Shown here in pieces: positions 1-64,000 of a stretch of 64,000 bases of DNA (position 1 is its first letter; every line of letters starts with the position of its first letter). Under the pieces are notes generated by a model. That model saw only the letters and a list, made by a program, of their open reading frames with translations, was not told the DNA's origin and ran no database searches. The stretch is from positions 1-64,000 of the forward strand of contig CANGBB010000009.1 in the NCBI GenBank assembly GCA_947452065.1. The letters run 5' to 3'. This DNA is from Gammaproteobacteria bacterium. GTDB lineage: Bacteria > Pseudomonadota > Gammaproteobacteria > Steroidobacterales > Steroidobacteraceae. Position numbers and translations under genes: made by a program.

Positions 1-313
1 CACCGTGCTCGCCGCTCTCGTGACCGTCAGCGTATAGCTCTGAGTCGTTGTCCCATCAGCCGCCGTCACCACCGTCGTGATCGTGTTGGATCCGACACGC
101 AGGCTGATCGCACCACTGGCCGAACCAGAGCTGACCGTCGTCCCGTTCACCGTCACTGTGGCCGTACCATCCGTGACCGTCGGGGTCACCGTGATCGAGC
201 TGGTCGCGTTGCTCACCGCGGCCGTGTAACTGGTCACCGCGCTATCAAAGGTCGGCGCGAGCGGCCCGCTCGACAGCGCCAGGTTCGAGAGCGTCGCCAC
301 CGTGCTCGCCGCT
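1..313 (-). repeat. In-frame protein repeat unit (about 99 codons) of the Ig-like gene
   Basis: The 16 bases at 1-16 recur identically at 298-313, 297 bp (99 codons) apart and in the same reading frame. The following bases are similar in both copies. This marks the boundary between one cadherin-like beta-sandwich repeat and the next, so more copies probably lie to the left of the window. Confidence 0.5.
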
Positions 314-1215
314 ATCGTTAGCGTGTAGCTGGTACTTGCACTGCTTAGCCCTGTGGCAGTGTCAGTGACGACTACCGAGATGCTAGAACTACCAGACGCC
401 GATGGCGTTCCACTGAGGGTACAACCACTGGCCGATACACCATTTGTTGGAAGGCCCGTCCAAGCACAAGTGAAGTCGCTGCTGCCACTGCTGGTGACCG
501 TTGTACTGAAGGCAGCCCCCACAACCCCAGAAAGAACACCAGCCGCCGGAGCCACCGCTGGCACCGCCTGAAGCGTGTAGGTATTTGAATTTGGCAGACT
601 TGATGCAGTATCAGTGACGGTTACGATGACGTTATTTGTGGAGCTAGGTGTGGATGGTGCGCCACTGATAGTACAACCACTGGCCGACGCCCAACTTGGC
701 AGGCCTGTCCAACTGCAAGTAAAGGCACTGCTGCCTTGGCTCGAAACAGCCTGAGAATATGCTGTTCCGACAGTGGCCTTCAGCGTAGCTTGGGCAGGAG
801 ATATGGCCGGAATCACTGGTATGTTGGTACAGGATTTGGATGTCGAGGTGCCTTCTGAGCTCGTTGCTGTCAATGTCCAGCTGTATTTGCCCGGAGTGGT
901 CGGTGTTCCTGTATATCTTCAGTAATTAGTACCCGTAGTCACACCCGAAGCCGCGCCAACTGTGACCCCTGTGGGCAGCGCCCCCGAAGTGACATTACAG
1001 CTAGTGGGCACGGCGCTGGTGGTGGTAACTTGTTGATCAGTCGCCGTCATTGCCTTGTTGGCCGTCAGCTTATAAGAGGGATTGGTGATGTTACCTAAGC
1101 CGCCGGGGCAGTTTGCTAGAGTGGTTGCCGCTAAAGACTGAACTGACCACGCGCAACCGACAGACAGCACCAGTGAATAGGCAACGTGCTTAGTTAGACG
1201 CTGTAGATTTTTCAT
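1..1215 (-). pseudogene. Secreted Ig-like/cadherin-like repeat protein, N-terminal part, interrupted by in-frame TGA
   Basis: The reading frame starts at ATG 1213-1215 with a signal peptide (positively charged start, hydrophobic SLVLSVGCAWS, then SLAA). It runs 98 codons to a TGA at 919-921. The same frame then continues open to the window edge with typical surface-protein repeats: two putative-Ig (He_PIG-like) modules with the recurring pattern FTC(S/A)WTGLP...SGCT(I/L)SG, then a cadherin-like beta-sandwich module (LSNLALSSGPLAPTFDS...SYTLTVTRA, PF12733-like). The residues around the stop (GTNY-stop-RYTGTPTTPG) fit a Trp codon changed to TGA. The gene is leftward and its 3' end lies outside the window. 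It is probably an exported or outer-surface adhesin-like protein. The stop may be a true mutation, a sequencing error or readthrough, so the pseudogene label is provisional. Confidence 0.6.
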
Positions 1216-1222
1216 GCCCCAC

Positions 1223-1513
1223 CTACTCCACTACGCGTATTGAAAGAAATTGATTGAACGATCCGGCCAAGTTTTTCTTCAGAAGTAGCCAGAGCCTGGG
1301 GACAATGAAGTAATTTCCACCGCAAGCTGGCGCGCCGCTAACGGTTAACTGTGTTGCCGAATTACTTCCTGTGTGTTTAGAGGTTGGTGAGGCAGATACC
1401 GTTACGAGAGGCGCAGCCGCCCCCGCCCCGCCTCCACCTTCGACACCAGAGAAATGCAAGCAAGCAAGCAACAGCACGGCAAAGCCATGCCGCAAAGTCG
1501 GCTTACCAAACAT
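1223..1513 (-). CDS. Small putative lipoprotein, possibly a truncated surface protein
   Basis: I chose the start at 1513 (MFGKPTLRHG) because it follows a G-run ribosome-binding site; an upstream in-frame ATG at 1531 lacks one. The 96-residue product has a signal peptide ending in the lipobox LLAC, a Gly/Ala-rich spacer and a stretch VTVSASPTSKHTGSNSATQLTVSG that resembles the first strands of a bacterial Ig-like domain. After that the sequence turns atypical (YFIVPRLWLLLKKNL), which would fit a frameshift or decay of a longer gene. It ends 7 bp before the start of the repeat protein at 1215, so the two are probably co-transcribed. Function unknown. Confidence 0.4.
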   Translation of the reverse strand: MFGKPTLRHGFAVLLLACLHFSGVEGGGGAGAAAPLVTVSASPTSKHTGSNSATQLTVSGAPACGGNYFIVPRLWLLLKKNLAGSFNQFLSIRVVE

Positions 1514-1531
1514 AGAACCCCCCGGCCCCAA

Positions 1532-1853
1532 AATTGCTCTGGAATACGCAATCCGTATTGGTACGTATTTAGATGCGCTTTTTATTTATGTTTATCATTT
1601 ACAGATTTTTTTGTGAATACCTTTCGATTGCAAGGACTTGCAAGGGAAAGAGCTAACGGCTAGCTGTGGTCAAGGCGGATCCCAGCGACACTGCATTGGG
1701 TAGGGGCTTTGGCTCGCGAGCAACAGCGGCACCTGGTTCGCCGCATTTCAGCCGTTATTCCTGCGGCGAGCGCTTCAATCAAGTATGTTGCTCAGACGCA
1801 ACATGGGATTATGTAACTGTTTGATTTGAAAAGAAACTTTTCTTGAGTAAGAT
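1532..1853. other. Intergenic region, no gene seen
   Basis: No convincing coding frame is present between the leftward lipoprotein gene and the small-RNA promoter. The only local structure noticed is a short inverted repeat TGTTGC/GCAACA near 1786-1802. The AT-rich part at about 1550-1630 is the likely site of the promoter for the leftward genes, but no clear -35/-10 pair could be fixed. Confidence 0.4.
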
Positions 1854-1854
1854 G

Positions 1855-1882
1855 GAACTTACTGGCACGGCAGAGACTCATA
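1855..1882 (+). promoter_or_regulatory. Sigma-E/AlgU-type promoter for the engB-linked small RNA
   Basis: GAACTT (1855-1860) is followed after 17 bases by TCATA (1878-1882). This matches the extracytoplasmic stress sigma factor pattern GAACTT-N16/17-TCNNA known for RpoE/AlgU. Initiation would fall near 1888. There is no good sigma-70 pair at the same place, and the next element downstream is a C/U-rich hairpin and a strong terminator rather than a gene. Confidence 0.5.
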
Positions 1883-1887
1883 TGGCC

Positions 1888-1996
1888 TGAGTGACCCCAA
1901 GCACTCCCCGCTTTTCCTCCCTAAGCGGGCGTTCGGTGAGCCCCTGCTGTGCCGGACCAATCCAACCCGGTGGCGTGACGCCACCGGGTTTTTTTT
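1888..1996 (+). ncRNA. Candidate small RNA in the Spot 42/ErsA position beside engB
   Basis: The predicted transcript is about 109 nt, from the sigma-E-type promoter to the T-run at 1989-1996. It has a hairpin with stem CCCGC (1907-1911)/GCGGG (1925-1929) and a 13-base loop TTTTCCTCCCTAA. The loop carries CCUCC, able to pair with Shine-Dalgarno sequences, as is usual in Hfq-type regulatory RNAs. No open frame fits the interval. In enterobacteria Spot 42, and in Pseudomonas the AlgU-dependent ErsA, sit between polA and engB. Here the engB-cytochrome c4-dsbA side of that neighbourhood is conserved, but polA is not seen in the window. The identification rests on position, promoter class and structure, not on sequence identity. 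Confidence 0.5.
1966..1996 (+). terminator. Rho-independent terminator
   Basis: A perfect 9-bp stem CCCGGTGGC (1966-1974)/GCCACCGGG (1980-1988) with a five-base loop is followed by eight T residues (1989-1996). The flanking AA/TT can extend the stem to 11 bp. It lies on the plus strand, convergent to engB, and no plus-strand gene ends just before it, so it most likely ends the candidate small RNA. Confidence 0.85.
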
Positions 1997-2005
1997 GCCC
2001 GCCCT

Positions 2006-2599
2006 TCAGCCATTGGCCGGCGCAGCCAGCCAGGTGTCCAGGGCTGCGCGCGCCTGCTCGAGGCCGGTGCCGTCTTCGACCGAGAAAAGCTGCACGACCG
2101 CGCGACCGCGCAAGGCCGTCTCCGCAGCCTTCAGCGCTTGGCGCGCCTCGGCGCGCTTGAGTTTGTCTGACTTGGATAGCAGCACATGCACGGGCAACTG
2201 TGCGGCCTCAGCCCACTCCAGCAGACCCCAGTCGCCTTCCATGACGCCACGCCGGCTGTCGATCACAACGAACAGTCCGCGCAGCGACTCGCGGCTCGCC
2301 AAGCCGTCGATCATCGGGGCCCAAGTGGCGCGTTCAGCGGCGCTGGCTGTGGCATAGCCGTAGCCGGGCAAATCGACGATGCGGCGACCTTCCGTCAGCT
2401 GGAAAAAATTGAGCAGCCGGGTGCGCCCGGGGGTCTTACTCGAGCGGGCCAGCCCGCGGCGGGCCAGGATGGCATTGATAGCGCTGGACTTGCCGGCATT
2501 GGAGCGGCCGGCGAAGGCCACCTCCGTGCCGGTGTCAGCGGGAAATTGCCGGCTATTTGCGGCGCTGGTGAGGAAATCGGCGGATGGATACAGGCTCAA
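2006..2599 (-). CDS. engB: Ribosome biogenesis GTPase EngB (YihA/YsxC)
   Basis: GTPase needed for assembly of the large ribosomal subunit. All G motifs are present: G1 GRSNAGKS, the G2 threonine in KTPGRT, G3 DLPGYGYA and G4 SKSDKL, followed by the short C-terminal helix. The frame is open up to a GTG at 2701, giving 231 residues, but the extra N-terminal residues match no family feature and would cover the divergent promoter region. The only other usable in-frame start before G1 is TTG at 2599, with GGAG 9 bases upstream, giving a family-typical 197 residues. I prefer it, though the GTG cannot be excluded. It is divergent from the cytochrome c4 gene. Confidence 0.93.
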   Translation of the reverse strand: MSLYPSADFLTSAANSRQFPADTGTEVAFAGRSNAGKSSAINAILARRGLARSSKTPGRTRLLNFFQLTEGRRIVDLPGYGYATASAAERATWAPMIDGLASRESLRGLFVVIDSRRGVMEGDWGLLEWAEAAQLPVHVLLSKSDKLKRAEARQALKAAETALRGRAVVQLFSVEDGTGLEQARAALDTWLAAPANG

Positions 2600-2632
2600 G
2601 TGCTGGCACTCCGGCAGCGGTTCTCTGTAGTG

Positions 2633-2638
2633 TACAAT
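2633..2638 (+). promoter_or_regulatory. Possible -10 box for the cytochrome c4-dsbA operon
   Basis: TACAAT (2633-2638) lies about 70 bases before the cytochrome c4 start in the divergent engB/cytochrome region. The -35 region 17 bases upstream is poor, so this is a weak call based on the -10 match and position only. Confidence 0.25.
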
Positions 2639-2709
2639 TCCCGCGGTTTCGCACCGGTAAACCGGCTGCCTGAACCGCCGATTTCCTCGAACTGGAGCCA
2701 CGGGTCACC

Positions 2710-3369
2710 ATGACTGCGACAAGCCGACTGCTGTGTTTTCTGATTGTTGCCACCTGCTCGCTGCCGGCTTGGAGCCAAGGCTCGGCCGAAGCCGGTGCCA
2801 CCAAAGCGGCCACCTGCCTCGCCTGCCACGGCACCAACGGCAATAGCGTCAACCCGCTGTGGCCGAAACTCGCGGGTCAGAATGCGACCTACATTGCCAC
2901 ACAGCTGCGCCACTTCCATGAGAAGCGCCGCACCGGCAAGGCCGATGACGCCACGGCGCAGCTGATGCCGCCGATGGCTGCAGCACTGTCCGAGCAGGAT
3001 ATTCAGGACCTCGCTGCTTATTACTCACTGCAGACGCCGACTGGCGGTGAGGCGAATCCGGAATACTGGAAAGCAGGGCAAAAGCTGTATCACGGCGGCG
3101 ATCGTGCGCGCGGCATTCCTGCCTGCGCTGCCTGCCATGGCCCGCTGGGCAGCGGCAATCCGGCCGCCGGCTATCCGCAGCTGCGCGCTCAGCACGCGGA
3201 ATACATCACTCATGAACTCGAGTCCTATCGCGCGCGCACGCGCTATGGCCTCGACGAAAAGGGCAGCAGCAAGGGCGGCGATAACGCCAACATGATGCAC
3301 ACGATCGTCGATCGGCTGACCGCCGAAGACATCCGCAACGTGGCCGCCTACTTGGAAGGCATGCGATGA
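2710..3369 (+). CDS. Cytochrome c4, dihaem periplasmic electron carrier
   Basis: The 219-residue protein has a signal peptide (about residues 1-22) and two cytochrome c domains with haem motifs CLACH (36-40) and CAACH (139-143). Methionine-rich segments (LMPPM and NMMHT) can supply the distal ligands. The two-domain length fits cytochrome c4, which passes electrons from the bc1 complex to terminal oxidases. It overlaps the downstream dsbA-like start by 4 bases, so the two are translationally coupled. The order engB-cytochrome c4-dsbA matches that in pseudomonads. Confidence 0.93.
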   Translation: MTATSRLLCFLIVATCSLPAWSQGSAEAGATKAATCLACHGTNGNSVNPLWPKLAGQNATYIATQLRHFHEKRRTGKADDATAQLMPPMAAALSEQDIQDLAAYYSLQTPTGGEANPEYWKAGQKLYHGGDRARGIPACAACHGPLGSGNPAAGYPQLRAQHAEYITHELESYRARTRYGLDEKGSSKGGDNANMMHTIVDRLTAEDIRNVAAYLEGMR

Positions 3370-4208
3370 AGCGTTTGCTGGCGGGACTGGCCGCGACCCT
3401 GCTGCTGGTGGCCTGCAGCGGCGGCACAGGTCCGTCGGCCAGCAGTGCGCCATCCGCCGATGCGTCCGGTGCAACTGCGTCAGCGAGCACATCGGCAATG
3501 AGCGCCGGCAGCGCCACCAGCGTGGCGCCTTCGGCGGGAGAAAGCCTGGATATCCGCGCCGCGGACAAGAGTGAAACAGCCATCGAACGTGCGGTGACCC
3601 TGCCTGCCAAAGGCTCGCTGCCGGCTGGCCGCTGGGTTGCCGGGCAACACTACCGCGTTCTCTCGCCCGCTCAGCCCACCAGTGTGGCACCCGGCAAGGT
3701 CGAGGTGGTGGAAGTGTTCTGGTACGGCTGCACGCACTGTTATGCGCTGGAGCCTTTCATGCAGGCCTGGCTTAAGAAGCTGCCGCCGGACGTGGAGTTT
3801 GTGCGATTGCCGGTGATGTGGAGCGCCATGCATCGAGCCCATGCGCGGCTCTATTACACGCTGCAGGCATTGGGCAAGGTGGATGCGTTGCATGCCAAGG
3901 CCTTCGACGAGATGCATGTGAACAAGAAGCCGCTCGCCGGTGCCACGGACGACGAGACGCTCAAGGCCCAGCAGGCTTTTGCATCGGCCAACGGCATCAG
4001 CGCGACCGATTTTGCGAATGCGTTTAAATCTTTCTCGGTGCAGAGCAAGCTGCAACAGGCCGAGGAGCTGACCACGCGCTACAAGGTGGAAGGTGTGCCG
4101 CTGGTCGTGATCAACGGCAAGTACGTCTCTGATGTCGGCATGGCGGGTAGCCAGGCCAATCTCATCAGCCTGATCAACGATCTGGCAGCGGCCGAGAAGT
4201 CGCGCTGA
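3366..4208 (+). CDS. dsbA: DsbA-family thiol:disulfide oxidoreductase, predicted lipoprotein
   Basis: Thioredoxin-fold oxidase/isomerase of the periplasm. The signal peptide ends in the lipobox LVAC (Cys17), so the protein should be lipid-anchored. A long Ser/Ala/Thr-rich linker (about residues 20-60) precedes the catalytic domain. The active site is CTHC (122-125) in FWYGCTHCYALEPF, instead of the CPHC usual for DsbA; the residue between the cysteines tunes redox potential. The cis-proline loop EGVPLVVINGKYV is present. Coupling to a c-type cytochrome gene fits a role in the periplasmic thiol and haem-protein environment. Family assignment is firm; the exact redox role is not. Confidence 0.88.
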   Translation: MKRLLAGLAATLLLVACSGGTGPSASSAPSADASGATASASTSAMSAGSATSVAPSAGESLDIRAADKSETAIERAVTLPAKGSLPAGRWVAGQHYRVLSPAQPTSVAPGKVEVVEVFWYGCTHCYALEPFMQAWLKKLPPDVEFVRLPVMWSAMHRAHARLYYTLQALGKVDALHAKAFDEMHVNKKPLAGATDDETLKAQQAFASANGISATDFANAFKSFSVQSKLQQAEELTTRYKVEGVPLVVINGKYVSDVGMAGSQANLISLINDLAAAEKSR

Positions 4209-4276
4209 GCGGCACTCACTCAACGGGCCGGCCGCTGTTCAAACAGCGCGGCGGCCTGTAAATTGCCCTCCCCTCT

Positions 4277-4353
4277 GCGCCCGTAGCTCAGCTGGATAGA
4301 GTGGCAGCCTCCGAAGCTGCAGGTCGTGGGTTCGAATCCCGCCGGGCGCGCCA
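4277..4353 (+). tRNA. tRNA-Arg (anticodon CCG)
   Basis: A 77-base cloverleaf with an encoded CCA end. The acceptor stem GCGCCCG pairs with CGGGCGC, followed by discriminator G. The D arm is GCTC..GAGT, the anticodon stem GCAGC/GCTGC with loop CTCCGAA (anticodon CCG, reading CGG arginine codons), the variable loop is short, and the T arm is GTGGG-TTCGAAT-CCCGC. It lies between dsbA and the cytochrome c5-like gene. Confidence 0.95.
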
Positions 4354-4366
4354 GCTTTTCACCCGC

Positions 4367-4372
4367 TATAAT
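4367..4372 (+). promoter_or_regulatory. Possible -10 box upstream of the cytochrome c5-like gene
   Basis: A perfect TATAAT lies 14 bases after the tRNA end and 36 bases before the GTG start at 4408. The -35 position would fall inside the tRNA and is not a good match, so the gene may also be read from the tRNA transcript. Confidence 0.35.
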
Positions 4373-4407
4373 TGTGTTTTCGTGTCCTGAGCATTCAGAG
4401 TCCAATC

Positions 4408-4923
4408 GTGAGCAAGCAAGACACTCATTTCTTCAATATTTTCAGCGTCGTCATCGGACTGTTGGTTGCCGTTGCGCTGGTGCTGCTCGCACTGGCACGC
4501 AACATTGGTGACAACACGCAGGTTACGGAGACGTACGCGGACAAAGCCTATTTAAAGGGCGCCGATGAGCGGACGCAGCCGCTGGTGCGCGTAGCCGTTG
4601 CCGGTCAGGACAATTCTGCGCTGGTGATCAAGGGTCTGGCTCAGACCACGCAGATCAAGCTGGAAATTCCGAAGGATGGTCCGGCGCTCTATGAGGCGGT
4701 CTGCAAGACCTGCCACGCCACCGGTCTGGCCGGCGCGCCAAAGACCGGCGACAAGACCGTCTGGGCCCCGCGCCTTGCGCAGGGCAAGGCCACACTGTAC
4801 GAACACGCCATCAAGGGCTACACCGGCAAGAGCGGCGCGATGCCGGCCAAGGGCGGCCGGACCGACCTTTCGGATGAGCTTATTCAGGCCGGCGTCGACT
4901 ACCTGATCGCTCAGGTCAAATAG
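4408..4923 (+). CDS. Membrane-anchored cytochrome c5-like monohaem protein
   Basis: The GTG at 4408 gives VSKQDTHFFNIFS, matching the family's typical short basic start, so I prefer it over an ATG 36 bases upstream. The 171-residue product has one N-terminal membrane helix (about residues 11-30, uncleaved anchor), a periplasmic linker and a class I cytochrome c domain with haem motif CKTCH (99-103). The likely distal Met is in SGAMPAKGG. It probably acts in periplasmic electron transfer from the bc1 complex or to an oxidase. It stands alone after the tRNA and converges on comM. Confidence 0.88.
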   Translation: MSKQDTHFFNIFSVVIGLLVAVALVLLALARNIGDNTQVTETYADKAYLKGADERTQPLVRVAVAGQDNSALVIKGLAQTTQIKLEIPKDGPALYEAVCKTCHATGLAGAPKTGDKTVWAPRLAQGKATLYEHAIKGYTGKSGAMPAKGGRTDLSDELIQAGVDYLIAQVK

Positions 4924-4932
4924 CCGCACAGG

Positions 4933-6498
4933 TCAGGCAAGCGTCTCGGGCAGCGCCCGGCGCAACTGGATCGCCTCGGCCAGATGCGAGGCGCCAATCG
5001 CAGAACTCTCGTCGAGGTCAGCCACCGTGCGGGCAATGCGCAGCATGCGGTGAAGCCCGCGCCCGCTGACGGAGAGCTGCTCCGTCACGCGACCGATCAG
5101 CCGGGCGGCCTCTTCATCCAGTACACAATCCGACTCAAGGCGGGACACGGGTAGCCGGGCATTCAGACAACCGGCGCGCTTTTCCTGTCGTGCACGGGCC
5201 GCAGCCACCTGCGACGCCACAGTGGCATGGCGAGGTTCCGACTCCCCGTCAGGGCGTGGGCCAGGCCGCCCTCGCCCGCCGGGCAGCAACTCAGCGATGT
5301 TTTGCCGCGGCATGACGACCCGCAGGTCGATCCGATCCCACAGCGGGCCGGACAGGCGGGCACGGTAACGCTCAATGGCTCGCGGGCTGCACAGACAGGT
5401 GGCGCCGGGGTCGCCATGATGGCCACAGGGACAGGGGTTCATGGCTGCCACCAGCTGGAAGGCGGCCGGCAGGTCGAGCCGTCCGGCGGCGCGCGCCAAG
5501 CTGACTCGGCCGGTTTCCAAGGGCTCGCGCAGAGACTCCAGCACCCGCCGGTCGAACTCCGGGAACTCGTCCATGAACAGCACTCCGTGGTGCGCCAAGC
5601 TGATCTCCCCGGGCGTCAGCTGCGGGCCGCCGCCGAGCATGGCGCTGGCCGATGCGGTGTGGTGCGGACTGCGGAACGGGCGCCGTCCCCACTGTCCGGA
5701 ATCGAAGCTGCCGCTGGCAATGCTGCGGAGGCTGGCCACCTCCAGCGCCTCGGAGGCGGACAAGGCTGGCAACAGCCCCGGGAGACGACTGGCGAGCAGG
5801 CTCTTGCCGCTGCCGGGCGGGCCGAGCAGCAGCAGGCTGTGACCACCCGCCGCCGCCACAGTCAATGCGCGTTTAGCTCCAGAATGACCTAATACATCGT
5901 CTAAAGTGCCATATTGTTTTTCTGGAGAAACAATGTCGCTCCAGAGCTGGCCTCTGCATGGGGCCGACGGCAGGTCTTCGGGAAGGACGCCCTCGCTCAG
6001 GAAGTTGCACACCTCACGCAGGCTGCGAAGGCCGACGGCCTTCTTGCCGGCCACCCGCGCGGCCTCTTCTAGGTTGCCCAGCGGCAGCACCATGAGGCCC
6101 TCCGCTTCGCTGGCGTGGATGGCTGAAAGCAGCACCCCGGCCACTGGCTTCAATTCGCCGGACAGGCCCAATTCGCCAAAGCACTCGTAATGTTCCGCGT
6201 CGTCCCAACGCGCCTGACCAGACGCACGCAGCAGACCTAGGGCAATGGGCAGATCGTACCGGCCGCCCTCTTTGGCGAGATCCACCGGCGCCAGGTTGAC
6301 GGTGATTCGGCCGGGCGGGAAGTCATAGCCGGAATTGACGATGGCGGCCCGGACCCGCTCGCGGCTCTCCCGGACCACGGGTGCCGGCAGGCCCACCAGA
6401 TTGAAGCAGGGCAACCCCGCCGCTAGGTGGACTTCGACATGGACCAGCGGCGCGGTCAGGCCGATCTGGGCACGGCTGCGAATCTCGGCAATGGCCAC
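4933..6498 (-). CDS. comM: ComM/YifB-family AAA+ ATPase (Mg-chelatase-like)
   Basis: Helicase of natural transformation that drives branch migration of incoming DNA. The 521-residue protein has the N-terminal chelatase-like domain (GLPAPVVRESRERVRAA, about 36-52), Walker A GPPGSGKS (226-233), Walker B LFMDEFPEF, a Zn-type Cys cluster (CPCGHHGD...CLC) and the C-terminal lid typical of the family. The start is GTG at 6498, directly after the strong ribosome-binding site AAGGAGGT. The open frame runs further upstream but only over ubiK sequence in another frame. It lies 34 bp downstream of ubiK in the same direction. Confidence 0.93.
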   Translation of the reverse strand: MAIAEIRSRAQIGLTAPLVHVEVHLAAGLPCFNLVGLPAPVVRESRERVRAAIVNSGYDFPPGRITVNLAPVDLAKEGGRYDLPIALGLLRASGQARWDDAEHYECFGELGLSGELKPVAGVLLSAIHASEAEGLMVLPLGNLEEAARVAGKKAVGLRSLREVCNFLSEGVLPEDLPSAPCRGQLWSDIVSPEKQYGTLDDVLGHSGAKRALTVAAAGGHSLLLLGPPGSGKSLLASRLPGLLPALSASEALEVASLRSIASGSFDSGQWGRRPFRSPHHTASASAMLGGGPQLTPGEISLAHHGVLFMDEFPEFDRRVLESLREPLETGRVSLARAAGRLDLPAAFQLVAAMNPCPCGHHGDPGATCLCSPRAIERYRARLSGPLWDRIDLRVVMPRQNIAELLPGGRGRPGPRPDGESEPRHATVASQVAAARARQEKRAGCLNARLPVSRLESDCVLDEEAARLIGRVTEQLSVSGRGLHRMLRIARTVADLDESSAIGASHLAEAIQLRRALPETLA

Positions 6499-6532
6499 AC
6501 GACCTCCTTCCTTGGATGCGGCGGCGGGAGAG

Positions 6533-6832
6533 TTACGGCTGGTGCGATCGTGCCTCCAGCACGGCGATGCGCGCCTCCAGCTGCGCGAGGCGCTCCTGAG
6601 CGCGGGCCAGCACACGCTCCTGTGCATCAAACTCCTGACGGCTGCACAGATCCAGACGTGCGAGTTGCTGCTGCAGGATGGTTTTGAAGTGGGTTTCCAG
6701 ATCGCTCCGGGCCGAGCCCAGCACAGCCGGCACCCCGTCGACGAGCCGGCGGACCAGGTCTTCAAAGTGGATGGTGCCGGGGCGCTGCGCGCTGTCCTGC
6801 CGGGATCCGGATCCCGAGGCATTGGTGCTCAT
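6533..6832 (-). CDS. ubiK: Ubiquinone biosynthesis accessory factor UbiK (YqiC)
   Basis: Small (99-residue) BMFP-domain protein that helps the late steps of ubiquinone synthesis as a partner of UbiJ. The body FEDLVRRLVDGVPAVL and the C-terminal coiled coil (RAQERLAQLEARIAVLEAR) are typical. The start at ATG 6832 gives the family length; the longer frame to 7123 has no family similarity. It precedes comM in the same direction. UbiJ and UbiB are encoded at 22.9-25.1 kb. Confidence 0.88.
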   Translation of the reverse strand: MSTNASGSGSRQDSAQRPGTIHFEDLVRRLVDGVPAVLGSARSDLETHFKTILQQQLARLDLCSRQEFDAQERVLARAQERLAQLEARIAVLEARSHQP

Positions 6833-7088
6833 GTTCTTGTCTCCATGCGTTCCTCTGCTGCTTTCAGCGGCGCTTGCCCCGAAATGGACCAGCGCCACGC
6901 CGCCGAGCATCCGGTTTGGTGCAACGCGACTGCGATGCCTGCAAATCGGCGCTTCCTGCGGGCGATTGGCCGTGGCACGGATTCTGCAAACCAGACTCAT
7001 GCCGGACACGACGTGCCCACAAGGATAGGCGCGACGGGTCGCGGTGGAAATAGCACCAAAGGCAGCCAAACGTTCACTTATGAGCCTT

Positions 7089-7376
7089 ATGAAACTCATC
7101 ACAGCCATTGTCCGGCCACACAAGCTGGAAGAGTTGCGGCTTGCCGTGGCCCAGCTGGGTGTTCAGGGCATGACCGTTACCGAGGTCATCGAAGGAATCC
7201 ATGGTGCGCGCAGCAAGCTGGAAATCGCGGTGGCCGAAGGCGTCTTTGAACCCGTCATGGAAGCGATCGCGAATGTGGCCCGCACCGGTCGCGGTGGGGA
7301 CGGTCATATCACGGTCTGTGAATTGCTCGAGGCGGTGCGGATCCGCACGAGTGAGAGCGGCGAAGCCGCAACCTGA
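7089..7376 (+). CDS. PII-family signalling protein (GlnK-like) lacking the T-loop
   Basis: The start at 7089 gives MKLITAIVRPHKLEELR, the canonical PII N-terminus; an ATG at 7080 adds only three residues. The first 33 residues align with GlnK up to TVTEV. The next ten (34-43, IEGIHGARSK, bases 7188-7217) replace the 27 residues that normally form the T-loop and its flanks. The uridylylation tyrosine (Tyr51) and the Gln39 ligand of MgATP/2-oxoglutarate are therefore missing. The B-loop (TGRGGDGHI) and C-loop (RIRTSE) remain. The 95 residues are 17 fewer than the usual 112, an in-frame change with no sign of a frameshift. It sits 45 bp before amtB, so a link to ammonium transport is likely, but normal AmtB docking through the T-loop seems impossible. 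Confidence 0.85.
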   Translation: MKLITAIVRPHKLEELRLAVAQLGVQGMTVTEVIEGIHGARSKLEIAVAEGVFEPVMEAIANVARTGRGGDGHITVCELLEAVRIRTSESGEAAT

Positions 7377-7421
7377 AGCTAGAGCAGAGAATTGAGATAA
7401 CTGAGGATGGGAGAACCAATG

Positions 7422-8972
7422 ATGAGCATGAGATGGACTTCAAAACAGCCGCGCCTCGCTGCGTCGCGCTGGATCAAACTGACGGCCTGCCTGCTGGCGG
7501 GATTTGGTGCGTGGAACGCATTACCGGCCGCGGCGCAGGATGCGCCTGCTGCAGCACCTCCGGCAGCCGAAGCGGCTGCGGCGCCTGCTGAAGCGGCCGC
7601 TGCGACCACTGCCGAAGCTGCTGCACCGGCAGCCGCCCCGGCTCCCACTCCCAACAAGGGCGACACGGCTTGGATGCTGACTTCAACGGCGATGGTGCTG
7701 CTGATGTCGGTGCCGGCGCTGGCTTTGTTCTACGGCGGCCTAGTCCGCAAGAAGAACATGCTGTCGGTACTCATCCAAGTATTCGTGGTCTTCTCACTGA
7801 TCACGGTACTTTGGTGTGTCTACGGCTACTCGCTGGCCTTCACTGAGGGCAATGCCTTCATCGGTGGATTGGGTAGGTTGTTCCTGAATGGCACCTTCAA
7901 TCCAGCGGATGGCAGTTACTCCCTCGCCGCCACGTTCAGTAAGAACACTCCGTTGTATGAGCTGGTGTTCGTCGCCTTCCAGGCCACGTTCGCAGCCATC
8001 ACCGTGTGTCTGATCCTGGGATCCATTGTCGAGCGCATCAAGTTCTCGGCGCTGCTGATCTTCTGCGTGATCTGGTTCACCATCAGCTACCTGCCGATCG
8101 CGCACATGGTCTGGTTCTGGCAGGGACCGGATGCGTACACCTCGGCTGATGTTGTCGATGCGATGAATGCCAAGGCGGGTCTGCTGTGGCAGTGGGGCGC
8201 GCTGGACTTCGCCGGCGGCACCGTGGTGCACATCAACGCCGGTGTGGCCGGTCTGGTCGGCGCCTTAATGCTCGGCAAGCGCCTGGGCTTTGGTCGCGAA
8301 GCCATGCCGCCGCACAGCCTGACGATGACGATGATCGGAGCTTCGCTGCTGTGGTTCGGCTGGTTCGGCTTCAATGCCGGCTCGGCGCTGGAAGCCAACG
8401 GCACGGCCGGTCTGGCCTTCATGAACACCTACCTGGCAACGGCCTGCGCGGTGATCTCCTGGACGTTCGGCGAATGGCTGCTGAAGGGTAAGCCCTCTCT
8501 GCTGGGCGCTGCCTCGGGCTGCGTCGCCGGTCTGGTGGCCATCACCCCCGCTGCAGGCAACGTGGGTATCCCGGGCGCGTTCATCATCGGCCTGTTGGCC
8601 GGCCTCATCTGCCTGTGGGGCGTCACGGGGCTGAAGAGACTGATCAAAGCCGACGATTCGCTGGATGTGTTCGGCGTGCATGCGCTGGGCGGCATCTCCG
8701 GTGCGCTGCTGACGGGTATCTTCAATGCCCCCGCGCTGGGCGGCCCGGGCTTCTACAACAACTGGTTCGAGATGAAGCCTGGCTACGGCGCCATCTTCGA
8801 CCAGTTCCTGGTGCAGGCCAAGGCGGTCGGCCTGACGGTGGTGTGGACTGCGGTATCGGCCTACATCGCCTTCAAGATTGCTGACCTGATCGTCGGGCTG
8901 CGCGTCCCCGAAGACGCCGAGCGCGAAGGTCTGGACACCACCTCGCACGGTGAAATGGCTTATCACGACTGA
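7422..8972 (+). CDS. amtB: Ammonium transporter AmtB
   Basis: Inner-membrane ammonium channel with about eleven helices. Family signatures are clear: LFYGGLVRKKNMLSVL near the start of the core, FAGGTVVHINAGVAGLVGAL with the pore histidine, and FGVHALGGISGALLTG with the second. The start at 7422 (or 7419) follows GGGAGA; an ATG at 7407 lacks a ribosome-binding site. A signal peptide (to AAAQ) is followed by an unusually long Ala/Pro/Glu-rich periplasmic stretch of about 45 residues before the first core helix. It is co-directional with the T-loop-less PII gene and ends before a strong terminator. Confidence 0.95.
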   Translation: MSMRWTSKQPRLAASRWIKLTACLLAGFGAWNALPAAAQDAPAAAPPAAEAAAAPAEAAAATTAEAAAPAAAPAPTPNKGDTAWMLTSTAMVLLMSVPALALFYGGLVRKKNMLSVLIQVFVVFSLITVLWCVYGYSLAFTEGNAFIGGLGRLFLNGTFNPADGSYSLAATFSKNTPLYELVFVAFQATFAAITVCLILGSIVERIKFSALLIFCVIWFTISYLPIAHMVWFWQGPDAYTSADVVDAMNAKAGLLWQWGALDFAGGTVVHINAGVAGLVGALMLGKRLGFGREAMPPHSLTMTMIGASLLWFGWFGFNAGSALEANGTAGLAFMNTYLATACAVISWTFGEWLLKGKPSLLGAASGCVAGLVAITPAAGNVGIPGAFIIGLLAGLICLWGVTGLKRLIKADDSLDVFGVHALGGISGALLTGIFNAPALGGPGFYNNWFEMKPGYGAIFDQFLVQAKAVGLTVVWTAVSAYIAFKIADLIVGLRVPEDAEREGLDTTSHGEMAYHD

Positions 8973-8994
8973 CAGAGTTCTCTCCTCCTGAATT

Positions 8995-9030
8995 GCCCCG
9001 GGCGTCCGCAAGGCTCCCGGGGCTTTTTTT
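8995..9030 (+). terminator. Rho-independent terminator of glnK-amtB
   Basis: The stem GCCCCGGG (8995-9002)/CCCGGGGC (9016-9023) has a 13-base loop and is followed by seven T residues. It lies 22 bp after the amtB stop and separates that operon from dapF. Confidence 0.85.
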
Positions 9031-9082
9031 GAGTGCGCGCCGCGCGCGGCACGGACGGCGGCACGCCCTGCACCGGCTCGGG

Positions 9083-9088
9083 TATGCT
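9083..9088 (+). promoter_or_regulatory. Possible -10 box of the dapF operon, placed for a leaderless transcript
   Basis: TATGCT (9083-9088) ends six bases before the dapF ATG at 9095, so initiation at the usual distance would start at the ATG itself. The -35 region is GC-rich and poor. The call is weak on its own but resembles the trpL and tetR arrangements in this window. Confidence 0.3.
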
Positions 9089-9094
9089 TGCGCC

Positions 9095-9925
9095 ATGCAT
9101 TTGAGCTTCACGAAGATGCACGGCGCGGGCAATGACTTCATCGTCTTTGATCGTCCCGCCGGCATGGCATTGCCCAGCGCGGAGCAGTGGCGCGCTCTCG
9201 CGGATCGGCATCGCGGCATTGGCTTCGATCAGGCCATCGTGTTCGAACCGGCGCGAACGCCAGATACGCTGGCTTATTACCGGATCTTCAACGCCGACGG
9301 CAGCGAGGTTGAGCAGTGTGGCAACGGCGCGCGCTGCGCAGTCCGGTTGTTGCAGTTGCAGGGCCGCGCCGGCGACGGAGATGTGACGCTCGGCAGCCCG
9401 GCCGGCACGGTGCGCGGTCGCATTGGAGAAGGCGGGATCATCAGCGTCAACATGGGGCCGCCGCGTTTTGATCCGGCCGCGCTGCCATTCGTTGCAGCGG
9501 CCGAAGCCCTGAGCTATGCCATCGAGATCGATGGGCGAAACTATGAGATCGGCGCGGTGTCGATGGGCAATCCGCATGCCGTCCTGCGGGTGGCGGACGT
9601 GGAATCCGCACCGGTCGAGGCCATCGGTCGGGCGCTGCAGCAGCACGCGCGCTTTCCGAAGCGGGTCAATGTCGGCTTCATGCAGATCGTAGATGCCAGT
9701 CATATCCGTCTGCGGGTTTTCGAGCGCGGCGTCGGCGAGACACTCGCCTGCGGCACGGGGATTTGCGCGGCAGTCGTAGTGGGACGCGCTCAGGGTCTGC
9801 TGGGCGCGAATGTCGAAGTGCATGTGCCGGGCGGACGACTGAGCGTAAACTGGGAAGGTGGCGATGCGCCGGTCTGGCTGGCCGGTCCGGCGGCCGTCGC
9901 GTTCACCGGTCAGATCGATTTTTGA
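9095..9925 (+). CDS. dapF: Diaminopimelate epimerase DapF
   Basis: Converts LL-diaminopimelate to the meso form for lysine and peptidoglycan synthesis in the cytoplasm. The 276-residue protein carries both catalytic cysteines in their motifs: Cys75 in EQCGNGARC and Cys219 in ACGTGICA. The N-terminal FTKMHGAGNDF signature fixes the start at 9095; the frame extends further upstream only through the terminator. First gene of the conserved dapF-DUF484-xerC-hslVU group. Confidence 0.97.
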   Translation: MHLSFTKMHGAGNDFIVFDRPAGMALPSAEQWRALADRHRGIGFDQAIVFEPARTPDTLAYYRIFNADGSEVEQCGNGARCAVRLLQLQGRAGDGDVTLGSPAGTVRGRIGEGGIISVNMGPPRFDPAALPFVAAAEALSYAIEIDGRNYEIGAVSMGNPHAVLRVADVESAPVEAIGRALQQHARFPKRVNVGFMQIVDASHIRLRVFERGVGETLACGTGICAAVVVGRAQGLLGANVEVHVPGGRLSVNWEGGDAPVWLAGPAAVAFTGQIDF

Positions 9926-9955
9926 GTGGATGATGGGATCAAGAGGAAGGATGGC

Positions 9956-10672
9956 ATGAGCAGCACTTCGGCACAGTCGGTGTCCACTTCGAGCGTGGAC
10001 GAGAGCGTACTGGTCCAGTACCTGCAAGACACTCCGGACTTCTTCGAGCGTCATGCCGCTCTCCTGACGCGACTGCGCCTGCAGCATCCGCGCAGTGGCA
10101 CCACCATCTCGCTGATCGAGCGACAGGTGGAGGTGCTGCGCGCGAAGCATGCGGCACTAGAAGAGCAGCTGGCGGAATTCGTGAGTGTGGCCCGGGCCAA
10201 TGATGCCCTCGCCGAGAAGATCCACCACTTTGCCAGCCAGTTGCTGCGGACCACCACTTCGGCGGAAGCACTGACGCTGATTGAAAAATGCCTGCGCGAG
10301 GAGTTCGACACGCACTACGGTGCGCTGATCCTGCAGCGCGCGCCGGATGCTGAGCCCACCGCACTAGGTGATGGAGCAGCCAGCTTCGTGCGTCTGGTCG
10401 CTCCGGAGGATGCGGGTTTTCTCAGCTTTGAAACGCTCTTCGCTGCCGGCAAGCCGCGCTGCGGTCAGGTGCGCGATTCACAGCGGACGTTTCTGTTCGG
10501 TGATGACGGCGTCAACATCGCCTCGGTGGCGCTGGTGCCGCTCACTGAGCTCTCGAGCGTCGGACTGCTGGCGCTGGGCAGCGTGGACAAGCAGCGCTTC
10601 CATCCGGGCATGAGCACAGAATTCCTGGCACGCATGGGTTCATTGATTGCCGCAGCCATCTCCCGCAGCTGA
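9956..10672 (+). CDS. DUF484 family protein (GAF-like)
   Basis: The 238-residue protein sits between dapF and xerC, its standard place in gammaproteobacteria. An N-terminal signature LVQYLQDTPDFFERH and a coiled segment (RQVEVLRAKHAALEEQLAEFV) are followed by a GAF-like domain. The start at 9956 follows the ribosome-binding site GAGGAAGG. Function is not established; the genetic linkage suggests a link to XerC-dependent chromosome resolution or the cell envelope. xerC overlaps its 3' end. Confidence 0.9.
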   Translation: MSSTSAQSVSTSSVDESVLVQYLQDTPDFFERHAALLTRLRLQHPRSGTTISLIERQVEVLRAKHAALEEQLAEFVSVARANDALAEKIHHFASQLLRTTTSAEALTLIEKCLREEFDTHYGALILQRAPDAEPTALGDGAASFVRLVAPEDAGFLSFETLFAAGKPRCGQVRDSQRTFLFGDDGVNIASVALVPLTELSSVGLLALGSVDKQRFHPGMSTEFLARMGSLIAAAISRS

Positions 10673-11576
10673 GCTCGGCGGACCCGGCCTCGAATGGATT
10701 GACCGGTTCCGACAGCATCTCGGCGTCGAACGCCGACTCTCTCCGCATACCGTCAGCAATTACACCCGCGATCTGATAGCACTGCGCGAATGGTGCGCGC
10801 GCCGCGGGATTGATGACTGGCGCACGCTGGACAATCAACACATACGCACCTTTGCCGCGCAGAGCCATGCCGCGGGACTCGGACCGCGCAGCGTGCAGCG
10901 TCGGCTGTCAGCGGTGCGTACGTTCTTCGAATATCTCCTGCGCGAGCGCGAGCTGACCGGCAACGCCGCCTACGACATCCGCGCGCCCAAAGGCAGTCGG
11001 CGCCTGCCTCATGCCCTGGATGCGGATCAGATGGCGCGGCTTCTGGATTTCAAGCCCTCCGATGCTCTGGAGACGCGCGATCTGGCGATGATGGAACTGC
11101 TCTACTCCTCGGGCCTGCGACTCTCGGAGATGACCGGCCTGAATCTCGGCGATATTGATCTGGATGATCGCACCGTGCGGGTGACCGGCAAGGGGAATCG
11201 CCAACGCATCGTGCCGGTTGGAAGCCATGCCATCACGGCACTCCGGGCCTGGCTCAGCGAGCGCGGCGGACTGGCCAAGCCGGATGAGATGGCGATCTTC
11301 GTCGGCCGGAATGGCAAACGCGTGGGCACCCGCAACGTGCAATTGCGCATCGCGGCGCACGCTCGTCGGCAGGGACTACCGCTGGGGGTGCACCCTCACC
11401 TGTTCCGCCACTCTTTCGCCACGCATCTGCTGGAATCGAGCCGCGATCTGCGCGGCGTACAGGAACTGCTCGGTCACGCCAACATCGGCACCACGCAAAT
11501 CTATACGCACCTTGATTTCCAGCATCTGGCCCGCACCTATGAGAGTGCACACCCGCGCGCGCGACGCCGCGGCTGA
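10647..11576 (+). CDS. xerC: Tyrosine site-specific recombinase XerC
   Basis: With XerD it resolves chromosome dimers at dif. The 309-residue protein has the SAM-like N-terminal core-binding domain (about 14-105) and the catalytic domain with all active-site residues: Arg158 (SSGLRLSEM), Lys182 (TGKGNRQR), His251 and Arg254 (HLFRHSF), His277 (LGHANIGT) and the nucleophile Tyr286 (IYTHL). The likely start is TTG 10647, which overlaps DUF484 by 26 bases; no in-frame ATG or GTG lies before the N-terminal domain. The overlap implies translational coupling. Confidence 0.93.
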
Positions 11577-11599
11577 AATTAGCGCAGAGGCAACTGCTG

Positions 11600-12142
11600 A
11601 TGAGCCACTTCGATCCCCACGGAACCACCATTCTCGCGGTCCGCCGCGCCGGCCGCATTGCACTGGGTGGTGACGGCCAGGTCACGCTGGGCCAGACGGT
11701 CATGAAGAACAATGCGCGCAAGGTGCGCCGGCTGTACAACGGTAAGGTGCTGGCGGGATTCGCCGGCGGCACTGCAGATGCTTTCACGCTATTCGAGCGT
11801 TTCGAAGGCAAGTTGGAGAAATTCGGCAACCTGACACGCGCGGCCATCGAACTGGCCAAGGACTGGCGGAGCGATCGCTATTTACGGCGCCTCGAGGCGC
11901 TGCTGCTGGTCGGCGACGCACAATCGCTATTCGTGATTTCGGGTAATGGCGATGTCATCGAGCCGGAACATCCGCTGGTGGCCATCGGTTCAGGCGGAGC
12001 GTTTGCGCAGGCGGCTGCGAGGGCCTTGTACGAATCCACGGAGCTATCGGCTCGCGAGATTACCGAGCGGGCACTGAACATTGCCGCCGACATCTGCATC
12101 TACACCAATCGCACGCTGACCATCGAGGAGTTGCCCGAGTGA
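11600..12142 (+). CDS. hslV: ATP-dependent protease peptidase subunit HslV
   Basis: Proteolytic core of the HslUV (ClpYQ) protease. The 180-residue protein has the N-terminal nucleophile threonine in GTTILAVRR after an eight-residue propeptide (Thr9 would become residue 1 after processing). The family signatures [14 protein letters not shown] and [17 protein letters not shown] follow. The stop overlaps the GTG start of hslU by 4 bases, as is typical for this pair. Confidence 0.96.
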
Positions 12143-13467
12143 CGCCGCACGAGATCGTCCAAGAACTGGACAAGCACATCGTGGGCCAGGGTGCGGCCAA
12201 GCGCGCCGTTGCCATCGCGTTGCGCAATCGCTGGCGCCGCGCTCAGGTGGATGAATCGCTCCGTCACGAGATCACGCCAAAGAACATTCTGATGATCGGG
12301 CCCACGGGTTGTGGCAAGACCGAGATCGCGCGCCGTCTGGCACGGCTGGCCAACGCTCCCTTTGTAAAGGTTGAAGCCACGAAGTTCACCGAGGTCGGCT
12401 ATGTCGGTCGCGAGGTGGATTACATCATCAAGGAACTGGCCGATGTCTCGGTCAAGATGATGCGTGAGCAGGAAATGGCGCGAGTCCGCGATCAGGCCAA
12501 GACGGCCGCGCGCGAGCGTATCCTCGACGTTCTGCTGCCGCGACCAAAGCTCACTGGATTTTCTACAGACGAACCCTCGGTGCCGCGCGATGCCGAGACG
12601 CGCAACAAGTTTCGCGACATGTTGATGCGCGGAGAACTTGATGGACGCGATATTGAGATAGAGGTGGCCGCGCTCCCAGGCGGCATCGACATTATGGCGC
12701 CTCCGGGCATGGAAGAGATGCAGCAGCAACTGCAGTCCATGTTCCAGAACCTCGGCAGCCAGCGCACACGCACCAAGCGCATGAAGGTTGGCGAGGCGCT
12801 CAAGATTCTGGTCGATGAGGAAGCCGCCAAGCTACTCAACGAAGAGGAGTTGCGAGCCCGTGCCGTCGCGGCCGCCGAACAGAACGGCATTGTGTTCATC
12901 GACGAGCTGGACAAAATTGCTCGCCGGCAGGAGACCTCTGGCGCCGATGTCTCCCGCGAGGGTGTGCAGCGCGATCTGCTGCCGCTGGTTGAAGGCTGCA
13001 CGGTATCGACGAAATATGGCTCGCTGAAAACGGATCATGTGCTGTTCATCGCCAGCGGTGCCTTTCACATGAGCAAGCCTTCGGATCTGATTCCGGAGTT
13101 GCAGGGCCGCTTCCCGATCCGCGTCGAACTCGATTCGCTGAAAGTGGAGGATCTGGTGCGTATCCTGACCGAGCCGGACGCATCACTGACGGCGCAGTAC
13201 AGCGCTCTGCTGGCCACTGAGGGCGTAACGCTGCGCTTCGAGCCTGAGGCCGTCCGACGCATCGCCGAGATTGCGCATCACGTGAACGAGCGGACCGAGA
13301 ATATCGGGGCGCGCCGGCTCCATACGGTCATGGAGAGACTGCTCGAAACCCTGTCCTTCGAAGCCAGCGACCAGTCAGGCACTGCACTGACCATTGATGC
13401 CGCCTACGTGGATGCGCATCTGGGTACGCTGTCGCGGGATGAAGACCTGAGCCGCTACATTCTTTGA
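12139..13467 (+). CDS. hslU: HslU ATPase subunit of the HslUV protease
   Basis: AAA+ unfoldase that feeds HslV. The 442-residue protein has Walker A GPTGCGKT (54-61), pore loop GYVG (87-90), a helical I domain (about 110-230), Walker B IVFIDEL (251-257) and sensor arginines in the C-terminal part. It ends with the family-typical SRYIL tail that docks into HslV. It starts with GTG at 12139, coupled to hslV. Confidence 0.96.
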
Positions 13468-13486
13468 TCGCTTTGAAAGTGCCCGC

Positions 13487-14404
13487 ATGAAAACGGCTGC
13501 TGGTGAGAACATGAAGAAAGTTGTGACGGTACTGCCCACGCCTGAGCCACACTGGGTTGGCGACGGCTTCCCGGTGCGTTCGCTGTTCTCCTACGGATTA
13601 CAGGAGCCGGACATCAGCCCGTTCCTGCTGCTGGATCATGCCGGTCCGCACAACTTTGAACCTGGCAATGTGAATCGGCCGCGTGGCGTAGGCGTGCATC
13701 CGCATCGCGGATTCGAGACCGTCAGCATCGCGTATCAAGGCGAAGTTTCGCACCGCGACTCGACCGGGCAAGGCGGCACGATCGGACCAGGAGATGTGCA
13801 GTGGATGACCGCTGCCGGTGGCATCCTGCATGAAGAATTTCATTCGCAGAACTTCACGCGCTCGGGCGGGCCTTTCCACATGGTGCAGTTGTGGGTGAAC
13901 CTGCCGGCGAGTCATAAAATGAATCCTCCAAGCTATCAGCCCATTCTTGCCAGAGAAATTCCCACTGTGGATCTTTCGGCCAGCGGTGGCGGCAAACTGC
14001 GGGTGATTGCCGGTGCGCACGGCGATGCCCGCGGTCCGGCGCGCACCGTCACGCCCATGAATGTCTGGGATCTGCAACAGCGCGGCGGGGAGTCAGCAAC
14101 GCTGACTGTGCCTGAGGGTCACAATGCGCTGGTGGCCGTACTCACGGGCCGGGCGCACATCGGCGCGGCTGCCGTGCCGGTGAAACAGGATGAAGTAGCG
14201 GTGCTGGAGCGCGCAGGCACGGCACTGCGCGTCAGTGCTGCGACGGACTGCATGGTACTGATCCTCACCGGTGAGCCGCTGGGCGAGCGCGTCATCGGTT
14301 ACGGGCCTTTTGTGATGAACACTCGCGAGCAGATCATGCAGGCGATCGACGATTTCAACCGCGGCAAGTTTGGCGAGATGCCAGCCGGTCAGCCCGCAGT
14401 CTGA
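13487..14404 (+). CDS. Pirin family protein (bicupin)
   Basis: The 305-residue double-cupin protein has the pirin metal-site region VGVHPHRGFETVSIAYQGE and a later glutamate/histidine pair (LHEEFHS), plus the pirin C-terminal domain ending FVMNTREQI. Related bacterial proteins act as quercetin 2,3-dioxygenases or redox-sensitive regulators; which applies here is unknown. A second in-frame start at 13511 (MKKVVTVL) follows GGTGAG and may be the real one. The gene overlaps the convergent uup by 16 bases. Confidence 0.88.
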   Translation: MKTAAGENMKKVVTVLPTPEPHWVGDGFPVRSLFSYGLQEPDISPFLLLDHAGPHNFEPGNVNRPRGVGVHPHRGFETVSIAYQGEVSHRDSTGQGGTIGPGDVQWMTAAGGILHEEFHSQNFTRSGGPFHMVQLWVNLPASHKMNPPSYQPILAREIPTVDLSASGGGKLRVIAGAHGDARGPARTVTPMNVWDLQQRGGESATLTVPEGHNALVAVLTGRAHIGAAAVPVKQDEVAVLERAGTALRVSAATDCMVLILTGEPLGERVIGYGPFVMNTREQIMQAIDDFNRGKFGEMPAGQPAV

Positions 14405-16194
14405 GCTTCCAGTTCCGCCCAGCGGGCATAGACCGCTTCGATTTGCGCTGCCAGGTCGGCAAGTCGCTGCAATTCGCGCTGCACTTCATTCTGAGGGCGT
14501 GAGTAAAAAGCCGTATCGCTGATCAAGCCTTCCAACGCTGAGTGCTCGCCCTCGAGAGCAGCAAGCCGCTCGGGTAACGCATCGAGCTCGCGCTGATCTT
14601 TGTACGAGCGCTTGCGCGACTTGCTGGCTACAGCTGCGGGTGCAGGCGCCGAGGCATTCGTACTGGCATTGGTCCGTGTGTTTCGTACGGCCTGACGTTT
14701 TGCGGCATCGTACTGTTCCCAGTCGCTGTACCCACCCACAAAATCCTGTACGGTGCCGCTGCCATCCAGTACCAGCAGGTCGGTCACCACGTTGTCGAGG
14801 AACGCGCGATCGTGACTCACCAGCAGTAACGTACCGCTGAAGTCGGCCACACATTCCTCGAGCAATTCCAGTGTGTCCATGTCCAGATCGTTGGTCGGCT
14901 CGTCGAGCACCAGAAGATTGGCCGGCTGGGCAAACAATCGCGCGAGCAGCAGGCGATTGCGCTCGCCGCCGGAAAGCGCACGCGCCGGTGTCTGCAACTG
15001 ATCCGGACGGAACAGGAAGTCGCGCAGGTAGCCGCTGACGTGACGCGAGGCACCGTTGATGAACACATGGTCGCCACGTTCCACGACGTTATGAGCGACC
15101 GACTCATCGAGCCGCAGCTGCATGCGCTGCTGGTCGTAGTACGCCACATCGAGCCGCGTGCCGAGTCGCACATGCCCTGTGGCGGGCTGCAGCTCACCGA
15201 GAATCAATCGCAGCAGCGTGCTCTTGCCGGCACCATTGGGGCCAACGATACCGATGCGATCGCCGCGCATGATGCGGGTGCTGAAGTCGCGAATGATGGT
15301 GCGTCCGCCCACTTCCACGCTCGCATGCTCGGCCTCGAACACCAGGCGCCCTGACACTGCTGCATCCTGTGCGGTGAGTTCGATACGCCCTTGGCGTTCG
15401 CGCCGCTGCCGATGCTCCTCGCGCAGCGCGTACAGGGCGCGCACACGGCCTTCATTGCGCGTGCGCCTGGCCTCAATGCCCTTGCGGATCCAGGTCTCTT
15501 CCTGTGCCAGCTTCTTGTCGAATAGTGCATTGGCCTGTTCTTCCGCTGCCAGGAGCTGGGCTTTCTTGGCAGTGAAGGTCGTGTAGTTGCCCGCTGTGGA
15601 GAACAATCGACCGCGATCGAGTTCAACGATACGCGTGGCCAGCCGATCGACGAAGCGGCGATCATGACTCACGAACAGCAGCGCGCCACGGTAGGCAAGC
15701 AGCGTCTGTTCGAGCCATTCGATGGCGGCGATATCGAGATGGTTCGTGGGCTCGTCGAGCAGGAGGATGTCGGGCTCGCACACTAGTGCACGGGCCAAGA
15801 GTGCGCGACGGCGCCAGCCGCCTGAGAGTTGGGAGAAACGCGCCTGTGCATCGAGCTGTAGGCGGGAGGTGATCTCCGCGACGCGCTGTTGCGCCCTCCA
15901 GGGCTCGGCCAGCACGTCCTGCGGGAGACCGGCAGCAACCAGTTCACCGACGGTGACATCGGTCTGATCATCCAGATCCTGGCGCAGATGGGCCAGACGC
16001 GCTCCGGGCTGCAACCAGACACTTCCGCTGTCTGGCTGGGCTTCACCGAGAGCGAGGCGGAGCAATGAGGATTTGCCCTCGCCATTACGACCGATCAGAC
16101 AGACGCGCTCGCGCTCATCCACCTGCAGCGTGGCGTGGTCAAGCAGAGGCCGCGAGCCGAAGGCCAGCGAAACATCATCGAAACGCAGCAACAT
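14389..16194 (-). CDS. uup: ABC-F ATPase Uup
   Basis: Soluble twin-ATPase of the ABC-F group, which acts on ribosomes or branched DNA. The 601-residue protein has Walker A1 GRNGEGKSS and signature LSGGWRRRALLARAL, then a linker rich in Arg/Glu (about 220-290). The second half has Walker A2 GPNGAGKST, signature LSGGERNRLLLARLF and Walker B LLVLDEPTNDLD. The C-terminal Ala/Lys linker plus coiled coil (ALPERLAALEGEHSALEGLI) is the DNA-binding extension that marks Uup rather than EttA. Confidence 0.92.
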   Translation of the reverse strand: MLLRFDDVSLAFGSRPLLDHATLQVDERERVCLIGRNGEGKSSLLRLALGEAQPDSGSVWLQPGARLAHLRQDLDDQTDVTVGELVAAGLPQDVLAEPWRAQQRVAEITSRLQLDAQARFSQLSGGWRRRALLARALVCEPDILLLDEPTNHLDIAAIEWLEQTLLAYRGALLFVSHDRRFVDRLATRIVELDRGRLFSTAGNYTTFTAKKAQLLAAEEQANALFDKKLAQEETWIRKGIEARRTRNEGRVRALYALREEHRQRRERQGRIELTAQDAAVSGRLVFEAEHASVEVGGRTIIRDFSTRIMRGDRIGIVGPNGAGKSTLLRLILGELQPATGHVRLGTRLDVAYYDQQRMQLRLDESVAHNVVERGDHVFINGASRHVSGYLRDFLFRPDQLQTPARALSGGERNRLLLARLFAQPANLLVLDEPTNDLDMDTLELLEECVADFSGTLLLVSHDRAFLDNVVTDLLVLDGSGTVQDFVGGYSDWEQYDAAKRQAVRNTRTNASTNASAPAPAAVASKSRKRSYKDQRELDALPERLAALEGEHSALEGLISDTAFYSRPQNEVQRELQRLADLAAQIEAVYARWAELEAQTAG

Positions 16195-16296
16195 GCTTAG
16201 GTAGCCGGGATCAGCGAATGGTGAGTGCGCCCCGAAGGCAACCGTTGCGCGACGACGCAGCGCTGGGTGTGCGCCGCAGCCGTTGCAGCCGGGCCA

Positions 16297-16491
16297 TCAG
16301 GTGTCGGACTTTTCCAGCTTCTTGACCGGATCGGCGGGCGGCGCCGAGGTCTCGCCCTCTTTCATGGCGGACTTGAAACCCTTGACGGCGGCACCGAGGT
16401 CGGAGCCGATGGTCTTCAGTTTCTTGGTGCCAAACACCAGCAGCACGACCAGCAGGATGATCAGCAGATGACGGGGAGCGAATAAATCCAC
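16297..16491 (-). CDS. tatA: TatA-type subunit of the twin-arginine translocase
   Basis: The GTG at 16491, preceded by GGAGGG 7 bases upstream, gives a 64-residue protein. It has one N-terminal membrane helix ([13 protein letters not shown]), the hinge [14 protein letters not shown], the amphipathic helix [12 protein letters not shown] and a short charged tail. These are TatA features; a longer N-terminal tail in the open frame (to 16527) is not needed. No tatB or tatC lies beside it. Candidate Tat substrates in the window are the aldo/keto reductase at 44.7 kb and the sulfatase at 50 kb. Confidence 0.88.
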
Positions 16492-16596
16492 GGTATGCCC
16501 TCCAGACACGAATGACCCCAAGGCCATTCACGCTATACAGACGAGTCCTGCGATACCCCGCGCGGCCATGCGGCCGCGCACTCAACCGATGCGCTG

Positions 16597-16740
16597 TTAG
16601 CGGCGACCGGCTGGCTTGCGGGCCGGAGCAGCTGCCGCGCTCTTGGCGGCCACTTTCTTACCAGCGTCCTTGGGACGCGTCTTGCCGAAGGAACCCGCGT
16701 AGATCTTGCCGCGACGAGTCTTGCGATCACCCTTGCCCAC
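16597..16740 (-). CDS. Small ribosomal subunit protein bTHX
   Basis: The 47-residue protein VGKGDRKTRRGKIYAGSFG... is almost entirely the THX signature, followed by KTRPKD and a Lys/Ala/Arg-rich tail. It starts at GTG 16740 with GGAG about 10 bases upstream. THX binds 16S rRNA in the head of the 30S subunit. The frame extends upstream to 16812 without family similarity. Confidence 0.88.
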   Translation of the reverse strand: MGKGDRKTRRGKIYAGSFGKTRPKDAGKKVAAKSAAAAPARKPAGRR

Positions 16741-16838
16741 TTGTCCGCTCCAGTCCTTGATCAGCGCAGATTGCGCGACGGCGAGTCTAGGGGGTTCCCT
16801 CCGCCGCCGCAATGCGAATGGAGCCCTTGGGAGACACC

Positions 16839-16860
16839 GGGCGCACCGCGGGGTGCGCCC
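16839..16860 (-). other. Stable hairpin downstream of korB
   Basis: The perfect 9-bp stem GGGCGCACC/GGTGCGCCC with a four-base loop lies 23-44 bp after the korB stop. There is no T-run on either strand, so it may slow 3' decay or assist factor-dependent termination rather than act as an intrinsic terminator. Confidence 0.35.
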
Positions 16861-16882
16861 GAAAGGGCCCGTTCAGCCCATC

Positions 16883-17938
16883 TCAGCGATAGCGCGAAAG
16901 CACCTTTGACAGGGCTGCCGCACCCGGATTGAGCAGCTCATACGGCAGCTGATTGAGCGCCGTGTCGGGCGTGCCACTCAGCTCGTGGAATTCCTGCTGC
17001 TCCGGATCGATGTAAAGCAGACCGGTCAGGTACTCGTGCTGCTTCTGACGCTCCACGAGGCGGGCCAGCGCGGCACTGCGGTCGGTGGGGTCGTAGGAGT
17101 TGTCCACCTTGTGCAGGACCACCTGGCTGCCATCATGCAGTGTGACAGGCAGCGACTCGCCTTCCTTGTAGGCCACCGAAATCTCGCGGGCCGGGGCCAC
17201 GAAGTCCGCGTGCACGGCCTCCTCGTAGTGCTCGCGCGAATAGGTGTAGCTGCGGGTCGAGCCCTCGTGATCGTTGAACGTCACGCAGGGCGACAGGACG
17301 TCGATCAGCGCGAAGCCCTTGTGATGCATGGCGGCGCGGATCAGCGGCACGAGCTGGGCCTTGTCGCCCGAGAAGCTGCGGGCCACGAAGCCGGCACCCA
17401 GCGTGATCGCGAGCTGGACGGGATCGATGGGCGGCTGGTTGTTCACATCGCCCTTCTTCAGGATGCTGCCGAGGTCGGCGGACGCGGAGAACTGACCCTT
17501 GGTCAGTCCATACACGCCGTTGTTCTCGAGCATGTAGACCATGTTCAGATTGCGACGGATCGCATGGCAGAACTGACCCAGACCGATCGAGAGCGAATCA
17601 CCGTCACCGGAAACGCCGATGTAGTGCAGGTTGCGATTAGCGGCATTCGCACCGGTGGCCACGGACGGCATGCGGCCGTGCACCGAGTTGAAGCCGTGTG
17701 CGCCGCCGACAAAGTACGCCGTGGTCTTGGACGAGCAGCCGATGCCAGAGAGCTTGACCACATTCTGCGGCGCCAGCGAGTTGGCCCAGCAGGCCTCAAT
17801 GATGGCAGCCGTGATCGAATCGTGGCCGCAGCCGGCGCAGAGCGTGGAGTTCGCGGCCTCGTAATCGCGGCGCGTCAGGCCCAGTTCGTTCTTGGGCAGG
17901 TCCGGATGACGAACCTTGGGTTTGACCATGAATGTCAT
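16883..17938 (-). CDS. korB: 2-oxoacid:ferredoxin oxidoreductase beta subunit (KorB-like)
   Basis: Thiamine-diphosphate-binding subunit that decarboxylates 2-oxoacids and passes electrons to an iron-sulfur carrier. The 351-residue protein has the CAGCGHDS motif near residue 35 and the TPP/Mg motif GDGDSLSIGLGQ, followed by NNGVYGLTKGQ. These fit the 2-oxoglutarate/branched oxoacid (Kor) group. It follows korA by 5 bp in a three-gene leftward operon with a GltD-like iron-sulfur flavoprotein. Substrate is inferred, not shown. Confidence 0.9.
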   Translation of the reverse strand: MTFMVKPKVRHPDLPKNELGLTRRDYEAANSTLCAGCGHDSITAAIIEACWANSLAPQNVVKLSGIGCSSKTTAYFVGGAHGFNSVHGRMPSVATGANAANRNLHYIGVSGDGDSLSIGLGQFCHAIRRNLNMVYMLENNGVYGLTKGQFSASADLGSILKKGDVNNQPPIDPVQLAITLGAGFVARSFSGDKAQLVPLIRAAMHHKGFALIDVLSPCVTFNDHEGSTRSYTYSREHYEEAVHADFVAPAREISVAYKEGESLPVTLHDGSQVVLHKVDNSYDPTDRSAALARLVERQKQHEYLTGLLYIDPEQQEFHELSGTPDTALNQLPYELLNPGAAALSKVLSRYR

Positions 17939-17943
17939 GTTGC

Positions 17944-19782
17944 TTACCTCACCAGCTGAGCGGCAGGACGCTGCTTGTCCTGAACCACGGCCATCACGCC
18001 GTCGACGATGTAGTTGGCGCTGATCGGCATGCCGTTGTAGTGGAGAATGCTGCGCATGACGCTTTTCTGGACACCGGTCTCCAGCGTCAGCAGAGCGCGC
18101 AGCTGCGCGTCACGATTCTGCTCGACGACGAAGTTGATCTGGTGCGCGTTCATGAAGGCCTCGACTTCTTCGCCGAACGGGAAGCCGCGGACGCGCATGT
18201 AGTTGACGTGTACACCCTGGGCACGGAGCCGCGCCAGTGCCTCACGCACCGCGCCGTCGCAGCTGCCGAGCGAAACGATCGACAGAGTGTTGCGCGGATC
18301 CTGTTCCACCAACGCCGGCGGAACCAGCTTGCTGGCCGTGACGGACTTCTTGCGCAGACGGTCGAGGACGATCTGGTAGTCCTTGGAGTCTTCGGTGTAG
18401 CCGCCGTACTGGTTATGACCAGAGCCGCGCGTGAAGAACGCGCCCTTCGGGTGAACGCCCGGCAGCGTACGCTGCGGGATGCCGTCGCCGTCGTGGTCGT
18501 AGTAGCGCCAGAACTTCTCGATCTTTTCCAGCTGCTCGGCGTTGAGAACCTTGCCGCGATCCGGCTTGTAGCTGTCATCCCACTGGAATTCCTTGCACAT
18601 CCAGTCGTTCATGCCGATGTCGAGATCGGACAGAACGAAGACCGGCGTCTGCAAGCGTTCAGCGAGATCGAAGGCCGTACGGGCCATGTGGAAGCACTCT
18701 TCCGGATCGGCCGGATAGAGGCAGACATGCCGCGTGTCACCGTGCGATGCATAGGCCGTCGAGCGCAGGTCGCACTGCTGCGTGCGGGTCGGCATGCCGG
18801 TGGACGGGCCAACGCGTTGGACGTCGAACACCACCGCCGGAATCTCGGTGTAATAGGCCAAACCGAGGAACTCCTGCATCAGCGAGATACCCGGGCCGGA
18901 GGTGGCCGTGAAGGCGCGCGCACCGTTCCAGCTTGCACCGATGACCATGCCAATCGAGGCAAGCTCGTCTTCGGCCTGAACCATGATGAAGTTCTTGCGG
19001 CCGCTCTTCGGATCCACGCGCAGCTTCTCGCTGAACGCCTTGTAGGCGTCCATCAGCGAGGTCGACGGAGTGATCGGATACCAAGCGCCGACGGTGGCAC
19101 CGGCATAGACGCATCCGAGGCCTGCTGCTGTGTTGCCGTCGATCACGATGTGACCACGGGTGGCATCCATCTTCTCGATGTGCAGCGGCAGCGGGCACTG
19201 GAAGTTCTGCTGTGCGTAGTCGTAGCCCAGCTGAATGGCCTTCATGTTGGAGTCGACCAGCTGCGGCTTCTTGGCGTAGGTTTCAGCCAGCAGGCCGCGC
19301 ATGATGTCCAGGTCGATATTGCACAGCGCAGCCAGCACACCTGCGTAGCAGATGTTCTTCATCAGGATGCGGGTGCGAACGCCCTGGAAATTCTCATTGC
19401 ACAAGCGGGCCAGCGGCACGCCGAGCACGGTGATGTCATCACGCTGCAACAGCGCCGAACGCGGCCAGGTGGAGTCGTACACGAAGTAGCCACCCGAGGT
19501 GACTTCCTGCACGTCGCGGGCATAGGTCTCGGCGTTGAGGGCCACGACGATGTCCACATTTGTGGCGCGGGCACGATGGCCGTCACGCGTGACGCGGATC
19601 TCGTACCAAGTGGGCATGCCCTGAATGTTGGACGGGAAGTAGTTCTTGCCGACCACGGGCACGCCGCTGCGGAAGATGGACTTCATCAACAGGCCGTTGG
19701 CACTGGCCGAGCCGGTGCCGTTGACACTGGCTATCTTGATGGCGAAGTCGTTGACGCGATTGGCTGCTGCTGCAGGTGACAT
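17944..19782 (-). CDS. korA: 2-oxoacid:ferredoxin oxidoreductase alpha subunit (gamma-alpha fusion, KorA-like)
   Basis: The 612-residue protein starts with the gamma domain (VNGTGSASANGLLMKSIFRSG, to about residue 195). The pyrimidine-binding alpha domain follows (GATVGAWYPITPSTSLMDAY, VQAEDELASIGMVIGASWNGARAFTATSGPG). A C-terminal domain II carries SLGSCDGAVREAL. This gamma-alpha fusion is normal for two-subunit oxoacid oxidoreductases. It lies 3 bp downstream of the GltD-like gene and 5 bp before korB, so the three products probably form one complex in the cytoplasm. Confidence 0.9.
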   Translation of the reverse strand: MSPAAAANRVNDFAIKIASVNGTGSASANGLLMKSIFRSGVPVVGKNYFPSNIQGMPTWYEIRVTRDGHRARATNVDIVVALNAETYARDVQEVTSGGYFVYDSTWPRSALLQRDDITVLGVPLARLCNENFQGVRTRILMKNICYAGVLAALCNIDLDIMRGLLAETYAKKPQLVDSNMKAIQLGYDYAQQNFQCPLPLHIEKMDATRGHIVIDGNTAAGLGCVYAGATVGAWYPITPSTSLMDAYKAFSEKLRVDPKSGRKNFIMVQAEDELASIGMVIGASWNGARAFTATSGPGISLMQEFLGLAYYTEIPAVVFDVQRVGPSTGMPTRTQQCDLRSTAYASHGDTRHVCLYPADPEECFHMARTAFDLAERLQTPVFVLSDLDIGMNDWMCKEFQWDDSYKPDRGKVLNAEQLEKIEKFWRYYDHDGDGIPQRTLPGVHPKGAFFTRGSGHNQYGGYTEDSKDYQIVLDRLRKKSVTASKLVPPALVEQDPRNTLSIVSLGSCDGAVREALARLRAQGVHVNYMRVRGFPFGEEVEAFMNAHQINFVVEQNRDAQLRALLTLETGVQKSVMRSILHYNGMPISANYIVDGVMAVVQDKQRPAAQLVR

Positions 19783-19785
19783 GAA

Positions 19786-21579
19786 CTAGCTCCGGGCGGT
19801 GGCGACCGCGGCTTTGTCGCCCGCGTGCGGCCATTGGATGGTGGACTTCTGCATGTCCCACGCGGCGGTGGGGCAACGCTCGGCGCAGAGACCGCAGTGC
19901 ACGCAGAGGTTCTCGTCCTTGATCATGACGCGACCGGTCTGCGGCAGCGCGGCTGACACATACAGACCCTGATTGGCGTTGACGGCCGGAACACGCGTGC
20001 GGGTGCGCAGCTCTTCCTCGGTGCCGTCCTGCGTGATCGTGAGGCAGTCCACCGGGCAGACGTCGATACAGGCATCGCACTCGATGCACAGCTTCGAGGT
20101 GAACACGGTTTGGATGTCGCAGTTCAGGCAGCGCTGCACTTCGGCGGCGGCCTGCTCCGCGGTGAAGCCCAACTCCACTTCGATGTCGATCTTCTTGAAG
20201 CGCTCTTTCAGGGACACGTGCGGCACGAGCTTGCGCTCGATCGGCGCGTAGTCGTTCTTGTACGCCCACTCGTGCATGCCCATCTTGCGGCTGGAGAGCG
20301 TGACGCCCGGCGCGGGACGCGTGGCGTCGTCGCCGGTTTCGAGGAACTGGTGGATTGAGAGCGCGGCCTGGTGACCATGCTCGACCGCCCAGATGATGTT
20401 CTTGGGACCGAACGCAGCGTCACCGCCGAAATACACGCCGGCGCGCGTCGAACGGAAGGTCTTGGCATCGACCTTGGGCACGCTCCACTTGTCGAATTCG
20501 ATGCCGAGATCGCGTTCGATCCAGGGGAACGCATTTTCCTGACCGATGGCGAGGATCACGTCATCGCAGGGGATGGTGGTCTCGCCGATGATCTTTTCTG
20601 ACTTGATCTGAGTGCCGTTCATCTCGTATTCCATGACGTCAAAGGTCATGCCTACGAGCTTGCCGCCTTCGGTCACGAAGGCCTTGGGCGAGTGATTGAT
20701 GACGATCTCGACGTTCTCCGCCTCGGCATCTTCGAGTTCCCACTCGGAGGCCTTGAAGAACGCACGCGGCTTGCGGGCCATGACCTTGACGCTCTTCGCC
20801 CCGAGGCGGAGCGAGCTGCGGCAGCAGTCCATGGCAGTGTTGCCAACACCGATGATGAGCACCCGATCGCCGATCTTGTCCTGATGGCCGAACGCCACGG
20901 ACTCGAGCCAGTCGATACCGATGTGGATGCGTTCCGTGCCCTGACGGCCCGGCAGGTTCAGTTCCTTGCCCTTGGGTGCGCCGGAGCCGACGAACACGGC
21001 GTCGAAGCCACCGGTTTCCAGCAGCTTGCGCATGCTCTCCACCGGCGTGCCGGTCTTGAGCTCCACACCCATGTCGAGGATGAGGCCGATTTCTTCGTCC
21101 AGCACGGACTGCGGCAGACGGAAGGACGGGATATTGCTGCGCATGAGGCCGCCGGGCACCTCAGAGCGCTCGAAAACGACGACTTCGTAACCGAGCGGGG
21201 CCAGGTCATTGGCCACGGTCAGCGACGACGGTCCAGCACCGATGCAGGCCACGCGCTTGCCGTTGCGGGGCAGCGGCTTGGGCAGCAACCCTTCGAGATC
21301 ACCCTTCAGGTCGGCGGTGACGCGCTTGAGGCGGCAGATGGCTACCGGTTTTTCCTCGACACGGCCACGACGGCAGGCCGGTTCACAGGGCCGGTCGCAG
21401 ACGCGGCCGAGGATGCCCGGGAACACGTTCGAGTGACGGTTCAACAGGTAAGCGTCGGTATAACGCCCCTGGGCGATGAGACGGATATATTCCGGCACGT
21501 CGGTATGCGCGGGGCAGGCCCACTGGCAGTCGACGACCTTGTGGAAGTAGTCCGGATGCGAAGTGTCGGTGGGATTCAT
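19786..21579 (-). CDS. GltD-like FAD/NAD(P)-dependent oxidoreductase with two C-terminal 4Fe-4S clusters
   Basis: The 597-residue protein begins at ATG 21579, with GAGG six bases upstream. It has the N-terminal cysteine-rich domain of glutamate synthase small subunits (CQWAC at 18-22, CDRPCEPAC at 61-69), an FAD site GAGPSS (114-119), an NAD(P) site GVGNTAMDCCR, and a C-terminal 2x[4Fe-4S] ferredoxin domain (CIECDACIDVCPVDC and CVHCGLCAERCP). As first gene of the kor operon it most likely shuttles electrons between the oxoacid oxidoreductase and NAD(P)+. It is not a glutamate synthase subunit, since no large subunit is present. Confidence 0.88.
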   Translation of the reverse strand: MNPTDTSHPDYFHKVVDCQWACPAHTDVPEYIRLIAQGRYTDAYLLNRHSNVFPGILGRVCDRPCEPACRRGRVEEKPVAICRLKRVTADLKGDLEGLLPKPLPRNGKRVACIGAGPSSLTVANDLAPLGYEVVVFERSEVPGGLMRSNIPSFRLPQSVLDEEIGLILDMGVELKTGTPVESMRKLLETGGFDAVFVGSGAPKGKELNLPGRQGTERIHIGIDWLESVAFGHQDKIGDRVLIIGVGNTAMDCCRSSLRLGAKSVKVMARKPRAFFKASEWELEDAEAENVEIVINHSPKAFVTEGGKLVGMTFDVMEYEMNGTQIKSEKIIGETTIPCDDVILAIGQENAFPWIERDLGIEFDKWSVPKVDAKTFRSTRAGVYFGGDAAFGPKNIIWAVEHGHQAALSIHQFLETGDDATRPAPGVTLSSRKMGMHEWAYKNDYAPIERKLVPHVSLKERFKKIDIEVELGFTAEQAAAEVQRCLNCDIQTVFTSKLCIECDACIDVCPVDCLTITQDGTEEELRTRTRVPAVNANQGLYVSAALPQTGRVMIKDENLCVHCGLCAERCPTAAWDMQKSTIQWPHAGDKAAVATARS

Positions 21580-21636
21580 GTAACCTCGTTTATCAAGACT
21601 GTATAGCAAAACCGACGATTTGTTGCGAGCGCGACC

Positions 21637-21957
21637 ATGACAGAAAATTTACCCATCGAGATCCGTCTACGCACTGTTTCGCGGGTCTTGAGCATTGCCT
21701 TTGCCGATGGATCGAGCTTCGAGCTACCGTTCGAATACTTGCGCGTGAATTCGCCGTCTGCCGAGGTGCAGGGCCACGGACCCGGCCAACGGGTCACGGT
21801 GACGGGCAAAGAGAATGTGCAGATCACACAGGTCGAGCCCGTGGGGCAGTACGCTGTACGACTGGTCTTTGACGACGGTCACGATTCGGGCCTCTTCACA
21901 TGGCAATATCTGCACCAGCTGGGCGCGCAGCGTGCCAAAGAAAAGGCCGGACATTAA
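21637..21957 (+). CDS. DUF971 family protein
   Basis: The 106-residue protein matches the small DUF971 domain (gamma-butyrobetaine hydroxylase N-terminal-like): PIEIRLRTVSRVLSIAFADG...ELPFEYLRVNSPSAE and a closing DDGHDSGLFTWQYLHQLG. Such proteins are often encoded between hslU and ubiE. The gene keeps its place before ubiE here, although hslU is 8 kb away. It is divergent from the kor operon. Biochemical function unknown. Confidence 0.88.
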   Translation: MTENLPIEIRLRTVSRVLSIAFADGSSFELPFEYLRVNSPSAEVQGHGPGQRVTVTGKENVQITQVEPVGQYAVRLVFDDGHDSGLFTWQYLHQLGAQRAKEKAGH

Positions 21958-22120
21958 TGCCCGGCCCTTCCAACACAAGACCCCCGCTTGGCGGGACCCA
22001 CTCCGGGGTCCGAGCCCGGGCGCATTTTGTTGCAATTTATATTGAATAGCCACCCTCTTTAAGCCCCAACAACCCATTGACTCAGAACGCATAATCGCGT
22101 AGGACGCCACGCCGGCAGCA

Positions 22121-22879
22121 GTGAACCGTATGGAACAGGACAAAAACACCGATTTCGGCTTCGAGCAGGTGGCCTGGCAAGACAAGGCTCGCCGAGTCCG
22201 TGGCGTGTTCGACTCGGTGGCCAGCCGCTACGACGTGATGAACGACCTGATGTCGGGCGGCGCGCATCGGCTCTGGAAGCGGTATGTGCTCTCCCTGACG
22301 AATCTGAAGCCCGGTGACCGCGCCCTCGACGTGGCCGGCGGCACCGGCGATCTGTCCATCGGCATGTCCCGCCAGGTCGGCCCCACCGGCCTGGTACTGC
22401 TGACCGACATCAATGCCGCCATGCTGGCGGCCGGCCGCGACCGGCTGATCAACCGGGGTTTGGTGCAGAACATCGAATGCCTGCAGGCCAATGCGGAGTG
22501 CCTGCCCTTCGCCGATGCCAGCTTCGATTGCGTGACCATTGGATTTGGCCTGCGCAATGTGACGGACAAGGCGCGTGCTCTGCGCTCAATGCAGCGTGTG
22601 CTCAAGCCGGGTGGCCAACTGCTGGTTCTGGAGTTTTCCAAGCCGGTGAGCCCCGCACTGGGCGAGCTGTACGACCTGTACTCGTTCAAGGTGCTGCCGC
22701 AGCTGGGTCGCTGGGTGGCGCGCGATGCGGACAGCTACCGCTATCTGGCCGAGTCGATCCGCCGGCATCCGGATCAGGAGACCCTGCTGACCATGATGCA
22801 AGACGCCGGACTTGCGGATTGCCGCTACTACAATCTCACCGGCGGCATTGTCGCCGTGCATCGTGGATTCCGGCGCTGA
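22121..22879 (+). CDS. ubiE: Ubiquinone/menaquinone C-methyltransferase UbiE
   Basis: S-adenosylmethionine-dependent methyltransferase of ubiquinone synthesis. Family signatures are complete: [22 protein letters not shown], motif [23 protein letters not shown] and [15 protein letters not shown]. The start is GTG 22121 or ATG 22130. It heads the ubiE-ubiJ-ubiB operon, with ubiJ starting 1 bp after its stop. Confidence 0.96.
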
Positions 22880-22880
22880 C

Positions 22881-23492
22881 ATGCTGCAGTCCTTGCTCAA
22901 TAGCACGCTCGATCGGGCTGTCAGCCGTGCAGTCAGGGACTCATCCCGCGCACGCGAACTGTGTGCACGACTCGATGGGCGCTCGGTCTGCATCGAGATC
23001 ACCGGCAGCCCGTGGCGCGTGCAGCTGGAAGGCCGCACCCAGCAGCTGCAGGCCCGGTTGCTCTCAGCGGATTCAACGGAGCCGGCCGATGCCCGCATTC
23101 AGGGCAGCGCTGTGACGCTGCTCGGTGCGCTGGGCGAAGCGCAGCGCGGACTGCTGCAAAACGGCTCGCTCCGGATCGAAGGCGATGCGGAAGTGGCACA
23201 GGCCTGCAGTGAACTGCTGCAGGCGCTGCGACCGGACATTGAAGAGGTGCTGGGGCGCAGGGTTGGGCCGGTGGGCGCCCACCTCCTCTGGCGCGGAGCG
23301 CGGGCCGCGTGGACTCAGGGCAGCACGCTGCTGCGCGATCAGTCGCGCAACGCCGCCGACTGGCTGGCCCATGAACGGCGTGCACTGGTTCCAGCACCTG
23401 AGGCCGAACACCGTTACCGGCAAATCGAAGCGGCGCGCGAACAGCTCGACCGACTGGAGGCGCGAGTGCAGGCGCTGGAGGCACGCCCATGA
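22881..23492 (+). CDS. ubiJ: Ubiquinone biosynthesis accessory factor UbiJ (SCP2 domain)
   Basis: The 203-residue protein has an SCP2 lipid-carrier domain (about 1-110) and a C-terminal coiled coil (RQIEAAREQLDRLEARVQALE), the layout of UbiJ. UbiJ binds ubiquinone intermediates in the soluble Ubi complex and partners UbiK. The start at 22881 lies between ubiE and ubiB; the frame further upstream belongs to ubiE in another phase. It overlaps ubiB by 4 bases. Confidence 0.9.
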   Translation: MLQSLLNSTLDRAVSRAVRDSSRARELCARLDGRSVCIEITGSPWRVQLEGRTQQLQARLLSADSTEPADARIQGSAVTLLGALGEAQRGLLQNGSLRIEGDAEVAQACSELLQALRPDIEEVLGRRVGPVGAHLLWRGARAAWTQGSTLLRDQSRNAADWLAHERRALVPAPEAEHRYRQIEAAREQLDRLEARVQALEARP

Positions 23493-25057
23493 AACTGCGG
23501 GTGATGGCGCGGCTGATCCAGATCCAGCGCACGCTGGTGCGTCACCGGCTGGACGGGCTGGTGCGTGCGACGCACCTGTACCGGCCACTGCGTGTTCTCT
23601 TTTATCTCTCACCCTGGACTTGGTTCCAACGTCGCCGCAGCGACGATCGCGCGGTGCAGTTGCGTCTGGCGCTGGAGGAACTGGGACCTATCTTCGTGAA
23701 GTTCGGCCAGGCTCTGTCGACGCGGCGCGATCTGCTGCCTGCGGACATTGCCGACGAGTTGGCGAAGCTGCAGGACCGGGTGCCGCCGTTTGCCGGGAGT
23801 GAAGCGCGCGCCACCATCGAGCGCAGCTTCGGCAAACCCTGTAACGAACTCTTCAGCCGATTCGAAGAGCAGCCACTGGCGGCGGCATCCATTGCACAGG
23901 TGCATGTGGCCGCACTGCCCGACGGCCGCGAGGTGGTCGTTAAGGTGCTACGCCCGGGAATGCGCGCCGTGATCGGTCGCGATCTGGAAGTGCTGCATGC
24001 GTTGGCACGACTGGCCGCGCGCTGGTGGCCGGAGGCGCGGCGACTGAAGCCGACGGAAATCGTCGCCGAATACGAAAAGACCATCGTCGACGAACTCGAT
24101 CTGATGCGCGAAGCGGCCAATGCCTCGCAGCTCAAGCGCAACTTCGCTGGCTCACAGCTGCTGTATGTACCCGAGGTGCACTGGGACTACTGCCGCACTG
24201 AAGTCATGGTGATGGAGCGCATTCATGGCGTGCCCATCGGCGATCTGGAGAGACTGCGTGCGCTGAATGTCGACTTCCGCGTGCTGGCGGAGAACGGCGT
24301 GGAGATTTTCTTCACGCAGGTGTTTCACCACAACTTCTTTCATGCTGACATGCACCCGGGCAACATCTTCGTGCTGACTGATGACCCACGCCAGCCGCGC
24401 TATGCAGCCGTGGACTTCGGCATCGTCGGCACGCTCGACGCACGCGATCAGCGCTATCTGGCCGAAAACTTTCTCGCGGTATTTGAGCGCAATTACCGAC
24501 GCGTGGCCGAGCTGCATCTGGAATCCGGCTGGGTGCCACGCACCGCGCGCGTGGATGAAATGGAATCTGTGATTCGCACGATCTGCGAGCCGATCTTCGA
24601 TCGGCCGCTGCGCGAAGTGTCTTTCGGCACTGTGCTACTGAGGCTGCTTGAAGCGCTACGACGATTCGATGGACAGATCCAGCCGCAGTTGATTCTGCTG
24701 CAGAAGACGCTGCTGAATGTCGAGGGGCTGGGCCGCCAGCTGTATCCGGAGCTGAACATCTGGCAGACCGCGACGCCGGTGCTGCGCCAGTGGATGCGTC
24801 AGCGCATCAGTCCGCTGCGTCTGCTGCGCGATCTGCGTGCGCAGTTGCCGGATGTGCTGGATGCGTTGCGTGCGGCACCTTCGATGGCCAAGCGCCTTGT
24901 CGCGCAGGTCGAGAAGGGTGAACTGCACGTCCCAGTAGATAACACCGCGTTGGAGGCGCTGCGCGCCGAAGTTCGCGCTGCCGGTCGTCGCCGTGACTGG
25001 TTGATGGTCGCCGGCTTCGTGTTGTTGGCTGCTGCGGTGTTCTTCTCGAGCTATTAG
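23489..25057 (+). CDS. ubiB: UbiB atypical kinase/ATPase of ubiquinone biosynthesis
   Basis: The 522-residue membrane-associated protein is of the ADCK/ABC1 family. It has the KxGQ motif KFGQALSTRRDLLP (71-84), the Ala-rich loop AAASIAQVH, the nucleotide lysine VVVKVLRPG, the catalytic HADMHPGNIF and the metal-binding DFG. The C-terminus carries hydrophobic residues ending near 520, the usual membrane anchor. It is translationally coupled to ubiJ and ends 2 bp before the convergent thioesterase-like gene. Confidence 0.95.
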   Translation: MKLRVMARLIQIQRTLVRHRLDGLVRATHLYRPLRVLFYLSPWTWFQRRRSDDRAVQLRLALEELGPIFVKFGQALSTRRDLLPADIADELAKLQDRVPPFAGSEARATIERSFGKPCNELFSRFEEQPLAAASIAQVHVAALPDGREVVVKVLRPGMRAVIGRDLEVLHALARLAARWWPEARRLKPTEIVAEYEKTIVDELDLMREAANASQLKRNFAGSQLLYVPEVHWDYCRTEVMVMERIHGVPIGDLERLRALNVDFRVLAENGVEIFFTQVFHHNFFHADMHPGNIFVLTDDPRQPRYAAVDFGIVGTLDARDQRYLAENFLAVFERNYRRVAELHLESGWVPRTARVDEMESVIRTICEPIFDRPLREVSFGTVLLRLLEALRRFDGQIQPQLILLQKTLLNVEGLGRQLYPELNIWQTATPVLRQWMRQRISPLRLLRDLRAQLPDVLDALRAAPSMAKRLVAQVEKGELHVPVDNTALEALRAEVRAAGRRRDWLMVAGFVLLAAAVFFSSY

Positions 25058-25059
25058 CG

Positions 25060-25779
25060 TCAGCGCATCAGCGGCAGTCCGCCGCGTGGCTCGATCCACA
25101 GTCCTCTGGCACGGCCGCATAACTCGCCGTTTCCGTCGAACAGCGCAGTGCCAACTTCGTACTTGCGTCCGCTGACAGCAATCCGCCACCCGATTACGAC
25201 GCAGGGTTCGTCCACGTGCACCCGCCGATCGAGATGCGCCGCACACTCGCCGAGCAACATCGGCACCCCATCGGAGCGGGCGGCAAAATAGCCCGGACAA
25301 TCGAGCGCAGCCCACATGAACTCAGGGGCCACGTGTCCGTCGCCTTGATCGAGAGAGGCATCCGGTATCCAGGGCGCGGCAACCATAGAATGATCGTCGC
25401 TATCGCCGGCGAAGATGCGCAAGCCATCGCCGCGACGGCGCTGATCACCACAGACGAAGCAGCCCGGAAACGGATGATGCCCCAGCGGAAGAAAGTGTCG
25501 CGACGCAGCCAGCGCCGTGACGTAATCGGGTGGACGCGGCACGCGCAATTCCAGTCGGGTTGGCTGAGCCGTGGCCAGCAACTGCCCGGCGTGGTGCAGC
25601 TCCAAGCCTTCCGCGGTGTCCTGCACGCGCAGCGCTGCATCGAGCGGCACAGGCTTGATGAGACGTACGCTGACTGTGGTGGTGGCGAAGGCAGCCAGTC
25701 GCCCGGCCAAATAACCGCCGTTGGCCGCACCCGGCGGCCCACAAAATCGCGACGCGATGGAGAACTCCGGCATGGGCAC
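25060..25779 (-). CDS. Acyl-CoA thioesterase-like (double hotdog) protein
   Basis: The 239-residue protein (a second start at 25773 is possible) has two hotdog-like halves: an N-terminal CGPPGAANGGYLAGRLA and SVRLIKPVPLDAALRV, and a C-terminal APEFMWAALDCPGYFA with a beta-rich finish. Between them lies FPGCFVCGDQRRRGDGLRIF, typical of a group of uncharacterised thioesterase-like proteins. Substrate unknown. It is the last gene of the leftward trp-MFS transcription unit, 27 bp after the MFS gene. Confidence 0.7.
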   Translation of the reverse strand: MPMPEFSIASRFCGPPGAANGGYLAGRLAAFATTTVSVRLIKPVPLDAALRVQDTAEGLELHHAGQLLATAQPTRLELRVPRPPDYVTALAASRHFLPLGHHPFPGCFVCGDQRRRGDGLRIFAGDSDDHSMVAAPWIPDASLDQGDGHVAPEFMWAALDCPGYFAARSDGVPMLLGECAAHLDRRVHVDEPCVVIGWRIAVSGRKYEVGTALFDGNGELCGRARGLWIEPRGGLPLMR

Positions 25780-25806
25780 AGACGCTAGCGCGTCAGCGCG
25801 GCTGTT

Positions 25807-27012
25807 TCAATCGTGTTGAGCCGATCCATAGTGCGGATCGCGCAATTGGGCTCGCCAGAGGAGCCAGCCGGCCGCAGTTATCGCAAAGCAACACAGCGCC
25901 ATGCGCTGCATGGTGATCGAAATCCAGGGCGCGACGAGTCCCATCATCAGCGCGCTCATAATCATGCTGTAGAACGCCTGGGCTGAGGACGCGGCGCCGC
26001 GCGAATGCGGGAAGAGATCGAGCACGCGCAGCGTGACCACCGGGAAGATGATCTGCACTGATACGGCAAGACTGAACAGCAGGAACTGCTGCAGGATCAG
26101 CGGCGCATGCGGCAGCAACCACTGCAGCAAGAGCATGGCGAGATTCACCAGAAGACAGCTGTGATAGCCCCAACGAATCATTCGCTCCGGCTCGATGCGC
26201 CCAGCTGCCCTGCCACTGAGCCAGGCACCGATGGAGTAGCCTAGGACGATCGGAATGAACAGCATGCCAAAGTGCGTCTCCGACAGATGCCAGTGATCGA
26301 GCACGATGGCCGGAGCCGCGCCGACATAGGCCAGCAACGCGATGAAGCACAGCACGCTTGATGAGGTCATCGCCTGAAAGCGACGGTGGGTCAGCACGCG
26401 CATCACGTTGCCGGTCAGTACACCGAGATGCAGCTCGGTACGCTTCTCCGGCGGATGGGTCTCAGGCAGCCAGATAATCGTGGCGATGAGTAGTAGCGTT
26501 CCGAACAGCGCCATCGTGCCGAAGACGGCATGCCAACCAAACCAAACATGGACCCAACCACCGATCACCGGCGCCAGCGCCGGGCCGAGCGCAAAGATCA
26601 TCGTGATGGAACTCATCACGCGCTGCGCCTGCACACCGCTGTAGCAGTCGCGCACCACAGCGCGGCCGACGGTGTTGCCCACACCAGCCACCGTGCCTTG
26701 CAGCGCCCGGCAGCAGAGTAGCGCGACAAAACTGGTCGCGAACGTACTGCCCAATGAAGCGAGGATATAGAGCGCGAGCGCAGCAATAACGACGCGGCGG
26801 CGACCGAGCGCGTCCGACATTGATCCGTGCACCAGCGACATGCAGGCGTTCGGAATCATGAAGGCGGTGAGAATCTGCTGCGCCTGCAGTGGTGTGAGGT
26901 TGAGGTCCGCGCTGATCGCACGGAGCGACGGAAAGAACGAGTCGATCGTGTACGGTCCGAGCGTCGAGAGCGACGCCAGCAGTACGGTTAGCCCCGCAGT
27001 GCGGCGAGCCAT
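25807..27012 (-). CDS. Bcr/CflA-type MFS multidrug efflux transporter
   Basis: The 401-residue protein has twelve predicted membrane helices and the drug:H+ antiporter-1 signatures of the Bcr/CflA group: TIDSFFPSLRAI in helix 1, GSMSDALGRRRVVI (motif A), RALQGTVAGVGNTVGRAVVRD (helix 4) and GPALAPVIGGW (motif C, helix 5). It overlaps the end of trpA by 25 bases, so it is transcribed with the trp genes. A role in exporting an aromatic amino acid or related metabolite is possible but only inferred from position. Confidence 0.88.
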   Translation of the reverse strand: MARRTAGLTVLLASLSTLGPYTIDSFFPSLRAISADLNLTPLQAQQILTAFMIPNACMSLVHGSMSDALGRRRVVIAALALYILASLGSTFATSFVALLCCRALQGTVAGVGNTVGRAVVRDCYSGVQAQRVMSSITMIFALGPALAPVIGGWVHVWFGWHAVFGTMALFGTLLLIATIIWLPETHPPEKRTELHLGVLTGNVMRVLTHRRFQAMTSSSVLCFIALLAYVGAAPAIVLDHWHLSETHFGMLFIPIVLGYSIGAWLSGRAAGRIEPERMIRWGYHSCLLVNLAMLLLQWLLPHAPLILQQFLLFSLAVSVQIIFPVVTLRVLDLFPHSRGAASSAQAFYSMIMSALMMGLVAPWISITMQRMALCCFAITAAGWLLWRAQLRDPHYGSAQHD

Positions 27013-27764
27013 GCCTGCGGCGATTCACCGCGCTCCAAAACTTCCACCAGTGCCGACCCAACAATGACGCCGTCGACATGACCACGCAGCCGGGCAACCT
27101 GCTCGCGGCTGCGAATGCCGAATCCTGCACACACCGGGACCGGGGCTATCGAGCGCACACGCTCCAGATATTCCACCACGTTATCGGGCACGGCCACATT
27201 CTTGCCCGTGGTGCCCGTCATAGTGACGGCATAGATGAATCCTTGGCTGGCCTGACAGAGACGCTGCATGCGCTCGGGCGTGGTCACCGGCGTAACCATT
27301 TGCACCAGCGCCAAGCCCAACGGATTCAACGCGGCGCCGAGCTGCGCACTCTCATCGAGTGGCAGATCCGGCACAATGAATCCGCAGACCCGCGCACGCA
27401 GTGCCTCGCTTGCCAGTCGCTCGTAACCGAAGGACATCAGCGGATTCAGGTAGCTCATCAACAATAGCGGCGTGTCGAGCGCCGGCATGGCAGCCAGCTC
27501 ATCGAGGATCCATTTCAGCGTCACACCCTGACGCAGCGCAGTTTCGCTGGAACGCTGGATGGTGACACCGTCGGCCATCGGATCAGAAAACGGTACGCCG
27601 ATTTCGACCACATCGGCGCCGGCGGCAATGGCTGTCAGATGTTCGCGGAACTGCTCTCGGCTGGGGAAGCCCGCCGTCATGAAGGCTACGAGCGCCGGAC
27701 CGTCGGCCGCCGCAGCACGGCGCCGCAGCGCCTGGGAAATGCGTTCACGTGGCAGCAGGCTCAT
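26988..27764 (-). CDS. trpA: Tryptophan synthase alpha subunit TrpA
   Basis: Cleaves indole-3-glycerol phosphate to indole and glyceraldehyde-3-phosphate. The 258-residue protein has both catalytic acids, Glu in VVEIGVPFSDPMADG and Asp in VPDLPLDE, plus the phosphate loop (GFGIRSREQV). It overlaps trpB by 4 bases upstream and the MFS gene downstream. Confidence 0.97.
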   Translation of the reverse strand: MSLLPRERISQALRRRAAAADGPALVAFMTAGFPSREQFREHLTAIAAGADVVEIGVPFSDPMADGVTIQRSSETALRQGVTLKWILDELAAMPALDTPLLLMSYLNPLMSFGYERLASEALRARVCGFIVPDLPLDESAQLGAALNPLGLALVQMVTPVTTPERMQRLCQASQGFIYAVTMTGTTGKNVAVPDNVVEYLERVRSIAPVPVCAGFGIRSREQVARLRGHVDGVIVGSALVEVLERGESPQAWLAALRG

Positions 27765-29017
27765 GACTTCACCGCATCGAGTTGCTTGATCAAAGTTTGC
27801 GACAGTGTCGGCATGTCTTTATCACCGCGACCCGACAATCCGAGCAGCATGCGCTTGCCCGGGTTGGCCTGCGCCCAGCGCTTGGCGCCAGCCAGTGCAT
27901 GCGCCGTCTCAATCGCTGGCAGGATGCCTTCGAATTCGCAGCATTCCTTGAGCGCTGCCAGCGCCTCGTCGTCACTTGCCGATTCATAGCGCACACGACC
28001 GCAGGCCAGCAGCGCAGCGTGCTCGGGCCCGACACCGGGATAATCCAGTCCCGCCGATACCGAATGCGTTTCCTGAATCTGACCGTGCTCATCCTGTAAC
28101 AGCAATGTCTGGCAGCCATGCAGCACACCGGGACGCCCGCCCACCAGCGTTGCGGCATTCTGTCCGAGACCGGGGCCGGTACCTCCGGCCTCGATGCCGA
28201 GGATTTGCACCGTACGATCGCCGACGAAGGGATGAAACAATCCGATAGCGTTGGAACCACCGCCGACGCAGGCAATGACCAGATCGGGCAGCGCGCCGCA
28301 GCGCTGCTGGAACTGGGCGCGTGCCTCACGACCAATCACGGCCTGCAGCTCGCGCACAAGATAAGGATAGGGATGCGCGCCCACTGCGGAACCGAGGATG
28401 TAGAAGGTTCCATCCGGATCCCCCACCCAGTCGCGCATGGCTTCATCAATCGCGGCGCGCAGTGTGCGATCGCCGCTGGTGACACCGACCACATTGGCAC
28501 CGAGCAACCGCATGCGTCCGACATTGGGCGCCTGACGCTCCATATCCACGGCACCCATGTACACCGTGCACGGCAAGCCAAGCCGCGCGCAGGCCGCAGC
28601 AGTCGCCACACCATGCTGGCCGGCGCCGGTTTCGGCAACGATACGACGCGCACCGAGGCGCCGCGCCAGCAGCGCTTGCCCCATGGCGTTGTTGATCTTG
28701 TGTGCCCCGGTGTGCGCAAGATCTTCGCGCTTGAGCCACAGCTCAGCGCCCCAGCGCTCCGACAGTCGCGGTGCAAAAGTCAGCGCCGTCGGACGGCCCA
28801 CCCAGTTCGTCAGCTGCTCATTCAGTTCGGCCTGATATTCAGGATCAGACAGCCAGCGTTGGACGCCGGCCGTTAGCCGCTCGTGTGCATGCACCAGCGT
28901 TTCCGGCACATAGCGACCACCGAAAGGCCCGAAACGCCCTTGGGCATCCGGGCAGCGGCCGTGGATCATGTCATCGAGCAGGCTTGCGCGCTGCGCAGCG
29001 TTCAACAGTTCAGTCAT
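27761..29017 (-). CDS. trpB: Tryptophan synthase beta subunit TrpB
   Basis: PLP enzyme joining indole and serine. The 418-residue protein has the PLP lysine in HTGAHKINNAMGQ, the catalytic Glu in AETGAGQHG, the phosphate-binding CVGGGSNAIG and the GRPTAL segment. It belongs to the standard TrpB1 type that pairs with TrpA. It overlaps trpF by 4 bases. Confidence 0.97.
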   Translation of the reverse strand: MTELLNAAQRASLLDDMIHGRCPDAQGRFGPFGGRYVPETLVHAHERLTAGVQRWLSDPEYQAELNEQLTNWVGRPTALTFAPRLSERWGAELWLKREDLAHTGAHKINNAMGQALLARRLGARRIVAETGAGQHGVATAAACARLGLPCTVYMGAVDMERQAPNVGRMRLLGANVVGVTSGDRTLRAAIDEAMRDWVGDPDGTFYILGSAVGAHPYPYLVRELQAVIGREARAQFQQRCGALPDLVIACVGGGSNAIGLFHPFVGDRTVQILGIEAGGTGPGLGQNAATLVGGRPGVLHGCQTLLLQDEHGQIQETHSVSAGLDYPGVGPEHAALLACGRVRYESASDDEALAALKECCEFEGILPAIETAHALAGAKRWAQANPGKRMLLGLSGRGDKDMPTLSQTLIKQLDAVKS

Positions 29018-29625
29018 ACGATTCCCGCCTCGGAAAACGCGGCCCGTGCCGCGGCCGTAAATTCTGCAATCTTGCTCGTGCTCTTCACGCCGGGCTCTGC
29101 CTCGACGCCACTTGAGGTGTCCACACCGAAAGGTCGCACTGCACGAATCGCCGCAGCGACATTCGCCGGGCTCAAACCACCGGCCAACGTCAGTCGCGTG
29201 GACTGTGCCATGCGCGCAGCCTCCTGCCAGTCGCTGAGCTGTCCGGTGCCACTGTGCGGCCCCTCGAACAATACGCGCATCGGCAGTCCACCACAGAATG
29301 AGTGCTCAGTACCGGAGCGCAACACCGGCAGGCGTGGGAGTGTATCCGGCAACTTCAGCTGGTCGAAATCTGCGATATCGGTCTGCAGGACATCAGGCCT
29401 GAACACGCGGATCACCTCATCGACCAGCGACTGGTCCGGATGGCGCGTAACGGCGATGCACTGCACACGATGCCGCGCAGGAGCCGCAAGCTCAGCGGCA
29501 CGCTCCGGCGTCACCTGCCGCACCGAGGGCGCGAAGACGAAACCAATGGCATCGACGCCCGCCGCCAGCGCTGCGGCCACTGCCGCCTCGTCAGTCATGC
29601 CGCAGATCTTGATCCAGCCACTCAT
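29014..29625 (-). CDS. trpF: Phosphoribosylanthranilate isomerase TrpF
   Basis: The 203-residue beta/alpha-barrel has the catalytic Cys in KICGMT and the catalytic Asp in FGVDTSSGVE, with the phosphate-binding GGLSPANV. It overlaps trpC upstream and trpB downstream by 4 bases each. It is a separate gene from trpC, unlike the enterobacterial trpC-trpF fusion. Confidence 0.96.
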   Translation of the reverse strand: MSGWIKICGMTDEAAVAAALAAGVDAIGFVFAPSVRQVTPERAAELAAPARHRVQCIAVTRHPDQSLVDEVIRVFRPDVLQTDIADFDQLKLPDTLPRLPVLRSGTEHSFCGGLPMRVLFEGPHSGTGQLSDWQEAARMAQSTRLTLAGGLSPANVAAAIRAVRPFGVDTSSGVEAEPGVKSTSKIAEFTAAARAAFSEAGIV

Positions 29626-30470
29626 GTACGCCCCGCCGCGAGCAGCTCGCGCACCTTGGCGGCCGGCTCTGCACTCTTCATCAATGCACCACCAACCAGC
29701 GCGAGCGTGTATCCGGCCTGTGCCAGCCGCGCAACATCAGCGGCGGTTTCGACGCCACTCTCGGCGACGCGCGGCGCATTGCGCGGCAGATGTGAGGCCA
29801 GTTGCAGCAGGCGATCGGGGACGACCTGCAGTGTCGTCAGATCTCGACTATTGATACCCACCAGCAGCGGCGCATCGGCCTGCAGCGCGTTGGCTTGATG
29901 CGTACGGAGAATTTTTTCAGCGAGCGTCAGATCCGCTTCGTCGAAGGCTTCGAGTAATACGAACAGTCCAAGGCGCGCAGCCATGTCGAGCAACGCAGCG
30001 ATGGCTTCAGGCGGAATCATGCGCAGGATGACCAGCACACCTCCCGCACCGGCCACACGCGCTTCGATGACCTGATAGGGCTCAACGAGGAAATCCTTGC
30101 GCATCGCCGGTGCGCGGTTGCCCAGTGCACGGGCAGCGATCTGCAAATGCTCAAGCGAGCCATCAAATCGACTGGGCTCGGTCAGGACCGAGATGGCGGC
30201 GGCACCCGCCTCGACGTATTGCGTGACGCGCGCGGCCACATCTTCGTCAGCGCCTCGCAACGCACCCAGCGCGGGTGATCGCAGCTTAACTTCTGCGATC
30301 AGATCAAACCCCTGCGGCGAGAGCCGCAGCCGCGGCGGTGCTGGCAGGGCCAGGGCACGGTCGAGCAGTTCGGCATCACTCACCTCGCGACGCGCCGCCA
30401 CGACACGCGCGTGGCTCGACGCCGCCATCATGGCGAGAAAACCGCTGTCGACTGGCGTGGCCTGCGTCAT
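29622..30470 (-). CDS. trpC: Indole-3-glycerol phosphate synthase TrpC
   Basis: The 282-residue barrel has the signatures LIAEVKLRSPALG, MRKDFLVEPYQVIEARVAGA and LLVGINSRDLTTL. Motif 1 reads VKLRSPALG where most homologues have VKxxSPSxG. It lies directly after trpG with a 10-bp gap. In most related operons trpD sits at exactly this junction, but no trpD sequence is present. Confidence 0.96.
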   Translation of the reverse strand: MTQATPVDSGFLAMMAASSHARVVAARREVSDAELLDRALALPAPPRLRLSPQGFDLIAEVKLRSPALGALRGADEDVAARVTQYVEAGAAAISVLTEPSRFDGSLEHLQIAARALGNRAPAMRKDFLVEPYQVIEARVAGAGGVLVILRMIPPEAIAALLDMAARLGLFVLLEAFDEADLTLAEKILRTHQANALQADAPLLVGINSRDLTTLQVVPDRLLQLASHLPRNAPRVAESGVETAADVARLAQAGYTLALVGGALMKSAEPAAKVRELLAAGRT

Positions 30471-30480
30471 GCCTGGTTCT

Positions 30481-31068
30481 TTACCTTCGCCCGACCGAGA
30501 AACGCAGAAAGTTTTCCATCATCTGCGGTCCTGTCGGGGTCAGCACACTTTCCGGATGGAACTGCACGCCTTCCACGCACAGCGTGCGGTGTCGCAGGCC
30601 CATGATCTCGCCTTCCTTTGTGCGCGCCGTCACTTGCAGCTCCGGCGGCAGGCTGGACTCCTCGGCGATCAACGAATGGTAGCGGCCCACTTCGCAGGGA
30701 TTGTCGATGCCGGCGAACACGCCCGCACCATCGTGCTCAACCAGCGAAGTCTTGCCATGCATCAGCCGCGGCGCGCGCACCACATGACCACCGAAAGCCT
30801 CCGTGATGGACTGATGTCCGAGACAGACACCCAGCACCGGAATCTGGCCGGCGAAGTGACGAATCATTTCGATCGATACCCCCGCCTGCTGCGGCGTGCC
30901 GGGTCCGGGCGAAATGCACAGGTGCGTCGGCGCGAGTTCCTCGGCTTCCGCGGTGGTGATGGCGTCGTTGCGATACACACGCACGTCGGCGCCAATGACC
31001 AGGAAAGCCTGCACCAGGTTGTAGGTGAAGGAATCGTAGTTGTCGATCAACAGCAGACGCGCGCTCAC
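30481..31068 (-). CDS. trpG: Anthranilate synthase glutamine amidotransferase subunit TrpG (may also serve as PabA)
   Basis: The 195-residue class I amidotransferase has the nucleophile Cys in [11 protein letters not shown] and the His-Glu pair in VQFHPESVL. It starts with [15 protein letters not shown], the family signature, and overlaps trpE by 4 bases. It supplies ammonia from glutamine to TrpE; many relatives also serve aminodeoxychorismate synthase. Confidence 0.95.
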
Positions 31069-32456
31069 AGCCCTTCCTCCGCCAGCTTCAGCGCGCGCAC
31101 GGCCGCAGCGCTCTTGGCCAGAATCTCGTCGTGCTCCGCTTCGGGCCGACTGTCGGCAACGATGCCGGCACCGGCCTGATAGCTGTATTCGTCGCCGTGA
31201 AACACCAGCGAGCGGATGGTGATGGCCTGATCCATTTCACCCTGAGCGCCGAAATAGCCCACCGTGCCACCGTAGAGTCCGCGTCGCACCGGTTCGAGCT
31301 CTTCGATGATTTCCATCGCCCGCACCTTCGGCGCACCAACCAGCGTGCCGGCCGGGAAACATGCTGCAAACAGATCGAAGGCATCCGTGCCCGCAGCGAG
31401 CTCGCCGCGCACACCACTGACAATGTGCATCACATGACTGTAGCGCTCGATGGCTCGGTAAGGATTCACATGCACGGTGCCGGCGCGCGCCACACGGCCC
31501 AGATCGTTGCGCGCCAGATCCACCAGCATCACGTGCTCGGCGCTTTCCTTTGGATCGGCTAGCAGCTGCACTTCGCGCGCGCGGTCGATGTCCGGATCGT
31601 CGGAGCGCGGTAGCGTGCCGGCAATGGGCCGCAACTCAGCTTGACCATGATGCAGCTTCACCAGCGCCTCGGGCGAAGAGCCCACCACGGTGAGCTCACC
31701 CAGCTGGCAATAGAACATGTACGGCGACGGATTGACGAGGCGCAGCGCGCGATAGACCTGAAACGGATCAAGCTGATGGCGCCCCGAGAAGCGCGAGGAA
31801 AGCACCAACTGATAGACATCGCCAGCAGCGATGTACTCCTTGGTGCGCCCCACGCCGCGGATGAAATCTTCGCGCGACAGTGCGGCCACCGGCGGCGTGT
31901 ACTGCCCGCGCGCATTCAGCGTCGACGGCGCCGGTCCGCGCAAGGCATCGACCACCGCACGACGCAGCGCTGCACGATCCGATTCGCTGCCGGCATGCAA
32001 CAGCGCGATGGCCCGCGTGGAATGATCGAAGACCAGCAGTGAGCGGGGCGCGGTGTAGTGCAGCAGCGGCGGCGCATTGGGCAGCGGCGCGGCAATGCTG
32101 GGCAACTTCTCAAAGTAGCGCACGATGTCGTAGGAGGTGTAACCGACCAGCCCGCCGGCCAGCGGCACTTGCGCCACGCTGGGCTCAGGCCGCGGCGCGA
32201 GGCGCAGCGCATCGCGCAGACCTTGCAGCAGCTCGTGAGCATCTTTTGGCACGGCTCGACGCTGCTCACCGATCTGGAAGGCGTGCGCATCCAGCTTCAC
32301 TTCGAGTGCATCACCGAAGCCGATGAAGGAGTAGCGCCCTTGGCGCTCGCCCCCTTCGACGCTTTCCAGCAGAAAACGCGGCCGCAATGACGCGAGCTTG
32401 GCGAAGGCCGAGACCGGCGTGTCTAAATCACCTGCGATGTCGAATGGCGGTTTCAT
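31065..32456 (-). CDS. trpE: Anthranilate synthase component I TrpE
   Basis: Chorismate-utilising enzyme that makes anthranilate. The 463-residue protein has the N-terminal tryptophan-feedback segment [19 protein letters not shown] (LLES motif) and the C-terminal catalytic core with [18 protein letters not shown]-like [39 protein letters not shown] and [16 protein letters not shown]. Its start lies just after the attenuator terminator. It is slightly shorter than many TrpE proteins but complete in motifs. Confidence 0.96.
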
Positions 32457-32464
32457 GCATGCAC

Positions 32465-32500
32465 AAAAAAACCCATCCCGGTTGTTGTCCGGAGATGGGT
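32465..32500 (-). terminator. trp attenuator terminator (segments 3:4)
   Basis: On the minus strand the stem ACCCATC..CCGG pairs with CCGG..GATGGGT and is followed by seven T residues, ending 9 bases before the trpE start codon. An intrinsic terminator directly before a biosynthetic gene, behind a leader peptide with Trp codons, marks an attenuator. Confidence 0.9.
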
Positions 32501-32557
32501 CTGGTTCTGGTTGTTCGGAACTTTGCTAAGTGTAAACAGGCCCAGCGCCCACTCCGG

Positions 32558-32611
32558 TCAGGAGCGACGCCACCACCCGCACTGCGCGGCAGAAAGGGCT
32601 TTTACGGACAT
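32558..32611 (-). CDS. trpL: trp operon leader peptide TrpL
   Basis: A 17-residue open frame, MSVKALSAAQCGWWRRS, with tandem tryptophan codons at positions 13-14 (32570-32575) and a stop at 32558-32560. It lies about 100 bases before trpE, ahead of the segment 2:3 antiterminator and the 3:4 terminator, exactly where an attenuator leader must be. The predicted transcription start from the -10 box at 32618-32623 falls on or next to its ATG, and no ribosome-binding site is visible, so translation may be leaderless. Confidence 0.85.
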   Translation of the reverse strand: MSVKALSAAQCGWWRRS

Positions 32612-32617
32612 TGAGTG

Positions 32618-32647
32618 AGTATGGCCAGTGCGCGCCCGAGGCGTCAA
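32618..32647 (-). promoter_or_regulatory. Sigma-70 promoter of the trp operon
   Basis: On the minus strand TTGACG (32642-32647) and CATACT (32618-32623) are separated by 18 bases. The -35 box overlaps the stop codon of the upstream P-type ATPase gene. Initiation seven bases downstream of the -10 box would be at about 32611, the first base of trpL. No operator palindrome typical of TrpR was recognised. Confidence 0.6.
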
Positions 32648-34578
32648 GTTCGACTCCACGACGGCGCTGCACCGGTCAGGCGCGGGAGCGACTCCTGGAA
32701 TCGCAACAGGCGCCCGGCGTTGGCCAGAACCAGCAAGGTGCTCAGGTTGTGCAGGATCGCAGCAATCATCGCGCCGGCGACACCCAACAGGCCAAAGGCC
32801 GCGGCGGCCACAATGGCCAGCGTCCAGCCCAGACCGATGACCACATTTACATTGAGTACCTGGCGACAGCGGCGACTCAGCCGGATGCAGGTTCCCAGTC
32901 GCCGCAGATCACTGCCGATCAGCACGATATCGGCCGACGCCAGCGCAATGTCGGAGCCGCCCTTGCCCATGGCTACACCGACGACGCCGGCCTTGAGTGC
33001 CAGCGAATCGTTGACGCCGTCGCCGACCACCATGGGGCGGAACCCCTGCTGCGCCTCATGGGTGACGCAGTGGAGTTTGTCCTCGGGGAAGGCCTGCGCG
33101 CGGACATTGCTGATGCCCACTTCCGCAGCCAGCGACTCGGCGACGCTGCGCCGATCGCCGGTCAGCAGCACCTGCCGGTTGAGTCCCAGCGTACGCAGCT
33201 CGGCCAGCGCGATCGCAGCCTCGGGGCGCAGCGTGTCGGACAGCAGCAGCCAGGCGAGAAAACGTCCATTGAGTGCAAGCCCGGCAATCGGGCCGTCGTG
33301 AACGGGCGGCGTGGGCGCCGCAACGCCCATCGATTCGAACAGTTCCGGACGTCCCAGCGCGAGTTCACCCTCAGCGCTCCGGCCGATGACGCCCATGCCA
33401 TGGCGTTCTCGCACGTCGGTCAGTGCGAGATGCTGCTCACTCCCCACAAGGGTCGCCAGCGCGCGGCTGACCGGATGGCTGCTCGCGGCGCCTAAACTGG
33501 ATGCCAGTCGTAGCACAACATCGCGATCGATCCCGGGCTGCACGCGAATCTCGCGCAGGTGCAGGCGGCCGTAAGTCAGCGTGCCGGTCTTGTCTACCAC
33601 CAGCGAGGAGGTGTCGGCCAACTCTTCGAGGAAGGCCGAACCGCGGATCAGAATGCCGTGCCGTGCTGCAACAGCGATACCGGCGATGGCCGTGGCCGGC
33701 GCCGCCAGCGCCAGCGCGCAGGGACAGGCGGCCACCAGCACCGCCAGCATGGCCTGGGCGCTGTTGCTGATAAACCAGGTGACGGCCGCGATCAGCAGCA
33801 CCAGCACTAAGTATTCACCGGCGTAGCGCTCAAGGAGTCGAGTGATCGGCGGCTTGGAGCGCTCGGCACTCTGCATCAGGCTGATCACTTTGCCCAGCGT
33901 CGACTCCTGACCGGTACGTGTCACTTCGATGCGTAGCAATCCATCAAGGCTGATCGCACCACCGAACACTTCCATGCCGATGCTGGCATCGACCGGCACC
34001 GATTCACCGGTGATGGGCGCGGTATCGAGACTGGCCTGCCCTTCATAGACGCGACCGTCAGCGGGCACGCGATCCCCGGCACGCACCTCGACGCGATCGC
34101 CGGGGCGCAGCTCTGCATTGTCCACTTCAGTGATCTGACCATCGCTGCCAATGAGCCGTGCGCGACTGCGAGTCAGCCGCGCCAGCGCGGTGATGGCTTC
34201 CTGCGAACCGATGACACTACGCTCTTCCAGCACATGGCCGAAGATCATGATGACTGGCAACAGCACCGCGGTCATGAGATCGCCGGTGGCCCACGCGCCG
34301 AGCATTGCCAGCGCGATCAGCAGATCGGTGATGCCATGCAAGTCGGGATAACGCAGGCTGTACCAGCCGGATCGCACCACGGGAATCGCCACCAGCAACG
34401 CCGCTGCGCCCAGCAACAACTGGCCGACACCGGACTGTTGGGGTGCGAGCCAAGTCCAGATCAGACCGAGCGCAAACAGCCCGAGCGCCACCATCGCCAC
34501 CGTCAACTGACGACCCGCGGCCTGCTGCTCGCTACTGGACAGCATGCTGGCATTCACCTCGGACGGCGATGCACTCAT
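32644..34578 (-). CDS. P1B-type heavy-metal-translocating ATPase without N-terminal metal-binding domain
   Basis: The 644-residue inner-membrane pump has the TGES actuator motif (190-193), the transmembrane metal motif CPC (285-287, in AACPCALALAAPAT), the phosphorylation site DKTGT (329-333), the P1B-specific SSHP (His-Pro 368-369) and GDGVND. It begins directly with membrane helices and lacks the usual HMA or His-rich head. CPC alone does not separate Cu, Zn, Cd or Co. It overlaps the upstream SPFH gene by 4 bases and is last in a cluster with a ZIP transporter, so zinc or another divalent metal is likely. Confidence 0.9.
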   Translation of the reverse strand: MSASPSEVNASMLSSSEQQAAGRQLTVAMVALGLFALGLIWTWLAPQQSGVGQLLLGAAALLVAIPVVRSGWYSLRYPDLHGITDLLIALAMLGAWATGDLMTAVLLPVIMIFGHVLEERSVIGSQEAITALARLTRSRARLIGSDGQITEVDNAELRPGDRVEVRAGDRVPADGRVYEGQASLDTAPITGESVPVDASIGMEVFGGAISLDGLLRIEVTRTGQESTLGKVISLMQSAERSKPPITRLLERYAGEYLVLVLLIAAVTWFISNSAQAMLAVLVAACPCALALAAPATAIAGIAVAARHGILIRGSAFLEELADTSSLVVDKTGTLTYGRLHLREIRVQPGIDRDVVLRLASSLGAASSHPVSRALATLVGSEQHLALTDVRERHGMGVIGRSAEGELALGRPELFESMGVAAPTPPVHDGPIAGLALNGRFLAWLLLSDTLRPEAAIALAELRTLGLNRQVLLTGDRRSVAESLAAEVGISNVRAQAFPEDKLHCVTHEAQQGFRPMVVGDGVNDSLALKAGVVGVAMGKGGSDIALASADIVLIGSDLRRLGTCIRLSRRCRQVLNVNVVIGLGWTLAIVAAAAFGLLGVAGAMIAAILHNLSTLLVLANAGRLLRFQESLPRLTGAAPSWSRT

Positions 34579-35657
34579 TTCCCTGCTCCCTGGATGATCA
34601 GCCGCGCATCGTCTTTCGGATTAATCGTGGTCATCGAACCGGCCTTGGAGAGAATGCCCGGCATGCGCTCGCGATAGATGCGCCACAGCAGTCCCGGATC
34701 GCTGCCACTCTTCAGCGGTCCGGCCAACTGCAGCATGCTTGCCGTGGTGGCCTGCGCCGTGGATAAACGCTCGGAAGCCTGCGCCTGCGCAACCTGCAGC
34801 AGTCGATCTGAATTCTGCGTGGCATTCTGCATTTCCCACGCTGCACCGGTGCGAGCGTCAGCGATGCCCTTCTCCGCTTGCTGGCTTGCCGTGAGCACGG
34901 CATTGAATGCGTTGATGGTCGATGCCGGAAGTGAGGACTGCACGTCGGCACGAACGACCTCGACACCGATGCCCAGACCCTCGTCCTGCAATGCGACCAG
35001 CGAATGATTAATAGCCTGCACCAACTCACCGCGCAGACGCTCGCGCTGCTGCGCCACGCCAGTGTCGTTCGCCATCAGCTCCGGTCGCGCGACTAGGATG
35101 GTGTCGAGATCGCGTGCGGCAGCCACCGCCACGGCACTGCGCGTGACGATACGATCGAGCGCTGCAAGCACATGATCACCCTGCAGCACGAAATTGAACG
35201 GATTGGTGACGCGATAGAACACGCGTACATCGAGCTGCACGACACCTGCGTCGCCCGTCAGCAGAAAACCGGAACCCGCATAGGCATCGGCGCTGCCACC
35301 GGAGGGATCGTTGGCATCAATGCCCGTAGCATCGGCCTGATTGGCGCGCTCTGAACGCAGCAGCGATTCAACGCGTCGCTCAATGACACTTTCGGCCGAA
35401 GGCAGCATCACCACCTGCTCGAACGGCTCCGGCCACGCCAGCAACAGGCCGGCGTTCTGCACGCGCGAGAGCTCGCCCATGCGTAACACGACGGCGCGCT
35501 TATCCGCGCTGATCTGCTGGACATTCGACAGTCCCCAGCGCAGCGCGGCCAGTATCGTCACCCCATACAGGGCAACGAACACCAGCCGCCCGGCCTGCAA
35601 CCAGGGACTGCCCTGACGCTCGCTGCCAGGCTGAGGCTCAGTGCCGACGTTAGACAC
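34575..35657 (-). CDS. SPFH/band-7 protein, HflK-like
   Basis: The 360-residue protein has one N-terminal membrane helix (about 25-45) and an SPFH domain starting QQISADKRAVVLRMGELSRV, as in HflK. A helical region rich in Ala/Gln (ASQQAEKGIADARTGAAWEMQNA) and a C-terminal LWRIYRERMPGILSKAG follow. An insert GIDANDPSGGSADAYAGSG interrupts the first strands. HflK proteins form ring-like scaffolds around FtsH; this one is not beside a typical hflX-hflC locus but sits between a His-rich SPFH protein and a metal ATPase. It shares one base with the upstream gene's stop. Confidence 0.82.
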   Translation of the reverse strand: MSNVGTEPQPGSERQGSPWLQAGRLVFVALYGVTILAALRWGLSNVQQISADKRAVVLRMGELSRVQNAGLLLAWPEPFEQVVMLPSAESVIERRVESLLRSERANQADATGIDANDPSGGSADAYAGSGFLLTGDAGVVQLDVRVFYRVTNPFNFVLQGDHVLAALDRIVTRSAVAVAAARDLDTILVARPELMANDTGVAQQRERLRGELVQAINHSLVALQDEGLGIGVEVVRADVQSSLPASTINAFNAVLTASQQAEKGIADARTGAAWEMQNATQNSDRLLQVAQAQASERLSTAQATTASMLQLAGPLKSGSDPGLLWRIYRERMPGILSKAGSMTTINPKDDARLIIQGAGK

Positions 35658-36739
35658 TACTTGCTCCGCTCCAGACCCGGCGGTCCATCGACCAGCGCAC
35701 GGAACGGCGCCGCATCGGTGCGCAGGATCAGCTTGGTACCCGGGTTGATGATGGTGTTGAGCGTGTCCATCGAGCGCAGCAGGTTGTAGAGCTGCGGCGC
35801 CTGCGAATACGCTTTGCCATAGATGGCGGCGGACTGAACGCGCGACTGCGCCTCGATCTCGGCGGCCTTCACCGCGGCTTCAGCCTGCAGGATGCGGCCG
35901 TCGCGCTCGGCTGCGGAACGAATCTCCGCCGCCTGACGATTACCCACGGCGGTGCGCTCGGCAGCAATGGTCTCGCGCTCAGCACGCATGCGATCAACGG
36001 TCGCAGCCAGCGTGACGGCCGGCAGTGTCAGCCGTTCCATGCCCACCTGTGCGACACGCACACCATACGTTGCCAACAATTGCTTCTCGATCTGCGCGCG
36101 CAGGCGCTGCTCGAAATCGCCGATCAGCACCTTCGAGCCGTCGGTGTTGACGAGACTGGAGAGGTCATACGCCGCGGCGGTGGTTTCCAGCGCGGAGCCC
36201 ACAAAGGTGCGGATCTGCCGCGCCGCTTCGTCGGGCTGGTTCTGCACAGCGCGCATGAAGCGCTGCACGCTATCCGGATCCGGCTGCACCTGCCACGCCA
36301 CATAGGCCTGAATGATGATGCGTAGACCATCGCGGGTACCTACATCCTGCAAGCCGCTCGAGGTGGTGCGCAGGCGCAGATCAACAGGGATCGTGGACTC
36401 GAACGGGATCGGCATTCGCCAAGCCAGGCCCGGATCGAGCAGCACACGCACCGGGTTGCCGAAGCGCGTGACCACCGTGGCTTCACCGGAGCGAACCTGC
36501 ACCAAGCATGCCGTGGCAATGGCGAATGCAATGATCAGCCCGGCGATCAGTACACGCCGGCGCGGGAACGGTACGTTCTCGCGATCACCATGATGGTGAT
36601 GATGATGGCCGATGTGACCATGGCTATGGCCGTGACCGTGGCTGTGACCATGGTCGTGATCGTGCGCGTGATCATGATCGCCATGATCATGATGGTCGTG
36701 GTCCGAATGATCGGTACTCAAGATCGTCTCCTCAGGCAC
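35657..36739 (-). CDS. SPFH/band-7 protein, HflC-like, with His-rich N-terminal tail
   Basis: The 360-residue protein starts with a tail carrying 22 histidines between residues 11 and 50 (alternating His-Asp and His-Gly, then six His in a row), a likely metal-binding segment. A membrane helix (about 63-80) and an SPFH domain resembling HflC (VRSGEATVVTRFGNPVRVLLDPGLAWRMP) follow. A coiled helical region (ERETIAAERTAVGNRQAAEIRSAAERDGRI) and a C-terminal SQAPQLYNLLRSMDTLNTIINPGTKLILRTD complete it. The tail would lie on the cytoplasmic side if the topology is that of a single N-in anchor. Its neighbours suggest a role in organising metal transport. Confidence 0.82.
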   Translation of the reverse strand: MPEETILSTDHSDHDHHDHGDHDHAHDHDHGHSHGHGHSHGHIGHHHHHHGDRENVPFPRRRVLIAGLIIAFAIATACLVQVRSGEATVVTRFGNPVRVLLDPGLAWRMPIPFESTIPVDLRLRTTSSGLQDVGTRDGLRIIIQAYVAWQVQPDPDSVQRFMRAVQNQPDEAARQIRTFVGSALETTAAAYDLSSLVNTDGSKVLIGDFEQRLRAQIEKQLLATYGVRVAQVGMERLTLPAVTLAATVDRMRAERETIAAERTAVGNRQAAEIRSAAERDGRILQAEAAVKAAEIEAQSRVQSAAIYGKAYSQAPQLYNLLRSMDTLNTIINPGTKLILRTDAAPFRALVDGPPGLERSK

Positions 36740-36770
36740 CCAATACAGACAAATACTGCGTCATGGGCGT

Positions 36771-38783
36771 CTAGTTCTCAGTCGGCGCAGCAAAACTGCG
36801 CAGGTCTATCGTCGGCGACAAAGCGCCACCGATGCGGTGATCCAGGATGATCAGCGAGCCGTTGGACAATCCCTTGCCGAGCTGGCTGTAGTACTGCTCA
36901 AGCAGGAACGCCTTGCCGGCGCTTTGATAGGCTTTTTGCTCCGCTGCAAAACGGACGCTGATCACCGATGCGTTCGACTTTGCCTCGCTGGCGGCCGCGG
37001 TGACCTTGTCCAGCGACAGGCTGGCACTGAGCTGAGCGTCGTTGATGCGCTGTGCGGCATTGCCACGCTCACGTGCCACGGAAGCAATGGCCGTGATCTG
37101 GGCAGCCTGCACGGAGTGGTAAGCATTGGCGGCACCGGCGGGCGGATGAATCGCCTCCAGCACCGTGGCCAGAATCTCCACGCCGCTGTTCAGACGGTTC
37201 AACTCGTCCTGCACCGCGGTGCCAATATCATGAGCCAGCTCAGTGCGCGCCTCACCCAGCAGGCGATCGAGGGTGCGTGATGCAAAGTCGCGCACCAGAA
37301 TGCGATTGGCTGTGCTGCGAATCAACGCCGGTACGTCAGCGCTGTTGTAAGTGGCTGCCAGTGCGGCTTCGTTGGTCAAGCCGATGCGATAGACAAAGCG
37401 CACGTCCATGTTGACGACCTGGAAACTTTGCTTGTCATTGGCCACGCTTGCGATGACCTGCGCCTTTTCTGCGACATGAGAAGCATCCCACAGCCGATTG
37501 GCACGATCCGGTGCCGGGCCATCGGCCGTGCTGGTATCGGCTGGCGGAGCAACGTCGCCTTCGGCGGTGGCCGTCGCCAATTCATGCACGACACCGTTTT
37601 CCACGTGCAGCGTTGACGAGAAGGGCCAGGGCAAACCGACATGCAGGCCCGGCCCGAGGACCGCGACCGGCTTGCCGAATCGCTCATAGATACCGCGGCC
37701 GTCGATACGAATTTCGGTCACTCCGCTCAACAGCCATGCAACAAAGACAATTCCGGCGAGCACCGGCAGCGAACGGCGACGAATGAACGAGAACGCCCAG
37801 TTCTGCCGGAGATTGATTCCGAAACGCGATTTGAGTTCATCCTGCAGGGTGTGCAGAGGACGCAGCGGCCAGTGGAACAGCCCCGCCACCATGCTGTTGG
37901 CCAGCAGGTGCGGCTCGAGACTGACCGATCGCTTGCTGAACGTGGAGGCGATGGCCCGCACCATCATTTCGAGTGCGACCGCAGCGGGCAACACACCGAT
38001 GAAGACCGCGAGACGCGCCGGCCACACCCGCGAAGCTGAACTGTAGAACAGCACCACTGATATCAGCAGCAGCACCGCGATGACAACGCGGGTGAGCTGC
38101 GCCATGCGCATGCCCTCGGGCCACTCCGCCGGGGCCGTGGTTGCGAAGTGACGCTCGAGCACCAGCAGCACGAATGCCAGCAGCAGCGCGAGACCACCGG
38201 CGATGACGCCTGCGCGGCCAAGATCGGCGCCGACCAGGCTGAGATTCCAGCCCATGCGTACTGCAATCCAAGCCAATAGCGCGAGGCCGCCGAGCCAGAA
38301 AGCCTCAATGAATTCGGTGCCGATGCGTTGCAGGAAACGCTCGTCGAATCGGCGCAGACCGGAACCGACTGAAGTCCGGATGCGGGCGAAACGCTGTGAC
38401 GCAGTTGACCCCGTCGCAACAGATGCGGGCAAAACGTCCGGCGGTGCGGCTTGAGCTGACGGAGCGCTGATGTGATGAGCGCGGCGCCAGAACATCCAAC
38501 GCGGCCGGCCTTCGGCGCCCATGGCACGCGAGCGCCAACCGGCGACTGCATAGGCCGACTCCAGAGCGGCGGCGAGAACCAAGAATGCCGCACTCAGATT
38601 CGCCGATAGCGTCTGCCACAATGACGGCGAGAGCTTGCGAGCCAGCACCAGGGCCGCTATACCCAGCAGGGCCAGACAAGATGACAGCGTCAGGAGCCGT
38701 TGCGACTGCAGCGGCGCACGCTGAAACCTCGGCAGGCTGCCGGGGTTGACGCCTTCGCGGTCCAGATCAATCTGCATCGTCAC
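36771..38783 (-). CDS. Large SPFH/band-7 protein with multi-helix membrane N-terminus
   Basis: The 670-residue protein has several predicted membrane segments in its first 340 residues (for example LAFVLLVLERHFA and VVIAVLLLISVVLFY). A further helix at about 340-355 leads into an SPFH domain (EIRIDGRGIYERFGKPVAVLGPGLHVGLPWPFS). A long Ala-rich coiled region follows, ending with FLLEQYYSQLGKGLSNGSLIILD. Such large multi-helix band-7 proteins are uncommon next to HflK/HflC-like partners. It is the second gene after the ZIP transporter and 31 bp before the His-rich SPFH gene. Confidence 0.78.
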   Translation of the reverse strand: MTMQIDLDREGVNPGSLPRFQRAPLQSQRLLTLSSCLALLGIAALVLARKLSPSLWQTLSANLSAAFLVLAAALESAYAVAGWRSRAMGAEGRPRWMFWRRAHHISAPSAQAAPPDVLPASVATGSTASQRFARIRTSVGSGLRRFDERFLQRIGTEFIEAFWLGGLALLAWIAVRMGWNLSLVGADLGRAGVIAGGLALLLAFVLLVLERHFATTAPAEWPEGMRMAQLTRVVIAVLLLISVVLFYSSASRVWPARLAVFIGVLPAAVALEMMVRAIASTFSKRSVSLEPHLLANSMVAGLFHWPLRPLHTLQDELKSRFGINLRQNWAFSFIRRRSLPVLAGIVFVAWLLSGVTEIRIDGRGIYERFGKPVAVLGPGLHVGLPWPFSSTLHVENGVVHELATATAEGDVAPPADTSTADGPAPDRANRLWDASHVAEKAQVIASVANDKQSFQVVNMDVRFVYRIGLTNEAALAATYNSADVPALIRSTANRILVRDFASRTLDRLLGEARTELAHDIGTAVQDELNRLNSGVEILATVLEAIHPPAGAANAYHSVQAAQITAIASVARERGNAAQRINDAQLSASLSLDKVTAAASEAKSNASVISVRFAAEQKAYQSAGKAFLLEQYYSQLGKGLSNGSLIILDHRIGGALSPTIDLRSFAAPTEN

Positions 38784-38825
38784 TCCAGAATCGGATTTCA
38801 GATCGGCGGGGCTGCGCCCTCCCGA

Positions 38826-39641
38826 TCACTGCAAACCCGCAAATCTTACCGCGAGATACAGGACGGCGGCGCCGGCCAGGGTCATGGCGGTAGTCAAAAA
38901 CTTGGGGTGGGCATGATGGCTTTCAGGAATCAGGTCGCTGGCACCGATATAGACAAAGAAGCCGGCAAATAGTGCCAGCAAGGTCCCCAGCGCACTGGCG
39001 GGCAGCGTGAAGAACAAGGTGGAGGCCATCCCGAGACCAGGGGCAATGGCATCGGCCACCAGCCAGCGCAGCGCACTGCGACGACTACCATGGTTCCTAA
39101 GCACTACGTTCATGGTGTTGATACCGTCCGAAAAGTCGTGAGTCAGCACGGCGATCGCCACGATGATTCCCACCGACGGCGCAGCCTGGAAAGCCAGACC
39201 GATCATCACGCCATCCAGAAAGCTGTGCAGCGAGAAGCTGCCCGCCACCAAGTTGCCGCGATGCGTACCCGCCACCGCCGCACCGGCCGCTTGCTCTACC
39301 CCATGTTGATGTGAGTGATGGCCGTCATGACCATGCTCGTGCCCGTCATGGTGATGCTCGGGATGCACATGGTGATGACGCTGCGCGTGAAAAAACTGAA
39401 TCCGGTCGAGCACCAGATAAATCAGGAATCCCAGCGCAGCGCAGGACATCAATGTGGCCGGACTATGGTACGGGCTGCCCAGTTCCAAGGCTTCCGGCAG
39501 CAGGTCAAAAAATGCCACCGCAATCACCGCACCCGCGCTGAAGCCAAGCACCAGATGCAGCTTGTCCTTGAGGCGCAGGGCCACGAGACCGCCGGCAAAG
39601 GTGGCGCAGAACGCCGCTAAGGCTATTGCGAGAACCAACAT
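38826..39641 (-). CDS. ZIP-family divalent metal transporter
   Basis: The 271-residue inner-membrane protein has about eight helices. The conserved metal-site helices read HSFLDGVMIG (helix 4) and HDFSDGINTMNV (helix 5). The loop between helices 3 and 4 is His-rich (RHHHVHPEHHHDGHEHGHDG and further His), as in zinc-transporting ZIPs. It is first in the leftward cluster with three SPFH proteins and a P1B ATPase, 42 bp before the large SPFH gene. Zinc is the most likely substrate; this is an inference from family and His content. Confidence 0.9.
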   Translation of the reverse strand: MLVLAIALAAFCATFAGGLVALRLKDKLHLVLGFSAGAVIAVAFFDLLPEALELGSPYHSPATLMSCAALGFLIYLVLDRIQFFHAQRHHHVHPEHHHDGHEHGHDGHHSHQHGVEQAAGAAVAGTHRGNLVAGSFSLHSFLDGVMIGLAFQAAPSVGIIVAIAVLTHDFSDGINTMNVVLRNHGSRRSALRWLVADAIAPGLGMASTLFFTLPASALGTLLALFAGFFVYIGASDLIPESHHAHPKFLTTAMTLAGAAVLYLAVRFAGLQ

Positions 39642-39660
39642 CTGTGCATCAACTCATCGG

Positions 39661-39688
39661 GCGGGCGGATGTGAGCACACCCGCCCGC
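39661..39688. other. Hairpin between the phosphoesterase array and the ZIP gene
   Basis: GCGGGCGG (39661-39668) pairs with CCGCCCGC (39681-39688) around a 12-base loop. It follows the end of the leftward phosphoesterase gene and could assist termination, but neither strand has a T-run. The ZIP promoter must lie in this 68-bp gap or further upstream, and none is clear. Confidence 0.35.
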
Positions 39689-39709
39689 AAAGGGTTTGAT
39701 CGTAACGGC

Positions 39710-41317
39710 TTACTGCAATTTCGGCGACTGCTTGCGCGCCTTGATCGTGTAGCTGTCAGCGATCATGCCATCCTTATGGGTGGCATCTTCCTCTTTCGGC
39801 AGGTAGGTCTGCACGTAGTCGACCTTCACATCCTGCGGTGAGACGCGGACGCGGATATAGCCGCTGCCGCCCAGCACCGTGCCATGCAGGTAATTGTACG
39901 ACTTGGACGTCGGACCGGCATCGAAGCGGCCTTCACGCGCTGGCATCGGCCCCTCTTGGTAAACCATGCCATCCAGATCCTGCTTGGCGTACAGGTGATC
40001 GTGGCCGTGGAACCAGATGGTCGCATTGTTGGCCACCAGCATCGGGTGCAGCGGCATGCCCCAGCCCGGTCGTGCCTTGTCAAAGCCCCATGAGCCGTCG
40101 AGGTTGTAGCCGCCCATTTCCAGATACTTCACCGTCTCGATGCCACCACGCATCATGCCGCGCATGTCGAGGCCGCCGATGAGATTGTGTGAGAACAGGA
40201 ATTTATACGTCGCCTTGCTGTTCTCCAGCGTGTTCTTGAGCCACTCATACTGCTCGCGACCCAGCGTGGTCCACCAGTCACCAGCCTGTTCCGGCGCGAT
40301 GGGCTTGTACCAGTAAGGATCGAGCACGATGAACTGGGCATCGCCCCACTGCCACGAGTAATAGGCCTGACGCATCCCGACGATGGGCTCTGTCATGCCA
40401 CCGCCCGTGTAGAAACCGTTGGGTTCCGGGTTCGGGAAGTATTGCTTGCGGGCCAGCGTGCTCCACACGGCCAGATTGTCGGGCGTGCCATCGTTGTTGC
40501 GCGCCCATTCGCCTTCGTGATTGCCGATGGCGAGATACAGCGGCACGGAATGGTTGATCAGATCGTAGTAGGAGCGCAGCAACTGCACACGATCCAGCAC
40601 GCCAGGCTTGGTCGGCGGGCGCATACGATCGCTCTGGAAGTTGTCGCCGAGGTCAAACATGAAGTCAGGCTTGTCAGCCAGCATCTTCTTCAGTGTCAGC
40701 CGGTAGGCATCCATGTTGCTGTCGCCGCCCAGATGCGGATCGAACTGGGCCACGAAGGTGAACGTGCTGCCAGGCGCACGAGCGGTGTGGAACGAATACT
40801 CCGGACGCGCCACATACTTGGCATCCGTCGTACCCAGCTCGCGATATTGCATGCGGTAGTAATACCGCGTGTTGGGCTTGAGCTGTGTGAGCCGCACATT
40901 GAACGGCTCATTGGCTCGGTGCTTTTCCGGCGCAGTCTTGCCGGTGTAGTTACCCGGCGAGGTGCCGTACTCGTAGTAGGCCTCGACATCCTTGGCCGGC
41001 GAAGCGTTGATGGTGATCGTCGTGTCCGTAGGACGGCCCAGGAGTTCAAGTGCGGCGAAGGCCGCGTCATGGACACCGCGCGGATACGCTCCGCCGCCGC
41101 CCATGCCGCCACCGCCGCCGCCACCACCACCCTCACCCGGCGCATTCAGCGTGCCCGGTCCCGTGTAGGACTCGACCACCTGCTTCGGATCGGCGGCTTC
41201 CTTGTAGGGGAAGATGGACTTGTCTTTCGGATCAAGCTTACCGACGGTGGCAGCGCCCAGCGCCACCGCCGTCAGCAACACGCCGCCCGTCAGCATCAAC
41301 TTTTGTCTGTTGCGCAT
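39710..41317 (-). CDS. Secreted metallophosphoesterase with N-terminal fibronectin-like domain (paralogue 1)
   Basis: The 535-residue protein has a signal peptide, a glycine tract (GGGGGGGGGMGGGG near residue 65) and a purple-acid-phosphatase-type beta-sandwich (GRPTDTTITINAS...LKPNTRYYYRMQYR). The calcineurin-like domain follows with metal motifs FDPH, GDN, GNHE, SHN and GHDH. It should act on phosphoesters in the periplasm or outside; substrate unknown. It is last of three leftward tandem paralogues (48-bp gap from the next), so the array probably arose by duplication. Confidence 0.85.
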   Translation of the reverse strand: MRNRQKLMLTGGVLLTAVALGAATVGKLDPKDKSIFPYKEAADPKQVVESYTGPGTLNAPGEGGGGGGGGGMGGGGAYPRGVHDAAFAALELLGRPTDTTITINASPAKDVEAYYEYGTSPGNYTGKTAPEKHRANEPFNVRLTQLKPNTRYYYRMQYRELGTTDAKYVARPEYSFHTARAPGSTFTFVAQFDPHLGGDSNMDAYRLTLKKMLADKPDFMFDLGDNFQSDRMRPPTKPGVLDRVQLLRSYYDLINHSVPLYLAIGNHEGEWARNNDGTPDNLAVWSTLARKQYFPNPEPNGFYTGGGMTEPIVGMRQAYYSWQWGDAQFIVLDPYWYKPIAPEQAGDWWTTLGREQYEWLKNTLENSKATYKFLFSHNLIGGLDMRGMMRGGIETVKYLEMGGYNLDGSWGFDKARPGWGMPLHPMLVANNATIWFHGHDHLYAKQDLDGMVYQEGPMPAREGRFDAGPTSKSYNYLHGTVLGGSGYIRVRVSPQDVKVDYVQTYLPKEEDATHKDGMIADSYTIKARKQSPKLQ

Positions 41318-41365
41318 GATTCCCCCTGAGTGCCGCTGTCTTGTGGTTCGTTTCTCTGTTCGGTG

Positions 41366-42811
41366 CTACTTGCGCGCCTTGATCGTATAGCTGTCAGCGA
41401 TCATGCCGTTTTTCAACGTGGCGGATTCCTGCGACGGCAGCCAAGTCTGCACATAGTCCACCTTCACGTCGTCCGGTGAAACGCGGACCCGCAGGTAGCC
41501 GGTGCCGCCCAACACTTTGCCGGTGTACTTGTAGCGATTGCCTGCGTTGGCGTTGTTGTTGCGCGCCGCGGCCTGAGCGCCCGGCATCGGGCCTTCCTGA
41601 TAGACGATGCCATCGAGGTCTTCTTTGGCGTACAGGTGATCGTGGCCGTGGAAGAAGATGGTCGCCTTGTTATCGATCAGCAGCTGATGGATAGGCTTAC
41701 CCCAACCTGGGCGCGCCTTGTCGAAGCCCCAGGTGCCGTCGAGGTTGTAACCACCCCACTCCAGGTTCTTGACCACGGCGATACCACCGCGCATCTGACC
41801 GTTCATGTCGGCACCACCGATCAGGTTGTGCGCAAAAATGAATTTGTATTTCGCCTTGCTGGTCTCGAGCTCTTTCTTGAGCCAGTCGTACTGCTCCTTA
41901 CCCAGCGTCAGATACCAGTCACCGCCCAGCTCAGGCGCGACAGGCTGATGCCAGTAGGGATCGAGCACGATGAACAAGGCATCGCCCCAGTTCCAGGCAT
42001 AGTTGGCCTGACGGAGACCGACGAAGGGGTGCTGCGTCGAACTGCCGGTGTAGAAGCCATTCGGCTCCGGACCCGGAGCATAACGCTTGCGCGCCAGCGT
42101 GTTGTACACCGCGACATTGTTGGGCGTGCCGTTCAGGGCACGACCCCACTCGCCCTCGTGATTACCCACGCCCATGTACAGCGCAGCGGAGTGCGTCAGG
42201 ATGTCGTAGTAGGGACGGATCAGCTGGAAGCGATCCTCGACGCCTTCTTTGGTGACAGGCCGAAGCTTCTCGACAAACGAGTTATCACCTACGTCGATCA
42301 GGAAGTCCGGCTTGTCAGCCAGCATGTTCTTAAGAGTCAGCTTGTAGGCGTCTTCGTTCGTGTTCTCGTCCATGTGCGGATCGAACTGCGCCACGAAAGT
42401 GAACGTGCTGCCGGGCGGGCGGGCCGTATGGAACGTGTGTTCAGCGCGCGCCGTGAAAGACGCCGCACCCGGCTCGCGATACTGCATCCGATAGAAGTAC
42501 TGAGTGTTCGGCTTGAGTTTGTCGATCAGGACGGCGATCGGCTCCATGGCCGGCAGGCTGACCGGTGCCGTCTTGTCGGTGTAGACGCCCGACTTGGTGC
42601 CGTACTCGTAGTAGGCCTCGACTTTCTTGACGGCGCCGGCATTGATCGTGATTGCCGTATCGGTGGGACGCGACAGCATTTCCTGCGCGAAGAACAGCGG
42701 GTCACTGACCCAGTGCTGGTGAGTGCCCAACCCCGCGTTCGAAGCCGCCAGGGCCGCAGTGGCCACCACCACGAGTGCAGCGGGGATGATCAGGTAACGT
42801 GAAATTCTCAT
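41366..42811 (-). CDS. Secreted metallophosphoesterase (paralogue 2)
   Basis: The 481-residue protein has a signal peptide ending near ALAAS, the shared fibronectin-like sandwich (SRPTDTAITINAGAVKKVEAYYEYG) and a metallophosphoesterase domain with FDPH, GDN, GNHEGEW, AHN and GHDHLY. It is close in sequence to its neighbours on both sides and lacks the glycine tract of paralogue 1. The gap to paralogue 3 is 84 bp. Phosphatase or phosphodiesterase activity is likely, substrate unknown. Confidence 0.85.
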   Translation of the reverse strand: MRISRYLIIPAALVVVATAALAASNAGLGTHQHWVSDPLFFAQEMLSRPTDTAITINAGAVKKVEAYYEYGTKSGVYTDKTAPVSLPAMEPIAVLIDKLKPNTQYFYRMQYREPGAASFTARAEHTFHTARPPGSTFTFVAQFDPHMDENTNEDAYKLTLKNMLADKPDFLIDVGDNSFVEKLRPVTKEGVEDRFQLIRPYYDILTHSAALYMGVGNHEGEWGRALNGTPNNVAVYNTLARKRYAPGPEPNGFYTGSSTQHPFVGLRQANYAWNWGDALFIVLDPYWHQPVAPELGGDWYLTLGKEQYDWLKKELETSKAKYKFIFAHNLIGGADMNGQMRGGIAVVKNLEWGGYNLDGTWGFDKARPGWGKPIHQLLIDNKATIFFHGHDHLYAKEDLDGIVYQEGPMPGAQAAARNNNANAGNRYKYTGKVLGGTGYLRVRVSPDDVKVDYVQTWLPSQESATLKNGMIADSYTIKARK

Positions 42812-42895
42812 CGGACAGACTCCATGACTGATTCAGGTCTCACTGCCACCGGCGAGGATCGCCGGCGACCGTGATGTGCAATTCAGCATCTCTTC

Positions 42896-44332
42896 TTAGC
42901 GCGGCTTGAGCGTGTAGGAATCGATGACCATGCCGTTCTTGCGGCTGGCATTTTCCTTGGAAGGCAGCCACGTTTCCACGTACTCCACCTTCACGTTGTC
43001 CGGCGACACCGTGACACGCGCATAGCCCGTGCCGCCGAGGATCGTGCCTTGGGAATAATTGTAGACCTTGGCACGGTCATTGAGCTCGGTGTTGCCGGCG
43101 CTGGGCTGCGGACCGGTCTGGTAGATCACACCGTCCAGTTCTTGCTTGACGTAGGTGTGATCATGACCCTTGAAGTAGATCGTGGCCTTGGTGTCGGCCA
43201 GCACATTGTGAATGGGCTTCGGCCAACCCGGACGCGCCGTGTCCCAGCCCCAAGTGCCATCGTAGTTGTAGCCACCCATTTCCAGGAACTTCACGCCTTC
43301 GACGCCGCCGCGCGAACCGCCGCCGGAGGTCTTCTGCCCGCCGATCAGGCTGTGGGCGAACACAAACTTGTACTTGGCCTTGCTGGTCTCCAGCGTCTTC
43401 TTCAGCCAGTCGTACTGCTCGCGACCCAGCGTCATGCCCCAGTCACCCTTGCCCTGCTCAGGCGGCACCGACTTGTTCCAATACGGATCGAGCACGATGA
43501 ACAGCGCATCGCCCCAGGTCCAGGCGTAGTTGGACTGACGCAGACCCATGAAGGGTTCCGGCTTACCGCTGGAGGTGTAAAAGCCGTTGGGTTCGGGGTT
43601 CGGGATGTACTTCTTGCGATAGATCGTGTCCCACACCGCCAGATTGTTCGGCGTGCCGTTCAGGTGGCCGGGGTTTTCGCCCTCATGGCCGCCGAGCGCC
43701 AGAAACATTGAGGTCGAGTGATTCATCAGGTTGTAGTAGGAGCGCAGCAGCTGCACACGATCCTCCACAGCCTCTGCGGTGGGCGGACGCAGCTTGTCCG
43801 TGAAGAAGTTATCGCCGAGCGAGATGTAGAAGTCCGGCTTTTCCTTGGCGATGTTCTGCATTGTCAGCTTGAATGTCTCATCGCTGGTGTTGTCGTCCAG
43901 ATGATCATCGAAGGTGACGACGAAGCTGAACGTGCTGCCCGGGGTACGCTGTGTGTAGAACGAGTACTCGGGCCGGGCGCTGAAGGTGGTAGCACCGGGC
44001 TCGCGATAACGCATGCGATAAAAGTACTGCGTGTTTGGCTTGAGCTTATCGATCAGGACATTGACGCCCTCGTTGGCCTTGAACAGCGTGATATCTGTCT
44101 TGCCGGTATACGCCCCCGACTTGGTGCCGTATTCGTAGTAGACCTCGAGATTCTTTCGCGCTGCGGCGTTGACGGTGATCGCAGTGTCGGTCGGACGTCC
44201 GATCATTTCCTGCGCAACGAAGAGGGGATCATTGGTCGCACGGACGTGCGTGCCCAGCCCGTTCTGCGCATGCAGTCCGGTGCTGAGAAGCGCCAGGACG
44301 ACTGCGATACCGTAGTTTCTTGCCTTGTTCAT
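42896..44332 (-). CDS. Secreted metallophosphoesterase (paralogue 3)
   Basis: I chose the start at 44332 (MNKARNYGIAVVLALLSTGLHAQ) because it gives a clean signal peptide; the open frame to 44455 adds no recognisable sequence. The 478-residue product shares the sandwich domain and the motifs GDNFFTD, GGHEGE (replacing GNHE), AHS and GHDH. The metal ligand Asn of GNHE is thus Gly, and the FDPH motif reads FDDH, so its metal site differs from paralogues 1 and 2. It is first gene of the leftward three-paralogue array and divergent from the aldo/keto reductase. Confidence 0.85.
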   Translation of the reverse strand: MNKARNYGIAVVLALLSTGLHAQNGLGTHVRATNDPLFVAQEMIGRPTDTAITVNAAARKNLEVYYEYGTKSGAYTGKTDITLFKANEGVNVLIDKLKPNTQYFYRMRYREPGATTFSARPEYSFYTQRTPGSTFSFVVTFDDHLDDNTSDETFKLTMQNIAKEKPDFYISLGDNFFTDKLRPPTAEAVEDRVQLLRSYYNLMNHSTSMFLALGGHEGENPGHLNGTPNNLAVWDTIYRKKYIPNPEPNGFYTSSGKPEPFMGLRQSNYAWTWGDALFIVLDPYWNKSVPPEQGKGDWGMTLGREQYDWLKKTLETSKAKYKFVFAHSLIGGQKTSGGGSRGGVEGVKFLEMGGYNYDGTWGWDTARPGWPKPIHNVLADTKATIYFKGHDHTYVKQELDGVIYQTGPQPSAGNTELNDRAKVYNYSQGTILGGTGYARVTVSPDNVKVEYVETWLPSKENASRKNGMVIDSYTLKPR

Positions 44333-44657
44333 CGTGAGTGCCCTGCTTCCTTCCGAAACGGCGGTTGATATGTGTTCTTGTCTGACCGGGGGCCGATGCT
44401 CGACTGACCATACACCGTAAGTCTGGCCGTCACCAGCGCCCAGTATTGACCTCATTCTCCTATTGAACGACGCAGCGGGCTAAATGCCTCTCATGAAATG
44501 CGAAGTTTTGTTCACCAGCCCACCCGCGGGAAGCATTCGCGGCCGCACCCCCGCCCTCCCCCCGTATGGACGATCCGGCGGTTCGTATATGCTCCGTTTC
44601 CGGAGAGCCGTTGGCGCCCTCCGCTGTCGAATGAAAAATCTTACCCGGGGGCACACC
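44333..44657. other. Divergent intergenic region between phosphoesterase and aldo/keto reductase genes
   Basis: The 325-bp region separates two divergent secreted-enzyme genes. It should hold both promoters. A possible plus-strand -10 (TATGCT at 44588-44593) has no good -35, and none was fixed for the minus strand. Open frames extend into it from both genes but without recognisable sequence. No repeat or RNA gene was seen. Confidence 0.4.
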
Positions 44658-45608
44658 ATGAGCGATTCCAGGAAGCCGGTCACCACGCGTCGCGACGCCG
44701 TAAAGCTCGGACTGTTTTCCGGCCTGACGGCCCTAACCGCCGGGGGCCTGCGTAACGCCTTTGCCGCGGACGCCGTCTCTCCGCTCCTGACTCGGGTGAT
44801 CCCGTCCACCGGCGAGAAGCTGCCCTGCGTCGGCATCGGCACGAACTCCTTCGCATTGGCCGATGTGCCAAACCTGCAGGTGGTGCTCAAGCGAATGTAC
44901 GAACTGGGCGGCACCTTCATCGATTCCGCCGCGTCTTATAAAGAGAGTGAGGCGGCCACCGGTGCGGCACTCGAAGCGATGAAGATGCGCGACAAGTTTT
45001 TTATCAGCACCAAGATCAGCAGCGGCGCGAAGATCATGGGAGATCTGGGTGGCGAGAAGAGTTTCGAGCGTTCTCTCGAGCGCCTGAAGACCAATCGACT
45101 GGATCTGCTGCTCGTGCACAACATGCTGGGTACTGAAGAGCTGATGCCCCGGCTGCTCGACTGGAAGAAGGCCGGCAAGATCCGCTATCTGGGCGTGTGC
45201 ACCTCGCAGGACAGTGACCATCCGCAGATGGTCGAGTGCATGAAGAAATATCCGATCGATTTCGTCGAGGTGAATTACTCCATTGCCAAGCGTGACTCGG
45301 AACTGAATGTCCTGCCGCTGGCGCTGGAACGCAAGATCGCGGTTGTCGTGAATCAGCCCTTCGGCGGAAAGCACGAAGAAAACCTGTTCCTGAACAACAC
45401 GCGCGTACTGCCGACGTGGGCTGCAGACATCGGCTGCACCAGCTGGTCAGAGTTCCTGCTGAAGTTTGTTCTCGGTCATCCGGCTGTGACCACGGTGGTG
45501 CCAGGCACCACCAAGTTGGAGCACATGGAATCCAACCTTCATGCTGGCCGGGGCGTCATGCCCGACGCGGCGATGCGCAAGCGCATGGCCGACGTCTGGA
45601 ATGTCTGA
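44658..45608 (+). CDS. Tat-exported aldo/keto reductase family protein
   Basis: The start at 44658 gives a twin-arginine signal (TTRRDAVKLGLFSGLTALTAGG) ending near AFAAD, so the folded enzyme is exported by the Tat system. The 316-residue protein has the aldo/keto reductase tetrad: Asp and Tyr in GGTFIDSAASYKESE, Lys in FFISTKIS and His in LLLVHNM. The substrate is unknown. Export with bound cofactor fits the use of Tat. The upstream open frame to 44484 is not supported. Confidence 0.85.
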   Translation: MSDSRKPVTTRRDAVKLGLFSGLTALTAGGLRNAFAADAVSPLLTRVIPSTGEKLPCVGIGTNSFALADVPNLQVVLKRMYELGGTFIDSAASYKESEAATGAALEAMKMRDKFFISTKISSGAKIMGDLGGEKSFERSLERLKTNRLDLLLVHNMLGTEELMPRLLDWKKAGKIRYLGVCTSQDSDHPQMVECMKKYPIDFVEVNYSIAKRDSELNVLPLALERKIAVVVNQPFGGKHEENLFLNNTRVLPTWAADIGCTSWSEFLLKFVLGHPAVTTVVPGTTKLEHMESNLHAGRGVMPDAAMRKRMADVWNV

Positions 45609-45623
45609 GTCGCGGAGTCGGCT

Positions 45624-46016
45624 CTACTGAACCGCTGGCGGCGTGTACGGCAGGATGGTGCCGTCCGCCAGCGTGACGCGCGCAATCAGGCCGGTGCGAC
45701 TCCCGTCCTTCGCGGGGCTGTAGTGAACTGTCAACACGTCGCCGGCCTTGAAGGTTTTCGGCGACCAACCGACGCGTGACAGCAATCCGGGAGGACGTCC
45801 CTCGAAGGACCACTCCGCCTGACCACCCTTGCCATCATCGACGATGATTCGCAGCCAGGTGTGCGGATTGGTCCAACTCCATTCGCGCACCGTCCCCTTC
45901 ACCTCGGCGATCTTTTCGGTCTCGAAGGCCACGTTGCTGTGATGTGGATAAGCGGGCGCACTGCCTAAAAGCGCCAGACCCAGCCATGCCGACAATGCCG
46001 TTGAACGCAGACTCAT
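45624..46016 (-). CDS. Secreted DUF6152 single-domain protein
   Basis: The 130-residue protein has a signal peptide (ending near APAYP) and one DUF6152 domain: HHSNVAFETEK, then GTVREWSWTNPHTWLRI, EWSFEGRPPGLLSRVGWSPKTFKAGD. The pattern HHS...GTV.E..W.NPH is shared with three larger proteins in this window. It is last in a leftward three-gene set. DUF6152 has no established function; its small beta-rich periplasmic form suggests binding rather than catalysis. Confidence 0.85.
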   Translation of the reverse strand: MSLRSTALSAWLGLALLGSAPAYPHHSNVAFETEKIAEVKGTVREWSWTNPHTWLRIIVDDGKGGQAEWSFEGRPPGLLSRVGWSPKTFKAGDVLTVHYSPAKDGSRTGLIARVTLADGTILPYTPPAVQ

Positions 46017-46088
46017 GTTGCTTCCCGAAGTAAACGAACTGAATACAAAAACCGGCGCGCTGCCCGCGCAGCGACTGCACGCGTCAGA

Positions 46089-46907
46089 TCAATGATATCC
46101 CGGCGCCAGCACCAGACCTTCGGCGCAGGCGAACTCGCGGAGTTCGTCATTGGGCGGTGAGGCACGACGATAGGTGCGCGTGGACTCCCACGGCCGTGTG
46201 AAAGCCTTGGGATCCTTCACGGTCATGCGATCCTCGAGCAGGCCGGGGCCAACGAAGCGGATTCGTTCCGTTACCGTGGTCTGATCGCTGTGCGGTGAGC
46301 CAAGCCCGTCAAGCTGACCATCCGGCCGAATGGCTACGGTTTCGACCACCAGCGTGTCGCCTTCCCAGTGTCCGGTCGAGTAGCCAGCGAAGGTAGGATC
46401 GTCCAGATGCTTCTGCGTCGGCTTGCGGCCGTCGATGTAGATACGCCGCAGAGCGTCCATCCACTCGCTGAAGATGGTGATCCTGTCGCGGCTCTGCATG
46501 ATTTCCATGCCGTAGACCATGCCCATCATGAAGGGCATGCCGGGCGGCAGACACTTGGCCGAGCTGTCGTACTCCGACAAGCCAGCCGTGCGCGATTTGG
46601 CAACGACATCGTATTTGGCCAGGTACTCCTCGGTGAGCGGCGGCAGGTTCGGTGGCCGCCCCTTCGAGCCATCATTGACCGGCGCAGAAGATCGCGGCGG
46701 CGGCGGCGGTGCAGCGCCTGGCTCCGGCTTACCGGGCTTGGCCGGATCCGAACCCACGCCCAGATTCTGGACATTGAAATACACGCCTGAGAAATCCGGG
46801 ACCGTGGCGGTTGGAGCCGGCGTCTGTGCCGGCAGCAGTGTGGGCATCGCCAGAAGAACGCTGCCAGATAGAGCTGCGCTTCCGATGAACTTGAACAGGC
46901 TTCGCAT
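46089..46907 (-). CDS. Secreted GHWEGDTLVVET-module protein without DUF6152
   Basis: The 272-residue protein has a signal peptide, a proline-rich stretch (PPPPPRSSAPV), and the module found at the C-terminus of the DUF6152 fusion proteins: FSEWMDALRRIYIDGRKP...TGHWEGDTLVVETV...VTERIRF. It lacks the DUF6152 domain, which is encoded separately 72 bp downstream. Its neighbours on either side suggest that split and fused forms act in the same process. Function unknown. Confidence 0.8.
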   Translation of the reverse strand: MRSLFKFIGSAALSGSVLLAMPTLLPAQTPAPTATVPDFSGVYFNVQNLGVGSDPAKPGKPEPGAAPPPPPRSSAPVNDGSKGRPPNLPPLTEEYLAKYDVVAKSRTAGLSEYDSSAKCLPPGMPFMMGMVYGMEIMQSRDRITIFSEWMDALRRIYIDGRKPTQKHLDDPTFAGYSTGHWEGDTLVVETVAIRPDGQLDGLGSPHSDQTTVTERIRFVGPGLLEDRMTVKDPKAFTRPWESTRTYRRASPPNDELREFACAEGLVLAPGYH

Positions 46908-46992
46908 CGCGGGGATCTCTCCGGATTCTCTCGAGTTCAGATTAGGCGAACCGGCGGCAGCGTTTCAAACCGCGCGCCGGACAGGAATAGTG

Positions 46993-48099
46993 CTACTTGG
47001 CGCCAGGTTTCACCGGAGCTTTATCGGCAGCCTTATCTCCTGCCTTGGGCCGACGGTTGTTGATACCGGTGAGATCGTTGCATTGATACGGCGTGACCGT
47101 CGCCGTGGTCCGGCGCCACTTGCAGGTCCACAGGCAGGGATAGTTGTTCACGGTCAGCGGTGCCTTGAAGTACTTCGGATCGGTGACTTCGTAGCTGCGC
47201 GCGAGCTCTGATCCATCGGCCGACAAGGTCAGTCGCTCAATCATCTTCATCTGCTCACTGTGCAGCAGCGGCGGATTGGGCATCAGCACACCGGCCGTGA
47301 AGCCAACGGTCTCGATTACCAGCGCATCACCATCGAACCAGCCGACCGAATGACCGAGGAGGCTTGGCTTGAGATTTGCCGGATGCTGGCGGGTGCGCAT
47401 GTCCACGGTGCGAACGGTGTCCATGTATTCATGGCGAATGGTGATCTGTGCCGCCGTCTGGGTGATCTCTGTGACCTCGAAAGGCTCACCCCAGGCCCGC
47501 AGGATGCTGGCCGGACTGCAACGCAGACCCGGATCGTCGTAGCGTACATCGTACTTGGCGAGCGCGGCCTTGCCCGCGGGCGTGAGCAACGTATCGAAGT
47601 TCACGGGGTCCTTCGGTGGTCCGCCGCCGCCGATCCAGTTGCCGGCAAAAGTGCGTGAAGCAGGCACTACGGCTGTCGGCAGGCCAGGCCCCTTGTTCGT
47701 GACAACACTTTCCTTGCGCACGGAACCGAAGCGATCGAGCGTCGTGCCATCCTTGAGGATCACTGATACGAACGAACAGCCGTGCGGGTCGCGCCAAGCG
47801 GGAAACGCATTGATCGTCACACGATCACCGGGCGCCAGCATCTGCTTGGTCACACCATTGCGCTGCAAGATGGCCACGCTGCTCATCTCGCAATTCCAGT
47901 GCTCGACTTTGCCATCGGCACCCTTCACATCCAGGTACACGAACGAGTGCGGGTTGACCATTTTGAATTCGGTGATGACACCGACCAAGGTCACCTGCTT
48001 ACTTTCATCGTAATGCGGCGTGGATGAATGATGCGCTGCAACGCCGCCGGCGGCCGCCAGCATCGCGGCCAGCACTGCAATTTGAGTATGTCGTGACAC
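46993..48099 (-). CDS. Secreted fusion protein: DUF6152 plus C-terminal HWEGDTLVV-like module
   Basis: The 368-residue protein has a signal peptide, a DUF6152 domain (HHSSTPHYDESKQ, GVITEFKMVNPHSFVYLDV), a linker (TFAGNWIGGGGPPKDP) and the C-terminal module (RHEYMDTVRTVDMR, LLGHSVGWFDGDALVIETVGF). The module is more divergent than in the other fusions. Its last 20 residues are Lys/Ala-rich. First gene of the leftward set with 46089 and 45624, and divergent from the fourth phosphoesterase. Confidence 0.8.
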   Translation of the reverse strand: MSRHTQIAVLAAMLAAAGGVAAHHSSTPHYDESKQVTLVGVITEFKMVNPHSFVYLDVKGADGKVEHWNCEMSSVAILQRNGVTKQMLAPGDRVTINAFPAWRDPHGCSFVSVILKDGTTLDRFGSVRKESVVTNKGPGLPTAVVPASRTFAGNWIGGGGPPKDPVNFDTLLTPAGKAALAKYDVRYDDPGLRCSPASILRAWGEPFEVTEITQTAAQITIRHEYMDTVRTVDMRTRQHPANLKPSLLGHSVGWFDGDALVIETVGFTAGVLMPNPPLLHSEQMKMIERLTLSADGSELARSYEVTDPKYFKAPLTVNNYPCLWTCKWRRTTATVTPYQCNDLTGINNRRPKAGDKAADKAPVKPGAK

Positions 48100-48212
48100 C
48101 GAACACCCCCGGCACTGTAATTAAAAGTATCTGGAACCAAGAATAGGACCAGCGCTGATCATCTGGCAATTCCTGCTGGCCGGTCCTGACAGGCGCGACG
48201 GCAATTACTGCG

Positions 48213-48218
48213 TATACT
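48213..48218 (+). promoter_or_regulatory. Likely -10 box of the fourth phosphoesterase gene
   Basis: TATACT (48213-48218) lies 45 bases before the ATG at 48263, which has the ribosome-binding site GGGGGAA. The -35 region is not a good match, so an activator may be needed. Confidence 0.4.
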
Positions 48219-48262
48219 GCCCGCCGAATCTGGCGCAACAGCCAGCAAGCTTTGGGGGAATC

Positions 48263-49894
48263 ATGACCAGCACGAAAATTCAGGGCACCCGGCTCGGTAC
48301 TGGCGCAGTGCGCGTCGGCCAGGCGCTTCTGGCTGTGGGCCTGGTGGTTGCCTGTTCCTGGGCGACACTGTCACTGGCGCAGTATCTGCAGAACGACCTC
48401 TCTTTCGGAACCACCGTCGCCAAGATGACGCATGTGTTGGGCCGCCCCACGGACACATCGATCTCGGTGAATGTGTTGTCTCCCGATGATCTGGAAGTGT
48501 TTGCCGAATACGGCACCGCGGCGGGCAACTACAGCGGCAAGACCGGCACGGTCAGCGGAAAAGCACGCATTCCGGTCGAGCTGTCCATTGCGCGGCTGAA
48601 GCCGGATACCCGCTATTACTATCGACTGCGCTATCGTCGCAGCGGCAGCGGAGAGTACATCACCGGCACGGAATACAGCTTCCACACGCAGCGCCTGCCG
48701 GGCAGCCAGTTCGTATTCGATGTGCAGGCCGACTCGCATCCAGAGCGACTCAACCGCATGTTCAATGCCGAACTGTATGCGCGCACCATGGTCAATGTCC
48801 GGCGCGACAATCCCGACTTCTACATCACTCTGGGCGATGACTTCAGCATCGATCAGCTGGGCAACAGACCGCTGACACCGACGGTGGTGTCGCAGATCTA
48901 CATCGACCAGCGTCCGTTCCTGAGTCAGGAAGGCGCTGGCACACCCATCTTCCTCGTCAACGGCAACCATGAGCAGGCTGCGAAGTACCTGCTCAACGGC
49001 ACACCCAACAGCCCTGCGGTGTGGGCCGGTAAGGCGCGCAACGCATTCTTCCCGCAGCCGACCATTGGCGACGGCAAGTTCTACACCGGTGATCTCGAGC
49101 CCGTCGAGCATGTGGGCCTGCTTAACGACTACTACGCATGGACCTGGGGTGATGCACTGTTCATCACTCTGGATCCTTACTGGCACTCGGATGTGGTGGT
49201 GGACAATCGTCTGGGTGAAGGCCCGACAACTCCCGCCGCAGATGGCATGGCGGCTGCCGATGCAGCGGGCGGCATGGCCGGTATGGCAGCGGCTGATACA
49301 GCGGTCCCCGCGGGACTGCCGGCGGGCGAGACCAGCTATTCGGGCATGGGTGGTCGTGATATCTGGGGCATCACGCACGGCGAATCTCAGTACCGCTGGC
49401 TGGAGCGGACGCTGCGTGAGAGCAAGGCCAAGTACAAGTTTATCTTTGCGCACCATGTGCTCGGCACGGGTCGCGGCGGCGTAGACATGGCCGATCAGGG
49501 TGAGTGGGGCGGCAAGAATCTGCAGGGCGTGTGGGAGTTCGACAAGAAGCGCCCCGGCTGGGACCTGCCCATCCATCAGTTGATGGTGAAATATCACGTC
49601 AGCGCCTTCTTCCAGGGGCACGATCATTTCTTCGTGCGTCAGGAAAAGGATGGGGTCGTGTACCAGGAGACGCCCAACCCCGCGAATCCGAACTATGAGG
49701 ATTCAGGCGGCTGGCGCAGTGCGTACAAGACCGGTGACTACCTGCCCGCTTCCGGTCATCTGCGCGTGACGGTCACGCCTCAGGCTGCGAAGGTGGACTA
49801 CGTTCGCTCGTGGATGCCAAAGGACGAGACTGCGGAACACAAGCAGGGCGAAGTCGCGTTCTCGTACACGATCAAGCCCTACGTCGCGCGGTAA
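48263..49894 (+). CDS. Secreted metallophosphoesterase with Gly/Ala/Met-rich insert (paralogue 4)
   Basis: The 543-residue protein has an N-terminal signal or anchor helix (about 18-40), the fibronectin-like sandwich (GRPTDTSISVNVLSPDDLEVFAEYG...LKPDTRYYYRLRYR) and the phosphoesterase motifs QADSH, GDD, NGNHEQ, AHH and GHDHFF. A low-complexity insert rich in Gly, Ala and Met (about residues 325-355) sits after the ITLDPYW strand, where paralogues 1-3 have a few residues. It is more divergent than the array members and stands on the other strand. Substrate unknown. Confidence 0.85.
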   Translation: MTSTKIQGTRLGTGAVRVGQALLAVGLVVACSWATLSLAQYLQNDLSFGTTVAKMTHVLGRPTDTSISVNVLSPDDLEVFAEYGTAAGNYSGKTGTVSGKARIPVELSIARLKPDTRYYYRLRYRRSGSGEYITGTEYSFHTQRLPGSQFVFDVQADSHPERLNRMFNAELYARTMVNVRRDNPDFYITLGDDFSIDQLGNRPLTPTVVSQIYIDQRPFLSQEGAGTPIFLVNGNHEQAAKYLLNGTPNSPAVWAGKARNAFFPQPTIGDGKFYTGDLEPVEHVGLLNDYYAWTWGDALFITLDPYWHSDVVVDNRLGEGPTTPAADGMAAADAAGGMAGMAAADTAVPAGLPAGETSYSGMGGRDIWGITHGESQYRWLERTLRESKAKYKFIFAHHVLGTGRGGVDMADQGEWGGKNLQGVWEFDKKRPGWDLPIHQLMVKYHVSAFFQGHDHFFVRQEKDGVVYQETPNPANPNYEDSGGWRSAYKTGDYLPASGHLRVTVTPQAAKVDYVRSWMPKDETAEHKQGEVAFSYTIKPYVAR

Positions 49895-49913
49895 AAGCGG
49901 CGGAAGACACGAG

Positions 49914-49947
49914 CCGACCCGTTGCTGATGCACCGGGTCGGTTCTTT
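49914..49947 (+). terminator. Rho-independent terminator after the fourth phosphoesterase
   Basis: CCGACCCG (49914-49921) pairs with CGGGTCGG (49934-49941) around a 12-base loop and is followed by TTCTTT. It lies 20 bp after the phosphoesterase stop, between convergent genes. Confidence 0.65.
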
Positions 49948-49959
49948 CCGCGGCGCGAC

Positions 49960-51366
49960 TCAGGCGCCTGCGGGCGCGCCGCCGCCCATGCCGCCTTCCA
50001 TTCCGGCGTCCGTCCCGCCACCCATACCACCGCCCTGATCTGGTCCTAGATAAGGGGGATTGGGCAGCATCTGCGCATCCCACTTCTTGTATTGCGCCCG
50101 CAATTTTGCGAGCACATCGGCATGGGTGTCCTTGATGTCGTTCTTTTCGCCCGGATCCACGGACAGATCGTAGAGATGCTCGGTCGTACCAGCGACAAAA
50201 TACTTGTACTTGCCTGAACGCACCGCGCCCTGTCCCGTCGGCGCTCCGCGCTGCGCCGAACGGAAGAAGACGGTGTGTTCGAATGCCGCGCGCTTACCCG
50301 CGCAGACATCCATCAGATCCACGCCATCAAGCGCATAGCGGGTTTCGGCCTTGCCACCCGCGGCAGCAACAATCGTGGCCGAGATATCGAAGGTGAAAGC
50401 CACCTGATCGGTGGTCTTGCCGGCCGGCACCACGCCCGGCCAGCGAACGATCATCGGAACGCGCAATCCGCCCTCGGCGAGTTGCCCCTTCTGCCCGGAG
50501 AGCGGCGCGAGGTAAGAGTTGCCGGTGCCACCGTTGTCGCTGGCGAAGATCACCAGCGTGTTGCGCTCGAGGTTGGCGTCCTTGAGTGCCTGCAGGACCT
50601 TGCCGATACCGGTGTCCATGCTCTTGACCATGGCCGTGTAAATTTCTTTCGGGCTGCCTGCCTTGTCACCAGGCTTCTGGTCAGGCGGCTCGAGCGGCGT
50701 GTGCGGCGCGTTGTAAAACAGGCTGATGAAGAACGGCTTGTCATGTTTGCGCTGGATGACCTTGACCGCGCGCTCCGTGAACAGATCGGTCAGATAGCCT
50801 TCGTCCTTCGATGGCTCCAGGTTTTCCCACAGATCGTAGGTGCCGGCCGCATTCTTGTGCGTGTAGTAATCGGCCTGCGAAGCACGAATACCGTAGAACT
50901 CGTCATAGCCGTGACTATTGGGACCGTATTTCTCGACATTGCCGAGATTCCACTTGCCGATGAGTGTGGTGGCATAGCCGGCCTTCTTGACCAGTGAAGC
51001 CACCGTGGGATGTCCTTCTGGAATTCCCAGCGTGAGATCGCGATCGCCCAGCGGCTCCTGCAATCCCACCGGCAGACGATGCGGATAGCGTCCCGTGTGG
51101 AAGGCCACGCGGGTGGGTGTGCACACCGGAGTGGCATAGGCATCCGTGAACTTGATGCCCTGGCGCGCGAGCTCGTCGAGCACGGGGGTCTGGTAGTCCG
51201 GCCGCCCATAGCAGCTCAGATCGCCGTAACCGAGGTCGTCGGCCAGGATGAAAATGATGTTTGGCTTGGCCGGGCGCTGGGCAAAAGCGGCCTGCGCCGT
51301 CATGCCGAGTCCCGCGGCAGCTAGTGCGGACTGGAGGAAGGTACGTCTGTCGACACTGATGCTCAT
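49960..51366 (-). CDS. Tat-exported Cys-type sulfatase (arylsulfatase family)
   Basis: The start at 51366 gives a twin-arginine signal (SVDRRTFLQSALAAAG). The 468-residue protein has the metal aspartates in LADDLGYGDLSCYG, the formylglycine site CTPTR (Cys82) matching CxPxR, then GRYPHRLPVG and the later GKWNLG and SDNGG motifs. The Cys form needs conversion to formylglycine by an FGE, and an FGE gene lies 0.9 kb away. The C-terminal 25 residues are Gly/Met-rich (GGGMGGGTDAGMEGGMGGG). It hydrolyses a sulfate ester of unknown type. It is divergent from the PpiC-FGE pair. Confidence 0.9.
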   Translation of the reverse strand: MSISVDRRTFLQSALAAAGLGMTAQAAFAQRPAKPNIIFILADDLGYGDLSCYGRPDYQTPVLDELARQGIKFTDAYATPVCTPTRVAFHTGRYPHRLPVGLQEPLGDRDLTLGIPEGHPTVASLVKKAGYATTLIGKWNLGNVEKYGPNSHGYDEFYGIRASQADYYTHKNAAGTYDLWENLEPSKDEGYLTDLFTERAVKVIQRKHDKPFFISLFYNAPHTPLEPPDQKPGDKAGSPKEIYTAMVKSMDTGIGKVLQALKDANLERNTLVIFASDNGGTGNSYLAPLSGQKGQLAEGGLRVPMIVRWPGVVPAGKTTDQVAFTFDISATIVAAAGGKAETRYALDGVDLMDVCAGKRAAFEHTVFFRSAQRGAPTGQGAVRSGKYKYFVAGTTEHLYDLSVDPGEKNDIKDTHADVLAKLRAQYKKWDAQMLPNPPYLGPDQGGGMGGGTDAGMEGGMGGGAPAGA

Positions 51367-51463
51367 CGCCAAGGCTCCTGTCGCGATTCGGATGAGTTCC
51401 GGTTGCGGGAATATAGCGTATCGACCGCGACGATTTGCATCAGCAAGTGTCAAGATAAGGCCC

Positions 51464-52255
51464 ATGCCCAGCCTGCGCGTCAATGATGAAGAGATCGATG
51501 AGGCCCAGATCGGACGGGAAACCGCGGCGATGCTGGCACTGATGACCGAACAAATGCCGGGCGAAGATCCGCTGGCACTGCGCTCGCGCGCGCGCGAGTG
51601 GGCCGAGGACAATCTGATCGAAGCAGCCCTGCTGCGTCAGGCCGCGCTGGCGGACCCAGGCACACGAATCGCTGAAAGAGCTGCGCTTTCAGAGCCAGAC
51701 ACCCAGCGGCGCGTGCAGCGTCTGGTCGAGAAAATCACTGCACGCGCCCCCGCGCCGCAGGCTCGGGAGATCGCAGACTTCTACGCATCGCACCGGGATT
51801 CTTTCCAGTCGCCGGAACAACTGCGCGTCGCGCACATCGTGTGCAACATCGATGAACGGCATTCCGCTGAAGCTGCGCACATCGCGATTGAAAAGGCGCG
51901 CGCTGCACTGAATGCCGGCCAATCCTTCGCTGCGGTCGCTGACGCGCTGTCCGACTGCCCGGGACGCGGCGGCGAGCTGAATCTCTTCAGTCGCGGCGAG
52001 ATGGTGCCGGCCTTCGAGGAAGTGGTGTTTCAGCTGCGCGTCGATGAAGTCAGCAGCATCTTTCGCACAGAGTTCGGTTTCCACATCGCGAAACTACTGG
52101 AGCGAAGACCGGCAAGAGTCCTTGCGCTGGAAGAGGTGCAGGAACGGATCGCGGCGCAGCTACTCGAATCCAGTCGCCAGCAGGTGCTGTATCAGTATCT
52201 GGACGAGCAGCGCGCGCGAGCCCGAATTGTCAGGGATCCGGCACCACAGCCATGA
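51464..52255 (+). CDS. PpiC-type (parvulin) peptidyl-prolyl isomerase
   Basis: The start at 51464 gives a 263-residue protein without a clear signal peptide. An N-terminal helical part (to about 115) precedes a parvulin domain with LRVAHIVCNIDE, GQSFAAVADALSDCPGRGGELNLFSRGEMVPAFEEVVFQL and FGFHIAKLLER. The Gly-rich segment is the usual catalytic loop. It overlaps the FGE gene by 4 bases and is divergent from the sulfatase, so it may assist folding or maturation of that enzyme; this is inferred from position. Confidence 0.85.
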   Translation: MPSLRVNDEEIDEAQIGRETAAMLALMTEQMPGEDPLALRSRAREWAEDNLIEAALLRQAALADPGTRIAERAALSEPDTQRRVQRLVEKITARAPAPQAREIADFYASHRDSFQSPEQLRVAHIVCNIDERHSAEAAHIAIEKARAALNAGQSFAAVADALSDCPGRGGELNLFSRGEMVPAFEEVVFQLRVDEVSSIFRTEFGFHIAKLLERRPARVLALEEVQERIAAQLLESSRQQVLYQYLDEQRARARIVRDPAPQP

Positions 52256-53232
52256 ACGAAGCGGACCGGGTGCGAGCCTGCTGCGCACCGACGCGCACGC
52301 GCGCGGCAATGCTGGCGGAATCCAGACAGGTGGCAGCATCCCGCCCGCGCAGCATCGCCCCATCGACCGCAGGTATGGTGCGGCTCGAAGGCGGAACATT
52401 CCTGATGGGCACCGACTCGCCAGAAGCCTTTCCCGCCGATGGCGAAGGCCCGGTGCGCGAGATCCTGCTCGATCCGTTCTATCTGGACATCACGCCGGTG
52501 ACCAACCTGCAGTTCACGCAGTTTGTCGCAGCGACCGGCTACGTTACCGACGCCGAACGACTGGGCTGGTCCTATGTCTTTCAGGGGCACATTCCGCCAG
52601 AGCGTTACCGAGAGTGGGTGGATGGCACCGCACCAGGCGTGCCCTGGTGGTGCCGCGTCTGGCGCGCCTGCTGGCAATGGCCGGAAGGCCCGGAGTCTGG
52701 CGTTGTGGGCCGGGACGATTTCCCGGTGGTCCATGTGAGCTGGAACGACGCCTCGGCCTATTGCCGCTGGGCTGGCAAGCGACTGCCCACCGAGGCCGAG
52801 TGGGAGTACGCAGCGCGCGGCGGCCTGGTGCAGAAAACCTATCCCTGGGGTGATGAACTGACGCCGAATGGTCAGCACCTGTGCAACATCTGGCAGGGCG
52901 AATTCCCGGTGCTGGATCGGGCCGAAGACGGCTATTCGGCGGTGTGTCCGGTCCGGGCTTTTCCACCCAACGACTTCGGCCTGTACTCGATCACCGGCAA
53001 CGCCTGGCAGTGGTGCCAGGACTGGTTCGACCGCAGCTTCCATGTGACAGGCACGCGGCAGAACCCGGCTGGACCGGCCACCGGCGTCGCCCGCGTCCTC
53101 AAAGGCGGCTCCTACCTGTGCCACCGCTCCTACTGCAATCGCTACCGCGTGGCCGCACGCACCTCCAACACGCCGGACAGCTCGACCACCCACATGACCT
53201 TCCGCTGCGCCAGTGACGTGGAGATTCGTTAA
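52252..53232 (+). CDS. Formylglycine-generating enzyme (sulfatase-modifying factor)
   Basis: The 326-residue FGE/SUMF1-type protein converts the sulfatase active-site Cys to formylglycine. It has MVRLEGGTFLMGTD at the domain start, FPVVHVSWNDASAYCRWAGKRLPTEAEWEYAARGG and, decisively, LCHRSYCNRYR with both copper-binding cysteines (Cys290, Cys295). These mark a true FGE rather than one of the many related non-catalytic proteins. There is no signal peptide, so modification would occur in the cytoplasm before Tat export. It is coupled to the PpiC gene and next to its likely substrate. Confidence 0.92.
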   Translation: MNEADRVRACCAPTRTRAAMLAESRQVAASRPRSIAPSTAGMVRLEGGTFLMGTDSPEAFPADGEGPVREILLDPFYLDITPVTNLQFTQFVAATGYVTDAERLGWSYVFQGHIPPERYREWVDGTAPGVPWWCRVWRACWQWPEGPESGVVGRDDFPVVHVSWNDASAYCRWAGKRLPTEAEWEYAARGGLVQKTYPWGDELTPNGQHLCNIWQGEFPVLDRAEDGYSAVCPVRAFPPNDFGLYSITGNAWQWCQDWFDRSFHVTGTRQNPAGPATGVARVLKGGSYLCHRSYCNRYRVAARTSNTPDSSTTHMTFRCASDVEIR

Positions 53233-53334
53233 TGCGGCTAGCCGGACCTTCATGAGCACTTTGTCTGGGTGTAGGATGGCCCCATAAAACGGGCTGGGGT
53301 ATCTGAGGCGCTCGCCGTCTGGTGAGCCGGTAAT

Positions 53335-53355
53335 CCTGGCCTATGTCATGCCAGG
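53335..53355 (+). promoter_or_regulatory. Hairpin covering the ribosome-binding site of the first DUF6152 pair gene
   Basis: CCTGGC (53335-53340) pairs with GCCAGG (53350-53355) around nine bases. The second arm runs into the Shine-Dalgarno AGGAGAG just before the ATG at 53365. The structure could limit translation until opened by a factor or ligand. It is short, so this is a weak prediction. Confidence 0.35.
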
Positions 53356-53364
53356 AGAGAGTTC

Positions 53365-54393
53365 ATGAAGATTGGAACCTGCGCGCTTGCCCTGACTGCG
53401 GTGCTGGCCATCACTGCGCCCGCCATCGCCCACCATGGCGATTCCGGTGTCGACATGAAGACGACGGTCGTCTACGAAGGCACGGTCAAGGAATTCGCCT
53501 GGAAGAATCCGCACGTCTATTTCGTCATGGAAATGCAGCGGGACGGGAAGACCGAGAAGTGGGAAATGCAGATGGCGGCTCTCAGCGGACTGGCGCGCCG
53601 AGGCTGGACCGCAACCACGCTGCAACCGGGCGACAAGGTGACGGTGCGCGCCCATCCGGCAACGCCCGGGCACACCTATGCCATCGTGGAGTCGGTCACC
53701 ATGGCCGGCGGCCTGCGCCTCGCCCAGGTTGCCAAGGCACCGGATGTCACGCCGCCGGCAAAGACCATCGCCGGTCAGTGGCTGACCGATCGTGCCAGCA
53801 CGAAGGATTATCCGGGCGGCTTCGATGGATTTTTCATCGCACACCTGACGCCGAACGAGAAGGGCAAGGCGGCCCAGACGGCCTACAAGTCCATCTCCAA
53901 TGACAATCCCGAAGCGAGCTGCGTGGGCCGGCCAACGCCGGCGGCCATCGTTTCCACCGGCGGCTACATCATGAAGATCGAGCTCAAGCCAGAACAGAAG
54001 CTCGCCGTCATCAGCAGCGAGTGGTTCAATGAAGTACGCACGGTCTACATGGATGGGCGCAAGCATCCGGACCCGAAGGTACGTTTCGTCACCGGTCACT
54101 CGATTGGCCATTGGGAAGGCGACACGCTGGTGGTCGATACCGCCAACTTCGCCGATCACCGCTCGCCCTATCAGATCGGCATCCCGTCTGGCGGACAGAA
54201 GCATGTGGTCGAGCGCTACACACTGACCAAGGACGGCACTCACATCGACCTCGACTGGACGCTGGAAGATCCGGAATATCTGACCAAGCCGATGACGGAT
54301 CGCCGGCAACTCGTCCACGTGCCGCATCTGCAGATGTATTTCGCAGAGTGCGACAAGCAGTCTACGAGCCGCTTCCTGTCGATGGGCAAGTAA
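53365..54393 (+). CDS. Secreted DUF6152/GHWEGDTLVVDT fusion protein (tandem copy A)
   Basis: The 342-residue protein has a signal peptide ending near AIAHH, the DUF6152 domain (HHGDSGVDMKT, GTVKEFAWKNPHVYFVMEM, LSGLARRGWTATTLQPGD) and the C-terminal module (SSEWFNEVRTVYMDGRKHPDP, TGHSIGHWEGDTLVVDTANFADH). It is nearly colinear with the next gene, 23 bp downstream, and clearly a tandem duplicate. Function unknown; the conserved Asp, His and Trp residues of the C-terminal module could form a binding or catalytic site. Confidence 0.85.
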   Translation: MKIGTCALALTAVLAITAPAIAHHGDSGVDMKTTVVYEGTVKEFAWKNPHVYFVMEMQRDGKTEKWEMQMAALSGLARRGWTATTLQPGDKVTVRAHPATPGHTYAIVESVTMAGGLRLAQVAKAPDVTPPAKTIAGQWLTDRASTKDYPGGFDGFFIAHLTPNEKGKAAQTAYKSISNDNPEASCVGRPTPAAIVSTGGYIMKIELKPEQKLAVISSEWFNEVRTVYMDGRKHPDPKVRFVTGHSIGHWEGDTLVVDTANFADHRSPYQIGIPSGGQKHVVERYTLTKDGTHIDLDWTLEDPEYLTKPMTDRRQLVHVPHLQMYFAECDKQSTSRFLSMGK

Positions 54394-54416
54394 CCCGAAA
54401 TCCACCAGAGACCTAA

Positions 54417-55445
54417 ATGAACAATCCGATCCGAACCTTCGCGGTTATCGCAGGCCTGCTGGCAGCGCTCCCCGCCCTGCCCCATCACAGCGATGCTGGG
54501 GTGGACATGAGCAAGCTTGTGTCTTTCCAAGGCACGGTGAAGGAGTTCGTCTGGAGAAATCCGCACGTCTATTTCCTCGTCAGCAGCCAGCGCAACGGCC
54601 AGCCGGTGACCTGGGAAGTGCAGATGGCGAATCTCAGCGGTCTGGCGCGCAAGGGCTGGACGCCGGAGACACTGAAGGCTGGTGACAAAGTCACGGTGCG
54701 CGCCCATCCGGCAGCGGATGGCCGAACATACGGCATCGTCGAGACCGTCGAGAAAGAAGGCGGCCTCACGCTCGCACCGGCGGTAAACACTCCGGCCGTC
54801 ACACCGCCGGCAAAGTCGATCGCTGGTCGCTGGCTGACGGATCCGGCCTCCGTGACTGATGAACCCAAGGGCGGGTTCGATGGCTTCTTCCGCGCCTCGC
54901 TGGCGCTGAACGACAAGGCCAAGGCCGCGCAAGCGGCTTATAACCCGATGTCCGCAGACAACCCGGAGGCCACCTGTGTCGGTCGCCCGACGCCTGCGGC
55001 GCTGCTGTCCAGTCGCGGCTACCTGCTCGAGTTCGAGATCAAGGAGCAGGAAAAGCTCATCCTCTTCCGCAGCGAGTGGTTCAATGAAGTGCGCACGATC
55101 TACATGGACGGGCGCAAGCATCCTGATCCGAGCGTGCGTTTCACCACCGGCCATTCGATCGGTCACTGGGAAGGCGACACGCTGGTGGTCGATACCACCA
55201 ACTTCGCTGATCACCGCTCGCCGTACCAGATCGGCGTGCCCTCAGGCGGCAAGAAGCATGTCGTCGAGAAGTACCGTCTGACGAAGGACGGCACTCACAT
55301 CGACGTCGAATTCACGCTGGAAGATCCGGAATATCTGGCCAAGCCGTTGTACAACCACCGGCAATTGGTTCATTCGCCACATCTGAAGATGTACTTCAGC
55401 GAATGCGACCTGGCTGCAACCAGCCGCTTTCTGGGCAAGAAATAA
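54417..55445 (+). CDS. Secreted DUF6152/GHWEGDTLVVDT fusion protein (tandem copy B)
   Basis: The 342-residue paralogue of the preceding gene is the same length, with the same modules (HHSDAGVDMSK, GTVKEFVWRNPHVYFLV; SEWFNEVRTIYMDGRKHPDP, TGHSIGHWEGDTLVVDTTNFADH). The N-terminal signal peptide differs most. Conservation of the C-terminal module at near identity while the middle diverges suggests that this part is under strongest constraint. The Sel1-repeat gene follows after 30 bp. Confidence 0.85.
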   Translation: MNNPIRTFAVIAGLLAALPALPHHSDAGVDMSKLVSFQGTVKEFVWRNPHVYFLVSSQRNGQPVTWEVQMANLSGLARKGWTPETLKAGDKVTVRAHPAADGRTYGIVETVEKEGGLTLAPAVNTPAVTPPAKSIAGRWLTDPASVTDEPKGGFDGFFRASLALNDKAKAAQAAYNPMSADNPEATCVGRPTPAALLSSRGYLLEFEIKEQEKLILFRSEWFNEVRTIYMDGRKHPDPSVRFTTGHSIGHWEGDTLVVDTTNFADHRSPYQIGVPSGGKKHVVEKYRLTKDGTHIDVEFTLEDPEYLAKPLYNHRQLVHSPHLKMYFSECDLAATSRFLGKK

Positions 55446-55475
55446 CATCGACACTGAATCATCGGGGGACACGCT

Positions 55476-56429
55476 GTGATTAAGAAGAGCCTCGGCGCGC
55501 TGTTGCTGTTGACTGCTTCACTGACACACGCTGCCACGATGGAGCAAGCCCGCGCGGCGCTGAGCAAGCGGGACTTCGCCGCAGCCATGCCCATCCTTCT
55601 GGAGTTGGGCAATGAAGGCAATGCCGATGCGCAGTACCAACTCGGCATCATCTACGGCCGCGGCAATGCGGCCGCGCCCGAAAATCATGTGACCGCGGCA
55701 CAGTGGTACCTGAAGGCTGCTGAGCAAGGCCACGAAGGCGCCATGGCACACATGGGCCTGAATTACGCCTATGCCTGCGGCGTCGAACGCAACGACGCCG
55801 AATCTGCAAAATGGTTCCGACGCGATGCCGACAAAGGCGCAGCAGGATCCATGTTCCATTTGGGCCGACTCTATCTGGCGGGTCGCGGTGTTCCCAAGGA
55901 TGTGGCGGAGGCCACGCGGCTGTTCAAGCAGTCAGGTGATCTGGGCTATGCACGCGGTCAGTACTTTTATGGGCTGCTCACCCGACCCGGTGAAGGCGTG
56001 AAGAAGGCCGAGATCGCAGAGGCCGAGATGAACCAGTGGCTGGATGGCTATGTGAACAACGACTTTCCGCGCGCACTAGCTGTCGTGAGACCAGTGGCTG
56101 CGCGCGGCGATGCGTGGGCCCAGGCTTTCCTTGGATTGATGCTGCAGAAGGGCGAAGGCACGACCCGCAACGAGGCCGAGGGACTCAAGTGGACTACGCT
56201 GGCTGCTGAGCAGGGCTATTCACTCTCGCAGTCGGACCTCGCCGCCCGGTATGCGAATGGAACGGGCGTCCCACAGAGCCAAGTTCAAGCCTACAAGTGG
56301 GCGAGTCTAGCTGCAGCCCAGAACGATGACGCTGCGAAAAAGCTGCTGGCTGAGCTGAATGCGAAGATGGATGCCGCGCAACTGCAGGAAGCCCAGAAGT
56401 TGTTGGCTGCGGCGCAGCCTAGACACTAA
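55476..56429 (+). CDS. Secreted Sel1-like repeat protein
   Basis: The GTG start at 55476 gives a 317-residue protein with a signal peptide (to THAAT) and several Sel1-type helical repeats: AQYQLGIIYGRG, AMAHMGLNYAYACG, SMFHLGRLYLAGRGVP, ARGQYFYGLL, AQAFLGLMLQKGEG and SQSDLAARYANGTGVP. Such periplasmic repeat proteins mediate protein contacts. It may be transcribed with the DUF6152 pair. Partner unknown. Confidence 0.85.
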   Translation: MIKKSLGALLLLTASLTHAATMEQARAALSKRDFAAAMPILLELGNEGNADAQYQLGIIYGRGNAAAPENHVTAAQWYLKAAEQGHEGAMAHMGLNYAYACGVERNDAESAKWFRRDADKGAAGSMFHLGRLYLAGRGVPKDVAEATRLFKQSGDLGYARGQYFYGLLTRPGEGVKKAEIAEAEMNQWLDGYVNNDFPRALAVVRPVAARGDAWAQAFLGLMLQKGEGTTRNEAEGLKWTTLAAEQGYSLSQSDLAARYANGTGVPQSQVQAYKWASLAAAQNDDAAKKLLAELNAKMDAAQLQEAQKLLAAAQPRH

Positions 56430-56471
56430 GCGCTGAACTCTCGGCGCTGAATACTCAGCGCTGCGGATCGT

Positions 56472-57701
56472 TCAGCCAAAGAACGCATAGCAAACGGCGA
56501 TCGAGGCCAGTACGCCGGCCAAATCAGCGAGTAGCGCGCAGCCCACAGCATGGCGGGCGCGCTGAATGCCCACCGCACCGAAGTACACGGCCAGCACATA
56601 GAAGGTGGTCTCGGTACTGCCCTGAACGGTAGCGGCAAGGAGTGCCGGGAAACTGTCCACACCGTGATGCTGCATGGTTTCGATCAGCATCGCGCGCGCC
56701 GCGCTACCAGACAGCGGCTTCACCAGTGCCGTGGGCAGCGCATCGACGAAGCGCGTATCCAGATGTGCTGCCTGTGCGAGCCAGCGTATGCCATCAAGCA
56801 GTGTATCGAGTGCGCCTGAAGCTCGGAGCACACCCACCGCGCACAACATGGCTACCAAGAATGGGAGCAGTCCCTTTGCGACATCAAACCCCTGTCGCGC
56901 ACCGGTGATGAAGCTCTCGTAGACATTCACGCGGCGAATGGCCCCGACCGCGAGAAAAATCACGATCACACCAAACAGGGTCAGATTGCCAGCCAGAGAT
57001 GAAACCGCAGCCAGCGCTGCAGCCGATAACGACACCAGTGAGGTGACCAGCAGACTCAGTCCCAGCGCAATGCCGCCGAGCCAGACGAGCACTACGGGAT
57101 CGCGTAGTCGCAGCCGCTGCATCCATGCGACCGCCAGCAGTCCGGTGAGCGTAGAAGCGCTGGTGGCAAGCAGGATCGGCAGGAACACCAGCGTTGGATC
57201 ATGCGCACCCTGCTGCAGCCGGTACATGAAGATGTTGACCGGCAGCAGTGTCAGTGACGAGGCATTGAGCACCAGGAACAGAATCTGAGCGTTGGTGGCC
57301 GTGCGCGGCTCGGGATTCAAGGTTTGCAGTTCGCGCATCGCACGCAGGCCGATGGGCGTGGCGGCGTTGTCCAAACCCAGCGCATTGGCGGCGAAGTTCA
57401 GGGTGATCAGTCCGACGGCGGGATGGCCTCGTGGCACGCCGGGCATCAGCCGCGCGAACAGCGGCGCAAGCCAACGCGATAACACCGCAATGAGGCCAGC
57501 GGCTTCGGCGATCTGCAGGAACCCAAGCCACAGCGTCAACGTGCCGAACAGCAGCACCATGAGCTCCACCGACAGCTTGGCCATCTCGAAGAGACTGGTG
57601 ACCATCGCTGCGAACACTTCCGGGTGCCCGCCAAGCAGCCAGCGGCCCAGCGCTGCGCATAGCGAGATGACGAAGAACCCCAGCCACAGTGCATTGAGCA
57701 T
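56472..57701 (-). CDS. SpmA-SpmB fused nucleoside-recognition (Gate domain) membrane protein
   Basis: I chose the start at 57701 (MLNALWLGFFVIS), the usual SpmA beginning; the open frame to 57812 runs through the tetR operator. The 409-residue protein joins an SpmA-like half (NFAANALGLDNAATPIGLRAM) and an SpmB-like half (GARQGFDVAKGLLPFLVAML, STETTFYVLAVYFGAVGI), each with several membrane helices. In spore formers these are two genes; fused forms occur in proteobacteria. The transported or sensed substrate is unknown. Confidence 0.85.
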   Translation of the reverse strand: MLNALWLGFFVISLCAALGRWLLGGHPEVFAAMVTSLFEMAKLSVELMVLLFGTLTLWLGFLQIAEAAGLIAVLSRWLAPLFARLMPGVPRGHPAVGLITLNFAANALGLDNAATPIGLRAMRELQTLNPEPRTATNAQILFLVLNASSLTLLPVNIFMYRLQQGAHDPTLVFLPILLATSASTLTGLLAVAWMQRLRLRDPVVLVWLGGIALGLSLLVTSLVSLSAAALAAVSSLAGNLTLFGVIVIFLAVGAIRRVNVYESFITGARQGFDVAKGLLPFLVAMLCAVGVLRASGALDTLLDGIRWLAQAAHLDTRFVDALPTALVKPLSGSAARAMLIETMQHHGVDSFPALLAATVQGSTETTFYVLAVYFGAVGIQRARHAVGCALLADLAGVLASIAVCYAFFG

Positions 57702-57803
57702 CGGCGCACCATCCACGATTCGGGGCTGTGACGCAATCGGTCGGGTCGCTGGGCGCAAGGGCCAAATATTGTCTAGGCGCCCAGTTTTGGACGCTCGTTT
57801 AGT

Positions 57804-57822
57804 CTTTGACACTGTGTCAAAG
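57804..57822. promoter_or_regulatory. Perfect 19-bp palindromic operator for the TetR regulator
   Basis: CTTTGACACTGTGTCAAAG has two 9-base arms around one central base. It ends 18 bp before the tetR start and covers the -35 box and part of the spacer of the tetR promoter. A bound dimer would block transcription, giving autorepression of the tetR-efflux operon. It also lies upstream of the divergent SpmAB gene. Confidence 0.75.
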
Positions 57823-57834
57823 GGACCCTAATCT
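57806..57834 (+). promoter_or_regulatory. Promoter of the tetR-RND efflux operon
   Basis: A perfect TTGACA (57806-57811) lies 17 bases from TAATCT (57829-57834). Initiation seven bases later would be at 57841, the first base of the tetR ATG, implying a leaderless transcript. The -35 box is inside the palindromic operator. Confidence 0.65.
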
Positions 57835-57840
57835 CATGGC

Positions 57841-58485
57841 ATGAACGACCTCAGCGAACGTCGCCTCGAAGAGAAGGACCGGCGCCGGACCGAAATCCTG
57901 ACGGCGGCCGAAACAGTCGCGGCCAGAAAGGGCATTGATGCCATCACCATGGATCAAGTGGCCCGGCAGGGGCGGATTTCGCGCGCACTCTTATATGTGT
58001 ACTTCCAGGACCGCGACGACCTGCTGATGGGTATCGGTGAGCGAGGGCTCGCCGTGCTGAAAGAGCGCTTTGCCTCGATCGCAGCGCTCCCGATCACGGG
58101 GTTGGCTCAGGTGCAAGACATGGGCCGGGCCTACGTCGCCTTTGCACGCGAATTCCCGGTGTACTTCGCTGCGCTCTCGCACTTCCATGCCACTGCACCT
58201 GCAGGCGGCGAACTCGCTGGCAATATCGTCAGCTGTCTGGCGGCCGGCAATGAAGTCCACGGCATCCTGGTCGGCTCGCTTCAAATGGGGCTGAAGGACG
58301 GCAGCATCCACAGCGATGCCGGCGACCCAGCGGCGATTGGCATGACGCTGTGGGGCTTCATGCACGGCATCATCCAGATCATCACCACCAAGGAACTGGT
58401 GCTCAGCCAGTACGGACTGCATCAGGCCGCACTTGTGGATCAGGCGCTGCGTCTCGCAACACGATCATTGGAGGCGCGGGCATGA
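57841..58485 (+). CDS. TetR-family repressor of the downstream efflux operon
   Basis: The 214-residue protein has an N-terminal helix-turn-helix (ILTAAETVAARKGIDAITMDQVARQG, recognition part ISRALLYVYFQDRDDLL) and an all-helical ligand domain. It overlaps the outer-membrane factor gene by 4 bases. With the palindrome at its own promoter it very likely controls the whole efflux operon. The inducing ligand is unknown. Confidence 0.92.
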   Translation: MNDLSERRLEEKDRRRTEILTAAETVAARKGIDAITMDQVARQGRISRALLYVYFQDRDDLLMGIGERGLAVLKERFASIAALPITGLAQVQDMGRAYVAFAREFPVYFAALSHFHATAPAGGELAGNIVSCLAAGNEVHGILVGSLQMGLKDGSIHSDAGDPAAIGMTLWGFMHGIIQIITTKELVLSQYGLHQAALVDQALRLATRSLEARA

Positions 58486-59936
58486 ACAAAACCCGTCTGC
58501 CAGTGCGGGGCGCTTCGCTGTTTTTAGCGCTGCTGCCGACTGTCACACCGGCTGCAGCCGCGAACGACTCGATGAGTGTCGCGCGGCCGATCAGTGCCGT
58601 CATCGAGGACTACGTCCGGCTGGGCAGCGAATCGAGTCTGACGCTGGAGAACCAGCGCCTGCAGGCGGAGCAGAGTGAGATGGCACTGCGCGCGGCTCAG
58701 GCGCGCTTACGGCCCGAGGTGAGCATCAACTCACGCTACACGGTGAACAGTGGTGGACGCGAGATCACGGCACCCATCGACGAGCTGCTCAATCCAGCCT
58801 ATCAAACACTGAACCAGCTGCTGGTATCAATGGGCCAGCCCGCACGTTTTAGCATGCTGACGCCGAGCGGCTTTCCGCTGCTGCGCGCACGTGAGCAGGA
58901 CACTCACCTGTCGTTGCGCCAACCGTTGTATGCGCCGGGCCTGCTCGACGGTATCGAGGCCAATCGCGCCGCGGCTGAGGCCGCACAACTCGGCAGCGTC
59001 GCAGCGCTGCGCACGCAACGACGCGACATCACGCATGCCTACCTAATCACACAGAAGGCTCGCGCCGCCTCCCTCATCGTCGCAGGCAGTGTGAACATCC
59101 TGCAGGAGAATCTGCGCATCAATGAGTCGCTCTACGCCAACGGCAAGATCACTCAGGACGCCGTGCTGCGTGCACGCGCTGAGCTGCTCAGCGCGACACA
59201 GCAACGCATCGAAGCCGATCAGGGTCGCGACCAGGCGCAGCGCGCACTGAACTTGCTGCTGAACCGCCCGCTGGAATCAGTCGTGGAGGATGCGGCTCCC
59301 GGTGACGATGCCACACTGATGGCGCTGCTGAATGACGAGATTGATTCAGCCAATACCGTTGTCGAACGTGCGCGTCGCACACGCCCAGAACTGCAACAGC
59401 TGCGGCGGGCGACCGAAAGCGCCGAGGCGCAGCTGCGCGCCGCCCAGTCGCGTCGTGGCCCCACTGTGGCACTCGGTGTGGATACCGGAGTGCAGGGTGA
59501 GAACTTCGGCACCGGGCCGCGCTACAACTATCTTTCCGGCTCATTGCTGCTGGAGTGGACGATATTTGACGGCGGCGCACGCAGCGCCAGCATCGCCTCG
59601 GCAAGACTGGCAGCGCGCCAGACTGACAATCTGCGGCAACTCGCGGAGCAGAAGATTGAGATGGAAGCGCGCGCAGCACTCGATGCAGCGCTGGCCGCAC
59701 GGGAATCGCTCGCTGCGGCACAGGCCCGCGCTGCGGCTGCCAGCGCAGCTTTCCGCATCGCCAGCCGCAAGCGCGATGAAGGTGCCTCCACACAGATCGA
59801 ATTTCTCGACGCCCGCAACGCATTGACCACTGCTGAGCTGAATCTGGCGTGGACACGCCTGGATCTGATCGAGCGGCGTGCCGATCTGCAATTCGCCGCC
59901 GGCAGCGGCACGGAACTATTGGGAGCTGCCCCATGA
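58482..59936 (+). CDS. TolC-family outer membrane factor
   Basis: The start at 58482 gives a 484-residue protein with a signal peptide (to PAAAAND) and the two repeated helical hairpins of outer-membrane efflux proteins (for example ALNLLLNRPLESVV and FLDARNALTTAELNLAWTRLDLIERRADL). It forms the outer-membrane channel for the pump encoded downstream. It is coupled by 4-base overlaps to tetR and the adaptor gene. Confidence 0.92.
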   Translation: MNKTRLPVRGASLFLALLPTVTPAAAANDSMSVARPISAVIEDYVRLGSESSLTLENQRLQAEQSEMALRAAQARLRPEVSINSRYTVNSGGREITAPIDELLNPAYQTLNQLLVSMGQPARFSMLTPSGFPLLRAREQDTHLSLRQPLYAPGLLDGIEANRAAAEAAQLGSVAALRTQRRDITHAYLITQKARAASLIVAGSVNILQENLRINESLYANGKITQDAVLRARAELLSATQQRIEADQGRDQAQRALNLLLNRPLESVVEDAAPGDDATLMALLNDEIDSANTVVERARRTRPELQQLRRATESAEAQLRAAQSRRGPTVALGVDTGVQGENFGTGPRYNYLSGSLLLEWTIFDGGARSASIASARLAARQTDNLRQLAEQKIEMEARAALDAALAARESLAAAQARAAAASAAFRIASRKRDEGASTQIEFLDARNALTTAELNLAWTRLDLIERRADLQFAAGSGTELLGAAP

Positions 59937-61024
59937 TCGACTCGCGATATGGCTTTAAGACTCTGCTCATGATTACAGCCGTGGTGTCACTGGCAGGGTG
60001 TGTCAAAGGAAGTCCATCGGCGACGGTGAATGAACCGACTGCTGTCAGCACTACGGCGGCGGTTGCGGGCCCGGCGCATCCGGTCATCGCATTTCATGGC
60101 GTGATTGCCTTCCGCGACGAGACGCGTTTGTCATTCAAGGTTGGCGGCCTGATACGGCACATGAGTGTCGATACCGGCGCACGGGTGCGTGCCGGTGAAC
60201 GGTTGGCGGATATCGAGCCCACGGAAATCGAGGCGCAGGTCACGCAGGCTCAGCAGCTCGATGAGAAAGCCGCACGCGATCTGGAGCGCGGCGAAAGGCT
60301 GCGAGCCGATGAGGTGATCAGTCTGGAGCAACTGCAGAATCTGCGCACACAGCGCGAACTGGCTGCTGCGCAGCTGCGTGCGGTCCGCTTCAATCGCGAA
60401 CGGTCCGCACTCATTGCACCGCGCGATGGCACCGTCCTGCGGCGACTGGCGGAGGAGAATGAATTGGTGCAGCCAGGTCAGCCGGTGCTGGTGCTGGGAT
60501 CCCCGGTGCGCGGGCAATTGGTGCGCGCCGCCGTCTCGGATCGCGTGCTTGTGCAGCTACGACGAGGCGATCACGTCAGCGTAGCGGTCGATGCGCTGCG
60601 CGGAACAGAGGTGAGCGGCACCGTGAGTGCCATTGCGCTGGCGGCCGATCAGGCCAGCGGGCTATTTCCTGTTGAAGTGACGCTCGACGCCACTTCTCTG
60701 GAGCTGGCGAGCGGCATGGTGGCGACGGTGCGGGTATCGCCAGCGAAAGCACGCGAGACGTCTCTCGTTCGTGTGCCGGCCAGTGCCATTGTCGCGGCCA
60801 ACGGTGATCGCGCCAGCGTGTTCGTGGTCACCGATGGAAAGGCACATCGTCGTGCCGTGCGCATTGCTTTTCTGGAAGACGCACAGGTGGCGTTGAGCGA
60901 TGGCCTGGGTGTAGGAGAAATCGTAGTCAGTGCCGGCGCACCTTACCTCGATGACGGTGAGGCTGTGCGCGTCAGCGCGCAGCCCGCTCCGGCCACCACC
61001 GATCGAGCGACGGCAACGCCGTGA
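59933..61024 (+). CDS. RND efflux periplasmic adaptor (membrane fusion protein), lipoprotein
   Basis: The 363-residue protein begins at ATG 59933 and has a lipobox SLAGC (Cys23). The lipoyl half-motif GGLIRHMSVDTGARVRAGERLADI, a short coiled hairpin (VTQAQQLDEKAARDLERGERL) and beta-barrel/membrane-proximal domains follow. It joins the inner-membrane pump to the outer-membrane channel. It overlaps the pump start by 4 bases. Confidence 0.92.
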   Translation: MIDSRYGFKTLLMITAVVSLAGCVKGSPSATVNEPTAVSTTAAVAGPAHPVIAFHGVIAFRDETRLSFKVGGLIRHMSVDTGARVRAGERLADIEPTEIEAQVTQAQQLDEKAARDLERGERLRADEVISLEQLQNLRTQRELAAAQLRAVRFNRERSALIAPRDGTVLRRLAEENELVQPGQPVLVLGSPVRGQLVRAAVSDRVLVQLRRGDHVSVAVDALRGTEVSGTVSAIALAADQASGLFPVEVTLDATSLELASGMVATVRVSPAKARETSLVRVPASAIVAANGDRASVFVVTDGKAHRRAVRIAFLEDAQVALSDGLGVGEIVVSAGAPYLDDGEAVRVSAQPAPATTDRATATP

Positions 61025-64000
61025 AGCTGCTCGAGTTCCCGATCCGCCGCTACCAGTTCACGCTGGTGGCCTTCCTGTGTCTGACCGCCCTCGGTGTATT
61101 CGCCTTCCAGAATATTGCACGTGAAGAAGATCCTTATCTCAAGCTGAGTGCATTCTTCATCACCGCCATCGATCCGGGTGCGACACCGGATAATCTTGAA
61201 CGCCTTGTCGCCAAGCCTATTGAGGATCGCATCGCGGCCCTCGACGGCGTGCATAAGCTCGAGTCCACGGTGGTCGACGGCGTGGCCTTCGTTGCAGTGG
61301 AATTCGATGCCGGGACAGATCCAGACAAAAAGTCTGATGAGGTGACCCGTGAAGTGAATGCGCTACGCCCGGAGTTGCCCGCTGAAATCGCGCGCCTAGA
61401 AATCCGGCGCATCAGCCCGTCGATGGTCAACGTGCTGCAGGTGGCACTCACGTCCGCGGACGCTTCCTACCGCGAGATGGAAGACTATGCGCGCACGCTT
61501 TGTGATCTGCTTCGACAGGTCAACGGTGTACGCACGGCCGAGCGCTGGGCGTTCCCGACGCGCGAGTTGCGCATTGCAGTCGATATGCAGCGCCTGGCCC
61601 AGTCGCATGTGACACCCGGGCAGTTGCTCGCCGGAATCCAGAGCGAGAACGCCAATATTCCTGCCGGATTCGTCACCCTTGGCGAGCGCAGCTTCAGCCT
61701 GCAAACCTCTGGCGCGTATCAGACTCTGGACGAGGTCCGCAACACAGTCATTGGTGGCGCGCCGGGTCGCATTGTCCGGGTACGTGACGTGGCGGATGTC
61801 AGCTGGGCTGATAGTCCGCCCAGTTATCTCGGACGCTTTAATGGAACGCGCGCTGTATTCGTGACGGCCAGTCAAAATGACGGCTTCAATGCCATCACGC
61901 TGCAGCAGCAGATGGACACGGTGCTTGATCACTTTGAGTCCACGCTGCCTAAACACATCCGACTGGAGCGCGGCTTCGAGCAGTCACGCAACGTCGCTGC
62001 TCGACTGCACCGGCTTTATACGGACTTCGCTATCGCGATCGGTCTAGTGGCGCTCACGCTCCTGCCGCTGGGACTGCGCGCCGGTGGCATCGTCATGGTG
62101 TCGCTCCCGTTGTCGCTGGCCATTGGCATCGCAACGCTTTACTTTGTTGGTTATTCCCTCAACCAGATTTCTATTGCCGGCTTCGTCGTTGCCCTGGGTT
62201 TGCTGGTAGATGATTCCATCGTCGTGGTGGAAAACATCTCGCGTCATTTGCGTGAGGGTGCAGATCGCATGCAGGCCGCCATCGCTGGCACGCGCCAGAT
62301 CACTGTTGCCATTCTCGGCTGTACCGCCACCCTCATCTTTGCTTTTTTGCCGCTGATGGCGCTGCCTGGCAACGCCGGAAAATTTATCCGCGTGCTGCCC
62401 ACCACGGTGATCGCCACCATTCTCGGGTCGCTGGCGATTGCGCTGCTCATCATCCCGTTCCTCGGTTCGCGCGTGCTGCCGGTCAGCGGCGCGCAGCACA
62501 AGAGCGCTCTGCTGGAACGACTCATGGGCGCGATCCATCGCTATTACCGCCCGGCTTTACATTTCTGTCTGGCACGGCCGCGCGTCACTACGGGCATCGC
62601 CCTTGGTGGTTCTCTTCTATTGATACTGCTACTGGTGCGCGTACTGGGTAGTAGCCTCTTCCCCAAGGCAGACACCCCGCAGTTCCTGATCACCGTTCAG
62701 ACGCCGAATGGCACCAGCCTGGAAGCTACGGATCGCGCGCTTCGCTTTGTCGAGCAGACGCTGGCTAAGACGCCTGAGGTGAATGCCTACTTCTCTAACC
62801 TGGGCCATGGCAACCCGCAGATCTACTACAACCACATCGTGCGCAACGATGCCGCGAACTTTGCTGAATTGTTTGTGCTGCTGCGTGGCTATGACACACG
62901 GCGCACTCCGCAGATGCTGGAGCAGCTACGTCAGTCTTTGCAGCACTATCCCGGCGCTCGCATTGAGATTCGTGAATTCACCAACGGCATTCCGATCTCC
63001 GCACCGATCTCGGTGCGCATCATCGGACCCGACCTCGCAACGCTAGAGTCTTTGTCGGAGCAGGTCCGGCGCCTGATCGAAACCGTTCCGGGCACAAGGC
63101 AGGTGAGCAATGCACTGCGCGTACCGCGTACGAATCTGCGCTTGCAGATCGACTCGGAGAAGCTGGGCTTGCTTGGCGTACCGACGGTTGAGTTGGATCG
63201 TGCCGTCCGCCTCGCCGTGTCGGGACTGAGCGCCGGTACTTTTAAGAGTCCGGAGGGCGAGCAATACAACATCATGGTGCGCACACCGGTGGGCACTCAG
63301 GCGACGCTGGCGAACCTGCAGCAGGTCATGGTCCCGTCGCAGAGCGGTGCACTGCTGCCTTTGTCGCAACTGGCCTCGCCGGTATTTGAGCGAGCCCCGA
63401 CATTGATTCAGCGCTTCGGTCGCGAACGCGCCGCAGTGGTCGACGCGGATGTGGAACGCGGCCAGAACACCGGCAAGGTCACCGCCGCCGTGGTGAAAAA
63501 GCTGGATGCGATGAGCTGGCCACGGGGGTATCGCTACAGCCTGGGCGGCGAGGCCGAATCCAGCGCTGAGTCCTTCTCAGGTATTGGTGGCGCGATCATC
63601 GTTGCGCTGTTCGGGATCTTTGCCGTACTCGTGCTGGAGTTTGGCAGCTTCAAGGCGACACTGATTGTGTTGACGGTTGTGCCGCTCGGCGTCGCGGGTG
63701 GTCTGCTGATGCTGTTGCTGACTGGCAACGATATCTCGTTCATTGCCAGCATTGGCTTCGTCGCATTGATCGGTATCGAGATTAAAAACTCCATCCTGCT
63801 GGTGGATTTCACCAATCAACTGCGCGCCCAAGGTGTGCCGCTAGGTGAAGCCATCGAACAGGCTGGCGAGGTGCGCTTCCTGCCAATCCTGCTCACGTCG
63901 GCCACAGCCATCGGCGGGTTGCTGCCTCTGGCCCTGCAGAACAGCAGCCTGTATTCACCGATGGCCTGGGTGATCATCGGCGGATTGATCAGCTCGACGC
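61021..64000 (+). CDS. RND-family efflux transporter, 3' end outside window
   Basis: The GTG at 61021 overlaps the adaptor stop. The first 993 residues are present. Helix 1 follows (RRYQFTLVAFLCLTALGVFAF), then the porter domain, helices 2-6 with the proton-relay pair in LGLLVDDSIVVVENISRHL, a central loop, the second porter domain and helices 8-11 beginning (GIEIKNSILLVDF). The start region (FQNIAREEDPYLKLSAF) resembles the acriflavin-resistance subgroup close to MdtB/TriC/VexF-type pumps rather than AcrB itself. Substrate unknown. Confidence 0.93.
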   Translation, partial: MKLLEFPIRRYQFTLVAFLCLTALGVFAFQNIAREEDPYLKLSAFFITAIDPGATPDNLERLVAKPIEDRIAALDGVHKLESTVVDGVAFVAVEFDAGTDPDKKSDEVTREVNALRPELPAEIARLEIRRISPSMVNVLQVALTSADASYREMEDYARTLCDLLRQVNGVRTAERWAFPTRELRIAVDMQRLAQSHVTPGQLLAGIQSENANIPAGFVTLGERSFSLQTSGAYQTLDEVRNTVIGGAPGRIVRVRDVADVSWADSPPSYLGRFNGTRAVFVTASQNDGFNAITLQQQMDTVLDHFESTLPKHIRLERGFEQSRNVAARLHRLYTDFAIAIGLVALTLLPLGLRAGGIVMVSLPLSLAIGIATLYFVGYSLNQISIAGFVVALGLLVDDSIVVVENISRHLREGADRMQAAIAGTRQITVAILGCTATLIFAFLPLMALPGNAGKFIRVLPTTVIATILGSLAIALLIIPFLGSRVLPVSGAQHKSALLERLMGAIHRYYRPALHFCLARPRVTTGIALGGSLLLILLLVRVLGSSLFPKADTPQFLITVQTPNGTSLEATDRALRFVEQTLAKTPEVNAYFSNLGHGNPQIYYNHIVRNDAANFAELFVLLRGYDTRRTPQMLEQLRQSLQHYPGARIEIREFTNGIPISAPISVRIIGPDLATLESLSEQVRRLIETVPGTRQVSNALRVPRTNLRLQIDSEKLGLLGVPTVELDRAVRLAVSGLSAGTFKSPEGEQYNIMVRTPVGTQATLANLQQVMVPSQSGALLPLSQLASPVFERAPTLIQRFGRERAAVVDADVERGQNTGKVTAAVVKKLDAMSWPRGYRYSLGGEAESSAESFSGIGGAIIVALFGIFAVLVLEFGSFKATLIVLTVVPLGVAGGLLMLLLTGNDISFIASIGFVALIGIEIKNSILLVDFTNQLRAQGVPLGEAIEQAGEVRFLPILLTSATAIGGLLPLALQNSSLYSPMAWVIIGGLISST

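Follow-up and report, generated by a model that had tools for sequence, protein, structure and literature searches.

Gene content and organization of the locus

The window, by which is meant the whole stretch of 64,000 nucleotides that was analysed, carries a gene for a GlnK-type PII protein from which the T-loop has been removed by deletion (Table 1). The slot in which the gene lies has the order cytochrome-yifB(-)-ubiK(-)-PII-amtB; orthologues of these neighbours in other genomes were matched using the window proteins. In the 17 genomes that were found to carry the same deletion, amtB is the next gene downstream in 14 of the 15 loci readable on that side (the exception is G010; G009 and G014, where the contig edge is reached downstream of the PII gene, were excluded from this count), and dapF was found beyond it in 10 of the 11 loci with enough sequence on that side, the exception being G002. 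In several other genera a full-length PII occupies the same slot before amtB (genomes G144, G218, G219, G221, and G029).

Table 1. Features of the T-loop-less PII locus in the window, with counts referring to the 17 loci that share the deletion
Feature	Position	Strand	Basis
yifB-like gene, divergent neighbour marking the slot	4933..6501	-	Present in 16/17 loci, absent in G234
Short UbiK-type gene, conserved slot member	6533..6832	-	Beside PII in 17/17 T-loop-less loci
sigma54-like -24/-12 promoter, TGGCACGGATTCTGCA	6973..6988	+	Sole match to TGGCAYRNNNNYTGCA in the window
T-loop-less PII (GlnK-type), 98 aa	7080..7376	+	Pfam P-II match; alignment with GlnK and 16 orthologues
Alternative start of the PII frame at 7089 (MKL), giving 95 aa	7089..7376	+	
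Ten codons (I37-K46), short turn replacing GlnK residues 34-60	7188..7217	+	Alignment; model strands 32-38 and 42-52, turn 39-41
Second helix (GlnK 69-82), lateral face	7242..7283	+	Segment identities versus slot PIIs and paralogues
B-loop TGRGGDGH (GlnK 83-90), Lys90 replaced by His	7284..7307	+	Alignment, column counts
C-loop Arg-Ile-Arg (GlnK 101-103)	7338..7346	+	Invariant in 17/17 T-loop-less rows
amtB, ammonium transporter, conserved cytoplasmic segments and C-terminal tail	7407..8972	+	Pfam Ammonium_transp, 391 bits; alignment with E. coli AmtB

The promoter-like site was located by scanning with the sigma54 -24/-12 consensus TGGCAYRNNNNYTGCA. The site in the window is not significant by itself, since 0.20 matches were expected and 17 of 100 shuffled sequences have one; among the 17 T-loop-less loci, however, 16 have the motif at a distance of 100-115 nt upstream of the PII gene, compared with 0.05% of base-shuffled upstream regions. 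Similar sites were seen before full-length slot PIIs and some paralogues in a rough scan with a flawed scoring penalty, and putative NtrC-like palindromes occur upstream in the g21 loci. Gene order and the upstream promoter-like site imply that the T-loop-less PII would be co-transcribed with amtB.

Extent of the deletion

The predicted protein matches the Pfam P-II family (PF00543) across the whole model (60.5 bits; cut-off 25), and scores 76.5 bits with the GlnK equivalog NCBIfam NF007946, below its curated cut-off of 181. Counted from the MKL start it has 95 residues compared with 112 in E. coli GlnK, a net loss of 17, and the two align without gaps to Val33, the alignment resuming before Lys60. 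In PII proteins, both the site of uridylylation and Gln39, which belongs to the 2-oxoglutarate switch, lie in the T-loop. By alignment, Gln39, Arg47, and Tyr51 are deleted in all 17 T-loop-less PIIs, and within the short turn one Glu, one Gly, and the Arg at the place of Lys58 are invariant in every copy. The initial annotation had described a PII protein with the T-loop deleted upstream of amtB, closely similar to GlnK up to residue 33 and once more from the strand that follows the loop, encoded by an intact gene and devoid of Tyr51, Gln39, and the finger that plugs AmtB; each of these statements was borne out, the frame being unbroken in the window and amtB lying directly downstream. Its count of ten residues in place of 27 stands as regards the ten codons at 7188-7217, but the last of these still align with GlnK 56-60 (family consensus GPRxK versus LPKxK; GARSK in the window), so that Lys58 has been replaced by Arg and not deleted. 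A sequencing or assembly error at the deletion was rejected because 17 genomes carry a deletion of the same length.

A structure model of the window PII, built on an alignment containing 11 full-length PIIs, shows strands and helices in the order typical of PII, the T-loop being replaced by the turn (mean pLDDT 79), and all 50 PDB matches listed by Foldseek are PII or GlnK by title (TT1020 by name). The best PDB match by sequence is 5ovo_B, from an entry titled as the complex of DraG with GlnZ-delta42-54, an engineered T-loop deletion. Set beside GlnK of glnK-amtB operons, the window PII is alike in its C-loop, its N-terminal strand and helix, its place before amtB, the sigma54-like site upstream, and its modelled fold; it differs in lacking Gln39, Arg47, and Tyr51, in having Arg for Lys58, and in the variability of position 90 within its family. 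Members of the PII-like superfamily (PstA, CutA and the like), which have the same trimeric fold with other loops, are distant in sequence, whereas the window PII is a close relative of GlnK minus the loop. Word searches of the open-access literature brought up no description of a PII that naturally lacks the T-loop.

Distribution and phylogeny

A family survey in which 217 genomes were searched for close relatives with the same deletion recovered it in 17 genomes of two genera, at 62-68% identity: 11 of 15 genomes of g1, the genus of the window, and 6 of 9 genomes of g21. The homologues lacking the T-loop and linked to amtB for which the initial annotation had proposed a search are thus present, in the same yifB-PII-amtB slot. 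No short-span PII was found outside g1 and g21 among the matches listed in an order survey (396 genomes, E values up to 1e-20) or among those listed in a phylum survey (398 genomes, E values up to 1e-18), where divergent cases may be missed. Of the 24 genomes in g1 and g21, 19 had a readable slot; contigs of G005, G013, and G237 end in or next to amtB, and G012 and G233 could not be read because neither yielded an amtB.

In a tree computed without the T-loop columns, the T-loop-less PIIs cluster with full-length PIIs from two other genera, g12 and g14 (support 94/89), the window copy lying on a long branch (0.63). A single origin of the deletion is compatible with the data (p-AU 0.44); the best tree needs two changes.

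Changes at the base of the T-loop were also observed in full-length PIIs near the T-loop-less group (loci L090-L092, L024, L026-L032, and L034). Arg38 is replaced by Ala or Thr in these proteins and Gln39 by Glu, Val, or Ala in most of them; the T-loop with Tyr51 is retained in nearly all and lost in L032, and the full-length relative L025 retains both Arg38 and Gln39. Genus g7 (L093-L096 and L108) carries a tandem pair of PIIs, which adjoins yifB at four of the five loci. The second PII of the pair is canonical; the first shows T-loop changes in G137 (where Tyr51 is Ile), G128, and G020.

Conserved features of the PII body

The B-loop motif of the PII family is TGxxGDGK. In the T-loop-less proteins, T83, G87, D88, and G89 of this loop are kept in all 17 copies and G84 in 15; position 90 is Lys in four, Arg in eight, and Ser, His, or Leu in the remaining five, the window having His, and Ile86 and Phe92 vary as well. 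Arg101 and Arg103 of the C-loop (RIR) are kept throughout. The earlier claim that the B- and C-loops remain holds for the C-loop and must be qualified for the B-loop, which is relaxed at Lys90, Ile86, and Phe92. A role as a nucleotide sensor is plausible, and nucleotide binding is uncertain because Lys90 and Phe92 vary.

Over the second helix, the T-loop-less PIIs are 74% identical to four full-length slot PIIs and 33% identical to 27 paralogues, which is the largest contrast among nine segments; the next largest is that of strand 91-100, with 47% versus 28%. The conservation of the helix could reflect fold or kinship; the slot comparison comprised four full-length rows. In the 27 paralogues, two of which come from genomes without a T-loop-less PII, the T-loop is nearly invariant and the B-loop invariant.

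Proposed function

In published work, the block of AmtB by GlnK is described as made almost entirely by the T-loops, with Arg47 in the pore (PMC4274968), 2-oxoglutarate as read through Gln39, a ligand of Mg-2-oxoglutarate (PMC3198391), and most solved complexes of PII with a target as held by the T-loop (PMC10651883). The engineered GlnZ-delta42-54 of Azospirillum brasilense is reported to bind UmpH still and to escape control by 2-oxoglutarate, residues 69-82 being proposed as the site (PMC11617674), and its complex with DraG has been crystallised (PDB 5ovo). GlnZ-delta42-54 shares with the window PII a PII body from which the T-loop is deleted; it differs in being laboratory-made and in having lost residues 42-54 with Gln39 kept, whereas the natural deletion is a net 17 residues and includes Gln39 and the base of the loop.

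The reading that we tentatively put first is that of a PII reduced to its body, blind to 2-oxoglutarate and not open to uridylylation, which would act through that body as the engineered GlnZ-delta42-54 does. It is favoured because the natural protein keeps the 69-82 face proposed for binding of UmpH by the T-loop-deleted GlnZ. On this reading, the former GlnK of a yifB-glnK-amtB operon would have been pared down to the PII body. Probably made together with AmtB from the sigma54 promoter under nitrogen limitation, the protein would take up the fold of a PII body and might still bind an adenine nucleotide by way of the C-loop, which is invariant, but would be unable to read 2-oxoglutarate, to be uridylylated, or to plug AmtB. 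Most likely its target would be a partner that can be reached without a T-loop and is contacted by the body, above all by the lateral second helix. The resulting PII signal could not be shut off by 2-oxoglutarate, and the full-length PIIs would retain the classical tasks. The more specific proposal, that this lineage turned GlnK into a T-loop-free lateral-face signaller, namely an adenine-nucleotide reader blind to both 2-oxoglutarate and GlnD and made alongside AmtB, is possible and somewhat doubtful.

Full-length PIIs and partner families in the same genomes

One or two full-length PIIs were found in each of the 17 genomes with a T-loop-less PII, so that the latter was rejected as the sole PII of the cell. 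Nine of the 11 g1 genomes have two and the remaining pair have a single one, as does each of the six g21 genomes if two weak matches below the cut-off are left aside. The window genome, in which a check for a second, full-length glnB or glnK had been suggested, has two, one at G000:C3:56437 and one next to a second amtB at G000:C10:14755. Matches to PF08335, the GlnD/GlnE family in which GlnD and GlnE were not separated, were found in all 15 g1 genomes (as fragments only in G005 and G014), and loss of the uridylylation machinery is not supported.

With at least one full-length PII in every one of these genomes, the T-loop-less subunit, made with AmtB, could join full-length trimers and leave them with fewer T-loops, so that blocking of AmtB, or action on other targets, would be partial. 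The co-transcription with amtB implied above would suit such a role, heterotrimers of GlnB and GlnK in E. coli are cited in PMC5448240, and a full-length PII could still bind the slot AmtB because the cytoplasmic segments compared and the tail stay conserved. However, the body of the T-loop-less PII is just 46-59% identical to the full-length PIIs of the same genome, the low identity to paralogues of strand 91-100 would count against shared trimers if this strand belongs to the interface, and full-length PIIs would be expected for other tasks anyway. On balance we regard mixed trimers as unlikely.

As to candidate partners, the UmpH-type hydrolase family PF13344 had no match in the window genome and was over the cut-off in 7 of 18 genomes, and the DraG-type family PF03747 was without a match in five of the 18, each of which has a T-loop-less PII. 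UmpH and DraG are not supported as general partners because neither family is general in these genomes.

Selection, loss, and persistence

The dN/dS ratio was 0.03-0.25 in the 13 closest non-identical pairs of T-loop-less PIIs. Over 120 pairs from 16 genomes, the median pN/pS of the body was 0.20 (0.201) for the T-loop-less PII versus 0.13 (0.132) for one fixed type of full-length paralogue, and the former exceeded the latter in 97 pairs; in most pairs, synonymous sites are almost saturated and the pN/pS ratios are rough, and therefore the ratios show constraint and not its exact strength. None of the 17 frames contains an internal stop, and 42 of 98 columns are invariant across 15 aligned copies. 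A plain pseudogene was thus rejected for the present copies, and plain decay, a pattern that the initial annotation had named as refuting its reading, is not what is seen, the sequence being under constraint.

In one genome of each genus (G003, locus L098, and G239, locus L156), the slot PII is cleanly absent and the sigma54-like site and amtB are retained; because of these two losses, the T-loop-less PII cannot be considered indispensable. In G010 the reverse was found, the PII gene remaining in a slot from which amtB is missing and before which no sigma54-like site was detected. A different short open frame was observed there between dapF and the PII gene, in the place of amtB (L085:4275-5078).

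The two losses, together with the faster evolution relative to the paralogue, the long branch of the window copy, the relaxed B-loop, and the changed residues at 38, 39, or 51 that neighbouring genera already have, would fit a relic. The slot PII would then have lost its function, perhaps to a paralogue that assumed control of AmtB; the T-loop would have gone first with piecemeal loss of the gene following, and what keeps the gene in place would mainly be the slowness of decay or a coupling of its translation to that of amtB. Against this stand the 17 copies without an internal stop, dN/dS well under 1, the invariant columns, and the persistence of the gene in G010 without a slot amtB, and we consider a relic quite unlikely.

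The slot amtB

The slot amtB falls into three AmtB groups, while the slot PII stays of one type. The three groups were observed amid the same neighbours, as if amtB had been exchanged in place. Regardless of the adjoining PII, the cytoplasmic segments compared and the C-terminal tail are conserved, and a relaxed GlnK-binding face was not seen in those segments, the contact residues not being structure-derived. The AmtB of the window has an N-terminal stretch of about 75-80 residues (7407-7655), largely rich in Ala and Pro, which precedes the region alignable with E. coli AmtB. That a T-loop-less trimer docks by its body on the cytoplasmic face or tail of AmtB and alters transport without plugging the pores would account for its position next to amtB in nearly all readable loci, and is very improbable given the three AmtB groups beside a single type of PII, the T-loops as source of almost all GlnK-AmtB contacts (PMC4274968), and the separation of PII and amtB in G010.

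Implications for the PII family

Action through the PII body, the reading placed first above, is supported by the deletion of equal length in the same slot of 17 genomes, the constraint on the sequence, the contrast at helix 69-82, and the precedent of GlnZ-delta42-54, and also by G010, where the PII is retained though the slot has neither amtB nor the sigma54-like site. Against it count the lack of generality of UmpH and DraG as candidate partners, the two clean losses, the faster evolution than that of the paralogue, and the uncertain binding of nucleotides.

The family search gives no hint that the T-loop has been lost, as the protein simply exceeds the Pfam P-II cut-off. A natural family in two genera with a constrained body and no loop provides material for testing what the body of PII can do alone, and whether the T-loop-independent targets known with the engineered protein, UmpH and DraG, matter in evolution. 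If the lateral-face reading is true, the functions of the PII body would have been split from those of the T-loop in nature.
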